Below are positions 1 through 64,000 of a stretch of 64,000 nt of DNA, in pieces. Source of the stretch: Bacteroidetes bacterium 43-16 (lineage in GTDB: Bacteria > Bacteroidota > Bacteroidia > Chitinophagales > Chitinophagaceae); the NCBI GenBank assembly GCA_001897525.1, contig MKTB01000033.1, positions 62,001 to 126,000 of the forward strand, given 5' to 3'. The position numbers and the translations under genes are program-made. The stretch's first letter is position 1. The number at the start of each line of letters is the position of its first letter. Below the pieces are notes generated by a model. That model was not told where the DNA came from. It saw nothing but the letters and a program-made list of their open reading frames with translations, and did no database searches.

Positions 1-1281
1 TGCGCCATAGGCCAGGTTCCAGGCATTGGAACCACCAGTAATCCAGCTGAGCTGTGCAGAGTTAGTGCTGATATTTTGCGCGTTTAATGCTGAAGGTACA
101 TTACAGGTCAGAGAGGTAACGAAGCTACCGATGATCAATTCCTGCCTGCCAGATACAGCTGTTTTGCTGAGGGTATTATTCGCAGCATCTTTTGTAGCTG
201 CCCACAGTCCCCATACAGAGTCCATGCTGTAACGCTTGAAGAGGTCGATACCACCTTCAAAAGTATTGGCAGCAGGGAAGTTGGTATAATTGTACACCAG
301 GTTATAGCTGGTCGTATCCGTTACCGGGAACACGCCATAATAAACATTGTTGCTGCCGGGATTGCTGATGCCTGCAGTCGTGTTGGGCACAGCATTTACT
401 TTGAATAAATGAATACCAGTGGTATTATTGTTGATATTGTTCAGTTGTACATTCCCGTTGACCGCAGAGTTAAGGCTTAATGTATGGCCGGTATAAGAAG
501 CCGCATATAATTGTGCAGATTCATCACCTATAGAAGCACCGCTGGCAATGCGTGCAGGAGTATTGACAAAAGTGCCATTGAAAAAGCCGGTACTGCTCGC
601 AGCAGCATTAGTAACTGCTGTGCCGGAGGCCTCATCCATTCGGTAATAAGCTATCAGGCCGGTTTCTGTTCCACCCAGCTTGCGACACATATCGCTGCGG
701 ATATCGGCCACAGAACGTACCGTATTCCAGATGCGTACCTCATCCATGTCGCCATCTATCGGGTAAGCTCCGTTACCATCTGCGCCAATGCGAAACGGTA
801 AGGCCGCATCAATAGAGTAACCGGAATCTGTAGCGATGCTTACGGGGTTGCCGCTCTGTACACCATTTACATAAGCAGTAATGCTCCCGTTACGTTTTAC
901 CGTAACTGCGACGTGGTTCCATTTGGCATAATTGAGCGTCATATTTACATCCTTACGGGTACGGCCCGCAGCACGGAAGTTGAAGCGGAATGTATTGGCT
1001 GCATAGCGACACCATACGATGCCGGTATTACCGCCATTGTCCCAGTTTTTATTACCCAGGAATACCGGGTCAGAACTATTGCTTCTGACTTTGATCCACA
1101 TTTCTAAGGTAAAGTCTGATTGTGCCAGTGAGCGCGACAGGGAATCGCCCATGTTGACGTGGCTGTTCGCGCTGAAACTAAGTGCTTTGGCTGCACCCTG
1201 TCCATAAGATGAGGCACTTTTTCCCAGGCTTGTACCCAGCAACAGCAGGGTCAATAGCCTTAATAGTAATTTTGTGTTCAT
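1..1281 (-). CDS. LamG/concanavalin A-like domain secreted protein, followed by a likely fibronectin type III region (C-terminus runs off the window)
   Basis: Absent from the ORF track because it is open at the edge. Reverse strand from ATG at 1281 reads MNTKLLLRLLTLLLLGTSLGKSASSYGQGAAKALSFSANSHVNMGDSLSRSLAQSDFTLEMWIKVRS...GDMDEVRIWNTVRSVADIRSDMCRKLGG...GLIAYYRMDEASG: signal peptide plus typical LamG motifs (FTLEMWIK, DEVRIWN, YRMDE). Confidence 0.85.
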   Translation of the reverse strand, partial: MNTKLLLRLLTLLLLGTSLGKSASSYGQGAAKALSFSANSHVNMGDSLSRSLAQSDFTLEMWIKVRSNSSDPVFLGNKNWDNGGNTGIVWCRYAANTFRFNFRAAGRTRKDVNMTLNYAKWNHVAVTVKRNGSITAYVNGVQSGNPVSIATDSGYSIDAALPFRIGADGNGAYPIDGDMDEVRIWNTVRSVADIRSDMCRKLGGTETGLIAYYRMDEASGTAVTNAAASSTGFFNGTFVNTPARIASGASIGDESAQLYAASYTGHTLSLNSAVNGNVQLNNINNNTTGIHLFKVNAVPNTTAGISNPGSNNVYYGVFPVTDTTSYNLVYNYTNFPAANTFEGGIDLFKRYSMDSVWGLWAATKDAANNTLSKTAVSGRQELIIGSFVTSLTCNVPSALNAQNISTNSAQLSWITGGSNAWNLAYGA

Positions 1282-1342
1282 TATGTTTTGTTTGAAATAA
1301 GCTAAAGAAAAGCGGATGCCTTGCGGCACCCGCTGTGAAAGG

Positions 1343-2644
1343 TTATTGTAAAACGATTTTTCTTACCGTTTGTTTACCGTTATTGGTCACATTCATGAAG
1401 TAAATACCTTTAGGCAGTGTGGTCAGGTCAAAAGGTACTACCGTTAAACCTGTTGCACCCTGGGTGCTTTTGCTTTGTACTGCTGCGCCATTGATGTTCT
1501 GGATGCGGATCTCAATGTTGCCGGTCACATCTTTAAAGGCTACTTTAAAAGTACCGTTATTAGGGTTAGGGAAGATGCCAAATTCAATGGCCGCATTGCG
1601 CATATCTTCTACATAAGTAGGATTGGTCGGTTCTGTAGTATCTGTCGTGTCGTTCAATAACCATGATTTACCATCGAGGTTCCATGCAGGGTTGGTTTCC
1701 GGGCTTTCACAGCCTGATCCTTTCATGATGTGTGCTAATGCCGTTACCGCGATATCCGTTAATACCGGGGTGTTGTTCAATAAGGTCGTGTCCACCGGGT
1801 TGGCAGGCATATAATAGCTGCCGGGATCTGGTCCGGTGATCTGCAGATGTGGTACGCTCGGTCCTGATGCTACCCACCAGATATGACGTTCTGTATTGGA
1901 CTGGCCACCGTGCGTGGTACCTATACCGCCATGATCTGTCGTAAGCATGATCAGCCAGTCTTCCTGTGCATAAGTAGGACGTTGGTATAATTTCGCCAAC
2001 ACCTCACCTATTTCCTGGTCTACCGTTTGAATGGCATTCATATATTGCGGATTATTAGGATTGAAGCCTGAAGAGTGCCCTGCAGCATCAGTTTCATCAT
2101 AGTGGATGAACAGGATGTCCAGGTTGGGGTCATTCAACTGGATCTTGGCTGCAGCCGTTACGGCACCTTGCCCGTGTGTTCCGGCATCAATAGATTGATT
2201 AAAGCCACTGTTGAATACATATCCGGCAGTATTGTTACTGTTTGTAGGGTCGTTCATCGGGTCCCAGGTGATGATCTGTACGGCTTTCAGGTTAGGCAGA
2301 CATTCTTTGGCCCTTTTGGGAAAGTAAGGATAATTGGCATAGTTAGGGTTCGTATAGCTGTTGTTGGTGACCTGGTGTTTGGCTTCCCATACACCGGTCA
2401 GCATCGTAGACCAGGAGGCACCGCTGGAGGTAGCGCCACAATGCCAGGAGTCAAACGTGTACAGGCCATTCGCCATCAAAGTGTCGATATTAGGGGTGTT
2501 GGCCTGTTGCAAGGCATCTGATCTTACACCGTCGATACCGATGAATAATACTTTAGGCTTTTTAACTGTTCCTGTCTGTGCAGAAAGGGTTACAGCAGAA
2601 CCGATCAGTAATGCGCCGGTCAGTAATTTTTTAATCGTTTTCAT
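1343..2644 (-). CDS. Alkaline phosphatase superfamily / type I phosphodiesterase-like secreted protein with T9SS C-terminal sorting domain
   Basis: Signal peptide; VLFIGIDGVRSDALQQANTPNIDTLMANG metal-site motif; TTDHGG; C-terminal FPNPNNGTFKVAF...LPKGIYFMNVTNNGKQTVRKIVLQ. Confidence 0.85.
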   Translation of the reverse strand: MKTIKKLLTGALLIGSAVTLSAQTGTVKKPKVLFIGIDGVRSDALQQANTPNIDTLMANGLYTFDSWHCGATSSGASWSTMLTGVWEAKHQVTNNSYTNPNYANYPYFPKRAKECLPNLKAVQIITWDPMNDPTNSNNTAGYVFNSGFNQSIDAGTHGQGAVTAAAKIQLNDPNLDILFIHYDETDAAGHSSGFNPNNPQYMNAIQTVDQEIGEVLAKLYQRPTYAQEDWLIMLTTDHGGIGTTHGGQSNTERHIWWVASGPSVPHLQITGPDPGSYYMPANPVDTTLLNNTPVLTDIAVTALAHIMKGSGCESPETNPAWNLDGKSWLLNDTTDTTEPTNPTYVEDMRNAAIEFGIFPNPNNGTFKVAFKDVTGNIEIRIQNINGAAVQSKSTQGATGLTVVPFDLTTLPKGIYFMNVTNNGKQTVRKIVLQ

Positions 2645-2709
2645 TGCAGAGATGATTTGTATACGTTTTTAATGTGTTTGATTAAATATTTGGGATGAAA
2701 TGGTTTGTT

Positions 2710-5655
2710 TTAAAAATTATAGCGCAGGCCGATCAATCCTCTCATGGCATAGTACTCCGTCTTTAAAGGACGTTCCTTTTGTCCGCGGTACATGGTATAA
2801 GGCGTATTGGTCAGGTTGTTGATCTCTGTGAATACCGAGAAGTATTCTTTGAAATTGTAGGCAAAAGAGTAGTCCAGTGTCAGGCTACGGCCTACATATA
2901 CATCGTAGTCATTGCCCTGGTGCAGGATCAGCATTTTTTCAGAGGCAGGGTCCTTTACCGCGTAGAGGTTGAGCTCATATAAATAAGGATCGCGATAGTT
3001 AAGCCCGATGCGGGTAGTGATGCGTGGGTTTTCATAGAACAGTGCTACATTCAATACGTTGGGCGACTGCCGGGGTAAAGCCTGCGGCTTGTCTCGGGCA
3101 TCAATGCGCATTTGCGAGTAGGTATAAGAATAGTTGATGTTCACACCCAGGTTTTTCCAGATGCCCGGTAAGAAGCGCATTTTGCTCATAAGGGAAGCTT
3201 CGATACCTGCAGCAAAAGCTTCCGGTGCATTCTGGAATTTTTTGGCGATGACACCACCAGGGATCTGGAATTCATTCGATACCCCGTTATTGTCAGCACT
3301 GCTGCTTTCAAATGCGGTGTAGATGTGATCTTTCACCTGTTTGTAGAACCCGGATAGGCTAAACATACTGGAAGCGCTCATATAGCGTTCATAAGCCAGG
3401 TCATAGTTCCAGGAGTAAGTGGGCTTCAGGTCAGGGTTGCCGTAGACAAGGTCATTGTTAGAATAGTTGATGGCTGCGGCTCCAGGCTTTATCTCGTTGA
3501 AGTTAGGCCTGCGGAAAGAGCGGGTGATCGCCAGGCGCAGGTTTTGCTTATCGGTTATGGCATACTTTGCATTCAGCATAGGTAATACCGATAGGTAGCT
3601 TTTCCCGGAACGTACCGAAGTAAGGGCTACAGTGCCCAGTGCAGGGTCTACGGTAATAATACTGTCTGCTTCTACGGTAGGGCTGGTGTATTCTACTCTT
3701 ACACCCGGTACCAAAGTCAGCTGAGGGGCTATGTTCCATTCTGCCATGGCGTAAGCCGCATACACGCTTTCCTTGTATTTATAACTAGAGCCTACCATTT
3801 GCTGGAAGTAAGGCGTGCTCGTTCCGAATGGAATATGGCGCAGTGTATCGCCCAGGCTGTTCACGAAATTGTCGATCTGTTTGCCATTCAGGAAGGGGAG
3901 TAGTTTGCCGCGGTAAGGGCTGCCGAGTTCTGCAAGGAAGCCGCCTCTTTCATTGAAAGATCGGGGATTGAAGCTGTTGTAAAGGATAGAAGGGCTGAGG
4001 TCTTTATTGCGCTCCCAGAGCTCCAGGCCTGCATTGCGACGGCCTTCCTTGATCCGCATTTTGCTGCCGAATTTTATTTTTAATTTATTGGTGGCTGCAT
4101 ATTGAAGATCAATTTGAGCTACTATGGGATCTTTTTCCCAGGTCTCATTCGTTTCTGAATAAGCACGGGTAAAGGCAAATGAAGTATCGGAAGGATTGAT
4201 GAGCGGTACGTTTTCATATACCGGTTGTATGTTGCGGTAATCATCGCCATAGCCGGGTTCCGGGCTGTCGGTCTTCAATAATTTCAAGCGGTCGTATGCA
4301 TTGCGCTCATCAGTTACCTGTCCGTTCTCATCCAGGTAAAGAAAGTCTTTGAAGTTTATTGATTTTTCAAACTCTACAACATGGTAACCATTGCGCGGAT
4401 CTCCTTTGGCAAAAGGTACTGCACCATATTGGAAATGGTTACTGTAGCTGGCGATGCGCCAGTTGGCCGATAGTTTTGAAGAAGGCTTTAATTCTCCGCC
4501 TAGCTCAGCACCCCAGAAATTGGTCTGCATAATGTTGTGGATGTTCTGCAGCCGGATGGATTGCCCCCAGCCCGTGCTCCAGTTGTACATGGTCTTGCGG
4601 TTGTACTCTTCATCCGTCATGCGGCCATAAACACCTTTTGCATAGATCTTGGCGCGATCATTGAATTTATATTCCAGTGCAGCATTGGCCCCTACAGTAT
4701 TACGCTGCCCTTCATAATCCCTGAGTTCCAGGCGGGACAGGGACTGGTCAATATTTGATCCGTAGAATACCTGGTAGTTATCCGTTGCCCAGTTGCGTTT
4801 GTATAAAGATGCTCCGGCAAAATAGCCGAATTTGCCATCCTTGCTGCGGTTGCCATAAGCAAGCGCTCCGTTGAAGATGGGTTTCTGTGCCTGTGCATTG
4901 TATCCTGCACCCAGGTTTGCCTGGATAGATTTCTTGGCTGGTGCACTTTTCGTCATGAAGTTGGCGCTTCCGCCGATGGCATCACCTTCCATATCGGGCG
5001 ATAATGTTTTGGATACGACAATATAATCCACCATACTGGAAGGAAAGATGTCGAAGTTCATCGCGCGGGTCTTGGACTCTTCATCCGCTACGGGCATCCG
5101 GTCACCGTTTACCAGTGCGGCGCTCCAGTCGGAAGGCGTACCGCGAAAGGAGATGAAGCGGCCTTCTCCCTGGTCAGATTCCATTACTACTCCGGGCAGG
5201 CGCTGAACGGCTTCTGCTACATTGCGGTCCGGCAGCTTGGCTACCCCTTCTGCCGATACGATATTGGAGAAGACCAGGGAAGATTTCATCATGTTCAGCG
5301 CTTTGGTCTCGGTGCCGCGGGTATTGGCGGTCACCGAAACGGCACTGAGCATATGATCTGATTCTTTCAGTTCTATAAGGCCCAGGTCAAGGTCTCCGTT
5401 GAGGTCTATAGGTTGTGCATGGTTTTCGTAGCCCAGGGAAGATACCTGCAGGGTATATTGTCCCGTAGGGATACCTGTAAGGATAAATGTACCGTCCAGT
5501 TCTGTGACCGTATAGTATTGGTTGTTGGCCACAGATACCGTAATGCCGGGCAGCATGCCCTGCTGGTCTTTTATACTGCCTTTTATAGTGGCTGTCTGTG
5601 CCGCCACGGCCCCGGGTAAAATACTACAAACGATATATGTAGCTATGTTTTTCAT
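2710..5655 (-). CDS. TonB-dependent receptor with N-terminal carboxypeptidase-regulatory-like domain
   Basis: 981 aa; ATIKGSIKDQQGMLPGITVSV..., plug-like LPDRNVAEAVQRLPGV, C-terminal beta-strand ending in aromatic residue (GLRYNF). Confidence 0.93.
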   Translation of the reverse strand: MKNIATYIVCSILPGAVAAQTATIKGSIKDQQGMLPGITVSVANNQYYTVTELDGTFILTGIPTGQYTLQVSSLGYENHAQPIDLNGDLDLGLIELKESDHMLSAVSVTANTRGTETKALNMMKSSLVFSNIVSAEGVAKLPDRNVAEAVQRLPGVVMESDQGEGRFISFRGTPSDWSAALVNGDRMPVADEESKTRAMNFDIFPSSMVDYIVVSKTLSPDMEGDAIGGSANFMTKSAPAKKSIQANLGAGYNAQAQKPIFNGALAYGNRSKDGKFGYFAGASLYKRNWATDNYQVFYGSNIDQSLSRLELRDYEGQRNTVGANAALEYKFNDRAKIYAKGVYGRMTDEEYNRKTMYNWSTGWGQSIRLQNIHNIMQTNFWGAELGGELKPSSKLSANWRIASYSNHFQYGAVPFAKGDPRNGYHVVEFEKSINFKDFLYLDENGQVTDERNAYDRLKLLKTDSPEPGYGDDYRNIQPVYENVPLINPSDTSFAFTRAYSETNETWEKDPIVAQIDLQYAATNKLKIKFGSKMRIKEGRRNAGLELWERNKDLSPSILYNSFNPRSFNERGGFLAELGSPYRGKLLPFLNGKQIDNFVNSLGDTLRHIPFGTSTPYFQQMVGSSYKYKESVYAAYAMAEWNIAPQLTLVPGVRVEYTSPTVEADSIITVDPALGTVALTSVRSGKSYLSVLPMLNAKYAITDKQNLRLAITRSFRRPNFNEIKPGAAAINYSNNDLVYGNPDLKPTYSWNYDLAYERYMSASSMFSLSGFYKQVKDHIYTAFESSSADNNGVSNEFQIPGGVIAKKFQNAPEAFAAGIEASLMSKMRFLPGIWKNLGVNINYSYTYSQMRIDARDKPQALPRQSPNVLNVALFYENPRITTRIGLNYRDPYLYELNLYAVKDPASEKMLILHQGNDYDVYVGRSLTLDYSFAYNFKEYFSVFTEINNLTNTPYTMYRGQKERPLKTEYYAMRGLIGLRYNF

Positions 5656-5678
5656 TAGGAATGATTGAATAAGAAAAA

Positions 5679-6116
5679 TTAATTGTGTTGATGTGCCTCT
5701 TCGTGATCATGATGCTTCGGGTCCGGTACTTCCGGCTTCGGATGCAGGCTGTCTCTGTGCTGTATCATCATCTGTGCATATTCCGGGATGCGGAAGTATT
5801 GTACGATCGGGATTACTTCGTTGTAAAAATTTTCTTTAAAGAATAAGGCTCTTTCTGTAACGGGTAGTGTGGCAAAAATGGATTTATACTCTTTTATGCA
5901 GGCATTAAAGACTTCTTCGGCTTTTTCTGTTACGCTTAAGGGTAGTTGAAACTTCTGTACCTTATAAATATCGCCGGCTATTGCAAAGCGATGGGTCAAC
6001 ATATTGACCTGTACCTCTTTTGTCATTTGTGTCCTGCTGTCTGAAGGTGAGCCCGCTATCGCAGGAGGGATGCTGCTGCAGGTGGCGAGGCCGATGAGGA
6101 GGATGATCTTTTTCAT
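5679..6116 (-). CDS. Small exported hypothetical protein with His-rich C-terminus
   Basis: Internal ATG of the 5679..6149 ORF gives MKKIILLIGLATCSSIPPAIA signal peptide; C-term HHDHEEAHQHN. Confidence 0.65.
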   Translation of the reverse strand: MKKIILLIGLATCSSIPPAIAGSPSDSRTQMTKEVQVNMLTHRFAIAGDIYKVQKFQLPLSVTEKAEEVFNACIKEYKSIFATLPVTERALFFKENFYNEVIPIVQYFRIPEYAQMMIQHRDSLHPKPEVPDPKHHDHEEAHQHN

Positions 6117-6210
6117 AAAGCTTCTTTTTTGAAGAATTGAACAGAACAAAAGTAATCAACGTTTGTTTACATATGCTTAACTCTTGTTTACCAAATTGTT
6201 AATTTAAGAA

Positions 6211-6226
6211 GTAAACATTTATTTAC
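6211..6226. promoter_or_regulatory. Candidate operator GTAAACATTTATTTAC
   Basis: GTAAA-N6-TTTAC inverted repeat between divergent 5679(-) and 6286(+), matching two similar sites upstream of 6940. Confidence 0.5.
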
Positions 6227-6285
6227 ATTATAGTATGCGCCAATTGAGAAAGAGGTAATAACTTTGGTGTATATATATACGACAC

Positions 6286-6855
6286 ATGGAAGGAGCATTT
6301 TTGTTAGAGGTAAGCCGCAGGATCAAAGAATACCGGTATGAAAAACGATTGACGGTACAGCAGCTGGCAGATCGTTCAGGGGTGAGCAAGGGCCTGATCT
6401 CCCAGATCGAGAACGGAAGAAGTATTCCTTCCCTTCCTGTATTGTTCAGCATTATCCAGTCGCTGGAGATGGCCGTAAGCCATTTTTTCAGCGGTATTAA
6501 TTTGCAGATGCCTAATGTGATCGTGCAACGTAAAAAAGACTATGAATCCTTTACCAAAGAGGATGCCAAGGGTTTTTTGTACAAACGTATCTTCGTGAAA
6601 AGCCTTGCTTCTTCTACCGTTGATTTTGTGATCCTGGAGTTAAGCAAAAATGCAAAAAGAGAAGAGGTAGTGACGGATGCTTTTGAATACAAGTATATGA
6701 TACAAGGTGAATGTGAGTACCTGATCAATGGAGAGACTTATGCTTTGTCGGAAGGAGATTCTTTATTTTTTGACGGTCGTCTCCCACACCTGCCCCGGAA
6801 CACGGGTACCGATAAATGCATTATGCTGATCGTTTATTTCTTTAATCAAAAGTAA
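6286..6855 (+). CDS. XRE-family HTH regulator with C-terminal cupin domain
   Basis: RIKEYRYEKRLTVQQLADRSGVSKGLISQIENGRSIPSLPVL helix-turn-helix; cupin-like YMIQGECEYLINGETYALSEGDSLFFDGRLPHLPRN. Confidence 0.93.
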   Translation: MEGAFLLEVSRRIKEYRYEKRLTVQQLADRSGVSKGLISQIENGRSIPSLPVLFSIIQSLEMAVSHFFSGINLQMPNVIVQRKKDYESFTKEDAKGFLYKRIFVKSLASSTVDFVILELSKNAKREEVVTDAFEYKYMIQGECEYLINGETYALSEGDSLFFDGRLPHLPRNTGTDKCIMLIVYFFNQK

Positions 6856-6856
6856 A

Positions 6857-6878
6857 CAAATACTAAACATTAATTTAG
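6857..6878 (+). promoter_or_regulatory. Candidate operator copy 1: CAAATACTAAACATTAATTTAG
   Basis: CTAAA-N6-TTTAG palindrome within a 22-bp unit repeated at 6919-6940. Confidence 0.5.
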
Positions 6879-6918
6879 CATTAAGGTAACATAGGCTGAG
6901 TACTTTCGCGCAGAGATA

Positions 6919-6940
6919 CAAATACTAAACTTTAGTTTAA
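6919..6940 (+). promoter_or_regulatory. Candidate operator copy 2: CAAATACTAAACTTTAGTTTAA, overlapping the start codon at 6940
   Basis: 22-bp direct repeat of 6857-6878 (3 mismatches); contains perfect TAAACT-TT-AGTTTA. Confidence 0.5.
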
Positions 6941-8250
6941 TGAATGTAAAGCGCAGATTGACGGCCGAAGCCAATTCGTTTTCCTTTATTTGTTTTGCCA
7001 CCCTGGCTTCTTTCCTGACCTATACGGCTATGTATGCGGTAAGAAAGGCTTTTGTTGCCGGTACTTATGACGGGCAGGCTTTCCTGGGTGTGGATTATAA
7101 GATCTGGCTGGTATGTGCACAGACGATCGGCTATACTTTATCTAAATATATAGGTATAAAAGTGGTGGCCGAGAATACTGCCCGGCAGCGTCCCCGCTAT
7201 ATTATCGGGCTTATCCTTATTTCTGTGCTGGCACTGGCTTTATTTGCCCTTATTCCTGCTCCTTATAATATATTAGCACTTTTCCTGAACGGCCTGCCCA
7301 TAGGTATGATCTTCGGCCTGATCTTTAATTACCTGGAGGGCCGCAGAAGTACCGAGATCCTGGTGGTAGGACTGACCATCACGCAGATTGTTTCATCCGG
7401 TTTTATCAAAAGTATCGGACAGTACTTTATCCATACTTTAGGAGTGGCCGATAGCTGGATGCCTTTCCTGGTGGGGATTTGCTTCCTGCCCGTGCTTTTG
7501 CTGGCGGTATGGATGCTGGAGCAGTTGCCCCGGCAGACGGCCGAGGATATCGCCCTCAAGTCGGTACGTATGCCTATGAACAAAAGTGAACGCCTTGCTT
7601 TTTTCCGTTTCTTTTTTAGCGGCCTGGCTATATTTATGGTCAGTTATATACTGATGACCAGCTACCGTGATTTCCGGGATAATTTTGCACCGGAAATATG
7701 GCGCGGGCTGGGCTTTGAAGGTAATGCTTCCATTTTTACCATCAGCGAGATACCGGTGTCGGTGATTATATTGCTGCTGATGATCTTTATGCAAGGCATC
7801 CGGGACAATCTGCGTGCTTTTATGCTGATCCATGCCATCAGTTTTGTGGGTGCCATTATTATGCTGCTGAGTACCTTTTGCTATGGCTCGGGGATGATCA
7901 GCCCGGAGGTATGGATCTGCGCGACGGGTATTGGCCTTTATATCGCTTATGTGCCGGCAAATACTATATTTTTTGAACGTATGCTGGCGGTATTCCGCTA
8001 CCCGGGCAATGCCGGTTTTATCGGGGTTATGGCCGATTTCTTCGGTTATTGCGGAAGTATTGGTGTGCTCTTCTATAAAAATTTCTACGACAGCAAGATG
8101 AGCTATGTAGATTTTTTCTACCATACTACTATTTTTATCGGGGCGCTTTTGCTCATCAGCCAGGCGGCTTCTGCCTTTTATTTCCTGCGTAAAGCAAGGG
8201 CTAAGCGTAAAGAAATGTCTTCAGAACAACTCAACAAAAGTTTAGTATAA
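6940..8250 (+). CDS. MFS-like membrane protein, DUF5690 family
   Basis: 436 aa polytopic protein; FASFLTYTAMYAVRKAFVAGTY...; adjacent to phosphonatase-like hydrolase. Confidence 0.8.
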   Translation: MNVKRRLTAEANSFSFICFATLASFLTYTAMYAVRKAFVAGTYDGQAFLGVDYKIWLVCAQTIGYTLSKYIGIKVVAENTARQRPRYIIGLILISVLALALFALIPAPYNILALFLNGLPIGMIFGLIFNYLEGRRSTEILVVGLTITQIVSSGFIKSIGQYFIHTLGVADSWMPFLVGICFLPVLLLAVWMLEQLPRQTAEDIALKSVRMPMNKSERLAFFRFFFSGLAIFMVSYILMTSYRDFRDNFAPEIWRGLGFEGNASIFTISEIPVSVIILLLMIFMQGIRDNLRAFMLIHAISFVGAIIMLLSTFCYGSGMISPEVWICATGIGLYIAYVPANTIFFERMLAVFRYPGNAGFIGVMADFFGYCGSIGVLFYKNFYDSKMSYVDFFYHTTIFIGALLLISQAASAFYFLRKARAKRKEMSSEQLNKSLV

Positions 8251-8300
8251 GTAATTTATTGTTTTATATTTGTAAACTATATTCATTTTAAACATTTAAT

Positions 8301-9005
8301 ATGCAGAACGAATTTATTAAACTGGCTATTTTTGATATGGCAGGCACTACGGTCTATGATGATGATTTTGTAACCAAGGCATTGTGCAAGGCGCTGGCGA
8401 CACAGGAGTATATGGTACCGCTTTCAGCAGCTAATGAAGTGATGGGGATTGCCAAGCCGGTAGCGATTAAAATGTTGCTGGAACGTTTTTACCCAGAAGC
8501 TGCACCAACTGCAGATATTGATACTCTGCATGATACTTTTTTGCAGATCATGATCGATTTTTACCGTAATGAGCCGGGCATTTGTGAGATCGAAGGGGCT
8601 ACGGATACTTTTAAGGCTTTGCAGTCTCAAGGGATCAAAGTAGGTCTGGACACGGGTTTCAGCCGGGATATTACCGATATTATTATTGAACGCCTGGGCT
8701 GGCAGGATCTGCTGGATGTGAGCGTGAGCAGCGATGAGGTAGCGCAGGGCAGGCCTTACCCGGATATGATCTGGAAAGCTATGGAGCTGACCGGGATCAG
8801 TGAGGTGCAGCAGGTAGCCAAGGTGGGCGATACACCTGTAGACCTGGAAGAGGGCCATCGTGCCGGATGTGCCCTGGTAGTAGGGGTGTTGAGCGGAGCT
8901 AATGGCAAAGAAGTATTAGAGCAGTATCCACACACACATATTGTCGATTCTGTAAGTGACATTACAGGATTAATTCATTCTTTTCAGCTTGCTGCAGTAA
9001 AATAG
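8301..9005 (+). CDS. Phosphonatase-like HAD-superfamily hydrolase
   Basis: KLAIFDMAGTTVYDDDFV (HAD motif I, phosphonatase-like DMAGTT), KVGDTPVDLEEGHRAGC motif. Confidence 0.9.
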   Translation: MQNEFIKLAIFDMAGTTVYDDDFVTKALCKALATQEYMVPLSAANEVMGIAKPVAIKMLLERFYPEAAPTADIDTLHDTFLQIMIDFYRNEPGICEIEGATDTFKALQSQGIKVGLDTGFSRDITDIIIERLGWQDLLDVSVSSDEVAQGRPYPDMIWKAMELTGISEVQQVAKVGDTPVDLEEGHRAGCALVVGVLSGANGKEVLEQYPHTHIVDSVSDITGLIHSFQLAAVK

Positions 9006-9035
9006 AAAATTCGCAGGCAGCATTGTTTTAGGTTA

Positions 9036-9067
9036 AAAGGCTGGCTATATTTTAGCCGGCCTTTTTG
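9036..9067 (+). terminator. Rho-independent terminator
   Basis: AAAGGCTGGCTA TATTT TAGCCGGCCTTTTTG hairpin plus T-run after the 8301 CDS. Confidence 0.8.
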
Positions 9068-9113
9068 TTGGAGCTGAGGAATAAGCTTTGAATGCCTGGA
9101 TATTCGGGCTTAA

Positions 9114-9821
9114 TTATCCTTGCACCAGTTTGTCCAGGAACCCGAAAAGCTTATGGTTCATTTCTGTATAGTCATAACTGCGGATTGTTTCAGGCTTTTG
9201 AACAAATCGGTGTGTTGTATGATTATTTAATAAATCCGGCTCTGCGGCAATGAGTAAGTCAACTACATCCGGCATCAATTCCATATGGCATTGAAAACCG
9301 TACACCCGGTCTGAGTAAGCGATTATTTGCCTGGGGCAACCTGCGCTTGTGGCCAATACTTTGCTGCTTGCAGTAAGTCCGGGCATATCACTGTGCCAAT
9401 GCCCTGCCGGTAACACTGGGCCGAAATGATTTGTCTTACCGTCCTCTAATCCTTCTTTGGTAAGCTCTATGGGCCATACGCCTATTTCTTTTTCGGGGCT
9501 AGGCTCAAATGATGCACCTAAAGCCTGGCCTATGAGTTGAGCGCCCAAACAAACTCCCACAAGGGCTTTACCTTCCCGGATACAGTTTTGTATAAAATGT
9601 ATCTCGGCTTTTGCATTGAAGTGCGGGCATACTTCAGTTGTAGTGTCAGGACTTTGCGGGCCGCCCATTACAATCAGCAGGTCGATATGATCAGCAGTTC
9701 CGGGCAACTCTTGGTATTCATATACCTTAGAAAAGGTGATGGTATGATGCCTTGCTTTTGCCCATTCCAGGTAAGCTCCCGGGGCTTCAAATATTTCGTG
9801 CTGTATAAAATGTACGTTCAT
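9114..9821 (-). CDS. Class I glutamine amidotransferase (GMP synthase-like)
   Basis: LLIVMGGPQSP, ALVGVCLGAQLIGQALGA nucleophile elbow, VYGFQCHMEL. Confidence 0.9.
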   Translation of the reverse strand: MNVHFIQHEIFEAPGAYLEWAKARHHTITFSKVYEYQELPGTADHIDLLIVMGGPQSPDTTTEVCPHFNAKAEIHFIQNCIREGKALVGVCLGAQLIGQALGASFEPSPEKEIGVWPIELTKEGLEDGKTNHFGPVLPAGHWHSDMPGLTASSKVLATSAGCPRQIIAYSDRVYGFQCHMELMPDVVDLLIAAEPDLLNNHTTHRFVQKPETIRSYDYTEMNHKLFGFLDKLVQG

Positions 9822-9835
9822 GGTTGGCTGGTTTT

Positions 9836-10564
9836 TTATTGTTCATTCCAGTAATAACTGTCCGGGTAGATCCTTTGTCCGAAAATGGCTGTGCCTACTC
9901 TGATGATGGTAGCACCTTCAGCTATGGCCGTTTCCAGGTCTGCACTCATTCCCATGGATAACTCCGTCATATCTACGCCGGGAATATGTAAAGCAATAAT
10001 TTGCTGCTGCAGGTCTTTGAGCAGGCGGAAGCATTTACGCACTTGTTCCGTTTCTGCACTAAATATTCCTATGGTCATCAGGCCCTTTATGTTTAAGGTG
10101 TCCAGGGCGGCTACCTGTTTGATGAATGCAATAGCATCACCGGGATCTACCCCGAATTTACTGGCTTCAAAGGAAGTGTTTACTTGTATCAAAACGTCTA
10201 TGGTTTTGTGTTCCATCTTTAGTCTCTGGTGCAATTTTTCGGCCAGGTCCAGGCGGTCCAGGGACTGAATGCAGGATACATTGTATTTCAAAAGGTCTTT
10301 GATCTTATTGCTCTGCAGGTGCCCGATAAAATGATTGGTATGCGGTACTTCCTGCAAGGCCTCATATTTCTCTTTGAGCTCCTGCACCTTGTTTTCTGCG
10401 ATCAATGTATGCCCGGCCTGTAAAGCCATCCTGATGCGTGCTGCAGGTACTGTTTTGGTGGCCAGGAGCAATTTTACTTCATCGGGGCTTCTCTTGCTTT
10501 TGATACAGGCGCGATTGATTCGTTCCTGTATTAAATCAATATTGCTTAAGATGTCTTCGTTCAT
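9836..10564 (-). CDS. YggS-family PLP homeostasis protein
   Basis: KLLLATKTVPAARI, AENKVQELKEKYE, HFIGHLQSNKIKDLL, LSMGMSADLETAIAEGATIIRVGTAIFGQR. Confidence 0.95.
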   Translation of the reverse strand: MNEDILSNIDLIQERINRACIKSKRSPDEVKLLLATKTVPAARIRMALQAGHTLIAENKVQELKEKYEALQEVPHTNHFIGHLQSNKIKDLLKYNVSCIQSLDRLDLAEKLHQRLKMEHKTIDVLIQVNTSFEASKFGVDPGDAIAFIKQVAALDTLNIKGLMTIGIFSAETEQVRKCFRLLKDLQQQIIALHIPGVDMTELSMGMSADLETAIAEGATIIRVGTAIFGQRIYPDSYYWNEQ

Positions 10565-10660
10565 ACTGCAGCAGGTTTTAATGGAGTTCTTCAGTCTGTT
10601 TTGTTTCCCTATGGCCTGGATGTCTAAGATAGCCTATATAGACAAGAAGTCTAGGGAAGA

Positions 10661-10803
10661 GGATGCTGTCTAAAAAAGGCATCATTTCGAGTGGAATATA
10701 ATGGAGTCGGGCAATCTCTAATACAAAAAATATTCATTGTTGCATTGCCACATTTCACTACGTTGCGGTCGAAATAGCGCAAACGATCTTTTAAGACAGC
10801 ACC
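10661..10803. repeat. MITE/REP-like imperfect palindromic element
   Basis: Termini GGATGCTGTCTAAAA (10661-) and TTTTAAGACAGCACC (10789-10803) are inverted; inner ATTTCGA (10684-10690) pairs with TCGAAAT (10769-10775); homology continues inward. Confidence 0.7.
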
Positions 10804-10811
10804 TTCTTTGA

Positions 10812-11258
10812 TTATTGCCACCAGTAATAATAATTGTGGTTGGCATCGTATTCAAAACCACAACGTGGATAGAGTTTATTGCCAATATCATTTGTCTTTT
10901 CGGTTTCCAGCATCAGGCCGCAGGCACCGGTTTCTGCACACCATTCTTTGGCGCGGTTGATCAAGGCTACAGAAAGTCCTTTGCCCCTGTAATCCGGATG
11001 TACAAACAAATCGCTCAATAGCCATTGCTTTTTCAATTTAATGTAATGGTAGAGTTTGTACAACTGAACAAAGCCGACCGCTTTATTGTCTGCATAAACA
11101 ATAAAGATATGCGACTGGTCGTGGTTCAGTCGTTCCTGTATGAATTGTTTGCATGTTTCATAATCATCTGCCTGGCGGTAAAATACCCGGTAGAGATTGA
11201 ATAAGGTGGCTGCGGTGTCGAGGTCTTTAAGTCCGGCTTGTCTGATTGGGTATTCCAT
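10812..11258 (-). CDS. GNAT-family N-acetyltransferase
   Basis: LFVHPDYRGKGLSVALINRAKEWCAETGACGLMLETEKTN...LYPRCGFEYD. Confidence 0.93.
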   Translation of the reverse strand: MEYPIRQAGLKDLDTAATLFNLYRVFYRQADDYETCKQFIQERLNHDQSHIFIVYADNKAVGFVQLYKLYHYIKLKKQWLLSDLFVHPDYRGKGLSVALINRAKEWCAETGACGLMLETEKTNDIGNKLYPRCGFEYDANHNYYYWWQ

Positions 11259-11303
11259 TGCTTTAAATTAGTTTGATTGAGTAAGCAAAATTAATTCCCT
11301 ACA

Positions 11304-11345
11304 GGACTATCTTTGTAGTCCAATTTGTATATAAATGGTAGTCCA
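11304..11345 (+). promoter_or_regulatory. GGACTA/TAGTCC repeats upstream of the MocR-type regulator
   Basis: GGACTA (11304-11309), TAGTCC (11316-11321), GTAGTCCA (11338-11345) in the divergent intergenic region. Confidence 0.55.
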
Positions 11346-11347
11346 CT

Positions 11348-12796
11348 ATGTTGCCTTATGAACATATCATCGGTATAGAGAAAGAAAGTAAAGTGCCTGT
11401 TTACCGGCAAATCGCGGTTTCCATCATCCAAGCGATCCGGAACGGTACCTTGAAACCCGGAACGCAGCTGCCGGGTAGCCGTGAATTGGCAAAGACATTG
11501 GGCGTACACCGCAAGACGGTAATCGCTGCTTATGAAGAACTGGATGCCCAGGACTGGGTCAGGGTTGTGCCCAGGAAGTATGTGGCTGTTTCGGAACATA
11601 TCCCTTTATTAAAGCCTCAAAAATGGAGTGAAGTAAATGGGCTGAATGGCTATGAAAACGACCTGGATCTGCCTTTCCGGGTCATAGCAGGTGATGACTT
11701 AGCTGAAAATAGATTGAACAGTAACGGTATTGTTATTGATGACGGCCACCCTGATGTAAGGTTGTCTCCCATAGATAATTTGTTGAAGACATATCGCTCG
11801 CTGACCTCGAGGAAATATGCGATTAAAAACGCGAATACAGGTACCGGGCAGGGTGTATTAAGGCTTCGGGAAGTACTGGTCGATTACCTTTCAGTAACGC
11901 GGGGATTAAACATTGCTGCAGACAATATCCTGGTCACACATGGCGCACAAATGAGTATTTATTTGTCGGCTCAGCTGCTGTTGGGTCCTTCTGCTACAAT
12001 CATTGCAGGCAAGCCGGGTTATCCGCTTGCTCATGCAACTTTTGAAGCGACCGGAGCAAAGATTGTTGAGGTAAAAGTAGATGACAAGGGTATAGATATC
12101 GATGCCATTGAAAAGATCTGCAAACGAAAAAAAGTTGCCGCCGTGTATGTGATCCCGCATCATCATTACCCCAGTACGGTAACATTAAGTGTGGCGCGAA
12201 GGGTGAAGCTGCTGGAACTTTCCAGGCAATATTCATTTGCTATTATAGAAGATGATTACGACTATGATTATCATTATACCTCTTCGCCTTACCTGCCTCT
12301 GGCCAGCGGACAGCACAGTGGAAACGTGATCTACATCGGCTCTTTTTCAAAGATCCTGGACCCGGCTTTGCGGATTGGTTTTATGGTAGCGCCTAAAAAT
12401 TTTATTGAGCAATGTACGGCTTTCCGCAAAATCATAGATGTAGGTGGAGATGGGTATATGCAGAGCGCTTTAGCTACTTTGATCAAAGAAGGCGAGCTTA
12501 AAAGACACCTGAAGAAATCTAAGAAATGTTATCATGCACGGAGGGGTTTTTTAGATACCTTACTGAAAGAAAAATTGGGTCAATATGTTTCCTACACTTT
12601 GCCAACAGGCGGAATGGCTATCTGGGTAAAGCTGAAGCCGGAGTTTCCTATTGTCCGGTTGGTTGCCAAGCCGCAGTTCCGGATCATTCGCTGGGATGCA
12701 GAGGAAAATGCCTTTCGTTTTGGTTTCGCATCTATGAACGAGGCAGAATTGACAGAAGCTGTTGAAGCTTTGAAAATAGCTTTGGCACAGGATTGA
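11348..12796 (+). CDS. MocR/PdxR-type regulator: GntR winged helix fused to aminotransferase class I fold
   Basis: N-term VPVYRQIAVSIIQAIRNGTLKPGTQLPGSRELAKTLGVHRKTVIAAYEELDAQDWV; PLP fold with IIEDDYDYDYHY and GSFSKILDPALRIGFMVAP. Confidence 0.95.
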   Translation: MLPYEHIIGIEKESKVPVYRQIAVSIIQAIRNGTLKPGTQLPGSRELAKTLGVHRKTVIAAYEELDAQDWVRVVPRKYVAVSEHIPLLKPQKWSEVNGLNGYENDLDLPFRVIAGDDLAENRLNSNGIVIDDGHPDVRLSPIDNLLKTYRSLTSRKYAIKNANTGTGQGVLRLREVLVDYLSVTRGLNIAADNILVTHGAQMSIYLSAQLLLGPSATIIAGKPGYPLAHATFEATGAKIVEVKVDDKGIDIDAIEKICKRKKVAAVYVIPHHHYPSTVTLSVARRVKLLELSRQYSFAIIEDDYDYDYHYTSSPYLPLASGQHSGNVIYIGSFSKILDPALRIGFMVAPKNFIEQCTAFRKIIDVGGDGYMQSALATLIKEGELKRHLKKSKKCYHARRGFLDTLLKEKLGQYVSYTLPTGGMAIWVKLKPEFPIVRLVAKPQFRIIRWDAEENAFRFGFASMNEAELTEAVEALKIALAQD

Positions 12797-12836
12797 TGAT
12801 TAACTTCATGTCCGGGATGTTTTAGGTAAAGCAAAC

Positions 12837-12860
12837 CTGCTTTATTTTTTGATCATTCTT
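12837..12860 (+). terminator. Rho-independent terminator
   Basis: TAAAGCA AACC TGCTTTA TTTTTTG. Confidence 0.7.
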
Positions 12861-12987
12861 CCGTTTTAAATCACCGGAAAATACCAAGAGGAACATACCT
12901 CATTAACATTTTTTTTAAAATTAATACATGGTTTTTATTTAGTTTTATCCTGCCTGAACCTTATTGTGTATTCAACCTATACTGTTT

Positions 12988-13518
12988 ATGAAGCAACTCA
13001 TTTTCTTAAGCCTCGCCCTCCCGGGTATTGTGGCTTGCAATAAGGACAAAAAGAAAACGCCGGAAGAGTACTTCTCTTTCTACGCTGATGGCGTATATTA
13101 TGATTATCCCCAGGAGAAAGGGAGTTCCCTTTTTGTGGATTGGAAAACCTTGTCTGCGGGAGCGTCTTCTGCCTCTGTCGGCTACCAAATATATGCCTAT
13201 AGTCGTAAAAATCCGGTTGCAGATGGTTTTTTCTCTTTTATATTTTCGGGCAACCATATACCCTCTCAAGATACCATCTTGCTTGATGGTGTAAGCAATG
13301 TTGTAGGTATTGGTAAATTCAACGCAATGGAAAATAATTATGAGTTGAAGCAACCCCTAAGCGGAAAGATCATTTTTACAGAGCGAACATCCGATAAGCT
13401 AACAGGTATCTTTGCATTTGATGCCTATAAAATGCGTGTAGAAGGTAACAATTGGGTGCCAACGGACAGCATTATCCATATTACCGAAGGTAAATTTTCT
13501 ATTATTCCCTCAAATTAA
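12988..13518 (+). CDS. Hypothetical lipoprotein
   Basis: Internal ATG of the 12964 ORF: MKQLIFLSLALPGIVACNKDKKK lipobox-like signal. Confidence 0.7.
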   Translation: MKQLIFLSLALPGIVACNKDKKKTPEEYFSFYADGVYYDYPQEKGSSLFVDWKTLSAGASSASVGYQIYAYSRKNPVADGFFSFIFSGNHIPSQDTILLDGVSNVVGIGKFNAMENNYELKQPLSGKIIFTERTSDKLTGIFAFDAYKMRVEGNNWVPTDSIIHITEGKFSIIPSN

Positions 13519-13553
13519 TATCACCTAATTAAATATCATCTAAAGCTTAGATT

Positions 13554-16500
13554 ATGAAAAAAATCTACCTGCTGACGGCATTCCTATGCACGTCATGTTT
13601 CGTCACGTCTGCACAGGACGAGGCGACCGTATCTTTTATGGGGTATCAATCTATACAGGATAGCCTGATGCAGCACCTCGACAAAAATAAAATAAGTACC
13701 GGTGCGCTCTATGATCGGGTCAATCCCATTGCACGGCTTACGCAATTGAAGAATAAACATGGAGAGCCGGTCGTTACCGGCTTTAACCATGCCCTGCAGG
13801 CCTGGGACGAGCTCTACCGGGCTGCATATGATAAAGATAATCTTCTGCCGCTGGAATATGCTGAAAACATCATCATCCAGAACCAGCAGGAGCGTAATGC
13901 CATAAGCCTGGGTTATATTGCCTTCAACTTTAATAGTATAGATCCCGAGGCATTTGATGCAGGGGCGATCTAGCGTGGAGCGGATAGCCTGCTGTATGAG
14001 GGGGATGGCAATCCCTACCTGGAGCACCAGGTAAACTTACCGTTATTATCTGCGAATAGGGTAAGAGGTAATGAACTGAAACTGTACTTAGACACACGCC
14101 TGCAGTTGAACAGCAGTGGCCGGCAATTGAAATATCTGGAATTACAGGTCGGCGACAAGCAATCTGTCTCGATTGCCCCCGGTGAGCTTAATACACTCAA
14201 TATCTCCGGGATCACGGATCCGACTATTAAAATTGGCGTAAAACTACATTGGCAAGGGTTGGAACTTATCGAACGTTTCGATATCCTGCTGGAAAACGGA
14301 AATCTTATTCCATTAAATTCTACAACAACTGACTTATGTACTAGTGGCCAAATTCCTATCGCACTCTGGTCTGGCAGCAACCTGACCTTTAAGGGGTATA
14401 CAGAACCCGCTGCCGTGGAAGGCTTTGGAGAATACAAGATATTTTATCGTAAGCCTGCGGGCGGCTGGCTGGCCTGCAATGATGCCCATAAGGTCATCCG
14501 TAAACCGATCATTATCATTGATGGTTTTGATCCGGGAGATGAAAGAAAGATATCAAAATTGAATATTACGGATAATGACGGTATCTGGGAATTACTTTCC
14601 TATGGTGCCAATAAGCACTTAGGGGATGACTTTCGAAGTAAAGGTTATGATGTGATCGTGCTTAATTTTCCTAAATACCAGATCGCCTCGGTAAGTGTCA
14701 CCATTTCCGGTAATACTTTTACCATGCCCATTTACCGTGATGGCGGTGCCGATTATATAGAGCGCAATGCCCGCGTACTTACAAGATTAATCCAAAAGGT
14801 AAATGCAGAACTGCAGGCTGTTGGCAGTACAGAAAAAATCGTGGTGGTAGGCCCCAGTATGGGCGGGCAGATCGCAAGATATGCTTTGAAATATATGGAG
14901 AATAACAATCTCAATCATAATACCCGCCTCTTTGTAAGTTTTGACAGTCCCAATCATGGTGCCAATATTCCAGTAGGTCTGCAGTCTGCTATCCTGTATG
15001 CAGCCTATGTACAGGAATCTGTATTGGCCAAAAAACAATACGAGCAGAGTATCCGCTCTACAGCAGCAAAACAGATGCTGATCCACCAGGTTACCAACCA
15101 GTCTCTGACACAAAATGGATGGACGTATCATTATCCCTTAGCCACACAAAATGATTTCTTCCGCCAGACCTGGCAAAGCACTATTGATAATATGGGCTAT
15201 CCCAATCAACTCAGGAAAGTGGCCCTGGTCAATGGTTCACGCAACATGGCCTGGCAGCCCTCCGTGACCACGCTTATAGACTATGAGATCACCAAGGCTG
15301 GGGGTGGCGTACCGCCACAGGGCACACAGCTGGCTAAGGTACAGGCATATACTACTGCTCATAATTTTTCCAGCAAGGTCTTCTATGGCCATATATTTAC
15401 TAAACCGGCCATGAATATTTACCACCACATTACCAATGGCTGGGGCAACCTGGATGGCGCATCTGGAGGATTGTTTGATGTAAGCCGTCAGCTAACCAAA
15501 GAAATGACTACCGGACAGTTCCGGGTGGATAATACTAAAATATGGTTTATTAACCTGCCATTGAACGGTATTGGTGTACTTCATGCCAACGCAGGAGATT
15601 ATAACACTTTCATCCCGACAGTAAGTGCTCTGGGATACTATAACCGTAATTTCGAATGGGGACAGAACCTGGGAACAAACAATCTTGTCTGCAGTAACCA
15701 GATACCCTTTGATAATTATTTTACCCCGTCATCTGATCAGCCCCATGTGACCGTAACAGAAGCCTCGGCACAATGGATTACCCAGGAAATAGAAAAAGGG
15801 CAGGCTAACTGTCCTAAAATATGTAAAGCCTTGATCGGAATGATCAATGACCTGAATACTCCGCTTTGTATTGGGAGCACAAGAACATTTTATCACAATT
15901 ACAATTTATTGCCAGGTCAAACGGTGAGCTGGGAGTATGCAACCGGATTACTACAATTGATGAGTTCAAATAATAGTTCTATTACCGTAAAGTCACTTGA
16001 TCATGGCGCTGCTTTCGTCAAAGCAGTGATTAATAATCCCTGTGGGGCCAACCTGGAAGAAAAAATGATTTTCTCTTCCGGTGCCGGTTATAGTTTTACG
16101 GTTTCCAGGTATGATATTACAGGTCCGGGCGGTAAAGGAAAAGTATTGGAAGTAAATCCTAATAGCCCGGCCATTACTGGTATATCCTGGAGCCTGGATG
16201 GGACTAACTATACTCATAACAACCAGGTGTTCTACAATGTATACAAAAATGGCACTGCACCGAGCCGCCAGGTATGGCTGAAGACACAGAATAGCTGCGG
16301 AAGCCATTTTATGTCCAAGCCGGTATGGTTTGATAATAACGACTATAATGATTTCTATACCGTAAATACGACACTGTCCAACCTTTTGTCTGTTCAAATA
16401 GAAGTATTTCCCAACCCGACAAATAGTAGCTGGATCGTGAAGATTCCGGGAGCAGAGCCGGCAAATCTGGAACTATATGATGCTACAGGTAGGAAAGTCA

Positions 16501-16622
16501 GAACGGTACAAAAGGCGCTGTTCAAGGCAGAGATGGGAAGTGCAGCATTGCCTCCGGGAATATACCTGCTGAAAGTATTTCTGAACGGACAGGAAGCAAG
16601 CTATAAGCTGATCAAACAATAA
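13554..16622 (+). pseudogene. Secreted alpha/beta-hydrolase (PGAP1/lipase-like) with T9SS sorting domain, interrupted by one in-frame TAG at 13971-13973
   Basis: 13554..13973 and 14106..16622 are in the same frame, and the 44 codons between them are all sense (RGADSLLYEGDGNPYLEHQVNLPLLSANRVRGNELKLYLDTRLQ). Signal peptide upstream; VVVGPSMGGQIARYALKYME and FPNPTNSSW...GIYLLKVFLNGQEASYKLIKQ downstream. Readthrough or sequencing error not excluded. Confidence 0.75.
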
Positions 16623-16643
16623 AATAATTCATAAGAATGAATC

Positions 16644-16690
16644 GCTTTAGGCTCCGTTCGGATTGGAATGGAGCCTAAAGCATTTTATCC
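16644..16690 (+). terminator. Rho-independent terminator
   Basis: GCTTTAGGCTCC / GGAGCCTAAAGC stem followed by a T-rich stretch. Confidence 0.7.
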
Positions 16691-17042
16691 CTTTACTACC
16701 GCAAATTTTTTTTATTATATATCGCTCCTTGTTAAATTGTACCTGCTGAAGCCATAAGATCCTGTTCAAAGCAGACCGGTTTTTCCGTAAAATATAGGTG
16801 TAAATGTTCCAATGTTAGGGAAGTGTTTGAGGGCAAAAGGTCCATTTGATCTTTATGAAATGATCCCTGCTCAAGGCGATACTTATAGGCCCATTTCATT
16901 CTTTTTGTAGGTATATTATTTTTTATAAATTAAATGTCAGGAAATTATTTGATGCTGCTAAAAAGTATTAGATTCGTATTTGATTAATTATTTAATATGT
17001 AATTATAACAATTTCATTAACTTCTTTTAATCTTGACAATTT

Positions 17043-18239
17043 ATGAAACAACTTCACATGGGATGGCGCAAGACCTTTGCTGTCTGTACATTCATTTTTT
17101 GCTGTTATGCAGCTAATGCACAAAATAATATAGGTATTGGTACGCCCAGCCCCAGTGCCAGCGCCAAGCTGGATGTAAACAGTACTACGCAGGGATTGTT
17201 GATGCCCCGGATGACCCAGGCGCAGCGCGATGCTATTGCTACTCCGGCTACCGGTCTGATGATTTTCCAGACCAATAACACACCTGGTTTTTATTATTAT
17301 ACCGGTAGTGTCTGGCAGGCTGTAAGTTCAACGGGTAGTAGCAGTGGTGGGGTGGACGTTTATGGTACCGGAGAGTCAAGTGCCCTGACCATATCGTCGA
17401 ATACAGATTGGACCACTACTCCTCCTGCTAATCTAAACTTCCAGTATTCCAGTATTACCATTAATTCAGGGGTTACACTTACAGTGCCCAGTGGCACTAA
17501 ATTACGTTGCAGCGGTAATGTTTCTATTTCCGGAACGATTAATGTGGCTCCGGCAAACAATACATTTAAAGCAACTAACGGCGAGCGGGGTATTGCATAT
17601 AGTATGGCGGTATTTAGTGACAATACTTTTATTCCGCAGGCAGTACGTGCTGCGGCTATTCCGAGCTATATCAATATTCCTGCATTTGGCGGAGGTAGTG
17701 GTGCCGGCGGTGTCACGGGCAATAATGTCGGCGGCGGCGGCGGTGGCTCTTTTGCGATCTATGCAAAAGGGACATTAACCATAGCGGCAGCAGGTATTGT
17801 AAATGCTAATGGAGCGAACGGTGCGAGCCTTGATGCTGCAAATAATTCCGGCGCAGGCGGCGGTGGCGGTGGCCTGGTCGTTTTACTCTCCAAAGGGGCG
17901 ATGAGTGTTGCCGGTACCATTAATGCGAGAGGAGGAAATGGGTCCGATGCGATTACGGTGAGTGGTAGTTACCGTGCAGGTGGCGGTGGCGGCGGTGGCG
18001 GGCTTATCTGCCTGGTAGCGGCCAGTGCACCGGCCATAGCTGGTAGCCTTAATGTGAACGGAGGTACCGCAGGGACTAATACGGCTACAGGAACCAGTAC
18101 GGGCAGTTTTGGGGGTAATGGTGGGGCATCCGGTGGTAATGGCGGCGTAGGTGGCGTAGCAGCAACAACCAGTGCTACAGCGGGATCTGCTGGTGTGACC
18201 AAGACCATTGTCAGCACAAACCCGGAAAATCTTTACTAA
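17043..18239 (+). CDS. Secreted glycine-rich protein with Bacteroidota tail-fibre/adhesin-like N-terminus
   Basis: NNIGIGTPSPSASAKLDVNSTTQGLLMPRMTQAQRDAIATPATGLMIFQTNNTPGFYYYTGSVWQAV; downstream GGGGGG-rich repeats. Confidence 0.75.
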   Translation: MKQLHMGWRKTFAVCTFIFCCYAANAQNNIGIGTPSPSASAKLDVNSTTQGLLMPRMTQAQRDAIATPATGLMIFQTNNTPGFYYYTGSVWQAVSSTGSSSGGVDVYGTGESSALTISSNTDWTTTPPANLNFQYSSITINSGVTLTVPSGTKLRCSGNVSISGTINVAPANNTFKATNGERGIAYSMAVFSDNTFIPQAVRAAAIPSYINIPAFGGGSGAGGVTGNNVGGGGGGSFAIYAKGTLTIAAAGIVNANGANGASLDAANNSGAGGGGGGLVVLLSKGAMSVAGTINARGGNGSDAITVSGSYRAGGGGGGGGLICLVAASAPAIAGSLNVNGGTAGTNTATGTSTGSFGGNGGASGGNGGVGGVAATTSATAGSAGVTKTIVSTNPENLY

Positions 18240-18307
18240 GTCTTTTAATATGATATTGTTAGCTCACACTATTGTGTATGTGCTAGTTTTATTTTAAACC
18301 TGATACA

Positions 18308-19723
18308 ATGAATCATATATATATTAAGATACTCGGCCTGGGCCTCGCAGCAGGGATGAGCCTGCCTGCGTCTGCACAAGTGCTGTACAACAATGGCGCG
18401 GAGCTTTATGTCAGCAGCGGAGGATCCCTGCAGGTGAACGGTGATATGACCAATGCCAGCGGAAGTACCTTTACAAATAATGGCACCATTACTTTAACGG
18501 GTATGTTGACCAATAATCAGACCATGGCCGCCCCTTCCGGTGGTACGCTTACCTTTAATGGTACCGGTGCGCAGACCCTTAGTGGCAGCGGATCTTACCT
18601 CGCAGGGAATGTTGTGGTGAATAACCCGGCAGGGATAAGCCTGAGTAGTAAATTAGTGATCTCCGGAAATATGACCTTTACTTCCGGTGACATTGTTGCT
18701 GCTACCACGAGTGCCCAGGTTGTATTTACAAGTACCGGTACTCATTCGGGGGCTTCCAATAGTAGCCATGTGAATGGCTATGTGGTTAAGGAAGGCACCG
18801 GAACTTTCAGCTATCCGGTAGGAGATGGTACTAACCTGCAAAAAGTTGATGTAAATCTCAGTGCTAATGGAAGTGGCCTGCAGGTGAAATACGATGCAGG
18901 TAATGCAGGTAGCGGTACTTACACAACTACCGGTACAGAGGCTACGCCCCTGGCGATATACAATACACTCGAATATTGGGATATCAGCCCGCTCTCTACA
19001 GCTACCGGCGCGGTAACTATTTATTGGGATAATGTAAATAATATAGTTTCAGCTACACCATCTTTGCGTGTAGCACATAAGTCCGCCACAAACTGGCTGA
19101 ATGAAGGGGGGCTCAATATGACAGGCAATGCTGCTGCAGGTAGTGTGACCAGCAATCCCTTGAGTACCTGGAGTCCTTTTACTTTGGGTGCAACAGCAGC
19201 CAGCGCATTGCCGGTGCGCTTGCTGAATTTTACGGCAAAAACAGTCCCCTCCGGTAACCTGCTGGAATGGACTACTGTTGCAGAGGAGCGACAAACCAGC
19301 TATAGCATTGAGCGCAGTGCCGATGCGAAAACATATACCAGTATCGGAACAGTGCAAGGGCAGGGAGCGCAAAAGAATGACTACTCCTTTCTTGACGAGC
19401 AGCCATTAAGCCCGGTAGCGTATTATCGTTTACGTATTACAGAGCCAGGTTCAGATGCCAACTACAGTCCCGTGCGTATGCTGCGGGATGAAGCTAAGGC
19501 CAGTTGGAGTATAAGCCCGGTGCCATCAAGGGACTACCTGGTAATTGCCAATTCCAATATGGCATTGAACGGGCAAAAGGCCTGGATCAGTGACCTGCAA
19601 GGCAAAGTTATCCTGAGCTTTAAGATAGATGAGCAAGTGCGTCTCACTACAGATCATTTGGCTGCGGGCATGTATATTGTGCATCTCCCGGATGGCCAGC
19701 GCATGAAGTTCATTAAAGAGTAA
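18308..19723 (+). CDS. Secreted hypothetical protein with T9SS C-terminal sorting domain
   Basis: Signal peptide; ALPVRLLNFTAKTVPSGNLLEWTTVAEERQTSYSIERSADAKTY; C-term SISPVPSRDYLVI...GMYIVHLPDGQRMKFIKE. Confidence 0.8.
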   Translation: MNHIYIKILGLGLAAGMSLPASAQVLYNNGAELYVSSGGSLQVNGDMTNASGSTFTNNGTITLTGMLTNNQTMAAPSGGTLTFNGTGAQTLSGSGSYLAGNVVVNNPAGISLSSKLVISGNMTFTSGDIVAATTSAQVVFTSTGTHSGASNSSHVNGYVVKEGTGTFSYPVGDGTNLQKVDVNLSANGSGLQVKYDAGNAGSGTYTTTGTEATPLAIYNTLEYWDISPLSTATGAVTIYWDNVNNIVSATPSLRVAHKSATNWLNEGGLNMTGNAAAGSVTSNPLSTWSPFTLGATAASALPVRLLNFTAKTVPSGNLLEWTTVAEERQTSYSIERSADAKTYTSIGTVQGQGAQKNDYSFLDEQPLSPVAYYRLRITEPGSDANYSPVRMLRDEAKASWSISPVPSRDYLVIANSNMALNGQKAWISDLQGKVILSFKIDEQVRLTTDHLAAGMYIVHLPDGQRMKFIKE

Positions 19724-19746
19724 CGCTCAAAAATAATAATAAAAAG

Positions 19747-19794
19747 CTGTCTCCTATGTTTGCATCAGGCAAATGCAGGAGACAGTTATTTTTT
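19747..19794. terminator. Terminator between convergent genes
   Basis: CTGTCTCCT ... AGGAGACAG stem with inner TTTGC/GCAAA stem, followed by TTATTTTTT. Confidence 0.8.
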
Positions 19795-19872
19795 ATGCCC
19801 TTATGGATAACTGAGCTCAGGCTTTTAAAAGGCAATGAAGATAATGATCCTTGTAATAAAATTTTGGTACCC

Positions 19873-20244
19873 CTATTTTTCCTGGCATTTTGTAAAGCTC
19901 TTGATGCGCTCCTTGCCTTTGTTGATAAAGACCAGGTTAAACTCCGCAATATCACAAAAGCCGGGTATGCTATCGCTTAGTACTTTTCTGATCCTGAGGG
20001 CTTCACTATCAATATTATTAAAATCGCAGCCTACTAGCTTATAGGTAGCCGTTGTTGATAGGTTGTTTACACTGTAGTTCATGACACTTATCTCTTCACA
20101 ATCGCAATGCTGTTGCAGGGTGTTTGTGATTTTCTTGGAGTTTTCTAGTAATTTGTCTAATTCTTCGAAAACACAGCCATTCAATATTACCATTGAAAAC
20201 ATTCCTGACAGGAGCAGGAGCGATCTGGATTTTTTTATAATCAT
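19873..20244 (-). CDS. Hypothetical small lipoprotein
   Basis: MIIKKSRSLLLLSGMFSMVILNGCVFEELDK lipobox. Confidence 0.65.
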   Translation of the reverse strand: MIIKKSRSLLLLSGMFSMVILNGCVFEELDKLLENSKKITNTLQQHCDCEEISVMNYSVNNLSTTATYKLVGCDFNNIDSEALRIRKVLSDSIPGFCDIAEFNLVFINKGKERIKSFTKCQEK

Positions 20245-20418
20245 TTTGTTGTCCGTAATTTTTTAATGTCTGATAAGTAGCGCTATAAAAGTAAGTGAAA
20301 TGGACTAAAAGGTAAGGTTGCTGCATCAAAGTACTTTTGAGTATAAGAAAATGGGACCGCTCTTAATTCATGCATGAGGAAGCCTCCTGCTAAGGATATC
20401 AAATAGATGAAAAACATA

Positions 20419-20441
20419 AAACCCGCTCATAGAGCGGGTTT
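20419..20441 (-). terminator. Terminator downstream of the tRNA-Pro/tRNA-Met unit
   Basis: AAACCCGCTC ATA GAGCGGGTTT, 10-bp perfect stem. Confidence 0.7.
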
Positions 20442-20451
20442 GCTTTGCTTG

Positions 20452-20525
20452 TAGGGAAGACAGGGTTCGAACCTGCGACCCCCTGGTCCCAAACCAGGTG
20501 CGCTACCGGACTGCGCTACTTCCCT
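20452..20525 (-). tRNA. tRNA-Pro (UGG)
   Basis: Reverse complement AGGGAAGTAGCGCAGTCCGGTAGCGCACCTGGTTTGGGACCAGGGGGTCGCAGGTTCGAACCCTGTCTTCCCTA; loop TTTGGGA gives anticodon TGG. Confidence 0.95.
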
Positions 20526-20591
20526 ATCAATTTCTTGATCTTTTTTTCCGGTTACAGAATACCTGGGAACTGTTGTATTCTTTCTCTTTGG

Positions 20592-20665
20592 TAGCGGAGA
20601 CGGGAGTTGAACCCGTGACCTCAGGGTTATGAATCCTGCGCTCTAACCATCTGAGCTACCCCGCC
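20592..20665 (-). tRNA. tRNA-Met (CAU), likely elongator
   Basis: Reverse complement GGCGGGGTAGCTCAGATGGTTAGAGCGCAGGATTCATAACCCTGAGGTCACGGGTTCAACTCCCGTCTCCGCTA; CCA encoded at 20589-20591. Confidence 0.92.
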
Positions 20666-20724
20666 AAATGGGATGCAAATGTACATCCTGTTTTTCTTTT
20701 TGCCAAAAAATAATTTCAATTTTT

Positions 20725-21942
20725 TTAAGCCAGCATGCTGATGGCTTTTTTCAATGCGGTAATAAAGCTATCAACATCCGCTTTTCTATTATAAAGGGCG
20801 AACGAAACCCTTACTGTTCCGGGAATCTCATAGCGGTCCATAATAGGCTGGCAGCAGTGATGCCCCGTGCGTACGGCCACACCCTGTTTGTCCAGCAGTT
20901 CTCCGATATCATAAGGGTGAATGTTGCCCACCAGGAAAGATATCGTTGCCGCTTTATGTGGTGCTGTGCCTATGATACGTATACCGGGTATTTGTTGCAG
21001 TTCAGATTCGGCATAGGCCAATAAGCCGGCCTCGTGAGCAGCAATGTTGTCCAGGCCGATTGCAGCCACATAATTGATGGCTGCGCCCAAACCGATAATG
21101 CCGGCTATATTTGGCGTGCCGGCCTCAAAGCGGAACGGAAGGTCTGCATAAGTCGTACCCTTGAGCGTTACCGATTTTATCATCGAACCTCCGCCCTGGT
21201 AGGGTGGAAGTGCAGACAATAATTCATGCTTGCCATAGAGCACACCGATGCCCGTAGGTCCGTAGATCTTATGGCCGGAAAATACAAGGAAATCAATATC
21301 AGATGCCTGCACATCTATGCTCATATGCTGGATCGCCTGTGCAGCATCTATCATCACCGGGATATTATGGCTATGGGCCAGGCTGATGAGCTCAGCTACC
21401 GGGTTCACCGTGCCGAGCGTATTGCTGACCCAGGTGAAGGCAATAAGTTTGGTTTTGGAGCTGATCAGGGTTTCCAGGACCGAAAGGTCTAAAGTGCCAT
21501 CATCTTTTAAGGGAATGACTTTAATAACACCGCCCCGGTCTTCACAGGCCATTTGCCAGGGAACAATATTGGAATGGTGCTCCATCTCCGTGATGATGAT
21601 CTCATCACCGGGTTGCAGGTGCTTTTTGCAGAATGAATAGGCGAGTAAATTAATGCTATCTGTAGTGCCTTTAGTGAAAATAATTTCACTGCTTTGTGCT
21701 GCGTTGATAAATTTTTGAATACTTGCCCTTGCTGCTTCTTCAGCATCGGTGGCCTTCTGGCTTAAAAAGTGAACGCCGCGATGCACATTGCTGTTGTAGG
21801 ATTCATAATACTCCTTAATGGCATGGATCACCGCTTCCGGCTTTTGAGTTGTGGCACCATTGTCCAGGTAGACCAAAGGTTTGCCATATATATGTTCAGA
21901 TAGAATCGGGAAGTCGCTCCTTATTTTTTCGAAATCGGTCAT
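20725..21942 (-). CDS. sufS: SufS-type cysteine desulfurase
   Basis: IYGKPLVYLDNGATTQKPEAVI, NVHRGVHFLSQKATD, DFLVFSGHKIYGPTGIGVLYGK, VRTGHHCCQPIM. Confidence 0.96.
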   Translation of the reverse strand: MTDFEKIRSDFPILSEHIYGKPLVYLDNGATTQKPEAVIHAIKEYYESYNSNVHRGVHFLSQKATDAEEAARASIQKFINAAQSSEIIFTKGTTDSINLLAYSFCKKHLQPGDEIIITEMEHHSNIVPWQMACEDRGGVIKVIPLKDDGTLDLSVLETLISSKTKLIAFTWVSNTLGTVNPVAELISLAHSHNIPVMIDAAQAIQHMSIDVQASDIDFLVFSGHKIYGPTGIGVLYGKHELLSALPPYQGGGSMIKSVTLKGTTYADLPFRFEAGTPNIAGIIGLGAAINYVAAIGLDNIAAHEAGLLAYAESELQQIPGIRIIGTAPHKAATISFLVGNIHPYDIGELLDKQGVAVRTGHHCCQPIMDRYEIPGTVRVSFALYNRKADVDSFITALKKAISMLA

Positions 21943-22025
21943 AATACTAGAATTGCCCAAAAATGGTGAGGCAAAGGTAAGACAATGTATCTAGTGCAGG
22001 CTTCCCGTCTTGTTAATTTCTGATT

Positions 22026-22499
22026 TTATACCACCTGCGTTTCCGGTGCATGCTGGTGCGGCGGTTCGGAAAGCTCTTCTTTTTCATAAGAGCCGTACTT
22101 GACGAAAATGTACAGGTAAATGACCCTGGCATAGCGCATCATGACAGGTTGCAGGAGCAGCACGATCGCTACATTAATTCCCATAAACCAGAAGATACTG
22201 TTATCGCTGAAACGGATACCGAAGATAAGCGCAAACCAGATCAGGTTGAACACCGTAAGAGCAATAGAAAGTCCGTAGCTCACGTAGCCGGTACCATAAT
22301 AGAAGCCAGGCTCTATTTCCATCTTTTGGCCGCAATGTTCACAACGGTCGGGCATTTCCAACATTTTTCCAAGAGGAAAGATCGTTGGCTGACGGAACAT
22401 TTTGCCTTTTCTACAATTGGGACATTTTTTTTGCAAAACACTAAGCAGGAGAGATGGCTGTTGGGACATTGTATAAAATGATTTTACTTTACACTGCAA
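22026..22499 (-). CDS. DUF983 family membrane protein
   Basis: KKCPNCRKGKMFRQPTIFP...CEHCGQKMEIEPGFYYGTGYVSYGLS zinc-ribbon plus TM segments; start may be internal (MSQQPSLLL). Confidence 0.85.
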   Translation of the reverse strand: MQCKVKSFYTMSQQPSLLLSVLQKKCPNCRKGKMFRQPTIFPLGKMLEMPDRCEHCGQKMEIEPGFYYGTGYVSYGLSIALTVFNLIWFALIFGIRFSDNSIFWFMGINVAIVLLLQPVMMRYARVIYLYIFVKYGSYEKEELSEPPHQHAPETQVV

Positions 22500-22537
22500 A
22501 GGTAATCCTTTTAACAGGATTGCTATTTATACAAAAT

Positions 22538-23023
22538 ATGGAAAGTTTTACAAGATTTACAGGAGATAAAGCAGCTCAGTATCAGCATATACTGGCCCAG
22601 GCTACGCAGATATGTACCCATGAAAACAACCTGATCGCAGTGATGGCCAATCTTTCGGCATTGCTGAGCCAGCAGTTCGGTTGGTTATGGACCGGTTTTT
22701 ACCTGGTCGATGAAGCCGCAAATTCTTTAGTATTAGGCCCTTTCCAGGGGCCATTGGCCTGTACGCGTATACCTTTCGGGAAAGGTGTTTGCGGTACCGC
22801 CTGGGCAGAAGCACGTTCTGTAGTCGTGCCGGATGTGCACGCCTTCCCGGGGCATATTGCCTGTAGTGCATTATCTGAATCTGAAGTCGTGGTGCCCTGC
22901 CTGGGCAGAGACGGGGAGGTAAAAGCGGTGCTGGATATCGACAGCGATGTGTTCAACGACTTTACGGAAGAGGATGCTGCAAACCTGGAACAGCTTTGTG
23001 CCCTGCTCAAAGAAAAATTTTAA
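22538..23023 (+). CDS. GAF-domain free methionine-(R)-sulfoxide reductase
   Basis: Internal ATG; FGWLWTGFYLV...LGPFQGPLACTRIPFGKGVCGTAW...VPDVHAFPGHIACSALSESEVVVP, canonical fRMsr signature. Confidence 0.93.
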   Translation: MESFTRFTGDKAAQYQHILAQATQICTHENNLIAVMANLSALLSQQFGWLWTGFYLVDEAANSLVLGPFQGPLACTRIPFGKGVCGTAWAEARSVVVPDVHAFPGHIACSALSESEVVVPCLGRDGEVKAVLDIDSDVFNDFTEEDAANLEQLCALLKEKF

Positions 23024-24159
23024 GCGCTGAGTTTCGTGCCCTTCAGGGCATATTGCATCGCTACAGACAGGTGTAGCAGGACGACTTTGGTATTTGCATT
23101 ACGCTCCACATGGTAGACTGCAGCACCTATCAGGCGGTCCATTTCATTGATGGTCTGGTAGTGGAACTGCCGGGCAGCCAGCCGGGAGACAAACTGCGCA
23201 TCCGCAGCAGACAGCGCTGCCTGGTAGCCGGGGATCATGCTCATTCTTAACGTATGTCCGAGCAATTGCTGGGCGTACATCAGGAAGTTTTTAAGCTGAA
23301 CCGTAGATAATTTACTTGCCTGGTCTACCCATTTTCCCACAAGATTGCCATTGAAGGTAAACACGCCGTTGAACCAGTCTTTGATGAGCTGCAGCCAGTC
23401 GCTTTCGTTCTCCTGGAGGATAGTTAAAGCATGGGCTACATTGCCTTCTGCCAGGACGGCGGCCTGGGCGGCTTCCTGCTCCGGCACCTGGTAAATGCGT
23501 TTCAGTACTTCCTGTATAGCCTCATTTGTCATGGGTTGCAGGCGCACGAGTTGTGTCCGGGACAATATGGTTTCCAGCACAGAATCCGTTTGCTCGGCTA
23601 CAAGTAAAAATATCGTGTTGGAGGGTGGTTCCTCGATCAGCTTCAGTAAGATATTGCCCTCTTTGCCCAGGTACTCCGGCCGCCATACGATCTGTATCTT
23701 GTAGGCACCTTCCATCGCTTTAAGGCCAAGGGTTTCGATCATTTCCTTACACTCTTCTGCAGAGATATTCCCGCTTTGACGGTCTTTGGCACCTATAGAT
23801 TCCAGCCAGTCGGCCACACTGCCATAAGGATGCCTCGCAAAGAACTCGCGGAACTCCGTAATAAAGTTCCGGCTGTTGGTCTTCACGCCGGGCTTGGGCG
23901 GGAAAGAAGGAAAGGTAAAATGCAGGTCGGGATGCACCAGGGCCTTTGTTTTCAGGCAGGCGGCACATTGGCCGCAGGTCTCCAGCAGCGCCCCTTTTTG
24001 CTCACAGAGCAGGAATTGTGCAAAGGCAATCGCCAGCGCGAGGCCGCCGCTGCCTTCTTTTCCCAGCATCAGGATCGCATGAGGTAAATGTCCTGATTGG
24101 TAAAAGTTCAACAAATCAGTTTGTGCTTTTTCCTGTCCGTAAATGAGATGTCCTTGCAT
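23020..24159 (-). CDS. holB: DNA polymerase III delta' subunit
   Basis: LPHAILMLGKEGSGGLALAIAFAQFLLCE, CGQCAACLK, EGNILLKLIEEPPSNTIFLLVAEQ, LSRTQLVRL. Confidence 0.92.
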   Translation of the reverse strand: MQGHLIYGQEKAQTDLLNFYQSGHLPHAILMLGKEGSGGLALAIAFAQFLLCEQKGALLETCGQCAACLKTKALVHPDLHFTFPSFPPKPGVKTNSRNFITEFREFFARHPYGSVADWLESIGAKDRQSGNISAEECKEMIETLGLKAMEGAYKIQIVWRPEYLGKEGNILLKLIEEPPSNTIFLLVAEQTDSVLETILSRTQLVRLQPMTNEAIQEVLKRIYQVPEQEAAQAAVLAEGNVAHALTILQENESDWLQLIKDWFNGVFTFNGNLVGKWVDQASKLSTVQLKNFLMYAQQLLGHTLRMSMIPGYQAALSAADAQFVSRLAARQFHYQTINEMDRLIGAAVYHVERNANTKVVLLHLSVAMQYALKGTKLSA

Positions 24160-24238
24160 GATGATGCAAATATAATCGTAATTTGCAGGCTTTGAAAGAG
24201 GAATAAAAAGCAGAACAATAATTTATTCGAAATTTTAT

Positions 24239-24269
24239 TTTGATATAATAAAAAATGCTTTTACCTTTG
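24239..24269 (+). promoter_or_regulatory. Bacteroidota-type promoter of rpmH
   Basis: TTTG (24239-24242) - 19 bp - TACCTTTG (24262-24269). Confidence 0.75.
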
Positions 24270-24339
24270 CATTCCCTTTTAAAAAGCTATGCCGATTAGA
24301 AGGCAAATTATTAATTGAGAAAAAAGAAAAATTGATCAT

Positions 24340-24495
24340 ATGAAACGTACTTTCCAACCGTCCCGTCGTCGTCGTAAAAACGTACATGGTTTCCGTAAGC
24401 GTATGGAAACTGCTAATGGACGTAAAGTTTTAGCTGCACGCCGTAAAAAAGGACGTAAAAAATTAACGGTATCTGACGAAAGCCGTTTGAAATAA
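24340..24495 (+). CDS. rpmH: 50S ribosomal protein L34
   Basis: Not in ORF track (short). [51 protein letters not shown]. Confidence 0.98.
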
Positions 24496-24505
24496 TACAT
24501 CCCGG

Positions 24506-24919
24506 ATGATGGTTGATGGTTTTACCTTCAGTCACTCCGAACGATTAAAATTTCGCAAACAGATTGAAACGCTTTTCCAACAAGGAGAGGCGTTTTCTGT
24601 TTACCCGTTCAGAGTGGTGCATTGCATCGCGCAGCAGGGCACTGAAAAAGATGCCCCGGTGCGTGCAGGCTTCTCTGTGCCTAAAAAGAAGATGCGGCAT
24701 GCGCATCAGCGCAACCGTATCAAGCGCCTCTTAAGAGAGGCCTGGCGGCACAGGAAGCATGAAGTGTATCCTACTGTTCCGCCCACGCTTCAGCTCCATA
24801 TCTTTTTCATCTTTACAGGTAGAGAAATTCCCGATTGGCCGGCTACGCAGAAAGCTATGTCGAAAATCATTCATAATTTGCAGCTATTAAAATATCCGCA
24901 AGATGGGACTGCCGGCTAA
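24506..24919 (+). CDS. rnpA: Ribonuclease P protein component
   Basis: [29 protein letters not shown] signature, directly after rpmH. Confidence 0.95.
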
Positions 24920-25121
24920 AATAATGATCGGGATTATTAAAGCATATCAAAAATTGCTTTCACCATGGTTGGGCGCTAATTGCCGCTTCACACCTACCTG
25001 TTCTCAATACGGCCTCGAGGCTGTGCAGAAATACGGTGCGCTCAAAGGCGGCTGGATGGCGCTTAAGCGCATAGGCCGTTGCCATCCCTGGGGCGGTCAT
25101 GGGCATGACCCGGTGAAATAA
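24903..25121 (+). CDS. yidD: Membrane protein insertion efficiency factor YidD
   Basis: [58 protein letters not shown]. Confidence 0.97.
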
Positions 25122-25153
25122 TCCAGGTAGACCATTCTGTACAATATTCCTTT

Positions 25154-25783
25154 ATGATTTTTGGCCTGGCACTCCTTTTTCAGCTTGTTTTTATCTTCGT
25201 TTTGAGCCTGGCGCTTGCTATTATCGGCTCCCTTATCGTTTTTTTCATTAAGTCAAAAAGAAAAGGAAGATTATACCTCTTCGCATTTCATGCACCCTTT
25301 TTTGCCTGCTTCACCTTCTATTTTTTCTCTTTAGTGGCGGCTCTGTATATCGGTGAACATTATGATGTAGATTCAGGTATAGGTGATGTCTGGTATGTTC
25401 CTTTAGCCAAAGACAGCCGTTTGCTGAGCATAGACCTGCCGGGAATTGCTTCTATTGAAAGAGGCGGAAAGGTTATTGTGGACGATGTTGTCCTCTTGTG
25501 TCAAAAGGATAGCCTGGTCTTCGGGAAAACCGATGGGAATGCTTACTTTATATTGAAAGGGGACAGCCTTGTTTATCCGCAGGGAGAGGCTGCACTGCTG
25601 TCATACAATGAAGGCAAGCCCATCAACTGGAGCCCGATTGAGCCTTTTTACCAGGAACGCAGATCTGCCATTGCCGGCAGGGCAGAAACAGTAGCTTTGC
25701 TGCTTTGTGTACTGATCAGTGCAGGGGTGGTGTGGGTGCTTAAGCTGATTATTTTAAGAAAAGGCAGGGCTGCAACAACATAG
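25154..25783 (+). CDS. Hypothetical membrane protein
   Basis: Three predicted hydrophobic segments; no recognised family. Confidence 0.65.
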   Translation: MIFGLALLFQLVFIFVLSLALAIIGSLIVFFIKSKRKGRLYLFAFHAPFFACFTFYFFSLVAALYIGEHYDVDSGIGDVWYVPLAKDSRLLSIDLPGIASIERGGKVIVDDVVLLCQKDSLVFGKTDGNAYFILKGDSLVYPQGEAALLSYNEGKPINWSPIEPFYQERRSAIAGRAETVALLLCVLISAGVVWVLKLIILRKGRAATT

Positions 25784-25814
25784 GATTTTGTAAATTGCCC
25801 GAAAAATAAGCATT

Positions 25815-26156
25815 ATGGACATTACACCAGAAATCTCCTGGGCCGATTTTGAAAAAATTGACATGAGGGTGGGCACGATCATCCAGGCAGAAATATTTAA
25901 GGAAGCCAAAAAACCTGCCTATAAAATAATGGTTGATTTCGGGGAATTCGGTATCCGCAAATCTTCGGCACAGGTTACGCGCCTGTATCAGCCGGAAGAG
26001 CTGATCGGTAAGCAAGTCATTGCCGTACTTAATTTCCCGCCTAAGCAGATCGCTAATCTTAAAAGTGAATGCCTGATCATGGGAGTGGTTGATGGTGCTG
26101 ATGTAACCCTGATCGGTCCCGGTAAACCCGTGGCAAACGGGCTCAGGATTGGCTAA
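25815..26156 (+). CDS. csaA: CsaA-type tRNA-binding (EMAP) domain protein
   Basis: SWADFEKIDMRVGTIIQAEIFKEAKKPAYKIMVDFGEFGIRKSSAQVTRLY...QVIAVLNFPPKQI. Confidence 0.95.
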   Translation: MDITPEISWADFEKIDMRVGTIIQAEIFKEAKKPAYKIMVDFGEFGIRKSSAQVTRLYQPEELIGKQVIAVLNFPPKQIANLKSECLIMGVVDGADVTLIGPGKPVANGLRIG

Positions 26157-26159
26157 GTT

Positions 26160-26642
26160 TTAATTGCCCTGGAAATAATAGGTTAAGCGCTCCGCTCCTT
26201 TAAGATGTAAAGCGGTGTTGGATAATTTAAACGGGCCGTGGTTGCATACTTTGCACAGCTTGAAAGAGGGTGGTGCTGCGGTGGCTAATTCACGTACATA
26301 ACCGGGCATTTTGAAATCGAAAGTACGTACCGACCTGGAGCGCCCTTCTTCAATCGTGTTTTGCCAGAGCGTGCCCAGGGGAGCTTCAGCACCGGGTTTG
26401 TAGCAATAGCCAAACATGCTGACGATCGTATGAGGGGTGTAAAAAGGATAAATGCCTGAAGTTATAGGATGAAAGGAACCTTCGGCATAAACGAACTGGG
26501 GCTTAGGCATATTAAATGCAGCTTTGGCGATACCTTTTTCATTATCACATTTAAAGCCGACTTTTTCATAAGAGAAATATTTAGCCTGTACCGATAGGGA
26601 TAGGCCAAACAACAGCGAAAGAAGGATAATGTAGCTTTTCAT
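26160..26642 (-). CDS. Exported hypothetical protein
   Basis: Signal peptide; no recognised family. Confidence 0.6.
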   Translation of the reverse strand: MKSYIILLSLLFGLSLSVQAKYFSYEKVGFKCDNEKGIAKAAFNMPKPQFVYAEGSFHPITSGIYPFYTPHTIVSMFGYCYKPGAEAPLGTLWQNTIEEGRSRSVRTFDFKMPGYVRELATAAPPSFKLCKVCNHGPFKLSNTALHLKGAERLTYYFQGN

Positions 26643-26750
26643 CCGTTTTTGTTTTACTTTACATTAAGTTTAACGTATTCTTGACCACAAAAGTATACGA
26701 AAATTATAGATAATTTATCCTTTTTTTAATAAAACTATACCTTTGCCCGG

Positions 26751-27608
26751 ATGAATGAAATCAACTTCTCAATCATTTTGCTTGTCGGATCTATACTGGC
26801 AGGCTTTATAGGTGCACTTACCGGACTTGGCGGGGGCATCATAATCGTACCCTTGCTCACCTTAGGCCTGGGCGTACCCATGAAGTATGCCGTAGCAGCA
26901 TCCCTGATCTCTGTGATAGGAACTTCCAGTGGTGCAGCTGCCGCTTACCTGAAAGAGGGGATCACCAATATGAAAGTAGGGATGTTCCTGCAGATAGCGA
27001 CCACTATAGGTGCGATACTGGGGGCCGTAATGGTCATCCTGGTAGATATACCTGTAGATATGATTGGCATCACTTTCGGACTTGTATTGCTGATCACCGC
27101 TGTGCTCACGGCCCAGAAAAAGCCGGATCACCTGCAGCCTGTAGTGCCGGGATCTGTGGCAGAAAAGCTGCAGCTCAACGGTACTTTCCCGCGCAATGGC
27201 GAAATGATCAGTTATGGTGCCAGCAATCCTTTCCTGGGATCTGTGGTGATGGCTGTAGCTGGATTTCTTTCCGGCCTGCTGGGTGTAGGGGGAGGCGTAT
27301 TCAAAGTACTGGCCATGGATAATATCATGCGCCTGCCGTTCAAAGTGTCTACTACGACCAGTAATTTCATGATCGGGGTAACGGCGCTTGCCAGCAGCAT
27401 TATCTATTTTGCAGGCGGTTATGTAGTGCCGCAGATCGTGGCCCCTATTCTTATCGGGATCATTCTGGGTGCTATGCTGGGCTCAAAGGTTTTGGTGAAG
27501 ATCAATGTAAGTTTATTAAAAAGAATTTTTGCCATCGTCGTAGCTATTATAGCCGTGTATATGATCTATAATGGTTATGTAGGCAATTTTAGTGCAAAGC
27601 ATAAATAG
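26751..27608 (+). CDS. TauE/SafE-family sulfite/anion exporter
   Basis: GFIGALTGLGGGIIIVPLLTLGLGVPMKYAVAASLISVIGTSSGAA; second repeat GFLSGLLGVGGGVFKV. Confidence 0.95.
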   Translation: MNEINFSIILLVGSILAGFIGALTGLGGGIIIVPLLTLGLGVPMKYAVAASLISVIGTSSGAAAAYLKEGITNMKVGMFLQIATTIGAILGAVMVILVDIPVDMIGITFGLVLLITAVLTAQKKPDHLQPVVPGSVAEKLQLNGTFPRNGEMISYGASNPFLGSVVMAVAGFLSGLLGVGGGVFKVLAMDNIMRLPFKVSTTTSNFMIGVTALASSIIYFAGGYVVPQIVAPILIGIILGAMLGSKVLVKINVSLLKRIFAIVVAIIAVYMIYNGYVGNFSAKHK

Positions 27609-27609
27609 C

Positions 27610-27993
27610 ATGGAAGAAAATAAAGCACAGAAAAGAGATTTGGAAACTTTAGTAGGCAATACACTCCGGTATGGGGTGTGGATCTCTTTTGCACTTTCTG
27701 CGATCGGCCTGGTCTGGTTATTGTTCCTTCATCCGGAATCTGCTTTTGCACCGGAGGCATTGCCGCTGGTGCCGGAGAAATTCTCTTTTGGGGCAATGAT
27801 CAAAGGATTGAGTGCCTTTAATCCTGCACAGATCGCAATGCTCGGCAGCCTGGTATTATTGCTGACCCCCTTGTTAAGGGTTGTTTTTGCCTTATTCGGC
27901 TATTGGAAAACGGGTAATAAACTTTATACCTTTATCACCCTTACTGTATTGGTAATCATCTGGATCAGCGTTTTGATCGGGGTGACACATTAA
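27610..27993 (+). CDS. DUF1634 family membrane protein
   Basis: Follows TauE/SafE gene; LETLVGNTLRYGVWISFALSAIGLVWLLF... small multi-TM protein. Listed ORF starts at 27592; MEENKAQKR start at 27610. Confidence 0.85.
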   Translation: MEENKAQKRDLETLVGNTLRYGVWISFALSAIGLVWLLFLHPESAFAPEALPLVPEKFSFGAMIKGLSAFNPAQIAMLGSLVLLLTPLLRVVFALFGYWKTGNKLYTFITLTVLVIIWISVLIGVTH

Positions 27994-28144
27994 TTGTGAA
28001 TTATTAATGGTGAATTATTAATTGTAAGTACGTAATCGTAAATTGTAAGCAGGGAATTGTAAACCGACAGCTAATCATTAACCACTTATCACTCATCACT
28101 TATCACTTATCACTTATCACTCATCATTAATAATTAACCATTAC
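27991..28144. repeat. Degenerate heptanucleotide repeat array in two inverted arms filling a convergent intergenic region
   Basis: Left arm 7-mers from 27991: TAATTGT GAATTAT TAATGGT GAATTAT TAATTGT AAGTACG TAATCGT AAATTGT AAGCAGG GAATTGT. Right arm (minus strand from 28143): TAATGGT TAATTAT TAATGAT GAGTGAT AAGTGAT AAGTGAT AAGTGAT GAGTGAT AAGTGGT TAATGAT. Confidence 0.85.
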
Positions 28145-28738
28145 CTACAGTTCCTTCAATTGCTCTCTGCGGAGGAAATATTTACCTAAAATGTCAAATT
28201 CCAGGTTAACGGCATCTCCTGCCTGCATATAATGAAATCCGGTATGCTCAAAAGTATATGGGATAATGGCTACCTGGAAAGTCGTCTTGCTTACATTAAA
28301 TGCCGTAAGGCTTACCCCGTTGATACACACAGAGCCTTTCTCGATCATTAAGGGCGCAAAAGATTCCATAAAGCTGAACGTGATCAGGTGGCTGCCGTCC
28401 CTGGCTTCTACCTGCTCACATCTTCCGGTGCCGTCCACATGTCCTTGTACTACGTGCCCGTCGAGGCGCGTGCCCAGTTGCAGGGCCAGTTCCAGGTTCA
28501 CAGATTTGCCGGAGGTCCATTGTGCCAGGGTTGTTTTCTGTAAGGTTTCCTCAATAGCCGTAACTTTATAATCACCGTCGCCTATGGACACTACCGTGAG
28601 GCAGACCCCGTCATGGGCTACCGACTGGTCGATGGATAACTCGCTGTATAAGGGAGATTGAATGGTGAAATGTACGTTGCTGCCTTCCTGTTCTACCCGG
28701 CTGATGGTGCCGGTATGCTTGATAATTCCTGTAAACAT
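28145..28738 (-). CDS. ribE: Riboflavin synthase alpha chain
   Basis: MFTGIIKHTGTISRVEQEGSNVHFTI...VAHDGVCLTVV...GHVDGTG...KGSVCINGVSLT. Confidence 0.96.
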   Translation of the reverse strand: MFTGIIKHTGTISRVEQEGSNVHFTIQSPLYSELSIDQSVAHDGVCLTVVSIGDGDYKVTAIEETLQKTTLAQWTSGKSVNLELALQLGTRLDGHVVQGHVDGTGRCEQVEARDGSHLITFSFMESFAPLMIEKGSVCINGVSLTAFNVSKTTFQVAIIPYTFEHTGFHYMQAGDAVNLEFDILGKYFLRREQLKEL

Positions 28739-28739
28739 C

Positions 28740-29308
28740 TTATTGTTTTGTGGCATAGCCTGCATGAAGATAACTACCGTCCGGTACGTTTTCATTCATC
28801 TGGATATGTATCCTGTTTCCTGTTTCTTCAAAAATAACCCGGTACATGCCGGAAATAGTATCTGTAGGGTTGCAGAACAACTGCCCCCCCTCTGTATATT
28901 GAATTAAAGTATCGGTCATGGCAAGACCAAACCGGTTAGCGGTAAGTTTTAAGGTGTTGCCGCTGCAAAAGCCGTTTAAAGTTAATTTGTTCCTGAAGGT
29001 ATCGGTAGCCGGGTTCTGGGCCGTAAAAGTCAGGGTATAGTTTTGTGCACGCACAAAAGTCATGTCGGGCAGGTAGACAGAATCCTGGAAGAGCCAGGTG
29101 CCTTCAAAGAGTTCCGTCGGGTAGATGCAGACCGAGTTGTCCGGTATGCCGGGAAAGCTGTCATTGTAGTTGGCCGCAATAGGATCATTACAATACTTTC
29201 TCGTTAAGCCGAGGTCAGAAGGTGCCGGGTCTTTATACTTTTCACAGGCGATAAAGCCGCTAATGATTGCAAGTGCTGCTATTAATAAGAAGAGTTGAAC
29301 TTTTTTCA
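28740..29308 (-). CDS. Hypothetical lipoprotein
   Basis: MKKVQLFLLIAALAIISGFIACEKYKD lipobox. Confidence 0.7.
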
Positions 29309-29397
29309 TGAGAACTGGATAACAAAAGTACATGATTACCGCCTTTTTTGCACCTTTTGGGGCAATAATGTAAGCCGGCCTATGATACTATATAAAA

Positions 29398-29438
29398 CGG
29401 GAGGCTGAACAAAATCTTGTTTAGCCTCCCGAAAAAAA
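29398..29438 (-). terminator. Terminator between 29456(-) and 28740(-)
   Basis: CGGGAGGCT...AGCCTCCCG with T/A tracts. Confidence 0.8.
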
Positions 29439-29455
29439 TTATGGTTTAGAAAAAA

Positions 29456-29824
29456 TTACTTGTGTTTCTCATCAGTAGCAACTAAATCCTGAACGAATTT
29501 AGAAATAGATGCAATACGGCTGGTATTTAAAACATAGTGGATGAATTTACCATCACGTTCCGTGTTCACAATATTCGCTCTGCGCAAAATAGCCAAATGT
29601 TGAGAAGCTACAGACTGTTCCAGTCTTAATTTTACATAGATGTCTGTAACATTCATGCGCTTATGCTCCTCTAGCAATTTGATGATCTGCTGACGCAATT
29701 TGTGATTAATTGCTCTCAATGTCATAGCTGCACTCTTTACGGCAATGTAATCCAACTTTGTCTGCTCTTCTGAGTTGTCATCTTTTCTAATCACCAATGT
29801 ACTGGCTGTGAGTTGTTCCATCAT
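29456..29824 (-). CDS. ArsR-like winged-helix transcriptional regulator
   Basis: INHKLRQQIIKLLEEHKRMNVTDIYVKLRLEQSVASQHLAILRRANIVNTERDGKFIHYVLN. Confidence 0.9.
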   Translation of the reverse strand: MMEQLTASTLVIRKDDNSEEQTKLDYIAVKSAAMTLRAINHKLRQQIIKLLEEHKRMNVTDIYVKLRLEQSVASQHLAILRRANIVNTERDGKFIHYVLNTSRIASISKFVQDLVATDEKHK

Positions 29825-30122
29825 TATATATTTAAATTAAATTGTGTTAATTAATTTTTACTTATGTCAGGTACAGGTGTATTAGTTAAAGGCATCAGTT
29901 TTAAGAGACCAATGTCACAGGAGTGATTGTTAGTTTAAGGTATATTGACAGCAAATATATACCAATTAGCTTAAATACTAATATAAAATTTTTATAAAAG
30001 AGTGTAGTAAAATTCCTACAAGATTTTTATCGATTCTATGAAAGCCTTTGCTGTACTTGCTTTCAGCAGATCATTTGAATATTTTAAGAAGGATAAGCAG
30101 GAACTTGAATCTTAAATATTTG

Positions 30123-30770
30123 TTATATTAATATTGTGTTATAGAGGACTTCCAATTCGGAAAGGATCATGGCCGTGGCTCCCCATACGATGGTTTCCTC
30201 ATCTAATTTATAAACGGGCGCTTCCCAAAACATATTATCTCCCAGGGAGGGTATCCTGATCTTTTCTGTTTTCCGGGAAGCAAAAAGGTCTTCCAGACCG
30301 GGGTAGATGATCCGGGCTACTTCATAGTCCGATTTTTGTAAAACCGGCCTTTCCGGTGCAAAACCGATCACTGGTTTGATGAGAAAATTACTGACATTGA
30401 CGAAAAGGGGGCTGAGCTGTCCGGCGATCTCAATAGCGCCTGGGTCTAAATTGATCTCTTCATTCGCTTCGCGCATTGCAGTATGGACAATACTGCTGTC
30501 GCTGAGTTCCCTTTTCCCGCCCGGCAGTGCTATTTGCCCGGAATGGCTGCCTCCGTCATCACTTCTTTGTATGAGTACCAGGTGGGTGCGCGCCTGCTCT
30601 GGGTAGAGCAGGATCAGGACACCACTTTCCCGGGCATTATCAGAGATGCTCAGGGAGGCCTCCGTCCTGAATTTCGGTAACATGAGCTTATGTGCTGCAT
30701 TCCCGGGCAGAGGCCCTTTTAATTTTTGAGCTAATTGTGCTTTCAGTTGTGTCCAGTCTGATGTGTGCAT
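30123..30770 (-). CDS. NUDIX hydrolase, CoA pyrophosphatase-like
   Basis: GGSHSGQIALPGGKRELSDSSIVHTAMREANEEINLDP, NUDIX box with LPGGK and REANEE. Confidence 0.93.
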   Translation of the reverse strand: MHTSDWTQLKAQLAQKLKGPLPGNAAHKLMLPKFRTEASLSISDNARESGVLILLYPEQARTHLVLIQRSDDGGSHSGQIALPGGKRELSDSSIVHTAMREANEEINLDPGAIEIAGQLSPLFVNVSNFLIKPVIGFAPERPVLQKSDYEVARIIYPGLEDLFASRKTEKIRIPSLGDNMFWEAPVYKLDEETIVWGATAMILSELEVLYNTILI

Positions 30771-30890
30771 AACCGCACAAATATAGCATTAATACATTTG
30801 AGCGGCCGGCAGCCGGTGTTTATTTAACGAATGTCAAAAGATTTAAGCATTAACTTTGTCCTCATCAAATCAATCTCTTTTTTTACTATT

Positions 30891-31388
30891 ATGAAGTATT
30901 CTAGCATTACCTTGCTTGCCGCACTTAGCCTGGGCCTTTATTCCTGTGGCGGGGACCTTCCGAAGGGCACAGAAACACCTGAATTTAAAATGGATAAAGA
31001 AGCATCGGTTATGGATACCGTCCTCCACCTGGAAGCAGGCGATGATATGAAATTCAACCGTACGGCTTTCACCATAGCTGCCGGAAAAGAAGTGACTTTA
31101 ACCCTAAAGCACACCGGTAAAATGGAGAAAAATGCTATGGGACATAATGTGGTCATCCTGAAAGCAGGTGAAGAGGTGAGGGCATATGGTAATGAAGCGC
31201 AAAAAGCAAAAGAAGAAGATTATGCACCGCAAAGCCTGGCGGCAAAAGTAATAGCCCATACCAAGCTGATCGGTGGCGGTGAATCTACAGAATTGAAATT
31301 CACTATTGCAGAACCCGGTGAATATCCTTTCCTTTGTAGTTTCCCGGGACATTATCCTATTATGAAAGGAATAATTACGGTTAAATAA
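30891..31388 (+). CDS. Azurin-like cupredoxin lipoprotein
   Basis: MKYSSITLLAALSLGLYSCGG lipobox; copper ligands GHNVVIL and FLCSFPGHYPIMKGIITV. Confidence 0.93.
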   Translation: MKYSSITLLAALSLGLYSCGGDLPKGTETPEFKMDKEASVMDTVLHLEAGDDMKFNRTAFTIAAGKEVTLTLKHTGKMEKNAMGHNVVILKAGEEVRAYGNEAQKAKEEDYAPQSLAAKVIAHTKLIGGGESTELKFTIAEPGEYPFLCSFPGHYPIMKGIITVK

Positions 31389-31408
31389 ATTTATAAAAGA
31401 TATTTAAA

Positions 31409-32650
31409 ATGAAGCAATATAACTTCTCTGCAGGAGAAAGACTGATGCGCTACGTACAGGTAGATACACAAAGCGATCCGTTTTCTGAGGCACAGCCTTC
31501 TACCGAAAAGCAAAAAGACCTCAGCCGTATCCTGGTTGAAGAATTAAAAGCAATAGGTATTACCGATGCAGCACTGGATGAGCATGGTTATGTATATGCC
31601 ACTATTCCTTCAAATATTTCGGAAGAAGTGCCTACGGTTTGCTTTTGTGCACACGTAGACACGGCTCCTGATTGCAGCGGCACTAATGTTAAGCCGATCT
31701 TACACCCGAAATGGGATGGTTCAGATATCGTACTGCCGGATGATAATTCGGTAGTGATCTCTTCCTCCAAACATCCTTATTTAAAAGAAAGGATAGGGGA
31801 CGATATTATTACCGCTTCGGGGCTTACCCTGCTGGGCGCTGATGATAAGGCCGGTGTTGCCGTAATTATGGATATGGCGCAATATTTAATGGAAAACCCG
31901 GAAGTAAAACATGGCCGCATTCGTATCCTGTTCACTCCCGACGAAGAGGTGGGCAGAGGTGTAGATGCTGTGGATATGAAAAGACTGGATGCAGATTTTG
32001 GCTATACACTGGATGGCGGAGAGCGCGGACACCTGGAAGGGGAAAGCTTCTCAGCAGACGGGGTTACTATCAGGATACATGGCGTAAGTGCCCACCCGGG
32101 TTATGCCAAAGATAAACTGGTGAATGCCATAAAAATTGCAGGCGAGTTCCTGGATGCTTTACCTAAAGATAGCTGGAGCCCGGAAACAACAGAGGCCAAA
32201 CAAGGATTTGTACACCCGGTTAATATTAACGGGGCTGCAGAGATCACTACCCTTAATTTCATCATCAGAGATCATGATACCGCTCAGCTTAAGGTCTATG
32301 AAACAAGACTGGAGTATCTGCTGAAAGAAGTGGTAACCAGGCACTCCGGTGCTAAATATGAATTTGTGGTGAAAGAGCAATACCGCAACATGAAAGAGAT
32401 CCTGGACCAGCGCCCTGAGGTGATGGATATAGCAGAGGAAGCCTATAAACTTTCCGGCCTTAATCCGCAAAGGATCAGCATTCGTGGTGGTACCGACGGT
32501 TCCAGGCTTTCCTTTATGGGATTGCCTTGTCCTAATATTTTTACCGGGGAAATGGGCATCCATTCCAAAGAAGAATATTGCAGTGTACAGGATATGCAGA
32601 AAGCGGTTGAGGTATGTGTCAACATTGCCGGTATTGTGGCTAAAAAATAA
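31409..32650 (+). CDS. pepT: Peptidase T
   Basis: RLMRYVQVDTQSDPFSEAQPSTEKQKDL, CAHVDTAPDCSGTNVKP, LLGADDKAGVAVIMD, FTPDEEVGRGVD, RGGTDGSRLSFMGLPCPNIFTG. Confidence 0.97.
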   Translation: MKQYNFSAGERLMRYVQVDTQSDPFSEAQPSTEKQKDLSRILVEELKAIGITDAALDEHGYVYATIPSNISEEVPTVCFCAHVDTAPDCSGTNVKPILHPKWDGSDIVLPDDNSVVISSSKHPYLKERIGDDIITASGLTLLGADDKAGVAVIMDMAQYLMENPEVKHGRIRILFTPDEEVGRGVDAVDMKRLDADFGYTLDGGERGHLEGESFSADGVTIRIHGVSAHPGYAKDKLVNAIKIAGEFLDALPKDSWSPETTEAKQGFVHPVNINGAAEITTLNFIIRDHDTAQLKVYETRLEYLLKEVVTRHSGAKYEFVVKEQYRNMKEILDQRPEVMDIAEEAYKLSGLNPQRISIRGGTDGSRLSFMGLPCPNIFTGEMGIHSKEEYCSVQDMQKAVEVCVNIAGIVAKK

Positions 32651-32679
32651 TTCTATAACTATTAAAATAAAAAACAAGT

Positions 32680-33114
32680 ATGGGAATTTCGGATATCTTA
32701 TTTCAAAGAAATAAAGAAAAAGCGGAACAAAATTTAAACGAAGGATTAGCCTTCCTGGAACAGAATAAAGCTAATCCTAATGTACAGGTGCTGGAAAGCG
32801 GCCTGCAGTATGAAATCTTACAAGAGGGCGAAGGAGCACATCCTACTGCTACCTCCAGTGTTACCTGTCACTACCACGGTACTACCATTGATGGTAAAGT
32901 ATTTGACAGTTCAGTACAAAGAGGTACTCCGGCTACATTTCCGCTGGATAGAGTGATCTCCGGCTGGACAGAAGGCGTACAATTAATGAAGCAGGGCAGC
33001 AAATTCCGCTTCTTTATTCCTTCACAACTGGCCTATGGCGATCGCCAGGTAGGTAGTGATATAGGCCCTAACAGTACTTTGATCTTCGAAGTAGAGCTGT
33101 TGGGTATTAAATAG
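32680..33114 (+). CDS. FKBP-type peptidyl-prolyl isomerase
   Basis: VTCHYHGTTIDGKVFDSSVQRGTPATFPLDRVISGWTEGVQLMKQGSKFRFFIPSQLAYGDRQVG. Confidence 0.96.
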   Translation: MGISDILFQRNKEKAEQNLNEGLAFLEQNKANPNVQVLESGLQYEILQEGEGAHPTATSSVTCHYHGTTIDGKVFDSSVQRGTPATFPLDRVISGWTEGVQLMKQGSKFRFFIPSQLAYGDRQVGSDIGPNSTLIFEVELLGIK

Positions 33115-33132
33115 AACCAAAAACAATTAATT

Positions 33133-33615
33133 ATGAAAACGAATAAGCAAACAAATGCCATTGGCTTGGATCAAAAACAAACTGAAGTTTTAGCCGAAAA
33201 TTTGAATATCTTATTGGCTAACTATTCTGTGTTTTACCAGAATGTGAGGGGTTTTCACTGGAATGTAAAAGGCCAGAAATTTTTTGAATTACATGTAAAG
33301 TTTGAAGAGCTGTACAATGATCTTGTTTTAAAAATAGATGAGATCGCTGAACGTATTCTCACCCTGGGCTATGCTCCGGAGCATAATTTCAGCGTGTACA
33401 CAGGCCTGGCGACCATCAAAGAATCGAAAGAGGTAAATGATGGCCTCAAATGTGTCAGCAATATCCTGGCATCTTTCAAGACGACTATAGAACTGCAAAG
33501 AGCCCTGCTCGACCAGTCTGCCGAGGCGAATGATGAAGGTACCAATGCACTGATGAGTGATTATATCCGCGAACAGGAAAAGCTGGTGTGGATGTATTCT
33601 GCTTACCTGGCTTAG
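33133..33615 (+). CDS. dps: Dps-family ferritin-like protein
   Basis: LLANYSVFYQNVRGFHWNVKGQKFFELHVKFEELYNDLVLKIDEIAERILTLG. Confidence 0.96.
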   Translation: MKTNKQTNAIGLDQKQTEVLAENLNILLANYSVFYQNVRGFHWNVKGQKFFELHVKFEELYNDLVLKIDEIAERILTLGYAPEHNFSVYTGLATIKESKEVNDGLKCVSNILASFKTTIELQRALLDQSAEANDEGTNALMSDYIREQEKLVWMYSAYLA

Positions 33616-33640
33616 GTTTTACTTTAAGTACTTAGATAAA

Positions 33641-33676
33641 ATTGCTTTTGAACACCTCGTTCAAAAGCAATTTTTG
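33641..33676 (+). terminator. Rho-independent terminator
   Basis: TTGCTTTTGAAC ACCTC GTTCAAAAGCAA TTTTTG. Confidence 0.85.
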
Positions 33677-33753
33677 TTTTTTGGAGCACTGTTATAGAAA
33701 ATATAATAATAAGGCTTAAATTGGCGTTTCATTTGAAATTTATTGCTGCTTTA

Positions 33754-36555
33754 ATGTATAACAAAAAACTTTACCTGTTGCTCAGCTTCCTGCTGGGCCT
33801 GGCTTTTCATAAAGGGTATGCTCAATATAAAATAAGCGGCATACTGGCCGATACGGCCGGTATGACCAATATGGCTTATACTTCTGTTTCCATCATGAAT
33901 ATGGGCGATAGTGTACTGCAGGATTTCACCCGGGCAGATGAGGCCGGCAGGTTTGTACTGAATGTGCGGCAGAAGGGTACTTATTTTATTCGCTATGCCC
34001 ATCCGATGTTTACCTCTTTTATAGCGGACCTCCAGGTCAAAGAGGAAAATACTTATGTGGATACCGTACATATGCTCAGCCTGCACAATCTTTTAGAAGC
34101 CTTCGTGGTAAGGGATGTGCGTCCTATTACCATTAAAGGAGATACGGTGGAATATACGGCAGATAGTTTTAAAGTAAGAGAGTTTGCCAATGTGGATGAA
34201 CTCCTGAAACGCTTGCCGGGTATAGAAGTAGACAAGAACGGTAAAATTACCGCACATGGGAAAAAGGTAGAAAAAATGCTGGTGGACGGGGATGAGTTTT
34301 TCTCAGACGATCCTGCAGTGCTTGCAAAAATGCTCCGGGCAAGTGCCGTAGATAAAGTACAGGTATTTGACAATAAATCGGAGACCGCAAAACTGACGGG
34401 TGTGGACGACGGGGAACAGATAAGGACCATTAACCTCACGCTCAAAGAAAGTGCCAAACAGGGCTACTTTGGTAAAATAGAAGCCGGTGCCGGATTGCCC
34501 GATTTCTACCAGGGGCAGACCATGATCAATGCCTATCGTAAAAAACAAAAGTTCACAGCCTTTGCCATCGGGAGCAATACCAATAAAGTAGGCCTGGGCT
34601 GGGCAGATGAAGATCGTTTCGGCGGCGGCGGAAGGTCATTCTCCGAAAATGACGATGGTACTTATTCTGCCAGCCAGACAATGGAGCCTGGTCTTTCAGG
34701 AATGGACGGCAACTTCGGCGGACAGGGCTTGCCAAGAACCATTAATGGTGGGGTGCACTATGACAATAAATTCGGCAAAGAAAATGTCAATAATTATGCT
34801 GTTGACTACCGCATCAACAGTAATGGTACCCGGGGCTATCAAAACACGCATACCCAATATGTGATGCCGGATACACAATATGTAAGCGATAGCAAGTATG
34901 CCTTTGACCGGCAAAGCCTGTCAAACGCTGTTGCTGCGAAGACAGAGCTTAAACCGGATTCCTTAAATACCTTCATCATAAGAGTGAATGGCAGCATGAA
35001 CCATTCGCGCTCCAACTCGACCACACAAAGCAGCAACAGTAATATGGACGGTGCTTTGCTCAATGAAAGCGATAACCGTACAGATGGTACTGCCGATAAC
35101 TATAAAGCCACGGCAGATATTAACTATTCCAGGAAAATGAAAAAAGCCGGAAGGGCTTTAGTCCTCAACTTTAACGGGAGTTATAATAAAAACATAGGCG
35201 AAAACAATTTTGAGTCCAACAGTAATTTCTATGTAAATAATACCGAGCTGCATTACAACCAGTTGAAGAAAGACAGTTCCATGAACTATTCGGGCGGACT
35301 GACACTGACCTATAGCGAACCACTGATCAAAGACAAGCTTTTCCTGACTGCAAATGCCAGCTCAAAGTACCTCGGTGATCAATCGCGCTTATCTACTTTT
35401 GATAAAGAGCCCGGTGGTGCAGCCAACTTTAATGAATCCTTCAGTACAGACATGGATTACTCCGTATTTACCAATACCGTGGGCAGCTTCCTGCGTTATA
35501 CCGGCAAGCCCTGGAACCTGTATGGCGGCCTCAAGCTGGCCAGCACCCAATACCGTAATACCAATAACTTTACCGATACCAGGTTCTCGAGAGACTACCT
35601 GAACTTCTTCCCCACCGCTTCTGTTACTTATAATAAAAGCAGGAACACAAGAGCTTCCCTCTGGTACAATGGTTCCTCCCAGCAACCCAGTGTGGGGCAG
35701 ATACAGGTAGTGGTAAGAAATAATGATCCCCTGAATGTGCGCATAGGTAATCCCGACCTGACCCAGGAATTCCGCCACAACTTCCGGGGCAGTTATAATT
35801 CCTATAAAATGATCTCCGAGCAGTCTACCTATATCTCTGCTAATGTGGGCATCGTGCAGAATGCTTTTTCTGAAAGCCGTACCATATCGCCGGAAGGGGT
35901 AAATACCTTCCAGGCCATTAATATAGATGGCAACTGGAATGCAGGTTTCTGGGGCTATCAATCCTTTAAGATCAGGCCGCTGAAGACCAATATTTCTGTA
36001 GGGCTTAGCGGAAATTATAATGTGAACAATACTTTGCTGAACAATATCAGGAACCGTTCCGAAAACATATCTGCAGGGCCTAACCTGGGCCTGGATTATT
36101 ACAGCGATACCGGCTGGGTATTTGATTTTAATGTTTCAGCTAACTACAATGCCAACCGGAATACCGTGAACACGGGAGCAAGAACGAACCTGATCAGTAT
36201 GCAGCAAAGGCTGGACCTGTCTTATCAATTCCGTACCGGCCTGGTAATAGGGCTGGAGAACAACTGGCGGTATCGCCAGAAGATGGATGCCAATGATAAA
36301 TACAATAATGTCTTTATCAGCAACCTCTTTATCCAGCAATCTTTATTGAAAGACCGGAGCCTGCAACTAAGACTGGAAGGGAATGACCTCTTTAATAACA
36401 ATGTAGGGGTAAGCCGGAACAACTTCAATAATACCATCACCGATACCGATTACAGTACCATTAAGAGATACTTCATGTTTGTGGTCACCTGGAACTTTAC
36501 GCAGAAAAAGACAGGTGGAACAGCCGCACCGGCATCAGACACAGAGATCAACTAA
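33754..36555 (+). CDS. Outer-membrane beta-barrel (TonB-receptor-like) protein
   Basis: N-terminal carboxypeptidase-regulatory-like region, VDELLKRLPGIEVDKNGKITAHGKKVEKMLVDGDEFFSDDP plug-like; beta-barrel repeats. Confidence 0.9.
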   Translation: MYNKKLYLLLSFLLGLAFHKGYAQYKISGILADTAGMTNMAYTSVSIMNMGDSVLQDFTRADEAGRFVLNVRQKGTYFIRYAHPMFTSFIADLQVKEENTYVDTVHMLSLHNLLEAFVVRDVRPITIKGDTVEYTADSFKVREFANVDELLKRLPGIEVDKNGKITAHGKKVEKMLVDGDEFFSDDPAVLAKMLRASAVDKVQVFDNKSETAKLTGVDDGEQIRTINLTLKESAKQGYFGKIEAGAGLPDFYQGQTMINAYRKKQKFTAFAIGSNTNKVGLGWADEDRFGGGGRSFSENDDGTYSASQTMEPGLSGMDGNFGGQGLPRTINGGVHYDNKFGKENVNNYAVDYRINSNGTRGYQNTHTQYVMPDTQYVSDSKYAFDRQSLSNAVAAKTELKPDSLNTFIIRVNGSMNHSRSNSTTQSSNSNMDGALLNESDNRTDGTADNYKATADINYSRKMKKAGRALVLNFNGSYNKNIGENNFESNSNFYVNNTELHYNQLKKDSSMNYSGGLTLTYSEPLIKDKLFLTANASSKYLGDQSRLSTFDKEPGGAANFNESFSTDMDYSVFTNTVGSFLRYTGKPWNLYGGLKLASTQYRNTNNFTDTRFSRDYLNFFPTASVTYNKSRNTRASLWYNGSSQQPSVGQIQVVVRNNDPLNVRIGNPDLTQEFRHNFRGSYNSYKMISEQSTYISANVGIVQNAFSESRTISPEGVNTFQAINIDGNWNAGFWGYQSFKIRPLKTNISVGLSGNYNVNNTLLNNIRNRSENISAGPNLGLDYYSDTGWVFDFNVSANYNANRNTVNTGARTNLISMQQRLDLSYQFRTGLVIGLENNWRYRQKMDANDKYNNVFISNLFIQQSLLKDRSLQLRLEGNDLFNNNVGVSRNNFNNTITDTDYSTIKRYFMFVVTWNFTQKKTGGTAAPASDTEIN

Positions 36556-36565
36556 ACCCTAATTT

Positions 36566-37333
36566 TTGAAAAATATAATGATGAGATCATTCAAGCTATT
36601 ACTATTACTGCTGTTGACCACACCTGCGCTACACGCACAGTTTACGGGCAGAGGCTCGATTACCTTTACCCGTACAGTAAATATGCGCTTAAGCATGCAG
36701 CTCGAGGCCAGTGAGGACTTTAAAAACAGCAGCTATTTTAAAGAACAGATCAAGAAAACCCCAACTAATTATCCCACCTATTTTAAGATGAGCTTTAATG
36801 AAAAAAGCTCTAAATACTTCTTTGATAAAGCCGGGGAGACCTCATCAGGAATGTTCTGGGACAGTAAAGTAGCCTCCGAGAATACCGTTATACAGGATTT
36901 TGAACACAACAAGCTGACTGCTCAAAAGGAGATCTACGAAAAGAATTACATCATCAACGACAGCCTGCCTAAGTACCAATGGAAGATGCATGATGAGGTG
37001 CGCGAAATTGCCGGTTATCAATGTCGCAAGGCCACCACCATTATCCATGATTCAGTGGTGGTAGTAGCTTATTACACCGATCAGATACTGATCAGCTCCG
37101 GTCCCGAATCTTTTGGCGGACTGCCGGGCATGATACTGGGACTGGCCATACCCAGGTTATACACCACCTGGTTTGCCACTAAAGTGACGGATGTGGAACT
37201 CACAGAGCAGGAGATCAAAAAAATAAAGAAAGGCAAGACCGTTGACTTTAAAACACTCATGAAAGAAATAGAGCCCAGCCTGAAAGACTGGGGCAACTGG
37301 GGCCACGCCACCCTCTGGCGGGCTACTTTTTAA
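36566..37333 (+). CDS. GLPGLI family protein
   Basis: VAYYTDQILISSGPESFGGLPGMILGLAIP; follows outer-membrane barrel gene as is typical. Confidence 0.93.
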   Translation: MKNIMMRSFKLLLLLLLTTPALHAQFTGRGSITFTRTVNMRLSMQLEASEDFKNSSYFKEQIKKTPTNYPTYFKMSFNEKSSKYFFDKAGETSSGMFWDSKVASENTVIQDFEHNKLTAQKEIYEKNYIINDSLPKYQWKMHDEVREIAGYQCRKATTIIHDSVVVVAYYTDQILISSGPESFGGLPGMILGLAIPRLYTTWFATKVTDVELTEQEIKKIKKGKTVDFKTLMKEIEPSLKDWGNWGHATLWRATF

Positions 37334-37348
37334 AAAGCCGGCAGGCTT

Positions 37349-37927
37349 TTAATGAATACCTGCACGGCCAAACAAACCCTTTAAACGCTCCAGCTTGCCT
37401 GCACACATTGTTCCCAGGTTTAGGCCTGCTTCAGAAGACTTGTATTTGCTGCATTCAAAACATATTTCGAGGTAAGCAAAGACCTGGCCTTTAATGTCCA
37501 TAAACAAAATGGAGTGCCTGGGCCGGTAACATCCGGCCTCCTGCTCTGTGGTTAAGGTCGTCTTCTTTGAATAATTGTAGTTAAAAATAAGATCCGTCAG
37601 CTCATTTACCTGAGGCTTATCGAGCACTTTCATTTCCCTGATCCTGGCCGGGTCAATGCGGCCATGCACTACAGGCGTTGCGCCCGCTTCTGCCTCATAA
37701 GAGATATACACCACCTGGTGTGTTTTATTGAAGGGGTACTTGCCTAAGCGTTCGCTAGCAGATAGTGTCCCGTTTTTATAACAGCCCTGGTCTGTGCCCT
37801 GCGCTGCTGTAGGAGGTGGAGGAGGGGCGTTTTGCTTAGATAGATCCCTGCTCCGGCTACACTGCCCGAAAGCCAGGAGCAGGAGCAGGCCGGTTAAACT
37901 GAATATTGATTTCTGCCACATATGCAA
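37349..37927 (-). CDS. Hypothetical lipoprotein
   Basis: SIFSLTGLLLLLAFGQCSRSRD lipobox. Confidence 0.65.
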   Translation of the reverse strand: MHMWQKSIFSLTGLLLLLAFGQCSRSRDLSKQNAPPPPPTAAQGTDQGCYKNGTLSASERLGKYPFNKTHQVVYISYEAEAGATPVVHGRIDPARIREMKVLDKPQVNELTDLIFNYNYSKKTTLTTEQEAGCYRPRHSILFMDIKGQVFAYLEICFECSKYKSSEAGLNLGTMCAGKLERLKGLFGRAGIH

Positions 37928-38080
37928 TAAAGAATAAGCCGAATATACATTTTTCTCTTGCGATAAGCTTCTTTTTAAACAAATTTATCATCGCCTCCGC
38001 TGATGTGCCTTAAGACTTATTTTGGTATTTATTAGGGCGCTAAAGCGTATATTTGCCGGAGTTTTAAAGAAAGACATTTT

Positions 38081-39280
38081 ATGCCTCAAATTTCAAAACG
38101 TGGTGAGCTGATGCCGCCATCGCCAATCAGAAAATTAACGCCATTTGCAGATGCGGCCAAAAAGGCCGGGACAACCGTCTATCATCTGAATATTGGCCAG
38201 CCGGATATAGAAACACCCGAAAGCATTTTGCAGGCAGTGAAAGACACCGATCTTAAAGTGCTGGCCTACAGCCCGAGCGAAGGTTTTGAATCCTACAGGA
38301 TCAAGCTGGCCGAATACTATCAACGCCAGGGCCTGAGCGTAGAAAAGCAGGACATCATTATTTCTACCGGCGGATCAGAAGCGATTGCTTTTGCCATGCA
38401 GGCTTGCCTGAACCCGGGCGATGAGATCATCATCCCGGAACCTTTTTATGCCAACTATAATGGCTTTGCCGTAGCAGCAGGAGTTAAAGTAGTGCCGATC
38501 GCTTCTACGATCGAAGAAAACTTTGCTTTACCGCCGATAGAAGCCTTTGAACAAGCCATTACACCCAATACCAAAGCCATCATGATCTGTAACCCGAATA
38601 ACCCTACCGGTTATCTGTACAGTAAACAGGAGCTGATGGTATTAAGAGATATCTGCCTGAAACATGACCTGTTCCTGTTTAGTGATGAAGCCTATCGCGA
38701 ATTCTGTTACGATGGTGCTACGCACTTTTCTGCCCTGGCATTAGAAGGTTTAGAGCAACACGCGGTCTTGCTGGATACCATCTCCAAGCGCTATTCTGCC
38801 TGCGGTGCCCGTATCGGTGCTTTAGTGACCAAAAACAAAGACCTGTACAATGCGGTATTGAAATTTGCACAGGCACGTTTATCTCCGCCAACTTTTGAGC
38901 AGATCCTGGGCGAAGCCGCCTGCGATTTGCCTTCCGATTATTTTAACGGGGTGCTGAACGAATATAAATCCCGCCGCGATCTTCTGGTAAAACGCCTGCA
39001 GGCTATGGACGGTGTGGTATGTCCTAACCCGGGTGGTGCTTTTTATGCAATGGCTAAATTGCCGATTGCAGACAGCGAACACTTTTGCCAGTGGCTGCTG
39101 GAAAGCTTCACCCATAATGGTGCAACCGTTATGATGGCCCCGGCAAGCGGCTTCTACGCTACTCCCGGCTCCGGTAAAAATGAAGTGCGTATGGCTTATG
39201 TTTTAAATGAAGATGCCATCAACAATGCCATGGATTGTTTAGATGCCGCATTGAAAGAATATAAAACACAATTCGCTTAA
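38081..39280 (+). CDS. PLP-dependent class I/II aminotransferase
   Basis: VYHLNIGQPDIETPESI, MICNPNNPTGYLYSKQEL, DTISKRYSACGARIGALV. Confidence 0.95.
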   Translation: MPQISKRGELMPPSPIRKLTPFADAAKKAGTTVYHLNIGQPDIETPESILQAVKDTDLKVLAYSPSEGFESYRIKLAEYYQRQGLSVEKQDIIISTGGSEAIAFAMQACLNPGDEIIIPEPFYANYNGFAVAAGVKVVPIASTIEENFALPPIEAFEQAITPNTKAIMICNPNNPTGYLYSKQELMVLRDICLKHDLFLFSDEAYREFCYDGATHFSALALEGLEQHAVLLDTISKRYSACGARIGALVTKNKDLYNAVLKFAQARLSPPTFEQILGEAACDLPSDYFNGVLNEYKSRRDLLVKRLQAMDGVVCPNPGGAFYAMAKLPIADSEHFCQWLLESFTHNGATVMMAPASGFYATPGSGKNEVRMAYVLNEDAINNAMDCLDAALKEYKTQFA

Positions 39281-39287
39281 AAAAAAT

Positions 39288-39322
39288 AAACTGCATGTCT
39301 CCACCGGAACATGCAGTTTGTC
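39288..39322 (+). terminator. Rho-independent terminator
   Basis: AAACTGCATGT / ACATGCAGTTT stem. Confidence 0.75.
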
Positions 39323-39393
39323 TATAGTGTCTTTGGGAAATGAGCATGACACTATTTTTTATGATTATCTACAATTAGTACCTATAATTTTAC

Positions 39394-40338
39394 ATGAGCC
39401 AGTTTAGCAGAGATGTGTGGATCGATTACATCCACCAGTTACAAGACAATATCTGTGCCGCATTAGAAAAAGCCGATGGCAAAGCAACATTTGCAGAAGA
39501 TGCCTGGGAGCGTGCAGAAGGCGGTGGTGGCAAGACCAGGGTCATCAGTGATGGAGCGGTCCTGGAAAAAGGTGGGGTCAATACCTCTGTGGTACAAGGT
39601 AAAGTGACCGATGTGATGCGCAAAGCATTGGGTATAGACGGGGACAGTTGGTTTGCCTGCGGCCTGAGTATGGTGCTGCATCCCTTCAATCCTCATGTGC
39701 CTACCACACATGCCAACTGGCGCTATTTTGAGCTCTATGACAAAGAAGGAAACGTGATTGATCAGTGGTTTGGCGGTGGGGCAGACCTTACACCTTACTA
39801 CCTGGATGAAGCAGATGCCCGGCATTTTCACGAGACCTTAAAAAAAGCCAGTGATGCCTTCAATGAAGCGATCTACCCGCTTTTTAAAAAACAATGCGAT
39901 ACCTATTTTAATAATGCGCACCGTGGTTTTGAAATGCGCGGTATAGGTGGTGTATTCTACGATCACCTGCGCCCCGATGCCCCCTTTCCCGGTGATCTGG
40001 ATTTGAAAATGGATACAGCAACGCTTTTTGCTTTCCAGCAAGCCAACGGGAATTGTTTCGTGGATGCGTATATTCCTATCCTGGAAAAAAATAAAAACAA
40101 GACATTTACGCCGGAGCAAAAATACTGGCAGGAGATCCGTCGCGGCCGCTATGTAGAGTTCAACCTCATTCACGACCGGGGCACTATTTTTGGTCTGAAG
40201 ACGAATGGCAGAACAGAAAGTATCCTGATGAGCCTGCCGCCAACCGTAAGATTCGATTATAATTACCAGCCGGAAGCAGGAAGCGCAGAAGCAGTACTGC
40301 TGGATGCCTGCAGGCATCCCCGGAACTGGGCCGGATAG
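39394..40338 (+). CDS. hemF: Oxygen-dependent coproporphyrinogen III oxidase
   Basis: WERAEGGGGKTRVISDGAVLEKGGVNTSVV, WFGGGADLTPYYLDEADARHFH, RRGRYVEFNLIHDRGTIFGLKTNGRTESILMSLPP. Confidence 0.98.
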   Translation: MSQFSRDVWIDYIHQLQDNICAALEKADGKATFAEDAWERAEGGGGKTRVISDGAVLEKGGVNTSVVQGKVTDVMRKALGIDGDSWFACGLSMVLHPFNPHVPTTHANWRYFELYDKEGNVIDQWFGGGADLTPYYLDEADARHFHETLKKASDAFNEAIYPLFKKQCDTYFNNAHRGFEMRGIGGVFYDHLRPDAPFPGDLDLKMDTATLFAFQQANGNCFVDAYIPILEKNKNKTFTPEQKYWQEIRRGRYVEFNLIHDRGTIFGLKTNGRTESILMSLPPTVRFDYNYQPEAGSAEAVLLDACRHPRNWAG

Positions 40339-40380
40339 AACATTTTATGCAACATAAATAATAGCAAAACAGGTACAGCT

Positions 40381-41358
40381 ATGATATTACAAAGAAGAAA
40401 CAGGATCAACAGGAGCAGCGCTGCCATCAGGAGTATGCTGGCAGAGACCGTATTGACCCCAAGCGATTTTATCCTCCCCATTTTTGTAACAGAAGGAGAG
40501 GGGATAGAGGAAGAAATTATCTCCATGCCGGGCTATTACAGGCGGTCCATCGATAAAACGATTGAAGAGGTAAAAGAGATCTGGAGCATGGGCATCAAAT
40601 CCGTGCTGCTCTTTATCAAATGTTCTGATCATTTAAAAGACAATACCGGCAAAGAGAGCTGGAATCCCGATGGCCTGATGCAGACAGCGATCAAAGCCAT
40701 TAAAGATGCCGTCCCGGGTATTGTACTCATGACCGATGTTGCCCTCGACCCTTATTCTATCTATGGTCATGATGGCATCGTAGACCCAGATAAAGGAATT
40801 ATAGTCAATGATGCTACCGTAGAAGCACTGACCCGGATGAGCCTGAGCCATGCCGCTGCAGGTGCCGACTTTATCGCGCCCAGTGATATGATGGATGGCC
40901 GCATCGGGGCCTTCAGAAGGGCTTTGGAAGAGAATGGTCACAGTAATGTAGGGATCATGAGCTACACGGCTAAATATGCCAGTTGCTTTTACGGGCCTTT
41001 CCGCGATGCCCTGGACTCTGCTCCGGGCTTTGGAGATAAGAAGACCTACCAGATGAATTATGCAAATCGGGTAGAAGCGCTGAATGAATTGTATAACGAT
41101 GAAGCAGAAGGTGCAGACATCGTAATGATAAAACCAGCTATGGCTTACCTGGACATCATCCGCGAAATTAAGAACACCACCACATTGCCGGTATCGGCCT
41201 ATCATGTAAGCGGTGAATACTCGATGATCAAGGCAGCCGCCGAACGCGGCTGGCTGGACGAGGATAAAGCCATCATTGAAAGCCTTACGGCAATCAAGCG
41301 CGCAGGTGCAGACCTGATCGCTACTTACTTTGCAAAAGATGCAGTGAAATTATTGTAA
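40381..41358 (+). CDS. hemB: Porphobilinogen synthase (ALA dehydratase)
   Basis: LIPIFV-like FILPIFVTEGEG, MTDVALDPYSIYGHDGI, GADFIAPSDMMDGRIGAFR, MIKPAMAYLDIIREI. Confidence 0.98.
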   Translation: MILQRRNRINRSSAAIRSMLAETVLTPSDFILPIFVTEGEGIEEEIISMPGYYRRSIDKTIEEVKEIWSMGIKSVLLFIKCSDHLKDNTGKESWNPDGLMQTAIKAIKDAVPGIVLMTDVALDPYSIYGHDGIVDPDKGIIVNDATVEALTRMSLSHAAAGADFIAPSDMMDGRIGAFRRALEENGHSNVGIMSYTAKYASCFYGPFRDALDSAPGFGDKKTYQMNYANRVEALNELYNDEAEGADIVMIKPAMAYLDIIREIKNTTTLPVSAYHVSGEYSMIKAAAERGWLDEDKAIIESLTAIKRAGADLIATYFAKDAVKLL

Positions 41359-41380
41359 GTGGTGACGATACCCCTTAAAT

Positions 41381-41416
41381 AAGATGGCCGATCCTGAAAT
41401 CAGGAACGGCCATCTT
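41381..41416. terminator. Terminator between convergent hemB and 41437(-)
   Basis: AAGATGGCCGATCCTGAAATCAGGAACGGCCATCTT near-perfect hairpin. Confidence 0.8.
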
Positions 41417-41436
41417 TACATGTATCAATTAAAACG

Positions 41437-42120
41437 TTAACACCGGTGGTTGGAGCTTTCCTTCCCCGTACTGATATCGAAGATCTCATCAGACTCTAAA
41501 ATATAAGTTCCCGGTTCTAGTTTATTGGTCAGCAACCACATGGTATGTGCAATATCTTTAGCTTCTATAGGCCTGTATTTCCGGGCTTTCCCGTTCAGCA
41601 AAGGTTGTGCCACCTTTAAGACCAGCCCGCTGATCGTTTCCAGCAACCTCGGTCGTTCCCGTTTTCCTACAATGAAACTTGGGCGGTAGATAAATACCTG
41701 CGGAATGCCGGTGTGCGACAATTGCTGTTCCGCAACCGCTTTACGGCTCAGGTATTCATTTTTCGCATCCAGGCTCGTGCCTATACTACTGATGTAGTGA
41801 AACTGGGAGACACAATTCTCCCTGGCCCATTTGGCGATCTGCAGCGGATAATGGATCTCTACTTTTTCGTAAACCGATCGGTCCGGGGTTTGGGACTTCG
41901 TAGTGCCGAGGCAGGAATAGACCGCCTCCACATCTTCTATCTGCCTCAGGGTGGCATCAAGATTATCGAAGTCCGTAAGGATCACTTTCACTTTATTGTT
42001 CGTGGAGGACACCGGCCTGCGTGATAACACAAAAATGTTTTCAATACATTTATCCTGGCTTAATTCTTCAATTAAATGCCCTCCCACTAAACCTGTTGCA
42101 CCTGCTATTAAAACATTCAT
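41437..42120 (-). CDS. NAD(P)-binding Rossmann-fold epimerase/oxidoreductase-like protein
   Basis: MNVLIAGATGLVGGHLIEELSQD, VEAVYSCLGTTKSQTPDRS, FHYISSIGTSLDAKNEYLSRKAVAEQQL. Confidence 0.9.
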   Translation of the reverse strand: MNVLIAGATGLVGGHLIEELSQDKCIENIFVLSRRPVSSTNNKVKVILTDFDNLDATLRQIEDVEAVYSCLGTTKSQTPDRSVYEKVEIHYPLQIAKWARENCVSQFHYISSIGTSLDAKNEYLSRKAVAEQQLSHTGIPQVFIYRPSFIVGKRERPRLLETISGLVLKVAQPLLNGKARKYRPIEAKDIAHTMWLLTNKLEPGTYILESDEIFDISTGKESSNHRC

Positions 42121-42221
42121 CTTCAAAAAATTTCGGTAGATGACAATATTGTTTGAGAATTTGAATTTCAGATAATACTGTCGTACTTTTCAAAACTATA
42201 TGCAAGTTAAACAATTCACAG

Positions 42222-43268
42222 ATGCCAAATCTTAATGGGAACTTAAAAGATAAAAGCCTGAATTACCCACTGCTCCTGACTATAGCGGGCAGCTTGCTTT
42301 TCCTGGGTTTCCCTATTTTTACCTCTCCGGATTTTAACTGGAATTTTAGATTTGTAGGCGTAGGTGCTTTCCAGCAAAGCTTTCTTTCCTACCTCGTGGC
42401 GCTCTTGTTCTTCTTCATACACCGGTATTGGCTATTGCCCCGGTATTATTTTAAGCACCAGTATTTGCTTTATGCGCTGGCTTTGCTCCTTTCCTTTTTG
42501 GTATGCGTTGTACTGCCCTATTTTATCCTGGATGTGGACCGGCCGCCGATGCCTTTCCGGAGAGATGCAGGACCGGGGCCTGGTCCCTTAATACCTACCC
42601 AGGGTGTTTTCCAGTTTTTGTTTGTCGTGGTCTGCTCCCACCTGATGGCGGCCAACAGCAGGCTCCGGCAGGTGAGGCAACAGAAGCTGGAGACAGAACT
42701 GTCTTACCTGAAAGCCCAGATCAACCCGCATTTTTTGTTCAATTCTTTGAACAGTATTTATGCACTGGTACTAAAACGTTCTGAAGACGCACCTAAAGCC
42801 GTGGTACAGCTATCCAATATGATGCGCTATGCCCTGGATGATAACACCCATCAGTATATAGCACTCAGCAAAGAATTTGATTTTTTAGAAGATTATATTG
42901 CCCTGCAGTCTTATCGCACACCTGCAGAACTGGTTTTCGAATCCAGTATTATAAGGCCCGCAGATAACGCTTTACTCATTGCACCGATGTTGCTGGTGTC
43001 TTTTGTGGAGAACGCCTTTAAATACGGCGTAAACCCGGAAAGCACCGGTAAAATAAGCCTAAGCATCCGGGTGACGGACGAGCATATGCTTGATTTTAGC
43101 TGCAGCAATAAAATTGTAGTAGAGCAGTCGGCAACGTCCAATTCTAAGATAGGACTTAAAAATACTTTACAACGCCTGGAAAGCCTTTATGGATCTAAGT
43201 ATTCCCTCAGCATAACAGAAGACGAGGACCAATATAGTGTTCACCTGAAACTTTCTTTACATGATTAA
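42222..43268 (+). CDS. LytS-type sensor histidine kinase
   Basis: LSYLKAQINPHFLFNSLNSIYALVLKRSEDAPKAVVQLSNMMRYAL. Confidence 0.95.
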   Translation: MPNLNGNLKDKSLNYPLLLTIAGSLLFLGFPIFTSPDFNWNFRFVGVGAFQQSFLSYLVALLFFFIHRYWLLPRYYFKHQYLLYALALLLSFLVCVVLPYFILDVDRPPMPFRRDAGPGPGPLIPTQGVFQFLFVVVCSHLMAANSRLRQVRQQKLETELSYLKAQINPHFLFNSLNSIYALVLKRSEDAPKAVVQLSNMMRYALDDNTHQYIALSKEFDFLEDYIALQSYRTPAELVFESSIIRPADNALLIAPMLLVSFVENAFKYGVNPESTGKISLSIRVTDEHMLDFSCSNKIVVEQSATSNSKIGLKNTLQRLESLYGSKYSLSITEDEDQYSVHLKLSLHD

Positions 43269-43953
43269 AGCAATAGCCCTGGATGATGAACCTTTAGCGC
43301 TGGAAGTGCTGCAGCAATTATGCAGTACCCTCCCTGGCTTGCAGCTGGAAGCCGTATTTACCAAAGCAACAGAAGCCATTGATTTTATTAAGGCGCATAA
43401 GATTGATCTCCTTTTCCTGGATATCAATATGCCCAGTATCTCCGGGCTTAATTTCTATAAATCGCTTAGCGATCCTCCCTTGTTGATCCTCACTACAGCC
43501 TACCAGGAATATGCCGTTCATGCCTTTGAACTGAATGCCGTAGACTATTTATTGAAACCCTTTACCCCCGAACGTTTGCAGCAGGCTATAGGCAAAGTGC
43601 AGGAAAAGCTGAAGACTTTACCGGCAGACCGGGAAAGCGGTTATTTATGGTTGAAGACAGATGCCGGGCATGTGAAAATAAGTTTTGATGAAATATTATG
43701 GATCGAGAGCTTAGATAATTATATCAAAGTACACCTTACCGGGGAGCGTGCCAAATTGGTCCGGATGACGATGAAGGCGATACAGGAAGCATTGCCGCCA
43801 ACAAAATTTATAAGGGTGCACCGCTCTTACCTGGTAGCGATCAGTAAGATACGGCAGATATCTGCCACAGAGCTTATTGTAGGCGATATGAAAATAACCA
43901 TCGGCTCCCTGTATAAAAAAGAGGTGCTTGAACTCATCAACAGGAAGCTTTGA
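43261..43953 (+). CDS. LytTR-family response regulator
   Basis: IKAIALDDEPLALEVLQQLC receiver; VKISFDEILWIESLDNYIKVHLTGER LytTR domain; 8-bp overlap with kinase. Confidence 0.96.
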   Translation: MIKAIALDDEPLALEVLQQLCSTLPGLQLEAVFTKATEAIDFIKAHKIDLLFLDINMPSISGLNFYKSLSDPPLLILTTAYQEYAVHAFELNAVDYLLKPFTPERLQQAIGKVQEKLKTLPADRESGYLWLKTDAGHVKISFDEILWIESLDNYIKVHLTGERAKLVRMTMKAIQEALPPTKFIRVHRSYLVAISKIRQISATELIVGDMKITIGSLYKKEVLELINRKL

Positions 43954-44031
43954 TGTTTACCCCAGATTTTTAAAGGTTCACCCCATTTTTTTTGTTCCCG
44001 AATATTTATCGCAGAGATTGCAGGTACAAAC

Positions 44032-45039
44032 TTGGACAAAATGAACAGAAAAGATTTTTTAAGAGGCGTGGGCCTGGCGGGCTTCACCTCGCTCATTCCC
44101 TTTAAAGGTAGCTTTGCTGCAGGAGCAGGTGACACTGCCCTGGATGTATGTACCCTGATCCCTACTGAAACGGAAGGGCCTTTTCCATTAGACCTTACCG
44201 AGAACCAGACCTTTTTCAGAAGCGATGTGCGCGAAGACCGTGCAGGCGTTCGTTTCAACCTGAAAATAAAGATCAATGGTGTAGGTAACTGCGGCCCGAT
44301 GTCCGGCGTGCGCGTGAACATCTGGCATTGCGATAAGGACGGGCTTTACTCCGGTTATGACAATAGCATGAACCAGGGCCAGGCAGGTAAAACCTACCTC
44401 AGGGGTTACCAGATTACCGATAGCAATGGAGAAGTAAATTTCACCACTATCTTCCCGGGTTGGTACCAGGGGCGCATCTGCCATATTCATTTCCAGGTAC
44501 GCACAAGTTCCAGCTATGCCGTGGTCTCCCAAATGTCTTTTGATACCGCTGCGAAGAATGCCGTGTATGCCAATAACAGCAGTATTTATACCAAAGGTGC
44601 CGATCCGATGACCTTTACCAGTGATAATATTTTCAGCGATGGCTATAGTTTGCAATTGTGTAGCCTGACGCAAAATAGTGATGGCAGTTATGATGGATAT
44701 TTTGAGGCCGCTGTTGCCGGCAATGGTACCGGTATCGGTCATATAGAAAAGCAAAATGCCAAGTATTATGCATTAGGCGATTTGTTCCCCAATCCGGTTG
44801 CCTCAAAGGCTACATTGCCCATTGTGCTGCACCAGTCTGCAGAGGTTAAATGTTTACTGTTCGATATGAACGGCAGGAGTTTTGGTGAAATATTCAGCGG
44901 CAACCTGGGTATAGGTAGTCATGAGTTAAACCTTGACCTTAGCAAATATGGCCTTGCTGCAGGCAATTACGCATATGTTGTGCGCGTGATCCATGCAGAC
45001 GGAACCTTTGGGGAGAGCAGGGTGCTCACCAAGCAATAA
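44032..45039 (+). CDS. Intradiol ring-cleavage dioxygenase-like secreted protein with T9SS C-terminus
   Basis: CTLIPTETEGPFPLDL, SGVRVNIWHCDKDGLYSGYDN, FTTIFPGWYQGRICHIHFQV; C-term LFPNPVASKATLP...GNYAYVVRVIHADGTFGESRVLTKQ. Confidence 0.9.
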   Translation: MDKMNRKDFLRGVGLAGFTSLIPFKGSFAAGAGDTALDVCTLIPTETEGPFPLDLTENQTFFRSDVREDRAGVRFNLKIKINGVGNCGPMSGVRVNIWHCDKDGLYSGYDNSMNQGQAGKTYLRGYQITDSNGEVNFTTIFPGWYQGRICHIHFQVRTSSSYAVVSQMSFDTAAKNAVYANNSSIYTKGADPMTFTSDNIFSDGYSLQLCSLTQNSDGSYDGYFEAAVAGNGTGIGHIEKQNAKYYALGDLFPNPVASKATLPIVLHQSAEVKCLLFDMNGRSFGEIFSGNLGIGSHELNLDLSKYGLAAGNYAYVVRVIHADGTFGESRVLTKQ

Positions 45040-45076
45040 TGATCCAGGTTTTTTTAGTTTCGTGTTTTTGTTAGGG

Positions 45077-45109
45077 GCTGCTGCTGTCTGCCAGACAGCG
45101 CAGCTTTTT
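45077..45109 (+). terminator. Rho-independent terminator
   Basis: GCTGCTGCTGTCTGCCAGACAGCGCAGCTTTTT. Confidence 0.8.
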
Positions 45110-45145
45110 CATGTTATGCATAAAAGATAAGCAATGGCTGAAAGA

Positions 45146-45193
45146 AAAAAATCTTGCCACATTTCAACAAGCTCAATGTGACAAGATTTTTTG
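45146..45193. terminator. Second terminator in the convergent region
   Basis: AAAAATCTTG...CACATT...AATGTG...CAAGATTTTTT. Confidence 0.7.
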
Positions 45194-45266
45194 ATCATGA
45201 GGTTGAGCGCTCCATTCTGCAGGCTCAACAGGCAAATTAATTTACGCTTGATACGATCTCTTTGAT

Positions 45267-46835
45267 CTATTTAAAATAGGCTTCACTATTTCTTGCAGGT
45301 GCTACAGATTCCGGCCAGGTCATGCGCGTTCCTTTTTTAATATCCAGGGGTAATATTGCTTTTTTACGGCTGAACATTTCTGGTTCTTCACAGGCCAGGT
45401 ACACCAAAGTAGCTATAGTGGCTGCATTGCGTTTCATATCTTCCCACACTATTTTATCATAAGTGTCCAGCCCGGTATGCCAGGTGTAAGTGCCATAATC
45501 CCAGCTATTGCTGATGAGGAAAAAGGCAGGTACTTCAAAAGGGATAAAAGCAGCATAGTCAGAGCCGCCACGGCCACCGGGATTGCCCGGGAAGCCGGTT
45601 TCTATCTCTTTTTTGCTGTCCTCGGGCAGGTAGGACAGCCATCTGCCAAAATAATCGTAAGCATCCAGGTAGCCCAGGCCACTGATCCAGTTGATTCTGC
45701 CGGTGCCATTATCCTGGTTGAAGAGTACAGAGATCTTCGGCATCATGTCCGGGTGGTCGGCAACATAGCCTCTTGAGCCGTTCAGCCCCTGTTCTTCACC
45801 GCCCCAATGGCCTACAATAATGCTTCTTTTAGGATTGGGATAATATTTTTTCAGGATACGCATTACCTCCATCATCAGGATAGTGCCCGTACCATTATCC
45901 GTAGCACCTGTGCCGCCATCCCAGCTGTCCAGGTGGGCAGATAGCATCACATACTCTTCGGGCCTGGTCTTACTTTTGATCTCGGCTATGGTATTCAGCG
46001 CCGGGAGGTCTGGCGTATGTTTAGAGCTGGTCTTTAAGCGCAGCTTAGGTTTGATGCCCCTGCTGGTAAAGCGGTACAGCATCTGGTAGTCTTCCATGCG
46101 CAGATCTATATGAGCGATCTTATTTGTTTTGGTGCCGAAAATACGATTGGCGCTCCAGCCGCCGGTCCAGTAGGAGGAGAGGATAGCTGCCGCACCTGCA
46201 GCTTCCAGTTGCTGCTGCACTTTATTAAAGTTGGTGCCCATTCTTTTCAACTGCTCATTCCAGGTATCATTGGCCTTTTGTTTACTGTCCAGGAAATTTT
46301 TATAATCCTTTTCCAGGGCAGACTCTTTCCAGCTCGTTTCCGGGCGGCCCGAAAGTTCGGGTTTAGAGATCAGGACAATTTTTCCTTTAGCGGAGGGCAG
46401 CCAGTTTTGAAAAGCAATAGAATCCCTCAATAAGGGCAGTGCGATCACCTCTGCTTCCAGGGCCTTGCCTTTAGGCGTTTGTGGCGACCAGGCCAGTTGC
46501 ATGCCTTGTAATTGCACTTTCCTGGGAGCGGTCATCACGACTTCTGTTTCGCCTCTTTCCCAGCCTTTCCAGGTGCCGTATTGCTCACTATGCGCCTCGA
46601 TGCCCCAGGTTTTATAGGTATTCACCAGCCAGTTGCTGGCCTGTACCAGTTGCGGAGTGCCCATCAGTCTCGGGCCTATATCATCCATGAGCTGCATACC
46701 CAGCTGTTCCATTTGCCTGCTGTCTGTAGCTTCCTTTTGAAGCCGGGATATCATATTAGTATCGATCTGGGCCTCTGCGGGCAAGGTCCATAAGCTGGCT
46801 ACACACAAAGCGCTGAAAAGTCGGGTACGTATCAT
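45267..46835 (-). CDS. M28-family metallopeptidase
   Basis: EYVMLSAHLDSWDGGTGATDNGTGTILMMEVMRIL, GHWGGEEQGLNGSRGY, SDYAAFIPFEVPAFFLIS. Confidence 0.95.
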   Translation of the reverse strand: MIRTRLFSALCVASLWTLPAEAQIDTNMISRLQKEATDSRQMEQLGMQLMDDIGPRLMGTPQLVQASNWLVNTYKTWGIEAHSEQYGTWKGWERGETEVVMTAPRKVQLQGMQLAWSPQTPKGKALEAEVIALPLLRDSIAFQNWLPSAKGKIVLISKPELSGRPETSWKESALEKDYKNFLDSKQKANDTWNEQLKRMGTNFNKVQQQLEAAGAAAILSSYWTGGWSANRIFGTKTNKIAHIDLRMEDYQMLYRFTSRGIKPKLRLKTSSKHTPDLPALNTIAEIKSKTRPEEYVMLSAHLDSWDGGTGATDNGTGTILMMEVMRILKKYYPNPKRSIIVGHWGGEEQGLNGSRGYVADHPDMMPKISVLFNQDNGTGRINWISGLGYLDAYDYFGRWLSYLPEDSKKEIETGFPGNPGGRGGSDYAAFIPFEVPAFFLISNSWDYGTYTWHTGLDTYDKIVWEDMKRNAATIATLVYLACEEPEMFSRKKAILPLDIKKGTRMTWPESVAPARNSEAYFK

Positions 46836-47012
46836 TTTGAAGGATTAAAATAAAAATAAAGAAGCTAAGATAATATAAATCCTTTAGCTTATGCAGAGCA
46901 CTTCCGACAGGACAAGCCTTCCTGTTTTACGTTAAGATGACCTCAGTTCATAAAATGATCACCTTAATTCCCGGTAAAAAATAAGAACTTTGCCGCTTAA
47001 TTAAAGCAAAAT

Positions 47013-48638
47013 ATGATGTGGAAAGGAATTAAGCTGAGCCTCCTGGGCCTTGTCGCTTTTGCGCAGGTCCATGCACAGGCCCCGGCCCGTCCGAAGTTAG
47101 TAGTAGGTGTGGTTTTGGACCAGATGCGCTGGGATTATTTGTACCGCTATGCCGATCGTTATGGCAAAGGCGGCTTTAAACGCCTGATGAATGATGGGTT
47201 TAATTGTGAAAATACAAGCATTGTCCATTTGCCTTCTTATACCGCACCGGGCCATGCCACTATTTATACCGGTTCTGTACCAGCTCTGCATGGCATTGCG
47301 GCCAATGACTGGATCAACAGGAAAGGTGCCATGTCCATGTATTGTACCCAGGACGACAGTGTGCAGAGTGTAGGGAGCAGCAGCAAGGCCGGGATGATGA
47401 GCCCGAAAAATCTTTTGGCCACCACCGTTACCGATGAATTGCGCCTGGCGACCAACTTCCGTAATAAGACAATAGGCATTTCCTTGAAAGACAGGGGAGC
47501 TATATTGCCTGCCGGACATACCGCTAACGGGGCTTACTGGTTTGATGCCAGTAACGGATCTTTTATCAGCTCAACTTTTTATAGCAAAGCTCTGCCTTCC
47601 TGGTTGACGGAGTTCAATAAAAGAAATGTCACCGACAGCTTATTGAACATAGACTGGAATACCCTGTATCCCATCAATACCTATACACAAAGTACGGCAG
47701 ATGATAATGCTTATGAGTCTAAACTGAAAGGTGAGCAAACACCGACTTTCCCGCATCAGCTCAAATCGTTCATCGCTGCGGATAAAGGTGTGATCCGTAC
47801 CACACCCTGGGGTAATACGCTGACCCGTTTAATGGCAGAAGCTGCTGTTCAAGGCGAAGCACTGGGTAAGTCCGGTCAGACGGATTTCCTGGCGGTAAGC
47901 TTTTCCAGTACCGATTACATAGGCCACTTCTTTGCGCCCAACTCTATAGAGATCGAAGACTGTTACCTGAGGATGGATAAAGAATTGGAACTGTTCCTGA
48001 ACTTCCTGGACAAGCAGGTAGGAGCGGGCAATTATACGCTGTTCTTAACCGCAGATCATGGTGGTGCACATAATGTGAGCTTTTTAAAAGACGCAAAGAT
48101 CCCCGGTGAAAATGTAAGCGAAAAGGTGGTCAATAAAAACCTCAATGAAGTACTAAAAACTGCGCTGGGTGTGAATGAACTGGTGGTGTTCTCTAATTAC
48201 CAGGTTTATTTTAATGAAGACCTGATGGTACAACACAAGCTGGACCGCGATAAAGCCGTAGCAATTTGTAAAGACTACCTGGTCAATATGGATGGAGTAG
48301 CTTTTGTGCTGGATATGAAAGATGCAGCTAAAAATACGATCCCTAAAAAGATATTGGAAATGGCCGTGAATGGTTACCATCCCAACAGGAGCGGCGAACT
48401 GCAGGTGATCCTGGAACCCGGCTACTACAGCGGCTATGGCAGTACCGGTACCACGCATGGCAGCTGGAACCCATACGATACCCGCATTCCATTATTGTTT
48501 TATGGATGGGGCATCAAAAAAGGCAGCAGCTTTACGCCTTATCATATGACCGATATTGCGCCTACAATAGCAGCATTGCTGCACATACAGGAGCCTAATG
48601 CCTGTATCGGGACACCGATCACGGAGGTGTTGAAATAA
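47013..48638 (+). CDS. pafA: PafA-type alkaline phosphatase
   Basis: PKLVVGVVLDQMRWDYLYRYADRYGKGGFKRLMNDGFNCENTSIVHLPSYTAPGHATIYTGSVPALHGI; FLTADHGGAHNV. Confidence 0.93.
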   Translation: MMWKGIKLSLLGLVAFAQVHAQAPARPKLVVGVVLDQMRWDYLYRYADRYGKGGFKRLMNDGFNCENTSIVHLPSYTAPGHATIYTGSVPALHGIAANDWINRKGAMSMYCTQDDSVQSVGSSSKAGMMSPKNLLATTVTDELRLATNFRNKTIGISLKDRGAILPAGHTANGAYWFDASNGSFISSTFYSKALPSWLTEFNKRNVTDSLLNIDWNTLYPINTYTQSTADDNAYESKLKGEQTPTFPHQLKSFIAADKGVIRTTPWGNTLTRLMAEAAVQGEALGKSGQTDFLAVSFSSTDYIGHFFAPNSIEIEDCYLRMDKELELFLNFLDKQVGAGNYTLFLTADHGGAHNVSFLKDAKIPGENVSEKVVNKNLNEVLKTALGVNELVVFSNYQVYFNEDLMVQHKLDRDKAVAICKDYLVNMDGVAFVLDMKDAAKNTIPKKILEMAVNGYHPNRSGELQVILEPGYYSGYGSTGTTHGSWNPYDTRIPLLFYGWGIKKGSSFTPYHMTDIAPTIAALLHIQEPNACIGTPITEVLK

Positions 48639-48659
48639 AGAGTACTATCTTATGCAATA

Positions 48660-48696
48660 AAAAATCCCGGACTGATGAACAGTCCGGGATTTTTGT
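48660..48696 (+). terminator. Rho-independent terminator
   Basis: AAATCCCGGACTG ATGAA CAGTCCGGGATTTTTG. Confidence 0.9.
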
Positions 48697-48759
48697 TTAG
48701 GCAATGTACCGAAAAATGGTTGGTGTTATTTTGAAAAATATTCGATATAATACGTTTGT

Positions 48760-49389
48760 TTAGAACAAGCCGTTGATCTCTGCATCTATCTGGGAGATCA
48801 CTTTAGCAAAATCTTCCGGTTTGTCCGCAAAATTGGTGTTGTCAATATCAATGATCAGCAGTTTACCATCTTTGTAATTACTGACCCAATGGTTATAATG
48901 CTCATTCAGCCTTTTCAGATAATCTAATCTTATGTTGTCCTCATATTCCCGGCCTCTGCGCTGGATCTGGTCCACCAGGGTAGGAATAGAAGCCTTGAGA
49001 TAGATCATCAGGTCCGGCGGCTTGACCATGCTTTTGATCGTTTTGAAAAAATGGGCATAGTTTTCAAAGTCACGCGAAGACATCAGGCCCATTTCATGAA
49101 GATTAGGCGCAAAAATGTGCGCATCTTCATAGATGGTCCGGTCCTGTATAATAGTGCTTTCGCTGTTCTGCACTTCCAGCAACTGCTTCAGTCTGCTGTT
49201 CAGGAAATAGATCTGCAGGTTGAACGACCAGCGTTGCATATCATTATAAAAGTCGGCGAGGTAAGGATTGTGCTCTACAGACTCAAACTGTGCCGTCCAT
49301 TTATAATGCTTGGCCAGCAGGCTGGTCAGCGTGGTCTTCCCCGCACCTATATTGCCTGCAATGGCAATGTGTTTAAGCTTTTGGCTCAT
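48760..49389 (-). CDS. Deoxynucleoside kinase
   Basis: IAIAGNIGAGKTTLTSLLAKHY, IIQDRTIYEDAHIFA, PDLMIYLKASIPTLVDQIQRRGREYE. Confidence 0.95.
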   Translation of the reverse strand: MSQKLKHIAIAGNIGAGKTTLTSLLAKHYKWTAQFESVEHNPYLADFYNDMQRWSFNLQIYFLNSRLKQLLEVQNSESTIIQDRTIYEDAHIFAPNLHEMGLMSSRDFENYAHFFKTIKSMVKPPDLMIYLKASIPTLVDQIQRRGREYEDNIRLDYLKRLNEHYNHWVSNYKDGKLLIIDIDNTNFADKPEDFAKVISQIDAEINGLF

Positions 49390-49400
49390 AAATTGATCGA

Positions 49401-50402
49401 TTAATAATAGTTGATACCAATAGCCTTACGGGCTTCGCTTAATGTTTTTGCCGCACTGGCCCTGGCTTTCTCAGCACCGAGCTTTAAGATCCTTTGCAAC
49501 TGTGCTTCGTCTTTTTGCAGGTCCTGTGCCCTTGTCCTGATCGGGGCAACAAAGTTGACCATGTCCTCGGCCAGTTGTTTTTTGAAATCTCCGTAACGGA
49601 TGTTACAGCTATCATAGCTTGATTTGAAATGCTCATAGGTATCTGCCGGAGCAACGAGCTTCATCAGGTCAAATAAATTCTGGATATAATCCGGCATCTC
49701 CGCATTAGGCTCAGCAGGACCGCTGTCCGTTTTCGCCTTCATGATCTTTTTACGGATCACCTCATCTTCATCGTTCAGGTAGATGGTCGCATTCTGGTTC
49801 TCGCTTTTGCTCATTTTGCCATTACCATCCAGGCTCATGATCTTAACCGTATTGTTGTCAAAACGGAAGACATGCGGTTCAGGAAATAGATCAATATTGT
49901 ATCTTGTATTGAAGCGGTTGGCAAAATTACGCGCCATCTCCAGGTGTTGCTCCTGGTCCTTACCTACGGGCACTTTTACCGCGCGGTGGATGAGGATATC
50001 TGCCGCCATCAGTACCGGGTAGGTCAGCAGTCCGGCGTTCACATTGTCCGGGCTCAGGCGCACCTTATCTTTAAAGGTAGGCACTTTCTCCAGCTCCCCT
50101 TTATAGGCAAGCATATTCATTAATAAATATAATTCCGGGATTTCGGGTACATCAGTCTGGGCGTACAGGGCGACCTTTTCAGGGTCCAGTCCGCTGGCAA
50201 TATTCTCCGCAGCTACCCTGAAGACACTTTGTTTAAGATCTTTAGGATCGGGATGCGTAGTTAAAGAATGGAAGTCTGCCACGAAAAAATAGCAGTTATA
50301 ATCCTCCTGCATCTTTAAGTAGTTATGTATCGCGCCAAAGTAATTACCTAAGTGTAAAAATCCTGTTGAGCGGATGCCGCTCACGACTATTTCTTTTTGC
50401 AT
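49401..50402 (-). CDS. trpS: Tryptophan--tRNA ligase
   Basis: VSGIRSTGFLHLGNYFGAI (HIGH-like), MSLDGNGKMSKSENQNATI (KMSKS). Confidence 0.97.
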   Translation of the reverse strand: MQKEIVVSGIRSTGFLHLGNYFGAIHNYLKMQEDYNCYFFVADFHSLTTHPDPKDLKQSVFRVAAENIASGLDPEKVALYAQTDVPEIPELYLLMNMLAYKGELEKVPTFKDKVRLSPDNVNAGLLTYPVLMAADILIHRAVKVPVGKDQEQHLEMARNFANRFNTRYNIDLFPEPHVFRFDNNTVKIMSLDGNGKMSKSENQNATIYLNDEDEVIRKKIMKAKTDSGPAEPNAEMPDYIQNLFDLMKLVAPADTYEHFKSSYDSCNIRYGDFKKQLAEDMVNFVAPIRTRAQDLQKDEAQLQRILKLGAEKARASAAKTLSEARKAIGINYY

Positions 50403-50456
50403 AAGGCTTGCAATTTACAGCTTTTTGCGCTTATGCAACCGCTCGTTTTTGAAGGA

Positions 50457-51776
50457 TTATTGCTTGTTCAATGCCGGTAATTGCTGCCACTTGAAGGACA
50501 GTAACCACATACTCAGGAATAGGTAAACAAAAATACCTACCTGCACCTGTAACATGGCTTCTACCATCATGCTCACGATGAGGATCAATGCACCCAGGCC
50601 AATGAAAAACTGGCCTTTGTGCTGGCGGTCAAAGAAGAGTGTGAAGCTCATCAGCACCAGGGGCACCAGGCCCAGTATCCAGCCGAAGGCAAATACTTCC
50701 AGCAGGTATTGATTGATGGGTACAAATCTTAACTCCTGCGGTACTTCGGGATATTTTTCATCATAACCCTCGCTCATCACATCAAGGATATCCCCGGCCC
50801 CTGTTCCCAAAACACCATTGGTTTTCATTTTTCCCAGAGCAATATCATAAGTAATCAGGCGGCCCTGGTCAGAAAGATTATAGTTCAGGCGCTCCCCTTC
50901 CTGCACGTGTTTCACCTCCAGTATCACGTAATCGATCTTGGTTTTGAAGGTAGGTGCAAGCTTATAGGCTGCGGTGACGGCAAGGGCCCCTAAAATCAAA
51001 GGCAAGGTCCAGGCCACCACGCGGTTTACTCTTTGAGAAAAATAATAGTAGCCACAACCGACCAGGATGATGTAAAGTACCAGCAGGCCCGTCTTGGCAG
51101 AGAGGATGTGGATATAGATAATGAACAAAGCTATGCTGCCCCAAACGATGAGTTTAAGCCATTTATTGGTTTTAAAACCCGGCTCGAAATGCCAGAAATA
51201 AAACCCCAGCAAGACCAGGAAGGAAAGCCAAAGGCCGAAGCGGATATGGTCTCCGCTGGAAGTGGTAGGGAGTGGAATAGAGAGTTTATAATTGCTCACA
51301 AACTGCTGCCAGTCTGATAAAAAGATCCCGATACTTACGAGTACCGTAGCCGCAGAAATGACCACGGTGCTGATGTAAAATATCTTTCTGAATCCAGGCT
51401 TTTCTAAGGGCACACTGCAGATGCCCAGGGGTAACAGCAGGAAAGGTATCTTGAGCTGGATCACCTGCAGCCAGCTCTCTTTATTGTCTGACCAGAAAAA
51501 ACTAATGAGGTATATGGCGAGGTATAATAGCGCCCAAGTCCCGAACATATTGGAGCGGAATCTTTGCCATACCGCAGCAATATTTGCAGGCCAGAATGCG
51601 TTTAAGAAAATGACTACGGTAGCTATAGAAATTAAAGCCCTGGAGGCAACAAAGCCCAGTGCTAAAAGGACCAGGCAGGATAAGCCGATAAGAGACTGCC
51701 AGTATGCCTGTTTGTTGTGATAATTAGAACTACTCAATAAATTCATACTCTTTTCTTTGACGTTTTCAGCGCTCAC
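50457..51776 (-). CDS. O-antigen ligase/polymerase-like membrane protein
   Basis: 439 aa polytopic; GVLGTGAGDILDVMSEGYDEKYPEVPQELRFVPINQYLLEVFAFGWILGL. Confidence 0.88.
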   Translation of the reverse strand: MSAENVKEKSMNLLSSSNYHNKQAYWQSLIGLSCLVLLALGFVASRALISIATVVIFLNAFWPANIAAVWQRFRSNMFGTWALLYLAIYLISFFWSDNKESWLQVIQLKIPFLLLPLGICSVPLEKPGFRKIFYISTVVISAATVLVSIGIFLSDWQQFVSNYKLSIPLPTTSSGDHIRFGLWLSFLVLLGFYFWHFEPGFKTNKWLKLIVWGSIALFIIYIHILSAKTGLLVLYIILVGCGYYYFSQRVNRVVAWTLPLILGALAVTAAYKLAPTFKTKIDYVILEVKHVQEGERLNYNLSDQGRLITYDIALGKMKTNGVLGTGAGDILDVMSEGYDEKYPEVPQELRFVPINQYLLEVFAFGWILGLVPLVLMSFTLFFDRQHKGQFFIGLGALILIVSMMVEAMLQVQVGIFVYLFLSMWLLSFKWQQLPALNKQ

Positions 51777-51873
51777 GAAGGTAGCTACATTAATTTTCTT
51801 TTTCCCGATTGGAGTGGATTTTTTGCCTGCTCTGACTTATTAACCGTAAATTTGAAAAATTTTTTGCTTAATC

Positions 51874-53406
51874 TTGAAAGCCTTTTTTAAAGAACGAATC
51901 AAAGATATTTTTGTTGTGCTCTTATTGATGCAACTGATGTCTTGTGCCAATATCGTACCGCCTACCGGTGGCGATATGGACACTACGCCGCCTAAGCTCC
52001 TATCCATGAGCCCTAAAGATTCTGTATTGAACCAGCGGGTGAAAAAGATCGTATTGCACTTCAATAAATTTGTAGAGATCAAAGACCTCAGCAGTAATAT
52101 GGCCCTGTCGCCTTTACTGGAATATCCGCCTACGGTGATTGCTATAGGAAAAAGGGTAGAGATCAAGCTTACTGATTCCTTATTAAAAGATAATACCACC
52201 TATAAAATATCTTTGGGTAATGCCATTACCGACAACAGGGAGCGTACGCCTTATGCCGATTTTACCTATACTTTCAGTACCGGTAGTTACTTCGATAGTT
52301 TGCAGGTGAAAGGGCAGGTGCGGGATATGCTTACCGGTATGCCGGATACTGGCATCTCCCTGGTGCTCTACTACGAAGATACTTTTAAAGATTCCATGCT
52401 GCTGTCTAAGAAACCGGCCTACCTGGCCCGCACAGATGTGGGAGGCAACTTTAAGTTCACCGGGCTGCCTCAGCGTAGTTTCAGGATCTTTGCCATTGCA
52501 GATGCTGATAATAATAATATGTACGATATCACCAAGGAGCGTATCGGTTTCCTGGACTCTTCTGTGGTGAGTAAGCCGGAGACAGATTCTTCCATGCTTT
52601 TATTGTACACTTCTATGGCCCGGCAAAGAATCTCTGTAAGGGATAGTTTATTGAACGATAGCTTGTACCGGCTTGCCCGGAAGTATGTCGGCAGGGTGGT
52701 CTCAAAAGGAAAAAATGCCATGGCCTATTCTGTAGCTGTAGATACGATCAGTAAAGAAAGAGGAACCTTTGAGCTCAATACACCCCTGCAAATAAAATTA
52801 AATGCGGTACTGAAGAGCATAGATTCTTCAAAAGTGTTTTTAAGCTACCTCAATTCCGGGGTGGAAGCAGAAGCCGCCCGTAAGATAACACATGATACCG
52901 GCTCCCTTTACTTGCAGCATACCTGGCTGCCCGAGACACAGTACACACTGAGGCTGGTGAAAGGCTGGGCTGTAGATACTGCAGGCCTTGAATTGCCCCC
53001 GGGGCGCTATACATTCAGAACCAAATCATTTGATGACTATGCTAAGCTCCAGGTAAAGATCGGTAAGCCCTATGTCGATAGTCAGCATGTGATGCTGATC
53101 ATACAGGACAAGGACACTTTGTACAACAAAACCCTTACCGACAGTATGGTTACCCTGCAATTGCTCAAGCCGGGTAAGTGCAGGATTATGCTGTTTAAAG
53201 ATACCAATGGAAACGGCATCTGGGACCCCGGTCATGTATTGTTGCAGCGGCAACCCGAGTTTGTCTTCCAGCACGAATCTGAAATCATCCTTAAAGCAGG
53301 CTGGGAGCATGAAGTAGACTTTAAGTATGTGCCGGCCTCTGCCCAGGGCATGCGTACAAGAACGGACAGTAAAAAAGATGATAAGTTTAAAGAACCGAAG
53401 GAATAA
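51874..53406 (+). CDS. Lipoprotein with bacterial Ig-like (SbsA-type) domain
   Basis: MSCANIVPPTGGDMDTTPPKLLSMSPKDSVLNQRVKKIVLHFNKFVEIKD...; TTG start likely. Confidence 0.85.
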   Translation: MKAFFKERIKDIFVVLLLMQLMSCANIVPPTGGDMDTTPPKLLSMSPKDSVLNQRVKKIVLHFNKFVEIKDLSSNMALSPLLEYPPTVIAIGKRVEIKLTDSLLKDNTTYKISLGNAITDNRERTPYADFTYTFSTGSYFDSLQVKGQVRDMLTGMPDTGISLVLYYEDTFKDSMLLSKKPAYLARTDVGGNFKFTGLPQRSFRIFAIADADNNNMYDITKERIGFLDSSVVSKPETDSSMLLLYTSMARQRISVRDSLLNDSLYRLARKYVGRVVSKGKNAMAYSVAVDTISKERGTFELNTPLQIKLNAVLKSIDSSKVFLSYLNSGVEAEAARKITHDTGSLYLQHTWLPETQYTLRLVKGWAVDTAGLELPPGRYTFRTKSFDDYAKLQVKIGKPYVDSQHVMLIIQDKDTLYNKTLTDSMVTLQLLKPGKCRIMLFKDTNGNGIWDPGHVLLQRQPEFVFQHESEIILKAGWEHEVDFKYVPASAQGMRTRTDSKKDDKFKEPKE

Positions 53407-53450
53407 TGCTTGGGGTATACCGTTAGCACACCTGTATTGTGGTAAGCAGA

Positions 53451-54224
53451 CTACAGGTATCTTTTTACGATCCGGAGCTTGCCGGTGCGCTTTTTGAGCT
53501 TTTTAGAAATGATACCGCCATGGTCTATGGCATCGATCACTACACCTCCCGATTTTTGACTGGCATGTAAGATCTGCTGGCTGTCCAGCAGGATGCCTAC
53601 ATGGATGATGTTACCTTCCTCATCGTCAAAAAAAGCCAGGTCTCCACAGATAGCTTCCTGCAGGAAACCTACGGTTTCGCCTGTGGTGGCCTGCTCTGCA
53701 GCATTACGCGGAAGTTTTATATTTTGTTGCTTGTAGACGATCTGCGTCAGACCCGAGCAGTCTATACCTAATAAACTGCGGCCTCCCCATAGGTAGGGGG
53801 TGCCCAGGTAAGCCAGGCTGTTTTTTAAAAGAGAATTGCTGTGCGCAGGGATCACTTTAGAACCTTTATACCGGACATTGTCTGTATACCAGTAAAACTG
53901 GTTGGACTTCATGCCGAACAGGTCAGATCCCGGGCTGAGTATGGTTTGCGTGCCTTGTGGCAACATCAGCCTGTTGGTGCCGATGCCGCAGACACGTTTG
54001 GGTTCTTTTTTATATTGCTTATGATTGATAAAGGCTACATGGCCCTGGTGCACCCAACCTTCATAATGGTCCCAGTGACATTCGATATACAACCATTCCC
54101 CTTCCTGCTTCAGTACGATCGCCCGCTCTCCAAACAATAACTGGGACGACATTTCCGCCTTTTGAGAAGGCTCTGTGCGAACGGCTGCTGCCGGGCTTGA
54201 ACACACTACATAGGAAAATATCAT
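53451..54224 (-). CDS. NlpC/P60 (C40) peptidase with SH3-like domain
   Basis: LGTPYLWGGRSLLGIDCSGLTQIVYKQQNIKLPRNAAEQATTG, GDLAFFDDEEGNIIHVGILLD. Confidence 0.95.
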   Translation of the reverse strand: MIFSYVVCSSPAAAVRTEPSQKAEMSSQLLFGERAIVLKQEGEWLYIECHWDHYEGWVHQGHVAFINHKQYKKEPKRVCGIGTNRLMLPQGTQTILSPGSDLFGMKSNQFYWYTDNVRYKGSKVIPAHSNSLLKNSLAYLGTPYLWGGRSLLGIDCSGLTQIVYKQQNIKLPRNAAEQATTGETVGFLQEAICGDLAFFDDEEGNIIHVGILLDSQQILHASQKSGGVVIDAIDHGGIISKKLKKRTGKLRIVKRYL

Positions 54225-54283
54225 ACTATGCTTATTGATTTTGAAAGCCAGGCATGCTGGAGCGTAAGGGTCTGTTTAGAATT

Positions 54284-55165
54284 TTATTTATTAAAGGCTG
54301 CAAGGTACTTGTCCAGTGCGGCTACCATAGAAGGGGCATTGGGTACCGGAGCTTTGATCTCCACAGAGAATCCGGCCTCTTCCAGTGCTTTCTGGGTAGT
54401 ATTGCCAAAGCCGCCAAAGACAACTCCTCCTTGTTTGAAGTCAGGATCGGTACTTAAAATAGCCTCTACACCGAATGGACTGAACAGGATCATGGCATCA
54501 TACTCCTTATTGCCCACAAAAGGTTCCATAGCATTAGGCACCGTTTTGTACACGATGGCTTCTACAAAATTGAATTTCTTTTGAATAAGGCTGGGAGAGA
54601 TATCGTTTTTAGAGTTCTCAGAAACCGGTAACAGGAATTTTTCGGAATCTTTATACTTTGCCAGTACATCCATTAAGCCGTCTACAGAGCCGTCGGCAGA
54701 GAAAAATACTTTGCGTTTGCGGTACAGTATAAACTTCTGAAGGTAAAGAGCTACTGCTTCTGTAATACAGAAATAGCGCATTTCCTGGGATACCTTAAAC
54801 TTCATCTCCTCGCAGATCCTGAAAAAATGATCGACCGCATTGCGGCTGTTCAGAATGACAGCATTGAATTCTGCCAGTTCGATCTTTTGTTTCCTGAACT
54901 CTTTGGCAGAAAACGGTTCCAGTTTGATGAATTGATGAAAGGTCAATTTAACATCATACTTCCTGGCCAGGTCATAATAAGGTGACTTCTCACTCTCTGG
55001 TTTTGGCTGAGAAATAAGAATATGTTTCAGTCGCTTACCAGCTACAGCCTTAGCAGTCTCTTTAGATGCTACTTCAGCCTTTTTCTTATCACCTGCTTTA
55101 CCGGCAGTTACCGAAGTGGTTTCTTTTTTACTCGCAGTCTTTGTAGCTTTTGCCATTTTATTCAA
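54284..55165 (-). CDS. hemD: Uroporphyrinogen-III synthase with Lys/Ala-rich N-terminal extension
   Basis: KHILISQPKPESEKSPYYDLARKYDVKLTFHQFIKLEP...FNAVILNSRNAVDHFF...ILFSPFGVEAIL; adjacent to DUF4271 gene. Confidence 0.88.
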   Translation of the reverse strand: MNKMAKATKTASKKETTSVTAGKAGDKKKAEVASKETAKAVAGKRLKHILISQPKPESEKSPYYDLARKYDVKLTFHQFIKLEPFSAKEFRKQKIELAEFNAVILNSRNAVDHFFRICEEMKFKVSQEMRYFCITEAVALYLQKFILYRKRKVFFSADGSVDGLMDVLAKYKDSEKFLLPVSENSKNDISPSLIQKKFNFVEAIVYKTVPNAMEPFVGNKEYDAMILFSPFGVEAILSTDPDFKQGGVVFGGFGNTTQKALEEAGFSVEIKAPVPNAPSMVAALDKYLAAFNK

Positions 55166-55222
55166 ACTAATATTGAAAATAAGCTTTTCTTCTGTTTTTA
55201 CTCCTTCTGTATCTTAACGGCA

Positions 55223-56098
55223 TTACAGCAAAATATTATATGTAAACTTGGCCAAGATTGCAAGCGGGAGCAATTCCGAGGCGCAAAAGTACATAAAAAA
55301 ATGGAATTTGCTGAATTGAAAAAATGAAGCCAGTGAAGACCAGGACCTAGTATACCTGTTAAATAACAATATGATGCCCAGGGCAATCGATACTATGAAA
55401 ATGAGATTCAGCCAGTTACCTGCTCCAAAAGCTAATATGATGGAAAAGGGCAATAAGGCGACACCCAGTATTTTATTGATCAGGAAAACATTATACAAAT
55501 AATCATTGGTGGCTTGCTCCATCTTGAAGGCCCAGCCGATGAATTTCAATATGGCCAGCTTGATGAGGTAGATAATGCCCGAAAGCACGATACTGCCGAT
55601 CAGCAATAGATTGGGTGCAATACGTGATGTTTTTAAAACATCGGTGCGTTGCGCGATGATGACGTATATAAATAAGCCTAAAGAAATGCAGAAAAAAATA
55701 TTCATCGCGGTATTCGCCGCTGTATTTTGTTCTATCTGCTCCCGGAGTGCTCTTTTATTAGACATCGGGCTCATGAAAGAATTGTAGAGGTACCTGAAAT
55801 AGCTCGGGAAGGCCATTCTCAGGATGCCCAGGGTCATCAGTAATAAAAGCACCAGGTAAAAACTGGCTGTTTTATTACTCCCTTCATATATTTTTTCTAC
55901 CTGCCTGATGACTTCCACTTTTGGTCCCCAGAAAGGCAAGGCATTCATCTGGCTTTGATACAGGCTATCTGTTTTGGCCAGGATCATTTGTTCCGGTAGG
56001 TCCACACCATAGCTACTCACAGCCGCTGCATCATTAAATATAAAGCAGCTTACCAGGAGTATGGACAGGAATAAAAATGAGTGAAATGCTTGTTTCAA
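55223..56098 (-). CDS. DUF4271 family membrane protein
   Basis: Signal/TM segments, VLLLLMTLGILRMAFPSYFRYLYNSFMSP...; position next to hemD. Confidence 0.85.
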   Translation of the reverse strand: MKQAFHSFLFLSILLVSCFIFNDAAAVSSYGVDLPEQMILAKTDSLYQSQMNALPFWGPKVEVIRQVEKIYEGSNKTASFYLVLLLLMTLGILRMAFPSYFRYLYNSFMSPMSNKRALREQIEQNTAANTAMNIFFCISLGLFIYVIIAQRTDVLKTSRIAPNLLLIGSIVLSGIIYLIKLAILKFIGWAFKMEQATNDYLYNVFLINKILGVALLPFSIILAFGAGNWLNLIFIVSIALGIILLFNRYTRSWSSLASFFQFSKFHFFMYFCASELLPLAILAKFTYNILL

Positions 56099-56194
56099 GT
56101 TGACTAAAGGTATACCGGGTTTAAATAAATTAAGTGCTACAAAAGTAAATCAATAATCAATAATCTTAATAGAATTTATTGAGCTTCTTTATCT

Positions 56195-57652
56195 TTGTGC
56201 TCTTCAAATAAAAAAATCGGGGTTAAAGATTTGGAATTAGCATTTAGTACAGCAGAGCAATATATCATGGAACTGGTCAGCCGGGCAGCAGCCCATATCG
56301 GCGTGGCCGCCTATCCGATCGGGGGATTTGTGAGGGATAAGATCCTCGACAGGCCCACGAAAGATATCGATATTGTTTGCGACGGAGATGGCATTGATCT
56401 GGCCCATGCCGTGGCCGCACTATTGCCTCAAACGACCAAAGTTGCTTTTTTTAAAACCTACGGTACCGCCCAAATGCGTATCCGTGGTATAGATGTAGAG
56501 TTTGTAGGGGCCCGTAAAGAGTCTTACAGCCCGGATTCCAGGAATCCTTCTGTGAGCCCGGGGACACTGGAAGATGACCAGAAGCGCAGAGATTTTACCA
56601 TAAATGCCCTGGCGATCAGCCTGGCACCGGATAGCTATGGCACTGTTATTGATCCTTTTGACGGCTTGCTCGATATCCGGGACAAGATCATCAGGACTCC
56701 CCTGTTGCCGGACCAGACCTTCAGCGATGATCCGCTGAGGATGATGCGCGCCATTCGTTTTGCCACACAATTGAATTTTCACATTGAAGTATCCTGCTTT
56801 GAAAGTATTTGCCAGCAAAAAGACCGGATCAAGATCATTTCCAAAGAGCGGATTGCCGATGAATTGAATAAGATCATGATGAGCGCCAAGCCTTCGATAG
56901 GCTTCGACCTGCTGTACCGCAGCGGCCTGCTGGACATCATCCTGCCACAGCTGGCAGCCCTTTCGGGAACAGAATATATCGATAATAAAGGGCATAAGGA
57001 CAATTTCTACCATTCCATCCAGGTATTGGACAATATCGTGCCGAATACCGATAACCTGTGGTTGCGCTGGGCAGCCCTCTTGCATGATGTGGGTAAGGCT
57101 CCTACCAAGCGCTTTGAGAAAGGCCATGGCTGGACCTTTCACGGCCATGAGGTCGTGAGCGGCAAGATGGTTCCCAAGATATTTGGCAGCCTTAAACTTC
57201 CCTTGAATGAGAAGATGCTCTATACCCGTAAGATCATAGAACTGCATCACCGCCCGGTAGCCCTTACTAAAGAGAACATTACCGATTCTGCCATCAGGAG
57301 ACTGCTGTTTGATGCCGGTGAAGATATTGATGACCTGATGACCTTGTGCGAAGCCGATATCACCTCAAAGAATGCGCAAAAGGTGAAGAAGTTCCTGGAG
57401 AACTTTGAACTGGTGCGGCAGAAATTGAAAGAGATCGAAGAAAAAGATAAAATAAGAAACTGGCAACCGCCTATTTCCGGGGAAGAGATCATGGAGACCT
57501 TTGGTCTGCAGCCCTCCAGGGATGTGGGACTGATCAAAACTGCCATCCGCGAAGCTATTTTAGATGGTGTGATTTTAAATAATTATGAAGCAGCAAGAAG
57601 CTATATGCTGGCGTTTGCAGAATCATTATCTTTGAAACCACAAAATAAATAA
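56195..57652 (+). CDS. CCA tRNA nucleotidyltransferase / poly(A) polymerase family with HD domain
   Basis: YPIGGFVRDKILDRPTKDIDIVCDGDG, RRDFTINALAISL, DDPLRMMRAIRFATQLNF, HDVGKAPTK. Exact start uncertain (non-ATG or downstream). Confidence 0.93.
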   Translation: MCSSNKKIGVKDLELAFSTAEQYIMELVSRAAAHIGVAAYPIGGFVRDKILDRPTKDIDIVCDGDGIDLAHAVAALLPQTTKVAFFKTYGTAQMRIRGIDVEFVGARKESYSPDSRNPSVSPGTLEDDQKRRDFTINALAISLAPDSYGTVIDPFDGLLDIRDKIIRTPLLPDQTFSDDPLRMMRAIRFATQLNFHIEVSCFESICQQKDRIKIISKERIADELNKIMMSAKPSIGFDLLYRSGLLDIILPQLAALSGTEYIDNKGHKDNFYHSIQVLDNIVPNTDNLWLRWAALLHDVGKAPTKRFEKGHGWTFHGHEVVSGKMVPKIFGSLKLPLNEKMLYTRKIIELHHRPVALTKENITDSAIRRLLFDAGEDIDDLMTLCEADITSKNAQKVKKFLENFELVRQKLKEIEEKDKIRNWQPPISGEEIMETFGLQPSRDVGLIKTAIREAILDGVILNNYEAARSYMLAFAESLSLKPQNK

Positions 57653-57665
57653 AATATAAAAGCTT

Positions 57666-58256
57666 ATGCTATTCAAGTTCTTCGAATCCGATTCGTACTT
57701 TATTGATGAAAAGGTAAACATGTTCAAGTTTGCCAATGAATATAAGATCTATGACCAGGAGGCCACGCAGATCGGTATGATCAAGCAAAAAGTTTCCGGG
57801 GGGCATAAGGCCTTAAGGATGCTGATCAATAAAGCAATGATGCCTTTCCATATGGAGATCCAGGACCAGGTAGGTGAGGTGCAGACCGTGATCAAAAGAG
57901 GCTGGACCTTCTTCATGTCCAAGATCCAGGTACTGGATGGCTCGGGTAATGAAATAGGCCGTATCAACCAGAAATTTAAGTTTTTAAAACCGGAGTTCCA
58001 CATCTTTGATTCAGGTGGCAGCCAGATCGCTACCATCAATGGTGACTGGAAAGGCTGGAATTTCAAGATCACGAATAACAACGGGGAGCAAATAGGCACC
58101 ATCAGTAAAAAATGGGCCGGTGTGGCAAAAGAGCTATTTACCACTGCCGATAAGTACAATGTAAATATCGACCCGGCGTATCCTGAAGATAATAATAAAG
58201 CTTTGATCCTGTCTACCGCTATCACGATAGATATGGTACTGAAAGAAGCAAAATAG
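57666..58256 (+). CDS. LURP-one/scramblase-related family protein
   Basis: YKIYDQEATQIGMIKQK...KIQVLDGSGNEIGRINQKFKFLKPEFHIFDSGGSQIATINGDWKGWNFKITNNNGEQIGTISKKW. Confidence 0.85.
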   Translation: MLFKFFESDSYFIDEKVNMFKFANEYKIYDQEATQIGMIKQKVSGGHKALRMLINKAMMPFHMEIQDQVGEVQTVIKRGWTFFMSKIQVLDGSGNEIGRINQKFKFLKPEFHIFDSGGSQIATINGDWKGWNFKITNNNGEQIGTISKKWAGVAKELFTTADKYNVNIDPAYPEDNNKALILSTAITIDMVLKEAK

Positions 58257-58280
58257 CATAAAGAATGCTTGTGCATATTT

Positions 58281-58312
58281 CAAAAGGCCTGGTAAACTAC
58301 CGGGCCTTTTTT
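58281..58312 (+). terminator. Rho-independent terminator
   Basis: AAAGGCCTGGTAAACTACCGGGCCTTTTTT. Confidence 0.85.
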
Positions 58313-58496
58313 CCTGCTATGAGTAATTGATGCTCCGAAATTTGTGTTAAAGCAGCGGTTACTGTTCCTTGCTTATACCAGTATTCGTCAGAAAGGTGTT
58401 ATTTTTAATTCCGTGCATATTTTTTATGCCCGCACCGATTGCTTTAATGTAGCAATTAAAACTTAGTTTTGAAATTAATTACAGTACTTTTTAGCT

Positions 58497-59471
58497 ATGG
58501 AGCACTCCGAAATACAAGCCGGTACCGGGAAGGTGCAGGCGCTGATCGCCCAGATGGAAACCGTGATCAAAGGGAAGCGTTTACAGATAGAGCAGGTGAT
58601 CACCTGTCTCCTGGCGCAGGGGCATATCCTTATGGAAGATAACCCGGGGACGGGAAAGACTGTTTTAGCCAGGACTTTGGCCCACTCCATAAGCGGGGCA
58701 GGCACAGATAATGTCCAGTTCAAAAGGATACAGTTCACCCCCGATCTTTTGCCCATGGACCTTATAGGCGCACATATATTCGACGATAACAGGAAAGATT
58801 TTATTTTCAAAAAAGGACCTTTGTTCTGTAATATCCTGCTGGCCGATGAGATCAACAGGGCTTCTCCTAAAGTACAGTCTGCATTGCTGGAGAGCATGGC
58901 AGAAGGGCAAATTACCATAGGCGATGAAACCATTCGCTTAAACAAATTATTTTTTACCATTGCTACCCAGAACCCGATAGAGACAGAGGGTACTTATCCT
59001 TTGCCTACCGCCCAACTGGACCGTTTTTTTATGAAAATATTTTTCGGCTATGTAGATGAACGCACAGAGCTGGACATTTATAATAATTATTTGCAGATCA
59101 ATGAAAACCTGTACAACCTGCAGCAGGTCTTAAGTATGGAGGATATCCTGCAATTGCAGGAGGCGGCTTCCAGGGTGTATATTCACCAGGAGATTGTAAG
59201 AGCTGTATCCAATATCGTGCGGGCGACCAGGGAGCATAATGATATCATTTTAGGGGCCTCCACCCGTTCGGGCATTGCTTTTATCAAATGCCTGAAAGCA
59301 TTTGCATTGGTGAGGGGCAGGGACTTTATCATAGAAGATGATGTGCAGGCCATAGCCCGTGCTGTGCTGGAACACCGGCTTATCTTCAGGAATAAGGAAG
59401 TGAAACGTACGGCCTTTAACCAGGTCCTGGATGCAGAAATGCAACGCCTGAATCAATTAAAACTGCATTAA
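58497..59471 (+). CDS. MoxR-family AAA+ ATPase
   Basis: GHILMEDNPGTGKTVLARTLAHS, CNILLADEINRASPKVQSALLESMAEGQITIG, FTIATQNPIETEGTYPLPTAQLDRFFMKI. Confidence 0.97.
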   Translation: MEHSEIQAGTGKVQALIAQMETVIKGKRLQIEQVITCLLAQGHILMEDNPGTGKTVLARTLAHSISGAGTDNVQFKRIQFTPDLLPMDLIGAHIFDDNRKDFIFKKGPLFCNILLADEINRASPKVQSALLESMAEGQITIGDETIRLNKLFFTIATQNPIETEGTYPLPTAQLDRFFMKIFFGYVDERTELDIYNNYLQINENLYNLQQVLSMEDILQLQEAASRVYIHQEIVRAVSNIVRATREHNDIILGASTRSGIAFIKCLKAFALVRGRDFIIEDDVQAIARAVLEHRLIFRNKEVKRTAFNQVLDAEMQRLNQLKLH

Positions 59472-59485
59472 TCAACCTTATATAT

Positions 59486-61495
59486 TTGAAGCAGCTAGGC
59501 TCCATATTTTTTTTCCTGCTGGCATGGGCATTTTGCTTCCATGCAGAACTGCTGTATGCAGAACCCAATCCTACAAGCCGCTACAGCATACGGGCCAAGC
59601 GTGCCGGGGTGAAGCCCGATTCTGAGGAAGGACTGGCCGCCTCCCGCGAGTTTATCAGGACGGACAGTACTTACTACGTCGGCTGGATGTTCCAGGGCAT
59701 CTACCAGTCTGAAAGAGCGGCTGATTTCTTAGGATTTAAAAATACGATCGAGCCACTGGCAAAGGCCCTGGGATTGATCGAAAAAGATTATGCAAAAGAG
59801 TTGGGGGTAAAAACGGCTGATCCTTACGCTTACGCTAAGGTACAGCAATTGCATATGGACTATAGCACGATCGCCTATTACCTTTTCCAGGCTTACCAGC
59901 ATGCCGAGATGGATGAGCAAAGCTATGCCTTGCTGCGCCGGGTGCAAAAGCAGGACCTGCAAAAGAACTGGATGCTGGAGCCTTATAATATGCTGTCCTG
60001 GATCACACACCGTAACCGCTTTTATACCCATGCGACATACAGTTTTCTTAAAGATGATATAGCAGCGAATGAACAACTGGCTAATGCTTACCTGGACAGT
60101 TCGCTCCTGCATGCCAATAAATACGGGGACTTGAACGGTACGCTGTTCTCCGAGTTTTATAATGAATACGAGAAATTGTCGGTATACCATTACAAGTGTA
60201 TCCTGCACGCTTATAATTTCCAGCTGGACTCTGCGGCCCATTACTTCAGCCTGATGGAAGGCACAACGATCTTCCCGTATAACAATCATGGCACCTTTTT
60301 AGCCATACAGGCCAGGTTTAAAGAGGCCCTGGAAGAATACGAGATCGCGAGCGGATATGACAACGGGGATAAGCGCCTGCAGGAATGGGCTTATTACAGC
60401 TCACTCTTAAATATCTACCGGGGGATGCCGGTGCATGCTGCGGTAAGTATGCGCGAAATGATCAAGATCGCAGGCTCCACACCGGGTTTTGGCTGGTATA
60501 ATATTGCATTGGGCCGGGCCTGCAGCTATGGCGGCAACCTGGAAGACAGTAAGAAATACATCGACCGCGCTGCAGGTTTTAAAGAAGTACACATCGGCAC
60601 GACACTGAGCCAGTCTTCCTATGAATTTGCCGTTAACCTCTTGCGACTGGTCAATACAACGAAATCAATCCAGCAGGTTAAGTTTGAAGATAAAAACTGG
60701 TGGTGGCATCCGCGGAGCTGGTACTGGCTCAATGCAAGAAAGGCCGAGAAGTATGCCCAGCAGTACCTGATCACGAACCAGTTTGCCGCCAACCCGGAAA
60801 GAGAAAATGTGATCTATAAATTGTTCTCTACAGAAAGCATTGTAGGCTTTGATGAGATCTGGTACCTGATCAAAGATTTCAGCACTAATTTTTTCTACAA
60901 AAAGTTTGAGACCGAATTAAAAAATGATAAGCGCGAAAGGGTCTATAAATATTACCACCTGTTCCTGGCTAAACTGGATATAGAAAAAGGCCGGTATAAA
61001 AAAGCGACGGAAAGACTGGAAAAGACTTTACAGTTTGCAGAAGATATTGATGTGGCCTATGAGCGGCTGTTCCTGGCAAGGGTCTATGAGGCGCTAGCGA
61101 TATGTGCAGAGGAACGCGGTGAGTATAAAGCTTTCCAGCAATATAGTGCCAAAATGTATAGCTTGTTTCCGCAACTGGTACCTTATACCACTTTTGAACC
61201 GCAAATGCAATTAAGTATTGCCGGGAGTAACCCGGCTATAGAAAAAAGGCTGAAAAAATACCGTATCGACTGGACAGAAAGTAATCCTTATGCACCTAAA
61301 GCCAGCCTGGTTTTTGCAAAACAGGGCGAGCAGCAAACCGTGTTGTTTAAGGTGGTCGATTACCTGGGGAATATTATTGTTCCCGAACAGAAAGTGATGA
61401 TTACTAAAGAAGAAGATGCCGTAAGAGAGCTAGCTTACGGGCTTTTTGGCATCGTATCGCTCGATTCTCAAGCCGACATTGATCAGGCCGACTAA
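59486..61495 (+). CDS. TPR-like exported hypothetical protein (TTG start)
   Basis: Signal peptide FFFLLAWAFCFHAELLYAEP; alpha-helical repeats; 14 bp downstream of MoxR gene. Confidence 0.75.
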   Translation: MKQLGSIFFFLLAWAFCFHAELLYAEPNPTSRYSIRAKRAGVKPDSEEGLAASREFIRTDSTYYVGWMFQGIYQSERAADFLGFKNTIEPLAKALGLIEKDYAKELGVKTADPYAYAKVQQLHMDYSTIAYYLFQAYQHAEMDEQSYALLRRVQKQDLQKNWMLEPYNMLSWITHRNRFYTHATYSFLKDDIAANEQLANAYLDSSLLHANKYGDLNGTLFSEFYNEYEKLSVYHYKCILHAYNFQLDSAAHYFSLMEGTTIFPYNNHGTFLAIQARFKEALEEYEIASGYDNGDKRLQEWAYYSSLLNIYRGMPVHAAVSMREMIKIAGSTPGFGWYNIALGRACSYGGNLEDSKKYIDRAAGFKEVHIGTTLSQSSYEFAVNLLRLVNTTKSIQQVKFEDKNWWWHPRSWYWLNARKAEKYAQQYLITNQFAANPERENVIYKLFSTESIVGFDEIWYLIKDFSTNFFYKKFETELKNDKRERVYKYYHLFLAKLDIEKGRYKKATERLEKTLQFAEDIDVAYERLFLARVYEALAICAEERGEYKAFQQYSAKMYSLFPQLVPYTTFEPQMQLSIAGSNPAIEKRLKKYRIDWTESNPYAPKASLVFAKQGEQQTVLFKVVDYLGNIIVPEQKVMITKEEDAVRELAYGLFGIVSLDSQADIDQAD

Positions 61496-61951
61496 AGGAT
61501 TTTTACGCATGATCTGCTCCAGCTTTACCCCGTATTGACCTGGTTTGGTAAACGGCGCATAATCCTGCCCGGCTTTTAACTGCACTTTATACTCGTACAC
61601 ACCTCCTACATTATTGCCCAGCCTGCTGCCATCTGCGGCTAACAGTACCGTCTCTATGCGTTTGCCTTCACTATATACAGAGTCCCCGGGTTGCTTTACC
61701 CAACTGCGCAACCAGATATTAGAAAACTCAAAAGCAGCATCGTACCGGAAGATAAGATAAACTTTATAGCTGGCCGTAGTATCAGGAATGTCAAAAGTAA
61801 ATTCAGGCTGGAACGCATAGGCCCATTGGGCAGCGGGAACAGGCACCTGCTTTTGATAAGCAGATTCTGCAGGCTTGCCACAACCTGTTGCGATCAGGGC
61901 GGTAATACCAATAGCGATTAATCCTAAACGAATATTTTTTTGAAATGGCAT
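61430..61951 (-). CDS. gldH: Gliding motility lipoprotein GldH
   Basis: LGLIAIGITALIATGCGKPAESAYQKQVPVPAAQWAYAFQPEFTFDIPDTTASYKVYLIFRYDAAFEFSNIWLRS...QYGVKLEQIMRKNPLVGLINVGLRIE. Confidence 0.92.
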   Translation of the reverse strand: MPFQKNIRLGLIAIGITALIATGCGKPAESAYQKQVPVPAAQWAYAFQPEFTFDIPDTTASYKVYLIFRYDAAFEFSNIWLRSWVKQPGDSVYSEGKRIETVLLAADGSRLGNNVGGVYEYKVQLKAGQDYAPFTKPGQYGVKLEQIMRKNPLVGLINVGLRIERYDAKKPVS

Positions 61952-61967
61952 CTTATGAGTAAATAGA

Positions 61968-62846
61968 TTAAACAATATTTAAAACCTGCTCTTTGGCTTT
62001 TTCTAATTCATCTTTCATCTGTACCACGATCTGCTGCATCGTGGCATCATTGGCCTTAGAGCCCAGCGTATTGATCTCACGACCTACTTCCTGTAACACG
62101 AAGCCCAGTTTTTTACCAATGCCTTCTTCATTTGCGTTTGCAATGAGGCTGTTGAAATAATCACAGTGAGCGCGTAATCTTTGTTTCTCTTCAGAGATAT
62201 CGATCTTCTCAATATAATAGATCAGTTCCTGCTCTAAGCGGTTTGCATCCCAGTTCTCGTTACCCACCCATTCTTCCAATAGTGCAGTAATGCGGTCTTT
62301 GATCCGGGTAATACGATTAGGTTCATAAACCTCAGCTTCGCTGACAAATTGTTCAATATTTTTGATCCGGTTCAGGAGGTCCTTTTCTATAGGGGCACCT
62401 TCCGTTACCCGGTGTGCCGTCAGGTTGGCGATCGCCTGCTCCAGCAAGGACTGGATCAGGGACCAGTCTTCAGTATCTATGCTTTCCGCTTCCGGGGCTA
62501 CCACTTCCGGCAGCCTCATTAAGGTCGGCAGGATCTGCTCCTCCGTTAAGTTTAAAGAAGTGGCGATGCTCTTGATCGACTGGTAATAACTTTCAGCAAG
62601 CGCTGTATTGATCTTCATGGGCTTGGCCGCACCATCTTGTTTGATGATGACGTTCACATCCACAGAGCCTCGTTTTAAGCCTTTGGATAGTATTTTCCGG
62701 ATGTCGGCTTCAAATGGTTTCACCAGGGGATTGATCTTATTGGTGATCTCAAATTGCTTGCCGTTAAGCGATTTTACCTCAATAATAATTTCTTTGTTAC
62801 TGCTGTGCCCTTCTGCTTTACCATAGCCGGTCATGGAATAAATCAT
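61968..62846 (-). CDS. yicC: YicC-family endoribonuclease-like protein
   Basis: MIYSMTGYGKAEGHSSNKEIIIEVKSLNGKQFEI; C-term KKLGFVLQEVGREINTLGSKANDATMQQIVVQMKDELEKAKEQVLNI. Confidence 0.97.
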   Translation of the reverse strand: MIYSMTGYGKAEGHSSNKEIIIEVKSLNGKQFEITNKINPLVKPFEADIRKILSKGLKRGSVDVNVIIKQDGAAKPMKINTALAESYYQSIKSIATSLNLTEEQILPTLMRLPEVVAPEAESIDTEDWSLIQSLLEQAIANLTAHRVTEGAPIEKDLLNRIKNIEQFVSEAEVYEPNRITRIKDRITALLEEWVGNENWDANRLEQELIYYIEKIDISEEKQRLRAHCDYFNSLIANANEEGIGKKLGFVLQEVGREINTLGSKANDATMQQIVVQMKDELEKAKEQVLNIV

Positions 62847-62966
62847 ACTATTAAATACTTTAGTGCACAAAAGTAAGGTTTTAACGGCTTTTGTTTTCAC
62901 AAATAATTAAACTTGTATGGGAAAGAGAATAAACTAACTTTGTTTCGTAAACAATTTATTAACGAT

Positions 62967-63812
62967 ATGAAAATTCAATCTTTTTCGTTATTAGCAACAG
63001 CTGTAGGTTTCAGCACGCTGATGGCTTGTAACAGTTCCAATGAGCAGCCTAAGCAAAGCGATAGTGATACGACACAATCCCCTGCCGGAGCAGAAGCACC
63101 GGCAAAAGCCATTAAGTTAGCTCCATTTGCCGACTCCCCGGAGTTCCCCGGCGCTACACTGACCATTAAAGATGTGAAAACAGAAATGGTAGGAACTGAT
63201 TCCGTAAAAGTGACGTTGAATTATGATGTGAAAAATTACGAGTTAAAACAACAAACCTCTTCTGCTACTGCTGGAGAATGTAATAATTCCAAAGACGGAC
63301 AGCATATTCACTTCATATTGGATAACAAGCCTTACATGGCACTCTACAATCCGACCCATACTTTTACTGTTCCGGTAAATTCTGAGCACTACCTGATGTC
63401 TTTCTTGTCCCGCTCTTACCACGAGTCTTTAAAAAATAAAGAAGCCGGTACCCTGTTACACTTCTCTGTAGATGCAAAAGGGGTGTATAAAAAATTAGAT
63501 AACCCTTCTACTCCTATGCTGTTCTACAGCCGTCCTAAAGGAGATTATGTAGGTAATGATACGAAGAACGTTTTGCTGGACTTCTATGTCTACAATACGA
63601 CTTTATCTGCTGATGGCCATAAAGTAAAAGCGACCATTAACGGCAATAGCTTTACTATTGACAGCTGGAAGCCGCAGTTTATACAGAATGCTCCTATGGG
63701 CGCAATGAAAGTTAAACTGGAGTTGATAGATAAAGACGGTAAAGTCGTTTCCGGTGAAAATACAAGCATTGAGCGTGATGTACAATTAGCCCAAAGCGAG
63801 CCGGTAAGATAA
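62967..63812 (+). CDS. Hypothetical lipoprotein
   Basis: MKIQSFSLLATAVGFSTLMACNSSNEQPKQ lipobox; no recognised family. Confidence 0.7.
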   Translation: MKIQSFSLLATAVGFSTLMACNSSNEQPKQSDSDTTQSPAGAEAPAKAIKLAPFADSPEFPGATLTIKDVKTEMVGTDSVKVTLNYDVKNYELKQQTSSATAGECNNSKDGQHIHFILDNKPYMALYNPTHTFTVPVNSEHYLMSFLSRSYHESLKNKEAGTLLHFSVDAKGVYKKLDNPSTPMLFYSRPKGDYVGNDTKNVLLDFYVYNTTLSADGHKVKATINGNSFTIDSWKPQFIQNAPMGAMKVKLELIDKDGKVVSGENTSIERDVQLAQSEPVR

Positions 63813-63848
63813 GTTTAGTAGTATTGATAAAAGGAATGTATAAAAGTT

Positions 63849-63873
63849 AAGCCACCTGTAAGGGTGGCTTTTA
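63849..63873. terminator. Terminator between convergent genes
   Basis: AAGCCACC TGTAAG GGTGGCTTTT. Confidence 0.8.
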
Positions 63874-63909
63874 CTATATTATCAGGGTATGAGTAATATT
63901 AATGTTGAT

Positions 63910-64000
63910 CTATTCCATTGTTTTAAGCTGCCCGTCATTACCTATGGCCAGTTGCTGGTCCATTTCGGGAACGGCTTCTGCAGCATCGGTAGGAAATACG
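63910..64000 (-). CDS. C-terminal fragment of a CDS running in from the right edge
   Basis: Reverse strand ...VFPTDAAEAVPEMDQQLAIGNDGQLKTME* with TAG at 63910-63912; 30 open codons, too short to identify. Confidence 0.4.
   Translation of the reverse strand, partial: VFPTDAAEAVPEMDQQLAIGNDGQLKTME

Follow-up and report, generated by a model that had tools for sequence, protein, structure and literature searches.

In the window, by which we mean the whole 64-kb stretch of DNA analyzed, the DUF1634 gene and the gene ribE converge on a gap of 154 bp, which is occupied by two head-to-head arms of heptanucleotide units, each running from a stop codon (Table 1). The stop codon of ribE lies one base beyond the right arm. 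When the units are read in a single phase against the strict consensus NARTKRT, 7 of the 11 units of the left arm fit, the first five perfectly before the arm decays, and in the right arm all of the 10 consecutive units fit. The decayed part of the left arm still shows raised identity at lags 14, 21 and 28. Across the whole gap lag-7 identity amounts to 0.619, compared with 0.294 ± 0.035 in 5000 dinucleotide shuffles (maximum 0.42; none of the 5000 reached the observed value), and this is by far the highest figure in the window. The coordinates and the 7-bp units of the original prediction are right, as are its heptad phasing, two inverted arms and stop-to-stop placement; the periodicity is far above that of the shuffles. 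The 17-bp inverted repeat that it had placed at the ends of the arms is present as well.

Table 1. Coordinates of the array in the DUF1634–ribE gap (window positions) and of further repeats in the genome of the window (G000) and in genus g11
Feature	Position	Strand	Remark
DUF1634 gene (PF07843)	27610..27993	+	TAA stop 27991-27993 is the first 3 bases of the first heptamer
Left arm, perfect part	27991..28025	+	TAATTGT, GAATTAT, TAATGGT, GAATTAT, TAATTGT
17-bp inverted repeat, left half	28005..28021	+	16/17 matched with 28127-28143
Left arm, decayed part	28026..28063	+	AAGTACG, TAATCGT, AAATTGT, AAGCAGG, GAATTGT, ...
Unphased centre ("loop")	28064..28073	none	about 10 bp
Right arm	28074..28143	-	10 consecutive heptamers, read down from 28143: TAATGGT, TAATTAT, TAATGAT, GAGTGAT, AAGTGAT (three times), GAGTGAT, AAGTGGT, TAATGAT
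Inner block of the right arm	28081..28122	-	six GTGATRA-type units within the TAATKRT-type arm
17-bp inverted repeat, right half	28127..28143	-	
ribE (riboflavin synthase, PF00677)	28145..28744	-	convergent; TAG stop 28147-28145
GATGTCTCCACTCGCTATCGCTCGGTCGACATGACG-type repeat, G000	C17:265906-266434, 485558-485895, 527260-527622; C15:236927-237458		
Phrase repeats (CGCAAAG etc.)	L158 11001-11189 and G186/G115 orthologues; G014 C2 gaps 113285, 114681, 141926		
Palindromic repeat GGCTTCGACAAGCTCAGCCTGAC...GTCAGGCTGAGCTTGTCGAAGCC	L158 1758-1896; also G014 C2 gap 111936 and L186		

The proposal that one heptamer had been amplified in place, head-to-head, fares less well, since the right arm mixes two words: its outer units are of the TAATKRT type, and the six inner GTGATRA-type units lie between two TAATGAT units. 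We regard the inner block as an in-phase expansion or insertion; its word recurs at dozens of other loci of the same genome. On the strand of the gene that it follows, each arm is nearly devoid of C. As had been stated at the outset, the gap holds no intrinsic terminator (GC-rich hairpin followed by a U-tract), and Rfam 15 gave no match above gathering score within 26500-30000. The array would be transcribed as 3′ untranslated sequence of both the DUF1634 gene and ribE, separating their ends.

Arrays in the same genome and in relatives

The same junction was compared in related species. The closest relative in the genome collection, Taibaiella sp. MAG-390 (G004; 87% in ribE), carries there not an unrelated sequence but a different, shorter heptamer array, whose two heptad arms pair into an almost perfect stem around a loop of 8 nt and which is predicted to fold into a strong hairpin (z -5.1). 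Given this relative, the host of the window is a Taibaiella-like member of the Chitinophagaceae. In three congeners (G001–G003) the stop codons of the DUF1634 gene and ribE overlap without any spacer, and the word "spacer", which had been offered as one possible role of the array, is therefore literally true. The element is thus present in the window genome and G004 and absent from G001–G003, and from this distribution over five species a gain in the common ancestor of the first two would be the simplest reading. In a check for the outgroup state of the junction, the DUF1634–ribE synteny was found, among 31 loci, in the G004 record only.

Within the window genome (4.73 Mb) such arrays are abundant: a blastn search with the window array returned 84 matches and dozens of related arrays. 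The census of arms covers 1.62 Mb of this genome, taken without selection. In a lag scan of this part 30 regions of period 7 were found, compared with 0–3 for lags 5, 6, 8, 9 and 10, and a stricter scan gave 23 regions, against 2–4 at lags other than multiples of 7, where the matches were mostly runs of N. Period 7 is the sole enriched period in the 1.62 Mb. A reversed-sequence control for a position-weight scan could not serve its purpose, the reversed unit fitting that profile as well, and lags of other periods were scanned in its place.

The arms are not placed at random with respect to the genes: they lie in intergenic gaps, lack C on the strand of the gene ahead of them and typically start at the stop codon of that gene. 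Of the 28 period-7 arms that could be assigned to a gap, 13 lie in convergent and 15 in tandem gaps, and none lies in a divergent gap, yet divergent gaps make up 27% of the gap bases (binomial about 2e-4; the gene calls are simple and ORF-based, so that a few gap types may be wrong). When arms were defined by the profile, 25 of 40 had a same-strand stop codon no more than 25 nt from their start, compared with 11% of random placements, and only 3 of the 40 had one at this distance from their opposite end. Single long sense arms are common in this genome. Only four facing arm pairs were seen, and beyond the outer 17 bp these match no better than random. There are also perfect runs, for example of seven or eight GTGATGA units, which look like plain slippage.

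Two further features of this genome were noted. A second dispersed repeat (GATGTCTCCACTCGCTATCGCTCGGTCGACATGACG and its relatives; Table 1) often adjoins the heptamer arrays. The gene purK (C17:513904-515043) has GTGAAAA-type heptamer arms on both sides in inverted orientation and is the only gene so framed in the 1.62-Mb sample.

For the search across genomes we used a C-free run of five heptamers as pattern. It occurs in 185 of 299 Chitinophagaceae genomes (84 of 104 genera) and in 86 of 158 genomes across Bacteroidota, counts for which a reversed-pattern control also scores high, the reversed unit fitting too, so that the statistical weight rests on the period-specific lag scans. Each genome has its own set of array words, some of which recur in distant genera. 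In a sample of 30 arrays, one per genome from other members of the family, 18 had a same-strand stop codon at most 25 nt from their start, and 6 had one at the opposite end.

Anatomy and turnover of the elements in genus g11

The anatomy of the elements is clear in the related, repeat-rich genus g11, where 400 kb of the genome G014 contain 67 regions of period 7 and 36 of period 8, with a facing arm pair in 34 gaps. The elements are inverted repeats in which arms of tandem 7- or 8-mers surround a loop. Both arms of a gap are built from the same word (median alignment score 22 versus 6 for random pairs). We also considered that arms frame genes as cassettes and rejected this, as arm pairs flanking one gene score 6, like random pairs. 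Arms in G014 often start within the last codons of a gene, so that the array supplies the stop codon, and in tandem gaps the second arm can reach the next start codon and leave no room for a promoter. The loops measure 18-505 bp and some are common to a word family; in convergent gaps the loop often holds an intrinsic terminator. One g11 element has full-length matches, loop included, at about 30 other loci on both strands.

Beside the heptamer arms there is a class of octamers (TAACTGAA, AAAATTTG) with the same paired-arm anatomy (L146-L165 of G014, e.g., C2:108678-109892). The TAACTGAA elements have a conserved 40-bp loop, and their word exceeds the known TAACTGA heptamer by one base. Searches with the octamer element gave no full match among plasmids, with a single partial match of 37 bp (Pantoea), and no match among phages.

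Orthologous gaps were compared between G014, G186 and G115, which share about 79-94% DNA identity. At a number of these the genes are the same and the flanks conserved, and both arms are written in one word in one species and in a different one in another species. At gap 110201 the three species have three words and two periods (the 7-mers AAAATTC and GTTGTTA and the 8-mer TAACTGAA), and in G014 a relic of the octamer word survives next to the current element. Words are also switched at gaps 156587, 104581, 97723, 87629 and 57546; at 87629 orthologous arms differ in unit number, and at 57546 G014 and G186 retain the left arm only. The loops change as well. Eighteen pairwise comparisons of related loops, assessed against shuffled loops, yielded 11 in direct and 7 in inverted orientation, the inversions falling at five sites (46551, 92049, 108678, 109598 and 137781; explicit for 108678, 109598 and 92049), while gap 49647 of G115 is inverted under one definition of the arms and not under the other. 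Word switching and loop inversion are behaviours that simple repeats should not show. Matched arm pairs, and loops that are shared between loci or inverted, also speak against the amplification in place mentioned above.

Origin and possible function

We consider it somewhat probable (about 0.55) that what fills the gap in the window is a degenerate copy of a dispersed inverted-repeat element, MITE-like and with arms of tandem heptamers. This reading fits best because of the dispersed copies, the inverted arms, the presence and absence at one site, the shared loops and the replacement by other families in place. It is in g11, another genus than that of the window, that arms are shown to match, loops to be shared or inverted and words to be switched, and we infer that the window copy shares the origin of the g11 elements, that their movement is transposition and that they have no strong function. 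Against this reading stand the weakly paired anatomy in the genome of the window, with its common single arms and its four facing pairs that match no better than random beyond the outer 17 bp, and the long perfect runs of one unit there. As in MITEs, there are many dispersed short non-coding copies, terminal inverted repeats (the matched arms of g11; in the window the outer 17 bp, weaker inside) and presence or absence at orthologous sites (DUF1634–ribE). No target-site duplication or clean excision was found at the empty sites compared, which are not close in sequence, nor was a transposase with matching terminal repeats found in the search for Y1_Tnp (PF01797). As this was the one transposase family tried, we speak of a MITE-like element rather than of a MITE. 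A RAYT/IS200-type Y1 transposase was rejected as the mover: no such gene is framed by arms, and its occurrence does not correlate with array abundance, PF01797 being absent in the array-rich genomes G275, G092 and G004 and abundant in the array-free G087.

The best-fitting course of events for such a MITE-like element is as follows. It would have been gained between the abutting stops of the DUF1634 gene and ribE in the ancestor of the window genome and G004. Its arms would then have become longer or shorter by whole-unit slippage, in the course of which the GTGATRA block was presumably imported or amplified. At the same gene-end sites one element may give way, by re-acquisition or overwriting, to another whose arms are written in different words, and the loop would be flipped when its two arms recombine; the change of word and the inversion are both observed in g11. 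The element probably persists because gene ends tolerate it and not for transcription termination; placement at stops would follow if insertions are not tolerated in coding sequence or in divergent gaps, which bear promoters.

Plain slippage of a heptanucleotide, as in an STRR or long simple sequence repeat, would only require that the polymerase slips in 7-bp steps wherever this is tolerated, mostly after stop codons. The dominance of period 7, the perfect GTGATGA runs and the different unit numbers of the orthologous arms at gap 87629 agree with it, and Mrazek proposed slippage for heptamers, at least as cited in PMC4679880. We find it doubtful as the origin of the array, since it accounts neither for matched inverted arms within a gap nor for loops common to several loci, inverted loops, the replacement of the word in both arms at one site or the fact that just one strand is nearly devoid of C.

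A more far-reaching interpretation starts from the phylum-wide occurrence of elements at gene ends with a genome-wide lexicon of 7-8-bp words, with paired arms that are rewritten jointly and loops that invert. In that case an undescribed enzyme system, and not slippage or ordinary transposition, would write or convert the arms, which we think unlikely.

The array might also have a function at the 3′ end of genes, in that the C-free, stop-rich arm or the hairpin ends transcription, protects the 3′ ends of the mRNA or backs up the translation stop. The arms lie at gene 3′ ends in sense orientation, they change jointly as inverted pairs, and the G004 element forms a strong hairpin. REP elements, which have the same placement, act at the RNA level. 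The arms, however, neither replace nor accompany intrinsic terminators. Terminator-like sites were found in 8/20 convergent gaps with arms and 7/18 without in G014, and the respective numbers in the window genome are 2/9 and 51/137, on which grounds the arms were rejected as substitute terminators (Fisher p 0.5-1). With the terminators in the loops of convergent G014 gaps, the opposing arms do not share an RNA, second arms of tandem gaps that abut the next start codon leave no space for a promoter, and the congeners G001–G003 do without an array. The window array itself folds as RNA only modestly better than shuffled sequence (z -1.0 and -2.0). The bidirectional terminator suggested originally is thus not supported, and we judge that the array is not primarily a terminator; a 3′-end function in the wider sense appears quite unlikely to us. 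Rho loading on the G-free antisense arm in tandem gaps, where the arm directly precedes the next start codon, is likewise unlikely. Very improbable is an inverton-like regulatory switch, in which a dedicated recombinase flips the loop and alters the expression of the flanking genes: loop orientation does differ between species at five sites, but the elements lie mostly in convergent or tandem gaps beside stops and not at promoters, the arms vary by locus, and homologous recombination between the arms would suffice.

Relation to known repeats

Among known systems the BrickBuilt MITE of Porphyromonas gingivalis (PMC4596501) is also from Bacteroidota and is likewise short, non-coding, dispersed and always intergenic, with tandem repeats and inverted ends. 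It has an internal minisatellite of 23-bp units, small inverted ends and 19 copies in one species (PMC4596501), whereas in the elements described here tandem 7- or 8-mers make up the arms themselves, a genome has several word families, the occurrence is phylum-wide, and at orthologous sites words are switched and loops inverted. The REP, PU and BIME palindromes (GTAG and CGTC families) share with the elements their nature as intergenic inverted repeats 3′ of coding regions and the preference for convergent and unidirectional gaps (PMC3733652). REPs are, however, tagged palindromes of 20-40 bp, the GTAG types being tied to RAYT transposases (PMC3733652), and the elements described here have heptad arms, no tagged palindrome and no link to Y1/RAYT (PF01797).

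The likeness to heptanucleotide repeats elsewhere that had been pointed out holds for the tandem intergenic 7-mers, which occur in the cyanobacterial STRRs and in the TAACTGA repeats (PMC4679880), and TAACTGA resembles the octamer TAACTGAA. TAACTGA repeats are known from Beggiatoaceae, Cyanobacteria and five Bacteroidetes; in the BOGUAY genome 169 sets are direct and one is indirect, most lie upstream of start codons, and related words are said to be rare (PMC4679880). The present arrays differ by inverted arms, many words and anchoring at stop codons. Neither are they direct repeats that change only by unit number, given the inverted arms, the loop inversion and the word replacement. With the invertons of gut Bacteroidota they share inverted repeats around a segment that inverts, the inversion being seen here between species only. 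Invertons lie near surface-modification genes and have dedicated recombinases (see PMC11892184), and the elements described here lie at gene 3′ ends and have no known recombinase. We found nothing in the open-access literature that describes heptad arms in pairs whose words switch and whose loops invert; as the search was confined to open-access papers, the novelty is provisional.

For decades intergenic heptamer arrays of bacteria have been recorded as simple repeats with no known use. Our results suggest that in Bacteroidota many of them belong to dispersed elements, as paired arms in inverted orientation, and that these elements are subject to turnover, word switching and loop flipping at gene ends. 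The old puzzle becomes testable with respect to the enzyme, to new insertions between strains and to the cost or function for gene ends, and caution is advised in reading heptamer arrays as terminators or local slippage.

In g11 we also came across other intergenic sequences that vary between species. Inverted phrase repeats with words such as CGCAAAG, CACAGAG, CACTAAG and ATCCGTG swap at orthologous gaps, and a palindromic repeat (Table 1) is present in some species and missing from the same gap in others. At L158 6004-6649 G014 has a segment of some 640 bp, including a small ORF at 6159-6551, of which nothing is present at the corresponding site in G115 (L187), and an octamer element borders this segment on one side.
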